Source: an uncultured Phycisphaerales bacterium
GTDB taxonomy: Bacteria; Planctomycetota; Phycisphaerae; UBA1845; Fen-1342
DNA: 33,621 nucleotides
NCBI GenBank assembly: GCA_903914415.1
Contig: CAIWOY010000354.1
Coordinates: forward strand, 1 to 33,621
Reading direction: 5' to 3'
The notes beneath the pieces were generated by a model. It saw only the letters and a list, made by a program, of their open reading frames with translations. It was not told the DNA's origin and searched no databases. Shown piece after piece: positions 1-33,621 of the stretch. The stretch's first letter is position 1; every line of letters starts with the position of its first letter. Made by a program: the position numbers and the translations under genes.

Positions 1-35
1 ACTTCTGACTTCTGACTTCCTACTTCTGACTTTCT
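1..35. repeat. 7-bp tandem repeat array (ACTTCTG type)
   Basis: Five consecutive heptamers fill this stretch: ACTTCTG, ACTTCTG, ACTTCCT, ACTTCTG, ACTTTCT. The array is non-coding and may extend beyond the window edge. A second heptamer array of related form lies at 8913-8947. Such short tandemly repeated heptamers are known from intergenic DNA of several bacterial phyla. No function can be read from the sequence. Confidence 0.8.
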
Positions 36-374
36 CCACCATTCCCCGCCTATCTCCGCCAAGCCCGCTTTTTTCCGTTCCTCCCGTGTCTCCGTGGTGC
101 ATACTTGACGTGTCCGCGCCCCGGGGACGTTCCCCGCCGGGGTGTCTGCCCGAAAGCTGACGCCTGACAGCTCGTTTATGGATTTGATGACTACCACCTT
201 GGCCCCTCTGCGTCCTTGGCGCTCTTGGCGTCTCTGCGGTTGCCTTTCCCCGCGTCCCGAGCCCCACTGCGCGCCATCGTCCAATAACAACCACGTTCGC
301 GCGCAACGGTCCGAAGGCGCTCATTTAGCGGTCTCCCCCCATGAGCATCTTGATCACCTTCGGCTGGCGGCCTC
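36..374. other. intergenic region downstream of the GCS2 operon, no gene seen
   Basis: No convincing coding region was found. Open frames on both strands are Arg/Pro/Ser-rich, overlap each other and have no recognisable motif. The stretch holds a 9-bp-period repeat at 205-246 and a related fragment near 86-108 (CGTGTCTCCGTGGTG). It lies between the window edge and the terminator of the minus-strand operon. Confidence 0.6.
205..246. repeat. 9-bp-period intergenic repeat, copy A
   Basis: Four nonamers run in phase: CCTCTGCGT, CCTTGGCGC, TCTTGGCGT, CTCTGCGGT, followed by TGCCTT. A second copy with the same four-unit organisation and the same TGCCTT tail lies at 15152-15193, with about 35 of 42 positions identical by eye. 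This is a dispersed intergenic repeat rather than coding sequence. Confidence 0.75.
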
Positions 375-403
375 AAAAACGGGGTACCCCGCCCGCGCGC
401 GGG
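375..403 (-). terminator. intrinsic terminator of the C39-RimK-GCS2 operon
   Basis: Read on the minus strand, 10 bases after the TAG stop of the GCS2 gene, comes a GC-rich self-complementary block (CCCGCGCGCGGG, 392-403). It is followed by CGGGGTACCCCG (380-391) and immediately by TTTTT (375-379). A GC hairpin followed by a T run is the classic Rho-independent form. It is the only hairpin in this window that I see with a clear T tract, and it ends a run of three overlapping or adjacent genes. Confidence 0.7.
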
Positions 404-412
404 CGCGGGCCG

Positions 413-1651
413 CTACGCGTGGAACATCCGCCCCTCGGCCAGGCACGCGCAGAGCGTGCGATACACCGCCGCGATCTGTTCGCGGTCCGTTTGCCCGCCC
501 AACGCCTTGAGAATGCGGCGTGCCAGGCAACCCTCGTGGAGGATGACCTTTAGCGGCGCGAATTCGCCCGACTCGCGTTCCGCCGGCGTCAGCACCGTTT
601 CGGCCAGGTGTTGCCATAGCGTGCCCGCCGTGCAGCGTTTCGGTTCCGTCAGTCCGAATTGGCGGAGGTAGTCCTCGTCGCCGACGACGGCCTGATCGCC
701 CTCCTCGATCGTCGCGAGAAAGACCTCCTCCAGCGGCGTCACGGGCCAGTTGCACTGCTCGACATACGAAGTCCAGCGCTCGGCCGCCAGCGCGCGCAGC
801 ACGGCCACAACCAACCTCAGGATCGCCAGGTCGGCCTGCGGGCACTCCTGGATGTCCAGCACGCGAATCTCGATCGTGTCCCGCTCGAACCGCGGAATCG
901 CCCCGCGCGCGTTCGCCCACTCCTCCTGCAAGATCCCATCCGGATCGTGCGGCGCCAAATCGCGGTAGATCTTCTGTAGAATCCGCTGCTGATAATCCCG
1001 CGGCGTAAACACCGGCTCCGGGATCACGTGCCCGGCGACCGACGGAATCCGCCGCGAATTTGAGCGATACACCTCCAGCCGCGTGTCCGCCACGCCCGTC
1101 GCGTGCCCGTCCACGATCGGCGAGCTGGCGGCCAGCGCCGGCAAGATCGGCAGGACGAGCCGAATCGCCGCGTGCAGCCGCCCAAACTCCTCGTCGCCGC
1201 AGAACGGCAGGTTCAGGTGCGACGACTGCACGTTCGCCCACCCGTGCCCCTTGCAGTTGAAGATCCGGTCGAACGCGGCGTACACCGGGCTACAGTCGTG
1301 CGGCCAGAGCTTCGTCTCGGTCAGCGGGTCCATCCACGGGTGCATGCCCGTGGGCATGAGCTGTCCGCCGCGCGGCGCGAGGATCTCGTTCATCCGCCGC
1401 ACGTCGCGCTGGAAGTAATCGGCCAGCCCGTCGAAGGAAGCCGCGGGCCCGGTGCTCTTCAGCTCGACGACGTGCAGGACCAGCTCGTTCGACCAGGTGA
1501 GTTCCCCTGCATCCACGTCCGCCGTGTACTCCCCCGCGGCGGCGCGCAGGAGCTCGTCCGCCGCCGGCAGCACCGCGAGCCGTTCGCGGTCCACCAGCAT
1601 GTACTCCAGCTCGACGCCGACGCGTTCGAAGAGGTGAAACGCACTACTCAT
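413..1651 (-). CDS. GCS2-type glutamate-cysteine ligase-like carboxylate-amine ligase
   Basis: This 412-residue protein belongs to the GCS2 (YbdK-like) branch of the glutamine-synthetase fold. Such ligases use ATP to join a carboxylate, often the gamma-carboxyl of glutamate, to an amine. Visible family signatures are GVELEYMLVD near the N-terminus (E14 and E16, metal/ATP site), SSHLNLPF, TRLEVYRSNSRRIPS, and the diagnostic TIEIRVLDIQECP block in the C-terminal half. No signal peptide is seen, so it is cytoplasmic. The ATG overlaps the stop of the upstream RimK-like gene by 4 bp (ATGA), implying translational coupling. It is the last gene of a three-gene operon that starts with a C39-like peptidase. 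The family is recognised with confidence. The substrate is unknown, and the company of a second amidoligase argues against ordinary glutathione synthesis. Confidence 0.88.
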   Translation of the reverse strand: MSSAFHLFERVGVELEYMLVDRERLAVLPAADELLRAAAGEYTADVDAGELTWSNELVLHVVELKSTGPAASFDGLADYFQRDVRRMNEILAPRGGQLMPTGMHPWMDPLTETKLWPHDCSPVYAAFDRIFNCKGHGWANVQSSHLNLPFCGDEEFGRLHAAIRLVLPILPALAASSPIVDGHATGVADTRLEVYRSNSRRIPSVAGHVIPEPVFTPRDYQQRILQKIYRDLAPHDPDGILQEEWANARGAIPRFERDTIEIRVLDIQECPQADLAILRLVVAVLRALAAERWTSYVEQCNWPVTPLEEVFLATIEEGDQAVVGDEDYLRQFGLTEPKRCTAGTLWQHLAETVLTPAERESGEFAPLKVILHEGCLARRILKALGGQTDREQIAAVYRTLCACLAEGRMFHA

Positions 1652-3123
1652 GGGGTTCCCGGTGCGGCGCCATTTTTCTTCTTCTGAATGCGTGCCAGAA
1701 ACACGCGCATGATGCGGTCGTACAGGTCGTCGCCGAGCAGCAGGTCGTCGTAGCCCGCGTCGACGTTCGGGTTATCATTGATTTCCATCAAATACGCCTT
1801 CTTCCCGAACTGCTTCACGTCGACGCCGTAGAACCCGTCGCCGATCAGCCGCGCCGCCCGCACGCCGGTGCTCAGCACTTGGCGCGGTACGAGATCGAGC
1901 GGCACCGGCTCGACGTTCCCCCACTGCTCGCGGTGCCCGACCATGCGCACGACCTGCCAGTGCCCGTCCGCCATGTAATACCGGCACGCGAACAGCGGCT
2001 CGTTGTCGAGGACGCAGATGCGCCAGTCGTACGGCGTGGGTACGTACTCCTGCGCGATGACGAGGTCGGATTTCTCCAGCAGCCGCTCGACCGCCTGGTC
2101 GAGATGATCCTGCTCGTCCGTGCGGAAGACGCCCTGCGAAAACGAGCTGTCCGGCTCCTTCAGAATGCACGGCAAGCCGATCTCCGTGTGGATGCGGTCC
2201 TTGTTGTCGCGGTGCACGATCATCGTCCGCGGCGTCGGGATGTCGTGCCGCGCCATCAGCTCCGCCACGTACACCTTGTTGCTGCACTTCGCGATCGACT
2301 CCGGATCGTCGATGACCACGAGGCCCTCGGCGGCCGCCCGCCGGGCAAACCGGTATGTATGGTGGTTGACCGACGTCGTCTCGCGGATGAACAGGGCGTC
2401 GAACTCCGCCAGCCGCCCGAAATCCTCGCGCTTGATCAGCTCGGCCCCCAGCCGCAGCCGCTTGGCCGCTTGCGCGAACCGTCCCAGCGCGCGTCGGTTC
2501 GACGGCGGCCGCTCCGCCATCGGATCAAACAGGATCGCCAGGTCGTACTGCGTCGTCGCGCGGCGCAGCCGCGGCAGCCGGCTCTGCGCGAAGAACCGCG
2601 ACGCGGAATCCACCACAAAATCCTGGTGCGACTCCGGAATCTCGTTCGCCGCAATCGGCCCCACGCTGTCGACCTTCCACACTCCGTCGTCGCAGATGAA
2701 CTCCGCCCGCAGCAGCGGCGCCTGGAACAGCCGAAACAGCCGCGAGCTCAACTCCTCGTAGCGCTTCGCCAGGTTCCGCCCGAAGTAGATGCTCAGCGTG
2801 AACTTCTTCGTCTTCACCGGCCGCAGGTTCCGCTCCATCACGTCTTCGAGGTCCTCGGCGACGATGCGGACGATCGAGACCGTCTTCATGTCCTGGATCG
2901 TGGTGATGCTCGGGAACGCCTTGTGCCCCCGCGCCGTCGCCAGCAGCGACACGTAGTACCCCGTGCTCTGGTAGCGATACGACCGGCACAGGTTGAACAC
3001 CTTCAGGTTCCGCAGCTCGCTGTACTGCGGGTCCGTCAGGTAATCCCGCGCCGCGATGATCGGCACGTCCGGGATCTTCAGCGGCCACGTCTTCACATTG
3101 TCCACGACGATCAGGTTGGACAC
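1648..3123 (-). CDS. RimK-like ATP-grasp amidoligase with N-terminal RLAN domain
   Basis: The 491-residue protein has two parts. Residues about 1-165 look like the RLAN (RimK-like ATP-grasp N-terminal) domain, with CRSYRYQSTGYYVSLLA and IYFGRNLAKRYEELS. Residues about 270-480 are an ATP-grasp ligase: K283 in SNKVYVAELM, ILKEPDSSFSQGVF (K322 and a Ser/Gly-rich loop), IAQEYVPTPYDWRI (E359), GVDVKQ (D435) and the metal-binding MEINDNPN (E447, N449). ATP-grasp enzymes of this type form amide bonds through an acyl-phosphate, typically adding glutamate-like amino acids to a peptide or protein. No signal peptide is seen. The GTG start lies 1 nt after the C39 peptidase stop, and the stop overlaps the GCS2 start by 4 bp. 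The family call is firm. The acceptor and the amino acid added are not known. Confidence 0.9.
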   Translation of the reverse strand: MSNLIVVDNVKTWPLKIPDVPIIAARDYLTDPQYSELRNLKVFNLCRSYRYQSTGYYVSLLATARGHKAFPSITTIQDMKTVSIVRIVAEDLEDVMERNLRPVKTKKFTLSIYFGRNLAKRYEELSSRLFRLFQAPLLRAEFICDDGVWKVDSVGPIAANEIPESHQDFVVDSASRFFAQSRLPRLRRATTQYDLAILFDPMAERPPSNRRALGRFAQAAKRLRLGAELIKREDFGRLAEFDALFIRETTSVNHHTYRFARRAAAEGLVVIDDPESIAKCSNKVYVAELMARHDIPTPRTMIVHRDNKDRIHTEIGLPCILKEPDSSFSQGVFRTDEQDHLDQAVERLLEKSDLVIAQEYVPTPYDWRICVLDNEPLFACRYYMADGHWQVVRMVGHREQWGNVEPVPLDLVPRQVLSTGVRAARLIGDGFYGVDVKQFGKKAYLMEINDNPNVDAGYDDLLLGDDLYDRIMRVFLARIQKKKNGAAPGTP

Positions 3124-3124
3124 G

Positions 3125-4024
3125 TTATTGTCCTTTGTCCGGCCGCAACGCCAGCGGCGCCCGCCCAGGTTCCGAACCGCGCCCGTCAGGAAGCGGCGCC
3201 CGCGGCGGCTCCAGTATCAGCAGGTTCGCGTCGTACGTCACGATCCCCAGCAGGATTGCCGCCACCACCCGCTCGATCCCCACCAGGTAGATGTACGTCG
3301 CCGACAGCGGGTTCGGTTGCAGCGGGTCCGCCACCAACACCTGCCGCGTCTCTTTGTCATACCCGCACAGCACCACGAAATGCCCTTGCGGCTGCCCGCG
3401 AATATCGTCCGCCACGCCCTGCGGCCCGAACTCGCGGCTCGTCCGATGCAGGTACGTCGCGCTGCAGCCCGTCAGGATCGGCCGCCCGCTCGTCAGGTAC
3501 CTCCGGATCAGAGCCGTCGTCAGGTCCTCCAGCCGCACCACCCCGCCCAGCGCCAGAAACTCCAGATATCCCTGCGTGAACGTGGCCAGCCGCGCGTCGC
3601 GCTTGTCCTCGCACCGCGCTTGCTCGCTCAGCTTCGCACTCAGGTCCACCGCCCCCGGTGGCGTGGGCGTCCCTGCCCGCTGATCAACCGCACCCGGTGG
3701 CGTGGGCGTCCCCGCCCGCTGATCAACCGCACCCGGTGGCGTGGGCGTCCCCGCCCGCGGCTCGACCTCCGCCTGCGCAAACCACGTCGGATCGAACACC
3801 TGCAAGTCATACGTGTAGATCGTGCCCCGATACCCCCGCCGCAGCGCGTGACAGCCCAGCAGCACCGCCAGCGTCCCGCCGTCCTGCAGCGTCGGCACCT
3901 CCGCGATGATCTGCTCCAGCCCGATCGCGTCGCCGTAGTACCGATACACGGCGTGCAGGCACGTTGGGCCGCACGAGGTGTCGCTGGGCTGGGGGAGGAT
4001 TTCGAGCGGAAGGTGGTTTATCAC
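3125..4024 (-). CDS. C39-like (papain-fold) cysteine peptidase with in-frame repeat insertion
   Basis: This 299-residue protein has no signal peptide. The N-terminus carries the double-glycine-peptidase-like Cys box DTSCGPTCLHAVYRYYG (C18). The C-terminal half has the His box QGHFVVLCGYD (H215) and an Asp in VADP (D233), giving a complete Cys-His-Asp set. Residues 90-128 are three 13-residue repeats (RAGTPTPPGAVDQ), encoded by a 39-bp DNA repeat inserted between the catalytic Cys and His halves. Near the C-terminus, PLPDGRGSEPGR resembles a dispersed repeat often translated in planctomycete genomes. The GTG start has no clear Shine-Dalgarno, but it places the Cys box where the family expects it. 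It is the first gene of the operon with the RimK-like and GCS2 ligases. It may cleave, cyclise or transfer the product of those ligases. A leader-peptidase role is less likely because there is no transporter nearby. Confidence 0.78.
   Translation of the reverse strand: MINHLPLEILPQPSDTSCGPTCLHAVYRYYGDAIGLEQIIAEVPTLQDGGTLAVLLGCHALRRGYRGTIYTYDLQVFDPTWFAQAEVEPRAGTPTPPGAVDQRAGTPTPPGAVDQRAGTPTPPGAVDLSAKLSEQARCEDKRDARLATFTQGYLEFLALGGVVRLEDLTTALIRRYLTSGRPILTGCSATYLHRTSREFGPQGVADDIRGQPQGHFVVLCGYDKETRQVLVADPLQPNPLSATYIYLVGIERVVAAILLGIVTYDANLLILEPPRAPLPDGRGSEPGRAPLALRPDKGQ
3654..3758. repeat. 39-bp tandem repeat, 2.7 copies, inside the C39 peptidase gene
   Basis: The block starting CCCGGTGGCGTGGGCGTCCC begins at 3654, 3693 and 3732, an exact 39-bp period. 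One difference is visible between copies 1 and 2 (CCCTGCCC versus CCCCGCCC), and the third copy is cut at GCCCGC. Because 39 is divisible by 3, the array adds 13 residues per unit without breaking the frame. Near-identity of the copies points to recent expansion, so copy number may vary between strains. Confidence 0.9.
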
Positions 4025-4090
4025 CGCGCACGTCTCGCGGACCGGCCGCCGGCGGAACAGCAGGCCGCGCGGCGCGCGTGATTCTCCTGC

Positions 4091-4124
4091 GGGCGGCGAA
4101 CCGCCCTGTTCCGGCGTCAGCCGG
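4091..4124 (-). promoter_or_regulatory. two tetraloop hairpins in the leader of the C39-RimK-GCS2 operon
   Basis: Two perfect small stem-loops sit between the candidate promoter (4141-4167) and the C39 start (4024). They are GGGCGG-CGAA-CCGCCC (4091-4106) and CCGGC-GTCA-GCCGG (4111-4124), written on the plus strand. Both would fall within the first 45 or so nucleotides of the transcript. A role in mRNA stability or attenuation is possible but not shown. There is no T tract. Confidence 0.4.
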
Positions 4125-4140
4125 CACAGACACGCCGCGC

Positions 4141-4167
4141 ATTATACCGTCCCGGCCCCTCGTCAAC
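4141..4167 (-). promoter_or_regulatory. candidate sigma70-type promoter of the C39-RimK-GCS2 operon
   Basis: On the minus strand, a perfect TATAAT (4141-4146) is preceded by TTGACG (4161-4166) with a 14-nt spacer, or GTTGAC with 15 nt. A perfect -10 box is rare in this GC-rich sequence, and it is followed by a GCGCGG start region. The spacer is shorter than the usual 16-18 nt, so either the promoter is weak or activator-dependent, or the -35 match is accidental. It lies about 110 nt upstream of the C39 GTG. Confidence 0.5.
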
Positions 4168-4200
4168 GCCGCCCGCCGCGACCGCAACGCCTGATCCGAA

Positions 4201-4282
4201 CCCCGTCCGCGAGGACGGGGCCGTCCCGAACGCGCAGCGCCAGCCATCGCCCCTCAACCGAGCCGGCCCAGTCATGGGCCGG
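4201..4282 (-). terminator. paired tetraloop hairpins downstream of the M6 protease gene
   Basis: Two perfect 8-bp stems with 4-nt loops follow the protease stop on the minus strand: CCGGCCCA-GTCA-TGGGCCGG (4263-4282) and CCCCGTCC-GCGA-GGACGGGG (4201-4220). They are very stable and lie between the protease gene and the promoter of the next operon, as expected for a transcript 3' end. Neither has a T run, so pausing, Rho-assisted termination or 3'-end protection is as likely as intrinsic termination. Confidence 0.5.
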
Positions 4283-4299
4283 TCCGCCGCGCCGCGCGC

Positions 4300-7200
4300 C
4301 TATGGACACGTCCGCCCAATCACCGCCACGAACGGATCGATATCCGCGAACGTCACCGTGCCGCTATTGTTGCAGTCCGCGTTCAGCCACGGGCAGCTCG
4401 GGTGATGCACGTTCCACGCCGACTCGCCGGCCAGTGCTTCCACGAACGGGTCGATGTCGGCGAACGTGATGCCGCCGTCACAGTTCGTGTCGCCCTTGCA
4501 ACCCGACTGCGGGCACAGATTCGGCTGGCAGCTCATCCATTCGCTGTGCCACACTCCGCCGGCGACGCAATTGGCCTGCGTAGTCTGGCTGCACGAGCCA
4601 TCCGGCATACAGCAGGCGCCGAGGGCCGGCGGCAGGCACACGTGCGTGATGGTCCCCTGGATCACGAAGTCCGTGCCCTGTACATCCATCGACACCCAGC
4701 GCGGGCAGAACGGCAGCCGGGTTATACGCGTGTACTGGCCCGGCGCCGTGATCGGCGGATCGACCGGCACGCGTACGACAAACTGGTCATCCCACGACAG
4801 CGGCGGGGCGTCCGGATTGCTCCAGGTCTCGGCCGCGTAGTTGACCGCCACCACCGGTGGATCGCCCGTGAATTGGGTATCAAAGTTGAGCGTGACCTCC
4901 TTTTCGCGATCGAGCGCGAACTCGTTCGGCCACCACTGGTTCCACCAGTTTAGCGGGTAGGAATACCATTGCTGGTGATAGCCTGTGCCGCCCTGGTCCG
5001 TGGGGACATCGCTCACCACCTGCAGCCAGTAATCCTGCGGTGCGCAAGGATTCGGGAAGCAGTCGGTGCCGGGCCCCTTCCAGGTTCCCGTGCAGGCGGC
5101 TTGGGTCGTGATGGAGCAGGCGCCGCCGATGCAGCAGGCGCCTTCCAGCGAGGTCATATTAATGGTGTAGTCTTCCGTCTCACCATACGAGATCGTGCCG
5201 CACGGCGTGGGCGTGTAGTAATAGAGAATCTGGATACGCATCCGCGCGGGGCCGGGCGGGGTGCCGACCGGCGGCGTGATGGTACCCGTGAACTGCCCAC
5301 TGGAGCCCGGTCCGGTCATGGTGACCAGTTCGTTCGGGTCGAACGTGCCGTTGCGGTTCCAGTCCACCCAGACGCCGCACTGGTCGGCGGACCACCACGG
5401 CGGGCCGTCCTTCACAGTGATTGCATAGCCGACGCCAGGCAACATGTTCGTCGACAGCGACGTGTAGTCTGCATATCCATTGGTCGAGTCGCCCGAGACA
5501 TTGTCGATCGTACCGACCGTCACGCGGCTGACGTACATAAAGCCCTGGTTCAACCTGCTCACGGCACAATATGGCTGTTCGCATGTTACCGAAGCGCAGG
5601 TCGAGCCGACGTGGAAAGTTCCGCCCCGCGCCGCGCATTGGGCCGCGGTCAACTCGACACAACTCCGCGGATAACCAACGCAGCAGGCGTATGCGGGCTG
5701 CGGACACTCATACGTCGCACACGTCGTACCCGCGTGCCACAGGCCGCCTCCCTGGGTGCACGGCGCCTCAGTCACGTCGGCGCACCAGCCATCGGGGAAA
5801 CAGCAGGCACCGGTGTCCGCCGTCTGACAGCACACGTTATCGTTCAGGATTCGGATCGAATCCACCCACCAGCCGGTTTGACCGCCGTAAAAAGTCGAGC
5901 CCAATCGCCAGCGGAACGCGACCGTGTTCCCCACCACGCCCGCGGGCAGGTTGACGACCGTCTCGATGAAGCCGCCCGAGCTACCGGACCAAGCCTGACG
6001 ACCGGAGAGTGGGTTGCTGAACCCGTCCGCCAGCGTGTACGTGTACCCGTTGGTCGCGAAGGTTCCCCCTGCGGTCAGGATGTCCGTGAAGGCCCCGCCG
6101 CTGATGGAGATTTCGAGCACGCCGCCCTCATAGCCCACGTAGTTGTCCCCACCGTAAACCAGGAACAGTTCGTATTTGTGCCAGAAGGCCAGTCGGGCGC
6201 CCGAACTCTGGATCGTCCAGGTGGGCGAGGTCAGCCGATTGTCGGAGGCCTCCGTCGGAAGCGCCGCAAACGCGGAGTTGGGGGTCGTCTGCGCGGCGGC
6301 CGCCGTTGTGGCCCAGAGGGCTACGGTACCTGTCGGGCGCGCGGCGACCCACCCGGCTGGCAGCGCGGGGGGCGTGACACCGTCAAAGTTCTCCGACAGG
6401 CGCAGGGCGCCGAGCGTGAAGGTATAGGTCCCGGGCGCGAACACGTTCGCACCATCCTGAAGCGCGAGGGTCGCGGTCAGCGTACCGCCACACGTTCCGC
6501 CCGCGGTGAAACTGAAGCTCCGGGAAGCCGTCGCGTTGGTGGCGAGGGCCCCATACGATTGCGGCCCGCTGGGGGCGATCACGCCACCGGTTGGCAGCAG
6601 CGTGGCCACCAGGTTGGTCATGGCGGGGCCGAAATTGTGCAGCGCGAAGCTCACCGTCACCGTCTCGGCGGGGTCGAGGACGAGATTCCCCGGCGTGCAG
6701 CCTTCGGCCACGAGCGTCGCCCCCGCGGCCTGCGCGCCGAAGAAGCGGAAGCGGCCGCCCATCGTTGCACCTGGCGTCGTCAACTGGTCGACCAGGACGG
6801 TGGTCGGTGCCCCAGTGTAGTCATGGCTGCTCGGAAACGTGGTCGGACCGAAGACCGTCGGCGGGACATAGAAATCGCCGGCGTCGGCTGGTCCATTACC
6901 CGTCTCGATTTCCTCGAGCCCGTCCGCCTCCATGCGTCGCAGCAGCTTGTGGCCGGTGTAGGAGTTGTCGTACAGGAAGTCCGTGCCGCCAACGTCCAGC
7001 GTGGCATCGACGTGCCAGATCGCGTAGCCCGTCGGGTAGGTTGCCGGGTCGTTGCCCGTGGAGCCCTTGCGGTACTGCGCCATGAAGTATTCATCGAAAA
7101 CCTGGCCGGGTACCGCCCCGGGCATGATCAGTACGCAGTCCTGCGATGTTCCCGATGGGTTCAGCGTGAGCGTCTGCGAGCCGGTGACGATCGTCGTGGG

Positions 7201-8163
7201 CGTCAGCCAGTCGACCAGGAACTTGGAGAAGCAGTTCCAGTCACCGACGTTGTCGTCCTGCATATCGAGGCCGCCCAGGCCGCCGCCCGGGCCAACATCG
7301 GGGTCGTAGTCATAGTAATCCGGCACACCCAGCGCGTGGCCGGTCTCGTGGATGTCCGTGTGGGGGTCAAAGTCGTCGCCCTGGTTGTCGGCGATCCAAG
7401 ACCAAACGTACGTGTTGATGCGCTTCCCGTCGATCCTGTAGCTCGAGTTGACCCACCAACTGGTCTGGTACGCCCACCACAGGGTGGCCCAGTCGCCAAT
7501 CGGACCGGTCCACTTGCAGTAAAGGGTGTCGATGGTTCCGTTTCCGTCATTGTCGTATTGGGTGAAATCGTGGCCCTGGGCGTTGAAATAGTCGAGGGCT
7601 TCCATGATCACCGCTTCGTTGGCGTACCACATGCCCATCGCTTCATAGTAAGACCGGTTGTGTTGAGCCCTGTACCAGCCCAAAACGTTGCCCTGAATGT
7701 GAAGCGTGTCATAGGACGCACGCTCGAAGTAGTTGCGAACGCTCTCGTACGGGTAGTTACCGACCCCGTCCTGAAAAAACTTGTCGTACACGTCCGCCTG
7801 CGTCTGGTTCGCGTAGTGCGGCCAGTCGGGGAAATCGACCAGCAGCACGAGCACCTTCGGCGAACCCGAGGTGGGCAATCCGCCCTGCCAGGCCGGCGGC
7901 GGCGTGCGCAGCGCGGGCAAACCCTCCGCCTGCCTCATCAACTGCTCAACCCGCCAGCGCGCGTGCTCCGCCAGGCCCGGAGCGGCCTTGTGGTTGCCGA
8001 TGGCGTACGCGTTCGCCAGCCGCTCGGCCCACGTGCCGTCGGCCTTGTACTGCGCGATCTGCTCCGCCGTCGGCGGCTCGTTCGCACGGACAGGGACGGC
8101 CAGAAACAAGAGCACGAATCCACAACACACGAAACTCTGCGACAGCTTGCGCGAACAGCTCAT
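4300..8163 (-). CDS. secreted M6-family (immune inhibitor A-like) metalloprotease with GEVED, ACC modules and dockerin-like tail
   Basis: This 1287-residue protein starts with a signal peptide (basic CSRKLSQ, then hydrophobic FVCCGFVLLFLAVPVRA). The zinc-protease motif is HETGHALGVPDYYD, with HExxH at residues 272-276 and a Gly-x-x-Asp continuation typical of M6 peptidases. Further on come a beta-rich region (about 470-780), then Cys-rich modules starting GACC or YACC at about 782, 821, 1006 and 1180. A GEVED-type domain lies at about 864-1003 (VDWNRNGTFDPNE ... YGETEDYTI). Residues about 1222-1287 are two dockerin-like calcium repeats, each with FADIDPFV. The ATG has a strong AAGGAG 7 nt upstream. 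The family and secretion are clear. The substrate is unknown, probably extracellular protein. The tail may serve anchoring or sorting, since no cohesin is seen here. Confidence 0.88.
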   Translation of the reverse strand: MSCSRKLSQSFVCCGFVLLFLAVPVRANEPPTAEQIAQYKADGTWAERLANAYAIGNHKAAPGLAEHARWRVEQLMRQAEGLPALRTPPPAWQGGLPTSGSPKVLVLLVDFPDWPHYANQTQADVYDKFFQDGVGNYPYESVRNYFERASYDTLHIQGNVLGWYRAQHNRSYYEAMGMWYANEAVIMEALDYFNAQGHDFTQYDNDGNGTIDTLYCKWTGPIGDWATLWWAYQTSWWVNSSYRIDGKRINTYVWSWIADNQGDDFDPHTDIHETGHALGVPDYYDYDPDVGPGGGLGGLDMQDDNVGDWNCFSKFLVDWLTPTTIVTGSQTLTLNPSGTSQDCVLIMPGAVPGQVFDEYFMAQYRKGSTGNDPATYPTGYAIWHVDATLDVGGTDFLYDNSYTGHKLLRRMEADGLEEIETGNGPADAGDFYVPPTVFGPTTFPSSHDYTGAPTTVLVDQLTTPGATMGGRFRFFGAQAAGATLVAEGCTPGNLVLDPAETVTVSFALHNFGPAMTNLVATLLPTGGVIAPSGPQSYGALATNATASRSFSFTAGGTCGGTLTATLALQDGANVFAPGTYTFTLGALRLSENFDGVTPPALPAGWVAARPTGTVALWATTAAAAQTTPNSAFAALPTEASDNRLTSPTWTIQSSGARLAFWHKYELFLVYGGDNYVGYEGGVLEISISGGAFTDILTAGGTFATNGYTYTLADGFSNPLSGRQAWSGSSGGFIETVVNLPAGVVGNTVAFRWRLGSTFYGGQTGWWVDSIRILNDNVCCQTADTGACCFPDGWCADVTEAPCTQGGGLWHAGTTCATYECPQPAYACCVGYPRSCVELTAAQCAARGGTFHVGSTCASVTCEQPYCAVSRLNQGFMYVSRVTVGTIDNVSGDSTNGYADYTSLSTNMLPGVGYAITVKDGPPWWSADQCGVWVDWNRNGTFDPNELVTMTGPGSSGQFTGTITPPVGTPPGPARMRIQILYYYTPTPCGTISYGETEDYTINMTSLEGACCIGGACSITTQAACTGTWKGPGTDCFPNPCAPQDYWLQVVSDVPTDQGGTGYHQQWYSYPLNWWNQWWPNEFALDREKEVTLNFDTQFTGDPPVVAVNYAAETWSNPDAPPLSWDDQFVVRVPVDPPITAPGQYTRITRLPFCPRWVSMDVQGTDFVIQGTITHVCLPPALGACCMPDGSCSQTTQANCVAGGVWHSEWMSCQPNLCPQSGCKGDTNCDGGITFADIDPFVEALAGESAWNVHHPSCPWLNADCNNSGTVTFADIDPFVAVIGRTCP

Positions 8164-8170
8164 AAACGTT

Positions 8171-8176
8171 CTCCTT
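8171..8176 (-). promoter_or_regulatory. strong Shine-Dalgarno of the M6 protease
   Basis: AAGGAG on the minus strand, 7 nt before the ATG at 8163, fixes the start and leaves an intact signal peptide. It is one of the best ribosome binding sites in the window. Confidence 0.75.
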
Positions 8177-8259
8177 TGAAGTGAGCGCCTACGACCAGCG
8201 CCGTCGAGCTAGCGCCCAAATACGGCGATCGCCCCATCGGGACGAACCTATTCTTTCTC

Positions 8260-8271
8260 GTAGGACCCTAC
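8260..8271 (-). promoter_or_regulatory. short inverted repeat near the M6 protease transcription start
   Basis: GTAGG-AC-CCTAC is a 5-bp inverted repeat lying just downstream of the candidate -10 box at 8283-8288, so it would cover roughly +5 to +16 of the transcript. This is a usual place for a repressor operator, but the arms are short and chance is a real alternative. Confidence 0.25.
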
Positions 8272-8282
8272 CGCGATTTTGT

Positions 8283-8311
8283 ATTCTACTGCAACCCTAC
8301 GCCCCAAACAA
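8283..8311 (-). promoter_or_regulatory. candidate promoter of the M6 protease
   Basis: On the minus strand, TAGAAT (8283-8288, five of six matches to TATAAT) is preceded at exactly 17 nt by TTGTTT (8306-8311). The local sequence is more AT-rich than its surroundings. The start codon lies about 120 nt downstream, leaving a long leader. Confidence 0.45.
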
Positions 8312-8912
8312 GGCAGCTTCCGTTGATCTGCCCCCGATATACTCGCCCTTCGCTAAGAGTGTCGGACGACGCATTCGATCCGTGGCCGGCCTTTCCTCCG
8401 GTCCTCTCCGCGGGGAAGAAACCGGGGGTTGGGAGGCAGCGCCCGTAACGACTGGCAGCCGCCGGCGGCATTCGCGGATGCCGGGCGCCGAGCGTGGTTC
8501 GCCACGAATTCCAGGTGCGCGGCATGCCACAAAGCCAGCACGCAGCGCCGGTTACGGCTCGGCTGGCCCTGGCTCCATATGGCCCTGTCGGCCCGCTTAC
8601 GAGAGATGAGTTGGGCCGGTGCAGCAGCAGACCGGCCCGAGAGCCTATCGAGGCCGCTGCGGCGAACACACCATCACAAATCTCGCTGCACCACTCATCG
8701 CGAGTGCCGACGGCATGCGGCGAGCGAGCCGGTCACGACGACGGCCAGCCAGGATAACACCGCCTTCAGCCCAGTAGAATACGCGAAGGCCCGCGAAGCG
8801 GCTACGTGGTACTACGTAGTCGGCCGCGCGACCCCTGAGGCACCCCACGGCAGGCCCTTTACAGAACAGAGAACATCTTCGCCCCTTGCCCCCTCGGCCC
8901 CCTTTTCGCTCA
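8312..8912. other. 600-bp intergenic stretch, no gene recognised
   Basis: Open frames on both strands cross this region but lack any domain, start signal or codon pattern I trust. Visible structures are the 12-bp palindrome GCCGCCGGCGGC (8458-8469), the hairpin CGTGG-TTCG-CCACG (8493-8506) and ACTACGTAGT near 8811. It separates the promoter of the protease from the 3' end of the PBP4 operon and may hold decayed sequence. Confidence 0.5.
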
Positions 8913-8947
8913 ACTCGTTACTCGCTATTCGCCATTCGCAATTCGCG
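8913..8947. repeat. 7-bp tandem repeat array (ATTCGCN type)
   Basis: Five heptamers in phase: ACTCGTT, ACTCGCT, ATTCGCC, ATTCGCA, ATTCGCG. The array sits 12 bp downstream of the PBP4 stop codon. It has the same period and the same A(C/T)T start per unit as the array at 1-35, but a different consensus, so the two may belong to one repeat class with drifting units. Confidence 0.75.
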
Positions 8948-8958
8948 CACGCCGCCCG

Positions 8959-10428
8959 CTACCGACTGTCCTGCCAGCTCACCAGCAGCTTCACCGCCTC
9001 GTCCTGCAGCGCTTCGTATGGCTCCACCGCGCCCGGGATGTTGTTGTAGATAACGGAGAACGTCAGCCACTCGCCGCCGTAGGTCTTGACGTACCCGCTC
9101 AGCGCCCGCACGCCGCCGATGTAGCCGGTCTTGGCGAACACGTGCCCCTCCAGCCCGGCGAAACGCTGCTCGAGCGTGCCGTTCACGCCGCCCTTGGCGA
9201 AGCTGTCCACGTACGCTTCCCCGTCGGGCCGCGCCAACATCGCCGCGAACAGGTCCGTGAGCAACCGCGCCGTCACCTTGTTGTGCTCGCTCAAACCGGA
9301 GCCGTCCGCGACGACGAGCCGCGAATCGTCGCTCACGCACCGCCGCAGGAAGGCGTGGACGGCCTGCCGTCCCTCGGCCCATGAGCCGGGGACGTTGCGG
9401 CCTTCGCGGGCCGCGTACGCCTGCCCCGTCAGCTTGCACAGTGCCTCGGCGAACATGTTTTGGCTGTTCGTGTCGATCCGCCCCAGGATGTCCCGCATGT
9501 TCGTCTCGTGCACGGCCACCAGCGTGTCCGTCGGCGGCGGGATCGTCCCGCCCAGCGGCGTGTCCGCGCGTTTGATCTCGCCCGCGATCGTGATGCCGCG
9601 CGCCGCCAGGTGCGTCCGCAGCGCGTCGGCCGCGAAGGCCCCCGGGCTCTCGACCGGCTTGCTCTTCAGCTCCTCCGTCTTCGCACACGTCCCGCCGAGC
9701 TTGTACATATTGCTGCCGGTCAGCTTCTCGATCGTCGGCTCGTGCTTGTCCGCGGTGACGCACTCGTTGATCACGGTGACGTCCGTCACGGGCGGGGCGA
9801 CCGCGTAGCGGACCGGCTGGCCGGCCTCGGTGGGCTCAATCGTGATGTCCACGCAGTTGTCGTTGAAGTTCAGCCCCGACACCGGCGCCCCGTACCAGTG
9901 CAGCACGCTCGCGCCCCAGGCCGGATGGACCCACTCCGCGTCCAGCGCCCCGTCGTAGTAATACAGACTGCCCGCGATCCGCGTGAGCCCGCGCTGCTCG
10001 AGCGCCGCGGCCCACTCGTCGAACACGCCCGTCGCGGTCGCGCCGCGCCGCTTCGCCAGCCGCGGGTCGCCGAACCCGGGATCGCCGGTGCCGATGAGCC
10101 ACAGGTCGTCGCCGTCGACCGCGAGGTAGGTCTTGAACGTGTGGTCCAACCCGAACATGTCCAAGCCCGTCGCGCTCACGAGGATCTTCATGTTGCTCGC
10201 CGGCGTGAACGGCACGTCGCAGTTCAGCGCATACACCTCGCGGCCCGCGGGCAATTCCACGACGCGCGCCGTCACGATCGCGCCGGTGCTCGCCCGCCGG
10301 TTGAGGATCTCGTCGAGTTGGCGCGCCAGCACGCGCTCGCGCCCGCCGGTCAATAGCGCGCAGCCGCACAGCGGCACAAGCAACAGCGTCAACAGCAGAC
10401 TGGTCCGACGTGCTCGTATCGCGCTCAT
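8959..10428 (-). CDS. dacB: D-alanyl-D-alanine carboxypeptidase/endopeptidase, PBP4 (S13) family
   Basis: This 489-residue penicillin-binding protein trims or cuts peptidoglycan stem peptides in the periplasm. All three active-site motifs are visible: SNMK (78-81, the SxxK nucleophile and base), SQN (322-324, SxN) and KTG (433-435) in FAKTGYIGG. The N-terminus is a hydrophobic signal ending LCGC (C23), so it may be a lipoprotein. A large insert between SxxK and SxN is normal for S13 enzymes. It lies 18 nt after spmB on the same strand, making the order spmA-spmB-dacB. In Bacillus subtilis an S11-family dacB forms an operon with spmA and spmB, so the pairing is functionally conserved with a different enzyme family. 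The symbol is used in the E. coli PBP4 sense. Confidence 0.9.
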   Translation of the reverse strand: MSAIRARRTSLLLTLLLVPLCGCALLTGGRERVLARQLDEILNRRASTGAIVTARVVELPAGREVYALNCDVPFTPASNMKILVSATGLDMFGLDHTFKTYLAVDGDDLWLIGTGDPGFGDPRLAKRRGATATGVFDEWAAALEQRGLTRIAGSLYYYDGALDAEWVHPAWGASVLHWYGAPVSGLNFNDNCVDITIEPTEAGQPVRYAVAPPVTDVTVINECVTADKHEPTIEKLTGSNMYKLGGTCAKTEELKSKPVESPGAFAADALRTHLAARGITIAGEIKRADTPLGGTIPPPTDTLVAVHETNMRDILGRIDTNSQNMFAEALCKLTGQAYAAREGRNVPGSWAEGRQAVHAFLRRCVSDDSRLVVADGSGLSEHNKVTARLLTDLFAAMLARPDGEAYVDSFAKGGVNGTLEQRFAGLEGHVFAKTGYIGGVRALSGYVKTYGGEWLTFSVIYNNIPGAVEPYEALQDEAVKLLVSWQDSR

Positions 10429-10446
10429 AACCCTGTTTCCCTGCCT

Positions 10447-10995
10447 CTACTTGAAGACCAGATGACAAACCCCGATCGCCGCCAGAATGCCTACCAGGTC
10501 GGCGATCAGCCCGGCGACGAGCGCGTGCCGCACCTTCGTGATCCCGACGGAGCCAAAGTAGACGGCGATGATGTAGAACGTCGTGTCGCCGCTGGCGAAC
10601 ATGGTCGACGCCACCTTGGCCGCGAACGTGTTCGGGTCGTGCTTCAGCACCTCGGCCACCATGCCCAGCGAGCCCGAGCCGGACAGCGGCTTGAGCAGGG
10701 CGACGGGCAGCGTCTCGGGCGGCATGCCGATCCGCGCGGTGAGCGGCCCCAGGACCTCGGAGATGAAGTCCAGCGCGCCGCACACGCGAAACATGCCGAT
10801 CGCCACGAAGATCGCGACAATGTAGGGCAGGATCTTGAGGAAGATCGTCCAGCCTTCCTTGCCGCCCTCGACGAACGATTCGTAGACCTTCACCCGCCGG
10901 ACCAGCGCGTAGCCGACGATCAGGAAGAAGATCAGCGGGATCGTCAGCAGGGAAATCTGCCCGACCACGATTTTGAACAGCGTGCCGCCGGTCAT
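10447..10995 (-). CDS. spmB: SpmB-like membrane protein (nucleoside-recognition/Gate domain)
   Basis: This 182-residue integral membrane protein matches spore maturation protein B. Recognisable parts are the first membrane segment (LLTIPLIFFLIVGYALVR), the YESFVEGGKEGW block, the LLKPLSGSGSLGM signature and FASGDTTFYIIAVYFGSVGI. Its ATG overlaps the spmA stop by 4 bp, and dacB follows 18 nt later. SpmA and SpmB affect spore core dehydration in Bacillus, and their molecular activity remains unclear. Planctomycetes do not make endospores, so the pair must serve another envelope role here, plausibly with the adjacent peptidoglycan carboxypeptidase. Confidence 0.88.
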   Translation of the reverse strand: MTGGTLFKIVVGQISLLTIPLIFFLIVGYALVRRVKVYESFVEGGKEGWTIFLKILPYIVAIFVAIGMFRVCGALDFISEVLGPLTARIGMPPETLPVALLKPLSGSGSLGMVAEVLKHDPNTFAAKVASTMFASGDTTFYIIAVYFGSVGITKVRHALVAGLIADLVGILAAIGVCHLVFK

Positions 10996-11987
10996 CGCTT
11001 ATCCCCCGCGCCGGCGTCGCCCGCCGCGCCCGCCGCCGCTTCCTCCCTGAGTTGCTCCGCGATGGCCGTCTCCTTCGAGAACACGCGGAGCATTCCGAGC
11101 AGCTTGACGGCAATGATCGCCGCGACGGTCGCGACGGCCCCGGCCACCATCGCTGTGCCGATGACCTCGAACGGGTCGAGGCAGCCCGCGGACTTCCGCA
11201 GCGCCAGCAGCGTCGTCGGCAGCAGCGCGAACCCCGCCGTGTTGTAGCCCAGGAGCATGACCTGCGAGTCGCTCGCGACCTTCGGGTTCGGGTTCAGACT
11301 CTGCAGCTCCAACATCGCCTTCAACCCGAACGGCGTCGCGGCGTTCCCCAAGCCGAGCACGCTCGTCGTCATGTTCATCACGATCGCCCCGCTGGCCGGA
11401 TGATCGCGCGGCACGTCGGGAAACAGCAGGTGCACGATCGGGTGAAACAGCCGCGCGACGAGCTGCACGATGCCCGCGGCTTCGCCGACTTTCATCAGGC
11501 CCAGAAAGAGCACCATCGCCGCTACCAGGCCGAGGGCCACGTCGAAGCCGCTTTTCGCGTAGTCAAACGCGGCATCCGTCAATGATTGCAGCGTGACCAG
11601 CCGGCCCTGCCCGACCACGGCGTCGCCGACCGCGACCTCATAGGTGCCGTACGCCCCTGTATCCCACTTCAGCAGGAACGCGGATCCGGCGCGGGTGGCT
11701 GAGATCAGCCACGGCCGGTCGCTGCGCACCACACGATCGGCATCGGCGATGAGCAGCTCGCCGGCGCGAAGGACCAGCGCGTATGCGAAGCTCTGCGTCT
11801 GCTTCTTCGAATCGGTCACGCGGATCGTCACGGCGTTGGCGCCCTCGCAAAAACGACCCGCGCCGATCGTGGTCGTGGTGGGCAGGTAGTGCTGCACGAC
11901 GCACAGCAGGAAGGAAATCACGATCATCGCCCCCCAGATCGTGTTGATGTTGAGCACGTAGCGCAGGAGCGGGCCGGCCACCTTCAT
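10992..11987 (-). CDS. spmA: SpmA-like membrane protein with a large extracytoplasmic insert
   Basis: The chosen ATG at 11987 has GGAGGT 9 nt upstream and gives 331 residues. A farther upstream frame extension reads Arg/Pro-rich and is rejected. The C-terminal two thirds carry SpmA hallmarks: VALGLVAAMVLFLGLMKVGE, LFPDVPRDHPASGAIVMN and GLGNAATPFGLKAM (about 214-226). Ordinary SpmA goes from the first membrane segment to this core almost directly. Here residues about 34-134 form an extra soluble beta-rich stretch (VTIRVTD ... YEVAVGDAVV) after the first membrane helix (about 15-33), so probably on the outer side. It is first gene of spmA-spmB-dacB, with a 4-bp overlap to spmB. Confidence 0.85.
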   Translation of the reverse strand: MKVAGPLLRYVLNINTIWGAMIVISFLLCVVQHYLPTTTTIGAGRFCEGANAVTIRVTDSKKQTQSFAYALVLRAGELLIADADRVVRSDRPWLISATRAGSAFLLKWDTGAYGTYEVAVGDAVVGQGRLVTLQSLTDAAFDYAKSGFDVALGLVAAMVLFLGLMKVGEAAGIVQLVARLFHPIVHLLFPDVPRDHPASGAIVMNMTTSVLGLGNAATPFGLKAMLELQSLNPNPKVASDSQVMLLGYNTAGFALLPTTLLALRKSAGCLDPFEVIGTAMVAGAVATVAAIIAVKLLGMLRVFSKETAIAEQLREEAAAGAAGDAGAGDKR

Positions 11988-11996
11988 GCGCGTCAC

Positions 11997-12002
11997 ACCT
12001 CC
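11997..12002 (-). promoter_or_regulatory. Shine-Dalgarno that decides the spmA start
   Basis: GGAGGT lies 9 nt before the ATG at 11987 on the minus strand. It supports the shorter 331-residue SpmA, which begins directly before the first membrane helix, over the 418-residue alternative. The same CCTGGAGGTG context precedes dapF (16053-16058). Confidence 0.75.
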
Positions 12003-12185
12003 AGGACTGTCTGGCGCACCGCACCGCATCGCAGCAGGGTGCGGGCGACATCCGCGCCGCAGAAGATACCGCAGAGTCCTGCGAAGGGCGCACCGCGGCC
12101 GGTGCTTTTTCGGCTTTCGTCGCCCCAGGGACGCTGGTAGTCTTATCCGCGCGCATGCCGCCGCGGCGCACGGATACCAACAGCG

Positions 12186-12848
12186 ATGTCCCAAGGCGTG
12201 ATCTTCGATATGGACGGGGTGCTCGTCGACTCCGCCGCCGCCCACCACCAGAGCTGGCAGGTCCTGGCGGCTCGTGGCGGCCTCGACGTCTCGGCCGAGC
12301 GCTTTCGGCAGGTCTTCGGCCGGCCCAGCCGCGACATCATCCAGATCATCTGGGGCGGATCAATCAGTGAGCAGCAGGTTGGCCGACTCGATGCCGAGAA
12401 GGAGGCGATTTACCGGGAGCTGATCGCCGGCCGCGTGCCCCTTATGCCCGGCTGTTGCGCCCTGCTGGAGAGCCTGCACGCGGCCGGCCTGGCCCTCGCG
12501 GTCGCCACGTCGGGCCCGCCGGAGAACCTCGACCTGGTGCTCCGAGAGGGTGGGATGGCGGGCTACTTCGCGGCGACGGTGCACGGGTTCGATATCCAGC
12601 ACGGCAAGCCGGCCCCGGACTGCTTTCTCCTGGCGGCCCGGCGTATCGGCCTGCCTCCCGCGTGCTGTGCGGTGGTCGAGGACGCCCCGGTCGGAATCCA
12701 GGCGGCCGTGGCGGCCGGCATGAGCGTCGTTGCGCTTTGCGGGACCCAGCCGCCCGAACCACTGCTCGAGGCCGGGGCCGCGTGCACCGTGCGAAGTCTC
12801 GACGAGATCCGCCCGGCCCTGATCACGCGGCTGCTGGCCGGCCGGTAG
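12186..12848 (+). CDS. HAD-superfamily hydrolase, beta-phosphoglucomutase-like
   Basis: The 220-residue cytoplasmic protein has the standard HAD motifs: [10 protein letters not shown] (nucleophile D8, acid/base D10), VATSGPP (motif II Thr/Ser), HGKPAPDCF (motif III Lys) and [12 protein letters not shown] (motif IV acidic residues). The cap domain between motifs I and II is the small helical type found in phosphoglucomutase- and phosphatase-like members. It is divergent from spmA, with about 200 bp between the starts, and is followed by a histidine-kinase fragment and a TMTC-like gene on the same strand. The substrate, a sugar phosphate or other small phosphoester, cannot be told from sequence. 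Confidence 0.88.
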
Positions 12849-12877
12849 CCGGCGAACCGCGTCGGCGCCCGCGGCGG

Positions 12878-13150
<273 letters not shown>

Positions 13151-13182
13151 CGCCGGCCTGACAGCGCGATAAGCTGCCGCGC

Positions 13183-14976
13183 GTGGCCCCACGCTCGAAG
13201 AAGCCGCCCGCCTCGCCCCGTCGCACCCCGGCGGCGGCCCAGCCTCCCCCGCTGGAGCTGCTGCCCATCGTCGCCGCGCGCTGGTGGCACTGGTGGGGGC
13301 TCGCGCTCCTGACGGCGCTGGCCGCCGCGGTCGCCTACCTGCCGACGCTGCACAACGACTTCGTCTCCTGGGACGACCCAGGGCACATCACTGAAAACGA
13401 GGACGTCGCGGCCCCCGACGGGCTGCGCCGCATCTGGAACCCCTGGCAGACTGAGCGGCAGTACTATCCACTGGTCTTCACGTCCTACTGGCTCGAATAC
13501 CGCGCGTGGAAGCTCAACCCGTACGGCTATCACCTGACGAACCTGGTTCTCCATGCGGTCAACGCCGCCCTGCTCATCGCGGTCCTGCGGCTGCTCGGCG
13601 TCAAACCGTGGGTCGCCTGGCTCGCCGCGGCGCTTTTTGCGCTACACCCGATCAACGTGGCGTCGGTCGCCTGGGCCACCGAGCGCAAGAACGTGCTCTC
13701 CACGCTGTTCTACCTGCTGTCGCTGGCCTGCTTCGTGCGGCGCATTCGCGGAGGAGGCTGGCTGTCGTACGCCGCGAGCCTGCTGCTCTTCGTGGCCGCC
13801 TTGCTCAGCAAGACTGCCAGCGTCACGTTACCCATCACGGCCCTGCTCTGCGATCGACTCATTCGTCGGCGTTGGTCCGCGCGGAGCCTGGTCGCTGTGG
13901 CGCCGATGATCGTGCTGGGCGTGGCCGCCGGGATCGTCACGCACCGCGTGGAAGCCGGCATCGCCCGGGTGTCGATGGTGCCGCTGGAGCCCGTCCTCCG
14001 GCCGCTGGTTGCCGCCGGGGCGCTGTGGTTTTACGTGGGCAAGATCCTGGTGCCGGTGCATTTTCCGGCCGTGTACGCGCGCTGGGATGTGGCGGGGAAC
14101 TGGTGGCCGTTCGCCGCGGCGCTGTTGGGTACGTTGGCGGTCGCGGCCGCCGTGTGGCGTTGGCGCCGACGTATCCCCGCGCACGTCGGATGGGGACTGG
14201 GACACTACGTGGTGGCCGTCTCCCCGATGCTGGGCTTGATCCCCTTCAACTACACACAGTTCGCCTTCGTGGCCGACCACTTCGTATACATCCCCGCCAT
14301 CGGCCTCTTCCTCGCGCTGGCCACCGGTGTGGACCTCGCCCGCGCGCGGCTGGGGCGGACGCGCACGGCGTTCGTAGCGGCCACGGTGCCCACTTGCCTG
14401 GTGCTCGCCCTGCTCGGCGCGTGCACGTGGCGCCAATGCGCGACCGTTTGGAAGAACGGGCACACGCTCTGGGAACATACGGTCAAGCTCGTCCCTCGCT
14501 GCTCGATCGGGCACTACAGCCTGGGCAACCTCTATCGCCGCGAGGGACGCTGGGCCGACGCCGCCGAGCAGTATCGGCTATGCACGGCAGCACGCCGGGA
14601 GCTTTATCAGGGCTATGGCCGACGCGCGGACATGCTGTGGAAGCTCGGTGACCGGGAGGGGGCGGTGACGAACTATCGCCTCGGCCTCGAATATGCGCCG
14701 GTCAACTATCGCACGTGGACCGAGTACCACTATGAGCTGGCCGATCTGCTCGTTCAACTCGGACGCCCGGGGGAGGCCGAGCCGCTGTTGCGGGAGGTGG
14801 TCCAGCGCAAGTCCGGCCTCGCCGAGGGGTACGTCAAGCTGGCGAGCTTCCTGCGCCAGCAAGGGCGGACCGGCGAAGCGCTCGCCGCGTACGAGCGGGC
14901 CCTGAAGCTGGCCCCCGACGACGCGGCCGCGCGCCAGGGTCTCCGCGCCGCCCAGCAAGCGCGCCCGGCCCCCTGA
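13183..14976 (+). CDS. TMTC-like multi-spanning membrane protein with C-terminal TPRs
   Basis: The 597-residue protein starts at GTG with a Pro/Arg-rich cytoplasmic tail, then a membrane helix (about 37-53) followed by NDFVSWDDPGHI (WDD at 63-65). An acidic pair in the first external loop is typical of GT-C-fold glycosyltransferases. About ten hydrophobic segments follow (LFALHPINVASVAWATERKN is a good TMTC-like signature). From about residue 435 onward there are at least four tetratricopeptide repeats (SIGHYSLGNLYRREGRWADA, LADLLVQLGRPGEAEPL, LASFLRQQGRTGEALAAYE). In eukaryotes TMTC proteins O-mannosylate secreted proteins, while bacterial relatives are mostly uncharacterised. A lipid-linked sugar donor and a protein acceptor held by the TPRs are plausible, not shown. 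Confidence 0.8.
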   Translation: MAPRSKKPPASPRRTPAAAQPPPLELLPIVAARWWHWWGLALLTALAAAVAYLPTLHNDFVSWDDPGHITENEDVAAPDGLRRIWNPWQTERQYYPLVFTSYWLEYRAWKLNPYGYHLTNLVLHAVNAALLIAVLRLLGVKPWVAWLAAALFALHPINVASVAWATERKNVLSTLFYLLSLACFVRRIRGGGWLSYAASLLLFVAALLSKTASVTLPITALLCDRLIRRRWSARSLVAVAPMIVLGVAAGIVTHRVEAGIARVSMVPLEPVLRPLVAAGALWFYVGKILVPVHFPAVYARWDVAGNWWPFAAALLGTLAVAAAVWRWRRRIPAHVGWGLGHYVVAVSPMLGLIPFNYTQFAFVADHFVYIPAIGLFLALATGVDLARARLGRTRTAFVAATVPTCLVLALLGACTWRQCATVWKNGHTLWEHTVKLVPRCSIGHYSLGNLYRREGRWADAAEQYRLCTAARRELYQGYGRRADMLWKLGDREGAVTNYRLGLEYAPVNYRTWTEYHYELADLLVQLGRPGEAEPLLREVVQRKSGLAEGYVKLASFLRQQGRTGEALAAYERALKLAPDDAAARQGLRAAQQARPAP

Positions 14977-15032
14977 CAAAGAGCCGAGAACCGCGGAGGC
15001 CCGGTGCGGGCTGCGCCCGCGACCCAATGTAG

Positions 15033-15054
15033 CGGCCGACCCCCGTGTCGGCCG
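15033..15054 (+). terminator. stem-loop after the TMTC-like gene
   Basis: CGGCCGAC-CCCCGT-GTCGGCCG is a perfect 8-bp GC stem with a 6-nt loop, 57 bp after the stop. There is no T run. It is followed about 60 bp later by the larger palindrome between the two convergent genes, so the two together probably end transcription. Confidence 0.45.
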
Positions 15055-15112
15055 TAGAGCGCCAGAAAACCTGCGCCGCGCGCAAAGATCCCGGACGTTT
15101 GCAGTGCGAAGA

Positions 15113-15169
15113 GCGCAGAGCACGCTGAGAGACTCAAACTCAGTTGGGTGTCCTCAGCGTTCTCTGCGC
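15113..15169. terminator. convergent-gene palindrome built from inverted 9-bp repeats
   Basis: The left arm 15113-15129 and right arm 15153-15169 (CTCAGCGTTCTCTGCGC) are complementary at 16 of 17 positions, with a 23-nt loop. It lies between the plus-strand TMTC-like gene and minus-strand dapF, where a bidirectional terminator is expected. Both arms are made of the same 9-bp-period units (CTCAGCGT, CTCTGCGC) in opposite orientation. Confidence 0.6.
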
Positions 15170-15193
15170 GCTCGGCGTCTCCGCGGTTGCCTT
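15152..15193. repeat. 9-bp-period intergenic repeat, copy B
   Basis: Units CCTCAGCGT, TCTCTGCGC, GCTCGGCGT, CTCCGCGGT, then TGCCTT. It is organised exactly like copy A at 205-246. Its tail overlaps the first two bases of the dapF stop codon, so the repeat abuts coding sequence. A partial copy in inverted orientation forms the left arm of the palindrome at 15113-15129. Confidence 0.7.
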
Positions 15194-16043
15194 AGCCCGC
15201 CGGCCACTCGCCCGTGAACACTTCCTCGGCCGGGCCGGTCATGAAGACGTGATTCGTCGCTTCGTCCCACTCGACGCGGAGCGCGCCGCCGGACAGACGC
15301 ACGGTGATCCGGCGGTCCGTGAGGCCGGCGAGCACGCCCGCGACGCATACGGCGCAGGCCCCCGTCCCACAGGCCTGCGTGACGCCCGAGCCGCGCTCCC
15401 AGGTGATCATGCCGACGAAGTCGCGCCGGACAACCTGGGCAAAGTGGACGTTGGTGCGCTCGGGAAACACGGGATGGCGCTCGATGCGCGGCCCCCACTC
15501 GCGGAGCGGGACGCGCGCCAGTTCCGGCTCGAAGAAGACCACGTGCGGATTGCCCAGCGAGACGCACGTCATCGCGAGCGTGACGCCCTCCAGCGACAGC
15601 GGCTGCTGGACGACCCGCTCGCCGGCGGCGGTCACAGGAATGCGCCTGGGGTCTAGGATGGGCACGTCCATGTCCGCCCGGACCTCACGCACGCGGCCGT
15701 TCTCGTCCAGAGTCAGGTCCGCCGCCAGGACGCCCCGGTCGGTCTGGATGCGCAGCGGATTGGCCCGCGCCAAGCCGTGGTCGTACGCCAGCTTTGCGAC
15801 GCAGCGCAAGGCGTTGCCGCACATCTGCCCGCGCGAGCCGTCGACATTGAACATCATCATGCGGACGTGCGCGCCGGGCACCTCCGGCGGCGCGACGAGA
15901 ATCAGCCCGTCGCTGCCGATCCCGCGGTGGCGGTCGCTGACGGCCTGGGCCAAGGCGGACGGGTTGTCGACACGCTGGTCAAAGAGACTGACGTACACGT
16001 AGTCGTTGGCAAGCCCGTGCATCTTGGTGAAACGCAGCGCCAT
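15192..16043 (-). CDS. dapF: diaminopimelate epimerase
   Basis: DapF converts LL-diaminopimelate to the meso form for lysine and peptidoglycan synthesis in the cytoplasm. The 283-residue product has both catalytic cysteines in conserved context: DGSRGQMCGNALRC (C75) and QACGTGACA (C225). Further family motifs are MHGLANDYV at the N-terminus, GIGSDGLI and SLGNPHVV. The ATG at 16043 is preceded by GGAGGT at 9 nt. A longer frame would add an Arg/Pro-rich stretch and is rejected. The length is close to the usual 270-280. It follows the FecR-like gene on the same strand after a 193-bp gap full of stem-loops, so it may have its own promoter. MreB or other wall genes are not adjacent. Confidence 0.95.
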   Translation of the reverse strand: MALRFTKMHGLANDYVYVSLFDQRVDNPSALAQAVSDRHRGIGSDGLILVAPPEVPGAHVRMMMFNVDGSRGQMCGNALRCVAKLAYDHGLARANPLRIQTDRGVLAADLTLDENGRVREVRADMDVPILDPRRIPVTAAGERVVQQPLSLEGVTLAMTCVSLGNPHVVFFEPELARVPLREWGPRIERHPVFPERTNVHFAQVVRRDFVGMITWERGSGVTQACGTGACAVCVAGVLAGLTDRRITVRLSGGALRVEWDEATNHVFMTGPAEEVFTGEWPAG

Positions 16044-16052
16044 CGTGCGGGC

Positions 16053-16058
16053 ACCTCC
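16053..16058 (-). promoter_or_regulatory. Shine-Dalgarno that decides the dapF start
   Basis: GGAGGT on the minus strand, 9 nt before the ATG at 16043. It supports the 283-residue product beginning MALRFTKMHG over an upstream extension. Confidence 0.75.
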
Positions 16059-16097
16059 AGGGTGGAGAAAGGACTCTCGGCCCAGCACGGCGGTAGC

Positions 16098-16126
16098 GTC
16101 GGCCCTCCCGGCGCGCCGGGACCGAC
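16098..16126 (-). promoter_or_regulatory. nested palindrome in the dapF leader
   Basis: CCCGGCGCGCCGGG (16107-16120) is a perfect 14-bp palindrome flanked by GTCGG (16098-16102) and CCGAC (16122-16126), giving an extended stem with a small internal loop. It lies 55-83 nt upstream of the dapF start. It could be a protein-binding palindrome or an RNA structure. No known riboswitch is recognised. Confidence 0.35.
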
Positions 16127-16161
16127 ATGGGAGCCGAAAGGCCCTCGGCCTCTTCAACGCT

Positions 16162-16211
16162 GGTGCGAGAATCCTTTCTCGCACCCAGATTCGCGGGAAT
16201 CCCTTCCCGCG
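16162..16211 (-). terminator. twin tetraloop hairpins downstream of the FecR-like gene
   Basis: Two perfect stem-loops occur 6 bp apart. GGTGCGAGAA-TCCT-TTCTCGCACC (16162-16185) has a 10-bp stem, and CGCGGGAA-TCCC-TTCCCGCG (16192-16211) has an 8-bp stem. Both have a GAA-TCC(C/T)-TTC centre, so they look like two variants of one repeat unit. They lie 26-75 bp after the FecR-like stop on the minus strand. A terminator or 3'-end stabiliser is likely. No T run follows. Confidence 0.5.
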
Positions 16212-16236
16212 CGAGCTGGCCGGCCAGGATTCCTGT

Positions 16237-17280
16237 CTACTTCTTGCCCTGCTGCTGCAGCCACCCTTCCAGCGCCGAACGCGGGAACTGATAGGTCCCC
16301 GGCTGCGCGAAGCCCCGCTGTGCCAGCGGCGAGGTCTTATCGATGATGACCGGGATTAGCTCGTCGCCGCGGCCGGTGCCGAAAAAGCCCTCCGCCCGCG
16401 CGCGGCGCACCGCGGGTGGCGTAACCACCGCGCCCGGCAGCGGAAGCGGGGGCAGATTCTGGCGGGCAATGTCGGCGAACTGCTGCTGCGCCCCCGCCGA
16501 CGACAGGTCGAGCAGGACTGTCTGGCCGCCCTCCGGATTTAGCACGCGCAGACCGTCCTGCTGGAGGCGGTTGAACGCTACCATGACGTCGCTCTGGCCG
16601 AGAAAGTCTCCGATGGAGACGTTCCGGTGAAGCTGGGCCTCGTCCGCCCAACGGCGCATGGCCTCCGTCACGAGTTGCCCGGGCAGCACCAGCCGCCGCT
16701 CGCCGGTCAGCTTGTGCAGCGCTTCGACGAGCCCGTAATCCAACAGGAAGATCTCGAACCGGTCGGTCCCGCGCTCATAGAACAGGCCGAAGTTCCACGT
16801 GCCGCGTTTGGAGAGCGTGGCGACGGGGCTGGCCACGGTGAACTCGCTTTTGAGCCCGCCTTCCGCGACGCCCGCGCGAATCTGCCCGTAGCCGACGCCG
16901 ATGTTGACGCGTTTCGCGTCCGCGGTGGTGTAGGCCTCGACCAGCAGGGTCTTGCTGGCCGGCTCGACGACGAGGAGCGTGTACGTGTCGTCGCGGCCGA
17001 TCTGGAGCTTCACCGACGACCGCAAGCCCGTGAGAATCACCGTCTGCTCGGGGTATTCCTCATCGACCTCGCACGACTTCCAGTCCTCCGCTCCGAGCGG
17101 CGCGTGCTTCACGTCGCCGCGCACCTCGATCACGCGCGCGGTGATCGGCGTACGTTCGCTGGGGGCACTGGCCGGCTGCGACGCGGGTTGGGCCGCCGCC
17201 GGCGGGGCCGGTGCGTCTTGCGCGGTTACGACACTCCCGGCGAGCAGGGTCACGATGCCGAGGATCGCCATGCGGATCAT
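16237..17280 (-). CDS. exported protein with FecR-like domain
   Basis: The 347-residue product starts with a signal peptide (MIRMAILGIVTLLAGSVVTA, likely cleaved before Q21) and an Ala/Pro/Gln linker. Residues about 45-160 resemble the FecR periplasmic domain: ARVIEVRGDVKH, then LPSG-like TVILTGLRSSVKLQIG, and VNIGVGYGQIRAGV and SEFTVASPVATLSKRGT. Isolated FecR-like domains without a membrane anchor or a sigma factor are common in planctomycetes and their role is unknown. The C-terminal half is not recognised. The ATG has GGAGG 7 nt upstream. It is the first gene of the FecR-dapF pair, and no TonB receptor or ECF sigma gene is near. Confidence 0.7.
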   Translation of the reverse strand: MIRMAILGIVTLLAGSVVTAQDAPAPPAAAQPASQPASAPSERTPITARVIEVRGDVKHAPLGAEDWKSCEVDEEYPEQTVILTGLRSSVKLQIGRDDTYTLLVVEPASKTLLVEAYTTADAKRVNIGVGYGQIRAGVAEGGLKSEFTVASPVATLSKRGTWNFGLFYERGTDRFEIFLLDYGLVEALHKLTGERRLVLPGQLVTEAMRRWADEAQLHRNVSIGDFLGQSDVMVAFNRLQQDGLRVLNPEGGQTVLLDLSSAGAQQQFADIARQNLPPLPLPGAVVTPPAVRRARAEGFFGTGRGDELIPVIIDKTSPLAQRGFAQPGTYQFPRSALEGWLQQQGKK

Positions 17281-17682
17281 TGGTCAGCCTCCACCAAGCA
17301 TGTGGATCTGTCAGCCGAACATTTCGCTGCTACAGGGTACGCGTGCCCTGCGTGCCCGGTCAACGGGGCCACGCGGGAACTGGGTGTGCCGCCGGACCTT
17401 GGCGGGTAGCGGGAATCAGAGCCCAGAGCGCCAGCGACGGGTTTCCGGCCGACGCGTGCCAACCGGAAACGCAACGCCCTCCGGCAACCCCGCGCTCGTG
17501 CTTCGGGCTCTGCTGGCCGGGTCCAACCCCATGCTGCGGGGCGGCGCGCCGATCGCCACGGCCTTGCGGTACACCCCGGGAACCTCGCGGGCGGCACGTT
17601 CTCGCGCCGCCACGCCGTGTCCCGGTGTGGCCCTCCAAGACCGCCTTGAGCCGGACCTCTCATACCGCGTAACCTACGCGAC
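17281..17682. other. 400-bp divergent intergenic region with a nested inverted repeat
   Basis: No gene was recognised between the FecR-like gene (minus) and the membrane protein (plus). The dominant structure is the nested inverted repeat at 17417-17512. Just before the plus-strand GTG at 17683, TTGAGC (17646-17651) and TAACCT (17670-17675) with an 18-nt spacer form a weak promoter-like pair that would start transcription at or next to the GTG. Confidence 0.45.
17417..17512. repeat. 96-bp nested inverted repeat (REP/MITE-like)
   Basis: The outer arms are CAGAGCCC (17417-17424) and GGGCTCTG (17505-17512). The inner arms are GTTTCCGG (17441-17448) and CCGGAAAC (17463-17470). The inner hairpin has a 14-nt loop and is not centred in the outer one. 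Non-coding, cruciform-capable units like this are often dispersed repeats moved by a transposase acting in trans, but only one copy is in this window. Confidence 0.5.
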
Positions 17683-18645
17683 GTGCCCGCCGATGCCGAC
17701 ACCAACGCGCCGCCCGCCGCCCCTGCGGCCACGCGTCCGCCGCCGCAGATCATCCGCGTCCCGCCGCCGCCCGACGGCGCCGCGAAAGCCTGGACCGCCA
17801 TCGGAGTCGTGTCGGCTCTGGGCATCGCTGCTGTGCTGGCATTCGTGTTCCTGCCGCGCGGATCCGGCGCACTCATCGCACTGGTGCTGCTAGGCGTCAC
17901 CGTCCTCCTGCTTACCATTGCATGGCGGCAGGCTGCCGCGCGCCGCGCCCGCGTGGCGCGGTTTCTCGCCGAGCAGCCCGCGTTGGAAACGGACCCGCTC
18001 GCATGCTGGTTGCAGTCCCGCTGGCGTTCGCTGTCCGGCCCCAAGTTACGCCCGGAAACGCTGCGGACGATCCTCGAAGGCGCACCGGGCGGTCCGGCCG
18101 AAGGCGCACGCGTCGTCTGCTTGGGTACAATGCCGGTCCCGCAGATCGGCGACCTGCGCTTCGAGCCCTACATTATCACCGCGACCCAGTTGCTGTACCG
18201 CAAGCTGTTTTTCATTCCCCTGCTCGGGATCGTCGCTGTGATCTGGGGGCTGCAATACACGGGTCTGATCGCGGCGCGTCACTTCAACCTCAGTGGGTTC
18301 AGCTACATCATCGCCATGGGGGTCGGCGCCTTGATCACTTGGGTTTGGAGGACGGGCATCCGCCCAACGTACGTCCGCATGGCGCCGGGGATCATTCAGG
18401 TCATGGAGTACCGCATCGGCCGCCGCAAGCCGACCATCCGCAGCTATCCGATGGAGACCGGCACGTTCGTCGTGCTGAACAGGACACCGAAAGTCCAGAA
18501 CGTCACGCTCCTGCGTGGCGACCAGAAGGACGTGCTGCCGATCGCGCAGATGCGCCGACGGGAGGAGGTAACAGAGCATCTCTGGCGGGCGCTGCTCTCG
18601 ACGGCCCCGATTCCGAAGCTCAGCGACGAGGAGTTGATCGAGTAA
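17683..18645 (+). CDS. unrecognised four-helix membrane protein
   Basis: The 320-residue protein starts at GTG with a Pro/Ala-rich tail (residues 1-33). Hydrophobic helices lie at about 36-57, 61-80, 175-194 and 205-222, so both ends and the central region (about 81-174) are probably cytoplasmic. The C-terminal third (YVRMAPGIIQVMEYRIG ... FVVLNRT) resembles a bacterial PH-like fold, but this is only an impression. I do not recognise a family. It stands alone, divergent from the FecR-like gene and convergent with the helicase gene. The start may be nearly leaderless if the weak promoter-like pair upstream is real. Confidence 0.6.
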   Translation: MPADADTNAPPAAPAATRPPPQIIRVPPPPDGAAKAWTAIGVVSALGIAAVLAFVFLPRGSGALIALVLLGVTVLLLTIAWRQAAARRARVARFLAEQPALETDPLACWLQSRWRSLSGPKLRPETLRTILEGAPGGPAEGARVVCLGTMPVPQIGDLRFEPYIITATQLLYRKLFFIPLLGIVAVIWGLQYTGLIAARHFNLSGFSYIIAMGVGALITWVWRTGIRPTYVRMAPGIIQVMEYRIGRRKPTIRSYPMETGTFVVLNRTPKVQNVTLLRGDQKDVLPIAQMRRREEVTEHLWRALLSTAPIPKLSDEELIE

Positions 18646-18670
18646 GCGCACTGGCGCACGGACCCGTAGG

Positions 18671-18687
18671 GTGCGGCCTCGCCGCAC
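18671..18687. terminator. bidirectional stem-loop between convergent genes
   Basis: GTGCGGC-CTC-GCCGCAC is a perfect 7-bp stem with a 3-nt loop, flanked by GTAGG on the left and CCTAC on the right, which can extend the pairing after a bulge. It sits in the 49-bp gap between the membrane protein stop (18645) and the helicase stop (18695), so it probably serves both. Confidence 0.55.
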
Positions 18688-18694
18688 CTCGCCC

Positions 18695-21010
18695 CTACAG
18701 CAGCCACGCCCGCAGCAGCGTCAGCGTCGCCGCTTTGTCTGGGATCGCATACCCGTATCCGAGATCCGGATCGTGATGAATCGGAATCCGCAGGTTCGGC
18801 GGCGCGACGCAGCCGGGACAGCCATTCTCGCACGGACACCCGGCCACCAACTCGTACGCCATCCGGAGCAGTTCCTCGCAGCATTCATACCCGTGCCGCG
18901 CGTAGCCGACGCCGCCCTCATACCGGTCGTAGAGGATGATGGTCGTGACGCCGAGCTGCGACGAGTTCACGATCCCGCCGATGTCGTAGCGGTCGCACAT
19001 CGCCAGCGGCGGCAGCGAGACCATCAGCAGGTTCCGCACGCCGCCGAGGGCTTCGTACACCTTGTAGCCCCCGCTGCGCGCCGCCTCCAGCGCGTGTGCC
19101 GGCGGCTGAAGCCACAACGCCGTCGTGTTGATCTCTTGCGGCGGCAAGTCGAGCACGGTCTGTCCGATCAGCTCCTGCGTGTACAGCTTGAACTTGCGGA
19201 ACGCGGTCGTTTGCCATTTGACGGTCGCGTCGCCGAAGAACCGCTGGCCGCCGCGGCACTCGCCGCGCAGCCGCTCCTGCCCGAGCCGGCACTCGTCCGC
19301 GATGACCGGCTGCGTGTAGTAGTCGGCGTCGAGGCGTTCGACGCGGGCGAGCCGCGCGGGCCAGTCCAATTCGCGGACGAGGTAACTTTCGCCCTGATGC
19401 AGGTAAACCGCCTCCGGATACACCAACTCCGGCGCCGAGATGGAATCCACCTGTCCGATGACCTCGTTGCGGCCCTCCGTGGTATCGACGATCGCGAAGG
19501 TCGCGTTGCTGATCGTGCGGAGGTTCGTCTGGGCGGCCGGGAACTCGCTCGTGTGCCAATAGTACTTGTCGGACGTGAGCCGCAGCTTGCCGTCGTCCAC
19601 CAGCACCTGGGCGACGTCGCCCGCGGCCCCCGCGAAATCCGCCAGGTCCTCGGACGACAGCGGCAGCTCAAACGCCGCGCACCCCAGCTGCGCCGCGAGA
19701 ATGTGCGGGTTGTCGGGGTCAATGATCGCGTGTTCGAGCGGCCGGCTGAAGACAAACTCCGGGTTCCGCATCAGGTACTGGTCGACGGGGTCGTCGTACG
19801 CCACGAAGATGGACAGCGCTTCGTCCTGCCGCCGGCCCGCCCGCCCCGCCTGCTGCCACAGACTGCAAAACGTGCCCGGAAAACCGACGATGATCGACGC
19901 ATCCAGCGAGCCTACGTCGATGCCCAGCTCGAGCGCGCTCGTGCTGCACACGCCCAGCAATTCGCCCGAGAACAGCTTCTCCTCGATCTCCCGCCGTTCA
20001 ATCGGCAGATAGCCGCCGCGATAGGGCCTGACGCGCCGCGCCAGGTCCGGCCGCCGGCGTTGTAGCCCGTCCACGACGTACTTGTAGATCAGTTCCGCCA
20101 CGACCCGGGCCTTGCAGAACGTGATCGTGCCCGCCCCGTCCTCCACCAACGCCCGCATCAGCTCCTGCGCCTCGACGTTGCCGCTGCGACGCGACACCTT
20201 CGTCGCTTCTTCGAGCCACGGCGGGTTCCACAATACGAACCAGCGGCGGCCCCGCGGCGAGCCGTCGCGGTCGATCAACTGCATCTCGCGACCGGTCAGC
20301 CGCTGGGCGAGCTCGCGCGGGTTCCCCAGCGTCGCCGAGCAGCAGATAAACTGTGGCGACGAGCCGTAATGCCGGCACAACCGTTGCAGCCGCCGCACGA
20401 CGCCCGCGACGTGGCTGCCAAAGATGCCGCGGTAGGTATGGATTTCGTCGAGCACGACGTACTTCAGCCGGCTCAGGAACGCCGCCCACTTGGCGTGATA
20501 CGGCAGAATGCTCTGATGCAGCATGTCCGGGTTCGACAGCAGGATGTTGGCGGCGCGACGGATGCCCGGGCGTTTGTGGGTCGCCGTGTCACCGTCGTAG
20601 CACGCCGGCCGGGCGACCTCGGCCAGCCCACCGTCCTCGACCATGCGTTGGAGATTCCCGAGCTGGTCGTACGCCAGCGCCTTGGCGGGAAACAGATAGA
20701 GCGCCCGCGCGTCGGGTTTCTCGATCAATTCGGCGAGCACCGGCAGGTGGTAGCACAGGCTCTTGCCCGACGCGGTACCCGTGCAGATGACGACATCCCG
20801 GCCGCCACGGAGCGAGTCGTAGCTCTCGGCCTGGTGGCAGTAGAGCCGCTCGATGCCCTCGTTTCGCAACAACGCGCACAGGGCATCCGGCAGCCGCGCC
20901 GTCGGCTCGCCATATTCCGCCGCCCGCGCCTCCAGGCACCGCGCGGCGGCGATCTGGCCGCGGTAGTGCCGCGAGACCTTGAGGCGTTCAAGGAAGGCGT
21001 GGGCGTCCAT
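18695..21010 (-). CDS. MrfA-like DEAD/DEAH-box helicase with C-terminal four-Cys zinc domain
   Basis: With the ATG at 21010 the product is 771 residues. A second ATG at 21055 would add 15 residues of no family character, and neither has a Shine-Dalgarno. SF2 helicase motifs are GTASGKS (78-84, Walker A), DEIH (188-191), SAT (225-227), SALELGIDVG and QQAGRAGRR (386-394). The C-terminal domain is of the DUF1998/MZB type, with a CxCx3CxxC cluster (C725, C727, C731, C734). MrfA of Bacillus subtilis works in nucleotide-excision-type repair of mitomycin damage, and relatives are 3'-5' DNA helicases. The partner exonuclease MrfB is not seen here. It is the last gene of the infB-led run, after kdsD. 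Membership of the family is firm. Its role in repair here is inferred. Confidence 0.88.
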   Translation of the reverse strand: MDAHAFLERLKVSRHYRGQIAAARCLEARAAEYGEPTARLPDALCALLRNEGIERLYCHQAESYDSLRGGRDVVICTGTASGKSLCYHLPVLAELIEKPDARALYLFPAKALAYDQLGNLQRMVEDGGLAEVARPACYDGDTATHKRPGIRRAANILLSNPDMLHQSILPYHAKWAAFLSRLKYVVLDEIHTYRGIFGSHVAGVVRRLQRLCRHYGSSPQFICCSATLGNPRELAQRLTGREMQLIDRDGSPRGRRWFVLWNPPWLEEATKVSRRSGNVEAQELMRALVEDGAGTITFCKARVVAELIYKYVVDGLQRRRPDLARRVRPYRGGYLPIERREIEEKLFSGELLGVCSTSALELGIDVGSLDASIIVGFPGTFCSLWQQAGRAGRRQDEALSIFVAYDDPVDQYLMRNPEFVFSRPLEHAIIDPDNPHILAAQLGCAAFELPLSSEDLADFAGAAGDVAQVLVDDGKLRLTSDKYYWHTSEFPAAQTNLRTISNATFAIVDTTEGRNEVIGQVDSISAPELVYPEAVYLHQGESYLVRELDWPARLARVERLDADYYTQPVIADECRLGQERLRGECRGGQRFFGDATVKWQTTAFRKFKLYTQELIGQTVLDLPPQEINTTALWLQPPAHALEAARSGGYKVYEALGGVRNLLMVSLPPLAMCDRYDIGGIVNSSQLGVTTIILYDRYEGGVGYARHGYECCEELLRMAYELVAGCPCENGCPGCVAPPNLRIPIHHDPDLGYGYAIPDKAATLTLLRAWLL

Positions 21011-21066
21011 AACGGCCGGCAGTATAGCCGGGGTGCAAACAAAGACCAAACTCATTTACACAGGCG

Positions 21067-22062
21067 CTACCCGAGCCCGGCCCCAAGCAAGTCCATCAGC
21101 CGCAGCACGCCGACGGGCTGGCCGGAGTCGTCCGTCACCACGAGGCTCGTAATCTGCGCCGTGCGCATGATGTGCAGACAATCCACCGCCGCGCGCGTAG
21201 CGCGGATCGTCGAGGTGGCCACCGCCGGTGCCCCCGCCGCGCGCCGGCTCCGGGCGTACGCGGTGCGGGCGTCGATCCGCCGCGGGTCCTCGACCCGTTC
21301 GAACACCCGCCGCAGGTCCCCGTCGGTGAACGTGCCGAGGAAACGCCCGTCGGTCTCGACGATGAGCGCCAGCCCGAGCTGCTTACGCGTCATTTCCACG
21401 ACCAGCTCGTTGAACGAAGCCCCAGCCGCGACGAGCGGGAGTGCATCGCCGGCGTGCATCAGGTCGCCGGCGCGCAGCAGCAAGCGTCGCCCGAGCGCCC
21501 CCTCCGGGTGGTACTGCGCGAAGTCCTCGGCCCGAAAACCGCTGCGGTGCAGCAAGGCCATCGCCAGGGCGTCTCCCACCGCGAGCATAAGCACGCAACT
21601 CGTCGTGGGCGCCAGGTTCAGCGGGCCCGCCTCTGGCACGTCCGGCAAGCAGAGCACGTGCCGGCACATTTCCGCCAGGCGCGATTTCGGGTTCTGCGTG
21701 ACGCCGATGACCGGTCCGCCCAGCCGCCGGAAGTGCGCGACCAGGCGGAGAATCTCGTCGGTGTTGCCGCTGCGCGACAGCGCGATCAAGCATTGTCGCT
21801 CGGTCACGATGCCCAGGTCGCCGTGCAACGCCTCGACCGGGTGCATGAAGACCGCCGGCGTCCCGGTGCTCGTGAGCGAGGCCGCAATCTTCTGGGCGAT
21901 GTGGCCGCTCTTGCCGAGGCCGCTGACGACGATGGGCGGCGCTGCGGCGCGAATCGTCTCGAGCAGCGCGTCGAAATCGCCGTCCAGGCTGCTGGCCAAA
22001 CGGCGCAGCGCTTCCGCCTCCTCCGCCACAACCTGACGGGCGACTTCCAACGGCGTCGTCAC
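21067..22062 (-). CDS. kdsD: arabinose-5-phosphate isomerase (KdsD/KpsF family)
   Basis: The 331-residue enzyme has a SIS sugar-isomerase domain (about 40-175) and two CBS domains (about 200-331). Key parts are GLGKSGHIAQKIAASL, HGDLGIV, SRSGNTDEI, APTTSCVLML and YHPEGALGRRLL, the last typical of arabinose-5-phosphate isomerases. It turns ribulose-5-phosphate into arabinose-5-phosphate, the first step to KDO. The GTG start overlaps the stop of the giant TPR gene by 4 bp (GTGA), so the two are translationally coupled. The other KDO genes are not in this window. Presence of KdsD suggests the cell makes KDO-containing lipopolysaccharide, although some homologues act in other sugar pathways. Confidence 0.93.
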   Translation of the reverse strand: MTTPLEVARQVVAEEAEALRRLASSLDGDFDALLETIRAAAPPIVVSGLGKSGHIAQKIAASLTSTGTPAVFMHPVEALHGDLGIVTERQCLIALSRSGNTDEILRLVAHFRRLGGPVIGVTQNPKSRLAEMCRHVLCLPDVPEAGPLNLAPTTSCVLMLAVGDALAMALLHRSGFRAEDFAQYHPEGALGRRLLLRAGDLMHAGDALPLVAAGASFNELVVEMTRKQLGLALIVETDGRFLGTFTDGDLRRVFERVEDPRRIDARTAYARSRRAAGAPAVATSTIRATRAAVDCLHIMRTAQITSLVVTDDSGQPVGVLRLMDLLGAGLG

Positions 22063-25000
22063 GGCTTGTCCTTCGACACGCGCTCGGCGGCGGTCGGGGC
22101 CACGTTGGGCGCCGTCGCCTGCTCCAGGGCCAGCAGCTTACCGCGCAGCGCCACGATCAGGCCCGCCCGCGTCGCCATCCGCCCCGCCCCCGCCTTGTCC
22201 TCCAGCAGCGCCCGCGCTTTTTCCCAGTGCGCGCGGGCCGCCTCCCGATCGCCCAGCCGGTACGCGGCGTCCCCCAGGTGATCGTAGATGGCGGGATCCC
22301 GGCCGGTTTCGAGCTGCGCCGCCCGCGCCAGATACAGCCGCGCCGCCTCGAAATCCGCCTGCATGTACCACGCCCAGCCAAGACTATCCAGGTAGGCCGG
22401 GTTCAACGGCTCCGCGGCGACCGCCCGGCGGATCATCTCCAGCGCCTGGGTCAGGTTCTCGCCCCGCTCGACCCAGGTGTAGCCCAGGTCGTTGTTGAGG
22501 CCGGGGTCCTTCGGCTCAGCCTCTAGCAGCCGCTGACTGACGGCGATCAGCTCATCCTCACGCTCCGCGCGCTGCAGCGCCAGGCGCTTGAGCGTCAGAA
22601 CGTCGAGCTCCGTCTCGCGGTCGCCTTCGCTGTCCGCCAGCCAGCGGTCGCAGCGGCTGATGGCCGCGGCGTAATCCTCCGCCTCGAGCAGCAGCGCGAC
22701 GATCTCCTGCCGCACCTGCCCGCGCAAGGCCGCGTTGCCTTTGACGGGCTCCTCGTCAAGCAGCGCCTCCAGGTCTCGGACGGCGTCATCCGCCCGCCCG
22801 AGGGCCGCATAGCACCGCCCGCGCAGCGTGAGCGCCCGCAGCGCGTCGGCCCGGCCGCGCGCCGCGTAGTCCTTCAGCACGCCCAGCGCATCCTCCGGCT
22901 TCTTGGCTGCCAGCAGGACGTGGACCAGCCACTCCTGAAGCCGCGGGTCGGGACCCTGCGCCGCCAGCCAAGCCCGTACCTCGCGCTCGGCCAGGTCATA
23001 GCGCTGCGCGTCGACACACACATCGATGAACTCCCTCCGCCGGGCATACAGCTCCTCGAGGCACGTGTTCAGTTCGCGCTCGGCCCCCTTGAGTTCCGCC
23101 TCCACATCGGCCGCGCCGCGTCGGTCGCGCAGCCGCTCCTCCGTACTCTTGTATTCGTCGAGCAGCTTCTGGAAGCGCTCGGCCACGGGCGTCAGGCGGC
23201 CGGTCACCAGCTCGATCGCCTCGTCGTTGCGGTCCGCCGCCACTAGCACCTGCGCCTTCGTGCGCAGCCACAGATCGGAGGTGGGTTCCTTTCCGAGCCA
23301 TTCTTCCAAGACGCCGAGCGCGGCGTCGTATTGCCGGAAGTCGACGTACGTCGCCAGGAGGCGGGCCCGGTATCGGTCGCGCTGCTCCGGCTCCAGGTCC
23401 AGGGCGAGGATGCGGCCCAGCGCCACCCGCGCGTCCGCGACCCGGAAGTCGGCCAGGCAGGCGTTGGCCAGCAGCGTCAAATGACTGAGCCGCCGCGGAT
23501 AGCGCCGCGCCAATTCGGTCAACTCGGCGATGGCCTGGGCCGGCTCCAGACGCCGCAGGTGCGCTCGCGCCGACACGAACAGCACTTGCTCCTGGTCCGC
23601 ACCTTGCGCCGGCAGACGGTTCAGCACCGCGAGCGCGTCATCCGCCCGATCCGCCAAATAGAGCACGGCGGCGAGCTTCAGACCGGTCGTCACGTCGCCC
23701 GGAGCATCGGCGTACTGACGCTGCAACTCCGCCAGATACTCCGGCCCCATGTACGCCCCCGCGTAGCGCACCGCGGTGCGGATTCGCCGTAGCGTGTCCG
23801 GCGGCAGATCGGCGTCCTCGGCGTCCTTCAGGCACGCGCGGGCGATCTCCAGCTTGCCCGACGCGAGGTACGCCTCGATCAGTTCCTCCACCGCGGCTGC
23901 GCACGTGCGATCCGCCGACCACGCCTCCTGTGCGTAACGCTGCGCCGCCAGCCAGTGGTCGAGTCGCCGGTACTGTCGCGCCAGCGCCAACATGCAACCG
24001 GCCTCGCGCGGACGCAGCTCCAGCGCGGCCTTGTAAGCCCGCTCGGCCTGCTCATGTTCGTCCAGCCCCGCGTACGCCTCGCCCAGCACAACCTGCGCAC
24101 TGGCCAATTGCAGATTCTGCGTCAGCGCCGCCTGCGCGTGGCTCGTGGCGTCCTCCCAGCGATACGCCGCCAGCAGCATCCGAGCCCACGCGACCTGCGT
24201 CAGCACGACGTCGGGCCGGGCGTCGAGCGACGACTGAAACAGGCGCTCGGCCAGCTCGGTCTGCTTCGCCGCCGCCGCGGTCATGCCCAGGACCGTGTAC
24301 GTCGCGAAGTCGCAATCCGGCCGCGCCGTCAGCTCGCCCACCAACTTCAGGAATTCGTCGGTTTGCTCCAGGCTGCCGATCCAGGCCTCCAGGCGCTGCG
24401 GCGGAATCTCCGCCGTGTCCGCGTTGGCGCGGACGAATCCGATCAGGGTCGCGAGCGCGCCGGCCAGGTCGCCCGACCCCCGCAGCGCGGCGGCGAGGTC
24501 CCAGGCGGTTTCTGCCGACTGCGGTGCAGCCTGAGCGAGCGCCCGCCAAACGGAAATGGACCGGGCACTCGCGCCGCTGCCGTCCAGACGGTGTGCCAGG
24601 TGCGTCGCGAACGCGACGCGCCGCCCGCGCTGTACATCGGCGGTGAGCTCCGCAATCCAGGAATCGAGCTGTCCCGCTCCCCGCGCCGCTTCGATCGCCA
24701 ACGTCAGCAGGGCCGAGCCGCCGGTTTCCCCCTTCTCTGGACGCGATGCCGCAGCCCCCTCCGCCGGTTCCACGCGCGGCCGGCAAAACTCGAACGCCTC
24801 CGGCGCCTGTCCGGCGTCCAGCAGTGCGCGCACGTAGAGCCGCTGCAAGTAGAGGTCGTCCGGCCGGTTCTCGAACGCCCACCGCGCGGCCGCCACGTAC
24901 TGGGCGGGGAGGTTGAGCGTTTTCAGCAACTCCAGCCGGCGCTCGATCGTCCCCCGCGGGTACTCCACCAGCAGCGCTGCAACCTCCGGGGCGGAGCGCT

Positions 25001-25643
25001 GCTCCAGGTGGGTCTCCCACAACGCCCGGTCAAACTCCGCCAGCGCCTGGGCCGCCGCCCGGCGGTAGCCCGTCTTTTCGAGGCAGTCGCCCAGCTCGTA
25101 CCAGGCCGCCGTCACCCGCGGGTTGTCGGGTTGCGCCGCGCCGCCCAAGGTCGCGGCCCTGAAGTGCTCGGCGGCCGCTTCCAGGCGTCCCTGCTCCCGG
25201 CACAGCCGCCCCAGCAGGTAGTGCACGTCCGGGTCGGTCGGCCGAAGCGCGCCGGCGTACTCAGCCAGCGCCAGCGCTTCGCCCCCGCACTCCAAATGCT
25301 GCTTGGCCTGCGCCAACAGGTAAAGCACCTCGAAGCTGTCGCCGCGCGCCAGGTTAAGCGCCGTGTCCAGCTCGGCGACGGCCCCCTCGTACTCCTGGCG
25401 GTCCATCAGCTTGCGGGCCGCCTCATAGTGCTCGCGTACCTGCGGCTGGTCTTCCAGGCGACCGGCGCTCTGGCGCGCCTCCGCCAGCACGCCCGGCAGT
25501 TCATCGAGGGATAGCTGCGCCCGTCGCGCGTCGAGCGGCCCCGCGGCCGGAGCCGTAGACGGTGGCGCCGAACCGCCGGCCGGCGGCAGCGCGCCAAGCA
25601 GAAGCACCGCGAGCAAACACAGCCGAAATGGACCGCACCGCAT
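22059..25643 (-). CDS. giant secreted TPR protein (about 1194 residues)
   Basis: The ATG at 25643 is preceded by an AGGA-type site and starts a signal peptide (MRCGPFRLCLLAVLLLGALP). An upstream extension of the frame, about 216 residues, is an Arg/Trp-rich shadow of the neighbour and is rejected. Nearly the whole protein is tetratricopeptide helix pairs, for example ALALAEYAGALRPTDPDVHY, AAVLYLADRADDALAVLNRL and NDLGYTWVERGENLTQALEM. It has no enzyme domain. Such proteins act as periplasmic scaffolds in polysaccharide export or envelope assembly. Coupling to kdsD by a 4-bp overlap, and position after the ribosome-factor genes, suggest an envelope role. The low number of Cys and the lack of a lipobox argue for a soluble periplasmic location. 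Confidence 0.8.
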   Translation of the reverse strand: MRCGPFRLCLLAVLLLGALPPAGGSAPPSTAPAAGPLDARRAQLSLDELPGVLAEARQSAGRLEDQPQVREHYEAARKLMDRQEYEGAVAELDTALNLARGDSFEVLYLLAQAKQHLECGGEALALAEYAGALRPTDPDVHYLLGRLCREQGRLEAAAEHFRAATLGGAAQPDNPRVTAAWYELGDCLEKTGYRRAAAQALAEFDRALWETHLEQRSAPEVAALLVEYPRGTIERRLELLKTLNLPAQYVAAARWAFENRPDDLYLQRLYVRALLDAGQAPEAFEFCRPRVEPAEGAAASRPEKGETGGSALLTLAIEAARGAGQLDSWIAELTADVQRGRRVAFATHLAHRLDGSGASARSISVWRALAQAAPQSAETAWDLAAALRGSGDLAGALATLIGFVRANADTAEIPPQRLEAWIGSLEQTDEFLKLVGELTARPDCDFATYTVLGMTAAAAKQTELAERLFQSSLDARPDVVLTQVAWARMLLAAYRWEDATSHAQAALTQNLQLASAQVVLGEAYAGLDEHEQAERAYKAALELRPREAGCMLALARQYRRLDHWLAAQRYAQEAWSADRTCAAAVEELIEAYLASGKLEIARACLKDAEDADLPPDTLRRIRTAVRYAGAYMGPEYLAELQRQYADAPGDVTTGLKLAAVLYLADRADDALAVLNRLPAQGADQEQVLFVSARAHLRRLEPAQAIAELTELARRYPRRLSHLTLLANACLADFRVADARVALGRILALDLEPEQRDRYRARLLATYVDFRQYDAALGVLEEWLGKEPTSDLWLRTKAQVLVAADRNDEAIELVTGRLTPVAERFQKLLDEYKSTEERLRDRRGAADVEAELKGAERELNTCLEELYARRREFIDVCVDAQRYDLAEREVRAWLAAQGPDPRLQEWLVHVLLAAKKPEDALGVLKDYAARGRADALRALTLRGRCYAALGRADDAVRDLEALLDEEPVKGNAALRGQVRQEIVALLLEAEDYAAAISRCDRWLADSEGDRETELDVLTLKRLALQRAEREDELIAVSQRLLEAEPKDPGLNNDLGYTWVERGENLTQALEMIRRAVAAEPLNPAYLDSLGWAWYMQADFEAARLYLARAAQLETGRDPAIYDHLGDAAYRLGDREAARAHWEKARALLEDKAGAGRMATRAGLIVALRGKLLALEQATAPNVAPTAAERVSKDKP

Positions 25644-25680
25644 GTCGGAATCCTGACCCTGGCAGCCGGTACTCGTCGGT

Positions 25681-26727
25681 TCAGCGCGCCCGCGCCCGGG
25701 GCGCAGTCTTCCGGGTCCGTCGCGCCCCTTTCTTCCGGTGCGCGTCCGCCTTGTGCGCGCGCTGGGCGGCACTGCGCTGCCGCGGGCCGGGCCCACGCGC
25801 CGCGCCGCCCGCCCGGGCGGGCTGTCCACGCATCTTCGGCGGAGCAGTTTGCACTTGAGCAGTACCTCGCCGGCTCGGCCTGGCATCACGCGTGTGGCTG
25901 CCCACGACCGCGGCGTTGCTCTCCGGCGCGGCGACGCTCGGCTCGGCGTGCCCTTCGATCCCGGCCCCAGATCCGACCACGTCCAACTCGCCGGGCTCCC
26001 GCAACAGGTCGTCCACGCCGTCCAGGGCCGCGCCGAGGGATACCATCTGGAGCATGTTGCGCGTACTGCGATCGGGCGGGACGCTGCGGATGCGCTCCAC
26101 CTGCCCCTTCCGCACCGCGCTGCCCAGCTCGTTCCAGGCGTGTTTCTTGAACAGCGCCACGAAGTCCAGCGCGTCCTGTTCGGCGATGTACCGCTCCAGG
26201 AACTGCTGCGCCTCGTCCAGCGCGCACTTCGCAGCCACGATCTTCTCGCGCCGCGCCAGCGCCCACATCGCCTCATCCAGCGGGATGGCATGCTGCCGCA
26301 TGCCCAGCAGCCGGATGCGGGCGCGCGTGTAGGCCTCCAAACCGTCGATCTTGCCCAGGTAGGTCTGCGCCTCTTTGCGGGACATCCCGCCCAGGGGCTC
26401 GAGCGACACGACGTGCTCCAGCGCGAAGATCGCGTTGAGCGAACGCGAGATGTCTTCGCACTTGAGCCGCGCGTCCGGAAAGTCGCCGAGCGTCCCCGCC
26501 AACTCGATGGGCGGGATCACCCGCAGCTCGTTGTAGTCGACGACCGTGGCGCGCAGCCGGTCGAGCCCCTCGCTCGCCTTGGATTCCGGCGTATCCCGCG
26601 AGAGGATGCCCAGCAGGAGTTGCATGATCGGGTCGCCGCTCGGCAGGTGCCCCGGTTTGCCCAGCCTGGACCGCAGCGAGCCGAACAACAGCTTCAGGCG
26701 CTTGGCGCACTCGGTCGCACCCCTCAT
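25681..26727 (-). CDS. HhH-GPD-like protein without catalytic Lys, with long basic tail
   Basis: This 348-residue protein resembles the endonuclease III superfamily. LLLGILSRDTPESKASEGL (37-55) matches the usual LSxxT start of the fold. A helix-hairpin-helix-like IDGLEAYTRARI (127-138) is followed by IPLD (D151), in the position of the catalytic Asp. The Lys of the usual GVGxKTA loop is not present (GLEAYTRA), and no FeS-cluster Cys set is seen, so glycosylase-lyase activity is doubtful. Residues about 280-348 are a low-complexity Ala/Arg/Lys/Pro tail with about 20 basic residues, resembling a histone H1-like DNA or RNA-binding tail. It starts 3 nt after the rbfA stop, so it may act on rRNA or nucleoid. 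The fold assignment is by eye and tentative. Confidence 0.55.
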   Translation of the reverse strand: MRGATECAKRLKLLFGSLRSRLGKPGHLPSGDPIMQLLLGILSRDTPESKASEGLDRLRATVVDYNELRVIPPIELAGTLGDFPDARLKCEDISRSLNAIFALEHVVSLEPLGGMSRKEAQTYLGKIDGLEAYTRARIRLLGMRQHAIPLDEAMWALARREKIVAAKCALDEAQQFLERYIAEQDALDFVALFKKHAWNELGSAVRKGQVERIRSVPPDRSTRNMLQMVSLGAALDGVDDLLREPGELDVVGSGAGIEGHAEPSVAAPESNAAVVGSHTRDARPSRRGTAQVQTAPPKMRGQPARAGGAARGPGPRQRSAAQRAHKADAHRKKGARRTRKTAPRARAR

Positions 26728-26730
26728 CGG

Positions 26731-27213
26731 TTATGCATCCTCCTGGATGTCCCCGGAATCCGCTGCAACCGGCCCCTCAACCGCCTGCGGGGCCGCGGAG
26801 TCCGGCGCACACTCCTGCGCTGCGGCGTCCGCCTGGTCCTCGACATCCGGCGGCTCCGCGGTACCGGGCCGCTCCTGGGCCAGCCGGTCGATCAGTTGAC
26901 ACGTCTCGAACCCGCGCTTCAGCGATTGATCCAGCCGGAAATCAAGCGCCGGCGTCTTGCGCAGCGTCAACTCGCGGCCCAGCAGCCAACGGAGATGGCC
27001 CGCCGAGCTGCACAGCGCCCGCAAGCACAGCTCCTGCTTCGGCTCGGGCGCCAGGACACTGACGAAGACACGGGCGACCGACAAATCGGCGCTGACCTCC
27101 ACGCGCGTGATCGAGGTCACGGGCGGGATCCGCGGGTCGTTCAGCCGCGTCTGGATCGCTTCCGCCAGGATCGTGCGGATCAGGCTGCCGATTCGTTCGA
27201 CCCTTCGCGACAC
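26731..27213 (-). CDS. rbfA: ribosome-binding factor A with acidic C-terminal tail
   Basis: RbfA binds the 30S subunit and helps 16S rRNA 5'-end maturation. The conserved core spans about residues 1-110: MSRRVERIGSLIRTILAEAI, DPRIPPVTSITRVEVSADLS and LTLRKTPALDFRLDQSL. The protein is 160 residues, longer than the usual 115-135, because of an Asp/Glu/Ala-rich tail from about 113 onward. The GTG start has GGGAG 4 nt upstream. It follows ylxP (57-nt gap) and precedes the HhH-like gene by 3 nt, in the conserved infB-ylxP-rbfA order. Confidence 0.93.
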   Translation of the reverse strand: MSRRVERIGSLIRTILAEAIQTRLNDPRIPPVTSITRVEVSADLSVARVFVSVLAPEPKQELCLRALCSSAGHLRWLLGRELTLRKTPALDFRLDQSLKRGFETCQLIDRLAQERPGTAEPPDVEDQADAAAQECAPDSAAPQAVEGPVAADSGDIQEDA

Positions 27214-27270
27214 GTTGCTCCCAATTCTGGCTCGTCCGTGCGTCTTCGCGGCCGGACCGCCGGCCGGCGT

Positions 27271-27552
27271 CTACAGCAGCTCGATGTCGTACTCCAGCAG
27301 CGACGCGTGCGGGTACGCGCGGATCTCGTCCACGATCTTCGAGAGGGCGCTCTGCACGAACCGCGACTCGTTCGCCACCATTGCCAGCCCGAGCGTCAGC
27401 GCCTGCCGATGATCGAGATCGTCCACCTCCGCGATGGACACGTTGTGCCGGGCCGCCAGGCGATCCTTCAGGCTCTTGGTCACGCGCCGTTTGTCCTTTA
27501 GCGAGAGCGCCTCGAAGACGGCCAGGCGAACCCGCAGCACACCGACGATCAT
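27271..27552 (-). CDS. ylxP: YlxP/DUF503 family protein
   Basis: This 93-residue protein starts MIVGVLRVRLAVFEALSLKD, then KDKRRVTKSLKDRL, as in the DUF503 family, and keeps the central VDDLDHRQALTLGLAMVANE. The family sits between infB and rbfA in many bacteria and is thought to take part in ribosome assembly, but its activity is not established. It starts 36 nt after the infB stop. The ATG gives the usual family length of about 90-95. Confidence 0.9.
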   Translation of the reverse strand: MIVGVLRVRLAVFEALSLKDKRRVTKSLKDRLAARHNVSIAEVDDLDHRQALTLGLAMVANESRFVQSALSKIVDEIRAYPHASLLEYDIELL

Positions 27553-27588
27553 AGCGCACCGGCCGCGGCCTGTCGCGCGACGCCCGAG

Positions 27589-30357
27589 CTAGATCTCCTG
27601 CGGCACCTCGACGACCTCGAAGGTCTGGATCTGGTCGCCCGGCTTGATGTCATCGAAGCCGTCGATCTTGATCCCGCACTCCAGCCCGGCCCGCACTTCG
27701 CGTGCGTCCTCTTTGAACCGCTTCAGCGAGCCGATGCCCGCCCCTTCCACCACGATGCGCCCGTCGCGGACCAGCCGCACGCGGTGGTGACGATTGACCA
27801 CCCCGTCGGTCACGTAGCAGCCGGCCACCGTGCCCACCCGCGACACATGGAAAATCTCGCGCACCTCGGCCGTGGCGCGTGCCTCGTGGCGCTGCTCGGG
27901 CTCAAGCAACCCCGCCAGCGCCTTGCGCAGGTCGTCCAGCAGCTCGTAGATGATCCGATAGAGCCGAATCTCGACCCCGATCTGCTCCGCCAGTTGACGC
28001 GCCCGGTCCTCCGCTACCATGTTGAACCCAAGCACCAGCGCGTGCGATGCCTTGGCCAGGTTCACGTCAGCTTCCGTAATGGCTCCGACGGCGGCGTGCA
28101 GCACCACCAGACGGCTCTTGTTCGACGGCAGCTCGGCCAGGGCCTTCCGAAGCACTTCGACCGAGCCCTGGACGTCGGCCCGGAGGATCACGTTCAGCTC
28201 CGGCTGCTCGGCCCCAACGCCGCTCTGCACGAGCGCCTCCAGCGTCCGCGGCTTGAGCCCCTGGTCCAGGCTGGCCAGCCGGCGATGCTGATGGACCTCG
28301 CCTGCGATCTCCTTCGCGTACGAGAGGCTCGCCACCTGATACAGCCCGTCGCCTGCGGAAGGCAACTCGTCGAGCCCGGTCACCTCCACCGGCGTGCCCG
28401 GCGGCACCTCCCGGACGATCCGACCCTTGTCGTCGCGCAACGCCCGAATCCGCCCGGCGGCCGGACCGCACACGATGAACTGCCCCGGGCGCAGCGTCCC
28501 CTCGCGCACGAGCACCTGCGCGACCACGCCCTGCCCTTCCCGCATCTGCGCTTCGATCACCGTGGCCTGCGCCGGCACGTCCGCGTCGGCCCGCAGCTCG
28601 AGCAGCTCGCTGAGCGTGCTCAGGTGCGCGACCAACTCGTCGATGCCCTGGCCGGTCACCGCGCTCGTCTTAATCACGTCCGTCTGCCCGCCCCACTCCG
28701 ACGGCGTCAGATCGTGCGCGGCCAGTTGCGCGTAGATGCGATTCAGGTCGATCCCCGGCAGGTCAATCTTGTTCAACGCCACCACGATGACCACCCCCGC
28801 CGCCCGGGCGTGGTTGATCGCCTCGACGGTCTGCGGCATCACCCCGTCGTCTGCCGCGACCACCAGCACCACCACATCCGTCAGATCGGCACCCCGCGCA
28901 CGCATCGCCGTGAACGCCGCGTGTCCCGGCGTGTCGACGAAGGTCACGTGCCAGTCGCCCCGATCGATGCGGTAGGCCCCGATGTGCTGGGTGATCCCGC
29001 CCGCCTCCCCCTCCGCCACGTGCGCGTGCCGGATCGCATCGAGCAGCGAGGTCTTGCCGTGGTCCACGTGACCCAGCATGGCCACCACCGGCGGCCGCGG
29101 CTGTAGGTTCGGCCGCAGGCGCTGCGCAAACTCGTCCTCCAGCACTTCGTACGCCGTCCGGGCCTGTCCGATCACAACCGGGATGCCCAGGTCCAGGGCC
29201 AACAGCTCCACCTGTTCCGCGTCAATCGACTGGTTGATCGTCCACAGCCGCCCCGTCTGCTCCGTCAGCTTCTTGGACACCACCATGAACGGCGTACCCA
29301 CCGCCGAGCAGAACTCCTTCAGCGCCACCGGGGCCGTGATCTCCACGGCGTCACGCCGCATGGTTTGCGTCGTCCCCGTCTGCGCTGTGGCCTGGCGCCG
29401 GCGCTCGGCCGCTCGCCGGTCGCGCAGTCCGTGCCCGGTTACGCCCGCGAGCCGCTCCTTGCGCTCCAGCAGGTCCTGCTCACGCCACTCGCGGACCCGC
29501 TGATCCACATCGGTGGCGCTGCTGCGCCGCCGCGGGTTTCGCGACCGCGCCCGGTTCAGGTCGCTCTCTTCCTCTTTGTGGCCCTTCCCCCGGCCACGCT
29601 TCGGCGCCGCTGTCGCCGCGGCCCCCGCACCCGCCGCCGGAGCCGTATCTCTCTCCCCCACGCCGCGCGCCGGCCCAACCCCCACCCGCGGCCGCGGATA
29701 GCGATCGGGTTCGGGTGCCTCCACACGCACCACACGCGGCCCCTGCAACTCCGCCGGCCGCGGCACCAGTTGCGGACCCGCCGGCCGAATCGGCTCGGGC
29801 GGCACGATCGCCTTGGCGATCGGCGGCGTCACCACCACTGGCTCAAACGGGCCAACACTCGCCAGTGCCTCAGCCACCTCCGGCGCCATCGGCGCCACCG
29901 CGGCCAGCCCCTCGGCACCGGCCGCTTCGACCGTTTCGACTACCAGCCCCGGACCAACCACAACGATGGTGCCGTCAATTACGGGCGCGAGTCCCGCGAG
30001 CGCCTCCGGCGCGATCTCCGGCGCGGGCATTCCTGCCGGCGCCATCTCGACTGCCGGCACCGGCTCGGTGGGCTCTGCGGCAACGACCTCGGCCGGTTCG
30101 GGGGCCTTCGTGTCCCGCCTCCGCGGCACACGGACTTTCTCGACGTCCACGCGCTCGGCCACCTCGACCGACGTCACGTCCGCGCTGACGCTGAACCACT
30201 CGCGGATCGATTCGGCCAAGCCCACCGAGATCGCCGCCATGTGATTCTTCAGCTCGACCCCCTCAGCGGCACATTTCGCGATGATTACCTTGCTGGGAAC
30301 CCCAAGCTCTTTGGCCAGCGTGTGAACTCTCAGCGTGGTGGCCACACAACACTCCAT
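27589..30357 (-). CDS. infB: translation initiation factor IF-2
   Basis: IF-2 is the GTPase that brings initiator tRNA to the 30S subunit and promotes subunit joining. With the ATG at 30357 it has 922 residues. An AGGCGG site lies about 8 nt upstream, and a GTG at 30345 is an alternative. An N-terminal IF2_N domain (about 5-60, [20 protein letters not shown]) is followed by a long Ala/Pro/Val/Glu linker. A second IF2_N-like domain (about 330-400) and the G domain follow, with GHVDHGKTS (about 426), DTPGH (about 473) and NKID (about 527), then domains II-IV with [19 protein letters not shown]. It heads the ylxP-rbfA run. nusA, usually just upstream, is not here. Confidence 0.97.
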
Positions 30358-30841
30358 CAAACCGCCTTGGTGCCGTTGGCCGGCACGAACTCGACGCCGC
30401 TCTGTCGCCGCGGGCCGCGCAAGTCGCCCGCATAGGTTGCGCGGTCTCTCAGGCGTCCAGCGCGCGGGGCTACAAACCCCCCGTCCCGCGCTGCGTTGCG
30501 GCATCTGAAACGCTGCCGGCGCAACCGAGCACGCGTAGGCGTCTGGGTCTTCGTACCATAACATATCCCGCCTGGGCGGGTTACGCCACCCGTCCCCTGC
30601 AATTCTTCAGAAATTCTTGCCCGCCTCCCGCCCACGGCGGATTTGCCCAGCCGTGCGTTGACACCCCCCATAGCGCGGGGTAAGCTCACTGCTCTCCGTA
30701 GCGGTCAACGGTGGGCGCGCCCGCGCGGGGTGCGTGTCCAAAGAGGGGCGGCGTGCACCGGCGCGATGGTGCCGTCGCGCCACAACACGGCGTCGCGTCA
30801 GACGGTGCCTACCTCTGGGCGCAGGGATTCGCGAGGCAACC
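30358..30841. other. 484-bp divergent region between infB and the glycosyltransferase gene
   Basis: No gene is supported here. An extension of the infB frame to 30564 reads Arg-rich and is rejected. Structures seen are a 7-bp stem CAGCGCG/CGCGCTG (30458-30464 with 30487-30493) that would lie in the infB leader, and CCCGCCTGGGCGGG (30567-30580). A good plus-strand promoter candidate lies at 30658-30686. No clear infB promoter was found. Confidence 0.5.
30658..30686 (+). promoter_or_regulatory. candidate promoter of the glycosyltransferase-GH57 pair
   Basis: A perfect TTGACA (30658-30663) is followed, with a 17-nt spacer, by TAAGCT (30681-30686), a weak -10 match. The spacer contains C6...G4 that can pair. 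The gene starts 155 nt downstream. The perfect -35 at ideal spacing makes it the best plus-strand promoter candidate in the window. Confidence 0.5.
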
Positions 30842-32206
30842 ATGAAGGTCTTCATGCTCGGCTGGGAGTTCCCGCCCTTCATCAGCGGCGGCCTCGGCAC
30901 CGCATGTCACGGTCTTACGCGCGGCCTCGATCACCACGGCGTCGAAGTGCTCTTCGTTTTGCCGCGCCCCGTGGAATCCACCCGCGCGACCCACGTGCGG
31001 ATCGTCTCCCCCACCAACCTGTCCGACCAGCCCGAGGACGACGAGGCCGGCGAACTCGTGGATCCGCAAGCGCTCTTCCGCCACGCCCGCTTCCGAACCC
31101 TGCCGGTGACCCTGCACCCCTATGCCCGCCCCGAGGACCTCCACGGGCGCGGACGCACGCGGATCACCACACGCGGCGCATCCAGCGGCCCCGCCGCACC
31201 ACATGCTTCGGACGGCGAGCCTGCGGCCGAGCCGGCGCTCACCCACGGCGTACGCACCGGCGGGCCGGACCACTACGGCGGCGACCTCTTTGCCGAGGTA
31301 GAGCGCTACGCGGTGCTTGCGCGCCGCCTCGCGCGCGGCCAGACGTTCGACCTCGTGCACGCGCACGACTGGATGACCTATCCCGCCGGCATCGCGGTCG
31401 CGCTGAGCCGCGGCAAGCCCCTCGTCGTGCACGTGCACTCGACCGAGTTCGACCGCTCCGGGCTGCACGTGAACCAACGCATCTACGACATCGAGCGGGC
31501 CGGGATGCACGCCGCGACGCGCGTCGTCTGCGTCAGCCACCTGACGCGCAACATCGTGGTCAAGCACTACGCCGTCGACCCGCGCAAGGTGGAGGTCGTC
31601 TACAACGCGGTCGAGGACGACGGCGCGCCCGCCGGTCCGCCCCTGCCACCGATCACACGCGACGACAAGATCGTCCTGTTCCTCGGGCGCATCACGATGC
31701 AGAAGGGCCCGGAGTACTTCCTGGCCGCCGCCAAACGTGTCCTGGAGGTCATGGAGAACGTCCGCTTCGTCATGGCCGGCAGCGGCGATATGACGCGGCC
31801 GATGATCGAGCTGGCCGCCGAGATGGGCATCGGGCACAAGGTGCTGTTCCCCGGCTTCCTGCGCGGGGACGACGTGCGGCGCATCTTCGAGATGGCCGAC
31901 GTGTACGTCATGCCGTCCGTGTCCGAGCCGTTCGGCATCACGCCGCTCGAAGCGCTCTCGCACGACGTGCCCGTGATCATCTCGAAGCAGAGCGGAGTCG
32001 CCGAGCTGCTCACGCACGCGCTAAAGGTCGACTTCTGGGACGTGGACGAGATGGCCAACAAGATCGTGGCGGTCCTGCGGCACCCGCCCTTGCACGCCAC
32101 GCTGCGCGACCACGGCAGCTTCGAGGTCAGTCGCTTGAGTTGGACGGACGCCGCGGCAAACTGTATGAAGGTGTACGAAGCGGCCGTCGGTCGGCCCACG
32201 AACTAA
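30842..32206 (+). CDS. glycogen-synthase-like GT4/GT5 glycosyltransferase
   Basis: The ATG at 30842 has GAGG 5 nt upstream and gives 454 residues. The N-terminus MKVFMLGWEFPPFISGGLGT is the donor-loop region typical of glycogen/starch-synthase-like enzymes (in classical GlgA it is KTGGLGD). LVHAHDWMTYPAG, HSTEFDRSG and the C-terminal EPFGITPLE (E362 and E370, the EX7E motif) complete a GT-B retaining enzyme. A variable Ala/Gly/Pro-rich loop lies at about 100-135. The likely role is alpha-glucan synthesis from ADP- or UDP-glucose, given the GH57 enzyme 43 bp downstream on the same strand. A different hexose donor cannot be excluded. Confidence 0.85.
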   Translation: MKVFMLGWEFPPFISGGLGTACHGLTRGLDHHGVEVLFVLPRPVESTRATHVRIVSPTNLSDQPEDDEAGELVDPQALFRHARFRTLPVTLHPYARPEDLHGRGRTRITTRGASSGPAAPHASDGEPAAEPALTHGVRTGGPDHYGGDLFAEVERYAVLARRLARGQTFDLVHAHDWMTYPAGIAVALSRGKPLVVHVHSTEFDRSGLHVNQRIYDIERAGMHAATRVVCVSHLTRNIVVKHYAVDPRKVEVVYNAVEDDGAPAGPPLPPITRDDKIVLFLGRITMQKGPEYFLAAAKRVLEVMENVRFVMAGSGDMTRPMIELAAEMGIGHKVLFPGFLRGDDVRRIFEMADVYVMPSVSEPFGITPLEALSHDVPVIISKQSGVAELLTHALKVDFWDVDEMANKIVAVLRHPPLHATLRDHGSFEVSRLSWTDAAANCMKVYEAAVGRPTN

Positions 32207-32249
32207 ACCAACCCGCGCCCGCTGCGGCCCGGTGTGCTCCGTATACAAC

Positions 32250-33425
32250 ATGGCGTCCGTCTGCTTCTACTTCCAAGTTCACCAGCCGTTTCGCCTGCGC
32301 CGCTTCAGCATCTTCGACCGCGGCGCGGACTACTTCGACGACCGCGCCAACCGCGACCTCATCCGCCGGGTGGCCGACAAGTGCTACCTGCCGGCCAACG
32401 CGGTGATGCTCGAGCTGATCCGCAAGCACGAAGGGCGCTTCCGCGTCGCCTACAGCCTGTCGGGCACGGCCCTCGAGCAACTGCAGCGCTACGCGCCGCC
32501 AGTTGTGGAGTCGTTCCGGCGGCTCGCCCACACGGGAGCCGTCGAGTTCCTCTCCGAGACGTACCACCATTCGCTCAGCTTCCTCTACTCGCGTGAGGAG
32601 TTCGCCGAGCAGGTCCGCCTGCACCGGGCGCTCGTCGAGCGCCTTTTCGAGCAGACGCCGACGGTCTTCCGCAACACGGAGCTCATCTACAACAACGAGC
32701 TGGCGAAGGTGGCGGCCGGGCTCGGCTACAAGGTCGTGCTGTGCGAGGGCGCGGACCATATTCTCGGCTACCGTTCGCCGGCCTTCCTGTACAACCCGCC
32801 CAGCACGCCCGGCGTGAAGCTGCTGCTGAAGAACTACCGGCTGTCGGACGACATCGCGTTCCGCTTCAGCGACCAGGCGTGGGCGGAGTATCCGCTGACG
32901 GCGGACAAGTTCGCCGACTGGATTCACCAGGTCAACGGCCACGGCCACGTCGTCAACCTGTTCATGGACTACGAGACCTTCGGCGAGCACCAGTGGGCGG
33001 AGACCGGGATCTTCGAGTTCCTGCGCCACCTGCCGCGGGCCGTCCTCCGCTCCCGCGACAACGACTTTAAGACGCCGAGCCAGTGCGCCCAGGCGTACCC
33101 GGCCAGCGGCGAATACGACGTGCCGCACATGATCTCATGGGCCGACGTCGAACGCGACCTGTCCGCGTGGCTCGGCAACGCGATGCAGGCCAACGCCCTG
33201 CACGAGCTGTACCGGCTGGAGCAGGCGATCAAGCAGACCGGCGATGAGAAACTACTCGACGACTGGCGCAAGCTACAGTCGTCGGACCATTTCTATTACA
33301 TGTGCACGAAGTACTACGCCGACGGCACAGTACACAAGTACTTCAATCCCTACGACACGCCCTACGATTCATTCATCAATTTCATGAACGTGCTGGACAA
33401 CCTCCGCGGCCGGCTGGGGGGCTGA
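32250..33425 (+). CDS. glycoside hydrolase family 57 (alpha-amylase/glucanotransferase-like)
   Basis: The ATG at 32250 gives 391 residues. A GTG at 32232 would add six and is less likely. GH57 signatures are VHQPFRLRRF (HQP at 11-13), FLSETYHHSLSF (about 100-111), VFRNTELIYNNE (E144, candidate nucleophile) and FMDYETFGEHQ (D240, candidate acid/base). The protein has no signal peptide, so it acts in the cytoplasm. The family includes alpha-amylases, 4-alpha-glucanotransferases and branching enzymes. This short form matches the single-domain alpha-amylase-like group found beside glycogen-synthase-like genes. It probably remodels or degrades the glucan made by the neighbour. Confidence 0.88.
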   Translation: MASVCFYFQVHQPFRLRRFSIFDRGADYFDDRANRDLIRRVADKCYLPANAVMLELIRKHEGRFRVAYSLSGTALEQLQRYAPPVVESFRRLAHTGAVEFLSETYHHSLSFLYSREEFAEQVRLHRALVERLFEQTPTVFRNTELIYNNELAKVAAGLGYKVVLCEGADHILGYRSPAFLYNPPSTPGVKLLLKNYRLSDDIAFRFSDQAWAEYPLTADKFADWIHQVNGHGHVVNLFMDYETFGEHQWAETGIFEFLRHLPRAVLRSRDNDFKTPSQCAQAYPASGEYDVPHMISWADVERDLSAWLGNAMQANALHELYRLEQAIKQTGDEKLLDDWRKLQSSDHFYYMCTKYYADGTVHKYFNPYDTPYDSFINFMNVLDNLRGRLGG

Positions 33426-33621
33426 ATCGTCGTGCGCGATCTGGGTGCGCAATCAGAACGCGCCGCGCACGCAAGCGCGTAGCTGCACGGGCGCCCGCTG
33501 GCGCTTCGCGTTCTGATCTGCGTCGCCGAATTGCGCGCGGTGATTTAGCGTTTCGACCGCGTCAACGCGGGCTCTTTCGCGCTGATAGCGGTCTGCGACG
33601 TACCCACCGTCTCGATCGCGC
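33426..33621. other. tail of the window, no gene seen
   Basis: The last 196 bp hold an 11-bp inverted repeat (33452-33462 with 33507-33517) and further GC-rich sequence. No coding frame with a start signal or family motif was found. The next gene must lie beyond the window edge. Confidence 0.5.
33452..33517 (+). terminator. inverted repeat after GH57, possible terminator
   Basis: ATCAGAACGCG (33452-33462) and CGCGTTCTGAT (33507-33517) are perfect 11-bp complements separated by 44 bp of GC-rich sequence that can pair further. It begins 26 bp after the GH57 stop. The long loop and lack of a T run make this either a Rho-type 3' structure or a dispersed repeat. Confidence 0.4.

Follow-up and report, generated by a model that had tools for sequence, protein, structure and literature searches.

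The C39, RLAN and GCS2 genes

The window analysed here, a 33,621-nt stretch of contig CAIWOY010000354.1 from an uncultured Phycisphaerales bacterium, carries close to its first position a run of three minus-strand genes that encode, in reading order, a C39-like peptidase, an RLAN ATP-grasp ligase and a GCS2 ligase. The first two genes are separated by 1 nt and the last two overlap by 4 nt, and the close spacing reported in a preliminary description of this DNA is thus borne out by the coordinates of the open reading frames (ORFs). The features of the locus are as follows.

4141–4146, minus strand: isolated TATAAT hexamer in front of the operon (from sequence; unsupported as a promoter)
3125–4024, minus strand: gene for a C39-like cysteine peptidase of 299 aa (ORF, Pfam match, papain-like predicted fold)
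3650–3770, minus strand: 39-bp in-frame tandem repeat in three copies within the peptidase gene (from sequence), yielding RAGTPTPPGAVDQ-type repeats
1648–3123, minus strand: gene for an RLAN + RimK/LysX/ArgX-type ATP-grasp ligase of 491 aa (ORF, Pfam matches, invariant residues, fold), with the RLAN domain at about 2608–3051 and the ATP-grasp domain at about 1759–2283
413–1651, minus strand: gene for a GCS2-family carboxylate-amine ligase of 412 aa (ORF, Pfam match)
375–391, minus strand: short palindrome CGGGGTACCCCG followed by T5 (from sequence; unsupported as a terminator)

Neither of the two regulatory signals previously proposed for the operon found support. The TATAAT hexamer lacks a -35 partner and a consensus scan returned no promoter-like sites, while the putative hairpin-T5 terminator was not scored as a minus-strand site in the scan and its fold (z-score of -0.07) is no better than that of shuffled sequences. 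The contig ends 412 nt past the GCS2 stop codon, so the window alone cannot be used to judge whether the operon is self-contained, as had been claimed. The genome to which the window belongs is 4.74 Mb in size and 97% complete, and a profile search found a single RLAN gene and a single GCS2 gene in it. Among named relatives, a Phycisphaerales MAG is the nearest, and its RLAN protein is 98% identical.

The core motif of the tandem repeat starts at positions 3657, 3696 and 3735. The loop formed by the RAGTPTPPGAVDQ repeats corresponds to a gap in nearly all relatives in the alignment and is modelled with low pLDDT. Insertion of a dispersed repeat was ruled out as its origin, as the core sequence is confined to one genomic site.

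Family assignments and active sites

The peptidase matches Pfam Peptidase_C39_2 (PF13529; E-value 1.9e-12, 48.4 bits against a cut-off of 24), and an alignment with 34 relatives revealed that Q12, C18 and H215 are invariant and D233 nearly so. These four residues are the predicted catalytic set and correspond to the Q/C/H/D active site expected of C39-like peptidases (PF13529/PF03412). The AlphaFold model (pLDDT of 86) has a papain-like fold which matches C39 leader peptidases with Z-scores of about 17. It also matches the cyanobacterial phytochelatin synthase Alr0975 with a Z-score of 16.6 over 162 residues, a longer alignment that ties with C39. No sequence match between the peptidase and Alr0975 was found, and by sequence the protein belongs to C39_2. 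Given the two fold matches, the enzyme may act by cleavage or by acyl transfer on a gamma-glutamyl peptide. As a stand-alone protein of 299 aa without a fused ABC transporter, it is not a bacteriocin-export C39 peptidase of the PCAT kind.

The second protein combines an RLAN domain (PF14401; E-value 1.4e-49, 168 bits, cut-off 25) with a RimK-type ATP-grasp domain (Pfam RimK; 3.6e-11, 43.5 bits, cut-off 21), which makes it a member of the RLAN ATP-grasp ligases. K322, R247 and R368 are invariant and N449 is nearly invariant among 43 aligned RLAN relatives. In a fold comparison of the 491-aa model, in which the matches listed span residues 190–486 on the ATP-grasp side, the closest structures were ArgX, LysX and RimK (Z-scores of 27 to 28), with other ligases at 24 or less. 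These three enzymes attach glutamate or aminoadipate, through its amine, to a glutamyl carboxylate. Three RimK residues that touch its glutamate chain, R64, R189 and N262 (PMC10092738), align with R247, R368 and N449 of the RLAN ligase, although R189 and N262 occupy positions general to ATP-grasp enzymes, so that the match speaks for an intact active site more than for a given substrate.

The third protein matches Pfam GCS2 (PF04107; 1.1e-27, 97.5 bits, cut-off 21) and has E14, E16, E63, H104, Q142, H145, R164, R191, E261, R263 and D266 invariant across 34 relatives, retaining in the alignment the residues that are common to YbdK. It is thus a GCS2 carboxylate-amine ligase both by score and by its catalytic residues. 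The earlier statement that the catalytic residues of all three enzymes are intact holds for C18, K322 and E14, which are invariant in 34, 43 and 34 aligned relatives, respectively.

More specific functional assignments failed for all three proteins, with no NCBIfam model fitting any of them. The RLAN protein scores 71.3 bits with rimK_fam against a cut-off of 143.4 and 27 bits with PRK10446 against 331, so that these models do not assign it as a RimK ribosomal S6-L-glutamate ligase, and it is also far below the cut-off for LysX. Scores for the GCS2 protein likewise fall short of the glutamate-cysteine ligase equivalogs (YbdK, 53 against 176 bits; cyanobacterial GshA, 36 against 249; EgtA, 23 against 371). 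A search of the window's own genome, at its 97% completeness, returned no match to GSH-S_ATP, the family taken as the mark of glutathione biosynthesis, and none to FGase (PF05013).

Conservation of the gene set and its variable partners

In an even draw of 246 Planctomycetota genomes, 65 contain RLAN. Among 59 Planctomycetota RLAN loci examined, 41 carry C39, RLAN and GCS2 together and three more carry RLAN and GCS2. Further loci came from a scan of named genomes and belong to Thermodesulfobacteriota, Fibrobacterota, Verrucomicrobiota (where RLAN and GCS2 occur without C39), Myxococcota, Bdellovibrionota and Pseudomonadota. The fixed three-gene order therefore spans at least six phyla and the RLAN–GCS2 pair seven, where the phyla outside Planctomycetota come from one scan biased towards close relatives of the query, plus plasmid records. 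Each of the 77 loci in which all three genes occur has them on one strand in the order C39, RLAN, GCS2, with median distances from stop codon to next domain start of 6 and 12 nt, a regularity well beyond chance. In five genomes RLAN and GCS2 form a single fusion protein of approximately 1000 aa, and a sixth fusion is cut by a contig end (loci L071, L072, L074, L157, L158 and L155). The distance matrices of the three proteins are correlated (r of 0.75 to 0.82, Mantel p = 0.001, 63 loci), but common descent by itself can produce higher correlations of this kind, which makes the fusions and the fixed order the stronger evidence.

Rarity of the three genes as neighbours had been named beforehand as the outcome that would count against a joint function, and the survey did not bear this out. 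The view that the three enzymes make up a single peptide-ligation system, and are not chance neighbours, is strongly supported by the conserved order, the fusions and the correlated evolution. The same evidence bears on the simplest alternative, also named in advance, that these are enzymes of ordinary glutathione (gamma-glutamylcysteine) synthesis and S6 glutamylation that happen to adjoin. It accounts for the family names GCS2 and RimK and for the automatic annotation of a Legionella copy, but it fits poorly with the NCBIfam scores far under cut-off, the lack of GSH-S_ATP in the genome, and the fusions and fixed order that tie the ligases to one another. We consider it extremely improbable.

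A search for conserved small ORFs led to one further partner. In many relatives, the gene directly downstream of GCS2 encodes a member of the N-formylglutamate amidohydrolase (FGase) family (PF05013; E-values of 1e-20 to 1e-29, 73.7 to 102 bits, cut-off 28.9), with E85, H86 and H200 invariant in 36 relatives. Where at least 900 nt of sequence remain beyond GCS2, the FGase-like gene follows in 43 of 79 loci and shares the strand of GCS2 in every case; in the even Planctomycetota sample, it does so in 28 of 41 loci. The protein is not HutG itself (27 bits against a cut-off of 279). The public annotation of Legionella adelaidensis shows the same run, labelled as RimK family, glutamate-cysteine ligase family and N-formylglutamate amidohydrolase. 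Enzymes of the FGase type free glutamate that carries an N-acyl group, which would suit removal of the residue that the RLAN ligase is proposed to add. The description of the operon as self-contained is consequently wrong at the family level, but the window's lineage seems to be without this fourth gene, because in the relative with the 98% identical RLAN protein GCS2 is followed by an unrelated gene, and the window's own genome has no PF05013 match.

Apart from FGase, no neighbouring gene of the operon was found to be conserved except among close kin. Neighbour clustering, run with filtering of overlapping ORFs, recovered no conserved transporter, and within 2.5 kb no conserved small ORF or precursor gene other than FGase fragments and close-kin synteny. 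The reported absence of precursor and transporter genes from the operon thus extends to the surveyed loci. Small ORFs that appeared conserved in 39 loci, and that were considered as RiPP precursors, turned out to be the C-terminal part of FGase. Maturation of a ribosomal peptide, with the C39 peptidase removing a leader and the ligases modifying the core, would agree with the occurrence of C39 peptidases and ATP-grasp ligases in RiPP clusters and with the fit of the C39 model to leader peptidases. The lack of a conserved small ORF once FGase fragments are excluded (which also speaks against a graspetide), the lack of a conserved transporter and the stand-alone nature of the peptidase make it very improbable. 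A role in anti-phage defence was rejected, as PADLOC models match none of the four proteins.

RLAN loci without GCS2 mostly carry a GNAT acetyltransferase instead. GNAT is fused to a DUF3335 C39-like peptidase in six loci (L031–L033, L081, L133 and L153, the last from Azospirillum), is fused to RLAN in three (L069, L082 and L137), and is a separate gene in others (L070, L138–L141 and the split-RLAN loci L076–L080). The DUF3335 peptidase is related to the C39 protein of the window (profile comparison, probability 95%, E-value 2e-8). According to a passage in PMC10318531 that cites Iyer et al. 2009, DUF3335 is often fused to GNAT. The window locus has no GNAT-DUF3335 gene beside RLAN, its partners being the stand-alone C39_2 peptidase and GCS2. 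Partner type tracks the clades of the RLAN tree, with 5 changes against 12.9 in shuffles (by a quick method, on a tree with some long branches), and the near mutual exclusion of GCS2 and GNAT has a Fisher p-value of 6e-14, computed over loci that are not independent. The two may not be strict alternatives, as one locus, L129, combines a GCS2-type set with a GNAT gene nearby. The exchange suggests that both enzymes would acylate an amine, with a gamma-glutamyl or an acetyl group.

A candidate pathway for a small peptide

We propose, with a little under an even chance of being right, that the operon encodes a pathway for a small non-ribosomal, glutathione-like peptide. In a first step, GCS2 would use ATP to activate a carboxylate of glutamate, most likely the gamma carboxylate, and join it to the amine of X, where X would be some amino acid or amine. 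The RLAN ligase would then activate a carboxylate of this intermediate and add an acidic amino acid, most likely glutamate, in the manner of LysX, ArgX and RimK. The C39-like enzyme would cut or transpeptidate the product and, in many relatives, the FGase-like amidohydrolase would strip the added glutamate, making the product recyclable. In the sister systems, GNAT would replace GCS2 as an alternative means of amine acylation. This pathway is supported by the order kept in 77 of 77 loci, the six fusions, the correlated distances and the invariant catalytic residues; by the ArgX/LysX/RimK-like fold and the residues R247, R368 and N449 matched to RimK; and by FGase in 43 of 79 loci, the GNAT exchange, the fold match of the peptidase to C39 and Alr0975 and the lack of a conserved precursor. 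As FGase is absent from the window's genome and C39 from some loci, the recycling step is not universal. Membership of the GCS2 and ATP-grasp families does not fix which amines are used, and the acceptor could be a protein instead of a small molecule.

Such an acceptor is the basis of a second explanation, in which the ligases glutamylate a cellular protein and the peptidase, with FGase where present, removes the tag. The ATP-grasp half is RimK/LysX-like, and both RimK and LysX act on protein C-termini. GCS2 enzymes, on the other hand, are known to act on small amines, a conserved gene for a target or carrier was not found nearby, and the GNAT/GCS2 exchange fits small-molecule capping more easily. 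The pairing of ligase and hydrolase in one operon resembles rimK-rimB (PMC12239564). On balance, we regard protein tagging as unlikely. The RimK-RimB ribosome glutamylation system and the rlo operon (PMC12239564, PMC11957791) likewise combine a RimK-like ligase with a hydrolase able to undo the bond, but here the hydrolases are C39 and FGase in place of a retropepsin, and a GCS2 ligase and an RLAN domain are added.

Protection of an amine offers a third explanation: GCS2 would gamma-glutamylate, or GNAT acetylate, a metabolite for processing and the hydrolases would deprotect it, as in the LysW-dependent lysine and gamma-glutamylated putrescine pathways. The closest folds include two enzymes that work with the LysW carrier, LysX and ArgX, acylating and deacylating enzymes share one operon, and GNAT and GCS2 interchange. 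However, the operon has no conserved oxidoreductase, kinase or aminotransferase to process the protected intermediate, and we hold this explanation to be quite unlikely. Although LysX and ArgX, from lysine and arginine synthesis, are the closest solved folds of the ATP-grasp half (Z-scores of about 28), no LysW-like carrier gene was seen beside the operon, and GCS2 and C39 have no counterpart in that system.

The proposed peptide pathway resembles glutathione synthesis, both by the GCS2 and ATP-grasp synthetase of plants and cyanobacteria and by GshF, in that a GCS2-fold enzyme is followed by an ATP-grasp ligase, sometimes in one chain, but the operon proteins are under all NCBIfam cut-offs for glutathione enzymes. 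GshF fusions also carry a different GCS type. Alr0975, a primitive form of phytochelatin synthase, offers a parallel as a papain-like enzyme that acts on a gamma-glutamyl tripeptide and ties structurally with C39, whereas the window peptidase is C39_2 by sequence and lacks a sequence match to it. In 2009, Iyer et al. (Mol Biosyst 5:1636) are said to have predicted that RLAN neighbourhoods with papain-like peptidases are peptide-synthesis systems, reportedly with GCS2 among the neighbours; the Pfam families concerned are PF14401 and PF11814. The window shares with that type an RLAN and RimK-like ATP-grasp protein beside a papain/C39-like peptidase, and differs in its stand-alone C39_2, in GCS2 instead of GNAT, and in the FGase of its relatives.

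A literature search found no experimental study of an RLAN–GCS2 system. As far as can be told, the new points here are the order fixed across at least six phyla (seven for RLAN with GCS2), the fusion of RLAN to GCS2, the presence of an FGase-like gene in fourth place and the finding that GCS2 and GNAT almost exclude each other. More broadly, RLAN systems might form a widespread class that makes short acyl-peptides with an exchangeable N-cap (gamma-glutamyl with GCS2, acetyl with GNAT), the product being a small molecule of a new kind that serves as cofactor, protectant or signal and has its own recycling enzymes; we think this somewhat unlikely. If the role proposed for the operon is real, bacteria from Planctomycetota to Legionella would have in common a glutathione-like metabolite (or tag) that is still undiscovered, along with dedicated enzymes for its synthesis and recycling. 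The fixed enzyme set and the natural ligase fusion make the question testable with a few purified proteins and mass spectrometry.

Alternative gene arrangements

In L075–L080, loci from one planctomycete family, the RLAN domain (about 245 aa) and the ATP-grasp domain (about 300 aa) have separate genes that lie next to each other. In most of these loci a gene for a GNAT acetyltransferase comes next, the partner that takes the place of GCS2 in RLAN clades other than that of the window. Both kinds of partner, GNAT and GCS2, occur in a gammaproteobacterial locus, where the gene row is GNAT, C39, RLAN, GCS2, and the N-formylglutamate-amidohydrolase-like gene (FGase); this is possibly a form with both partner types.

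L129 4012-4734, gammaproteobacterial locus with GNAT
L154 3125-5232 (G004:C192), GCS2-FGase pair

The L154 pair belongs to the same subfamily as the operon genes and has neither RLAN nor C39 adjoining it; these two genes can therefore move together. RLAN-GCS2-FGase is also found on a 9 kb record named Legionella adelaidensis plasmid 27 (L152, NZ_LR134436.1). This record looks like a chromosomal fragment, because the three genes adjoin fur, bamE, and dapF.

The upstream neighbour of the operon

Window 4300-8163, same strand as the operon and upstream of it, large predicted secreted protein

This protein gives a match to M6 metallopeptidases and contains a GEVED domain, and its C-terminal end carries dockerin-like repeats. 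Its gene is not conserved together with the operon.

In-frame insertions in the operon enzymes

Window 3650-3770, in-frame tandem repeat inside the peptidase gene (39 bp unit, three copies)
L090 7467-8780, GCS2 gene with its own in-frame insertion

The three tandem copies encode a proline-rich loop in the window peptidase, and a search of the window's genome found no second site for the core motif of the repeat. The loop is missing from the peptidase of L090, a Phycisphaerales relative whose RLAN protein is 98% identical to that of the window. The L090 GCS2 insertion begins GAPGVNREGEAPAEPRG..., where the window GCS2 reads GGQ. Small in-frame insertions in otherwise conserved operon enzymes are present in both the window strain and L090.
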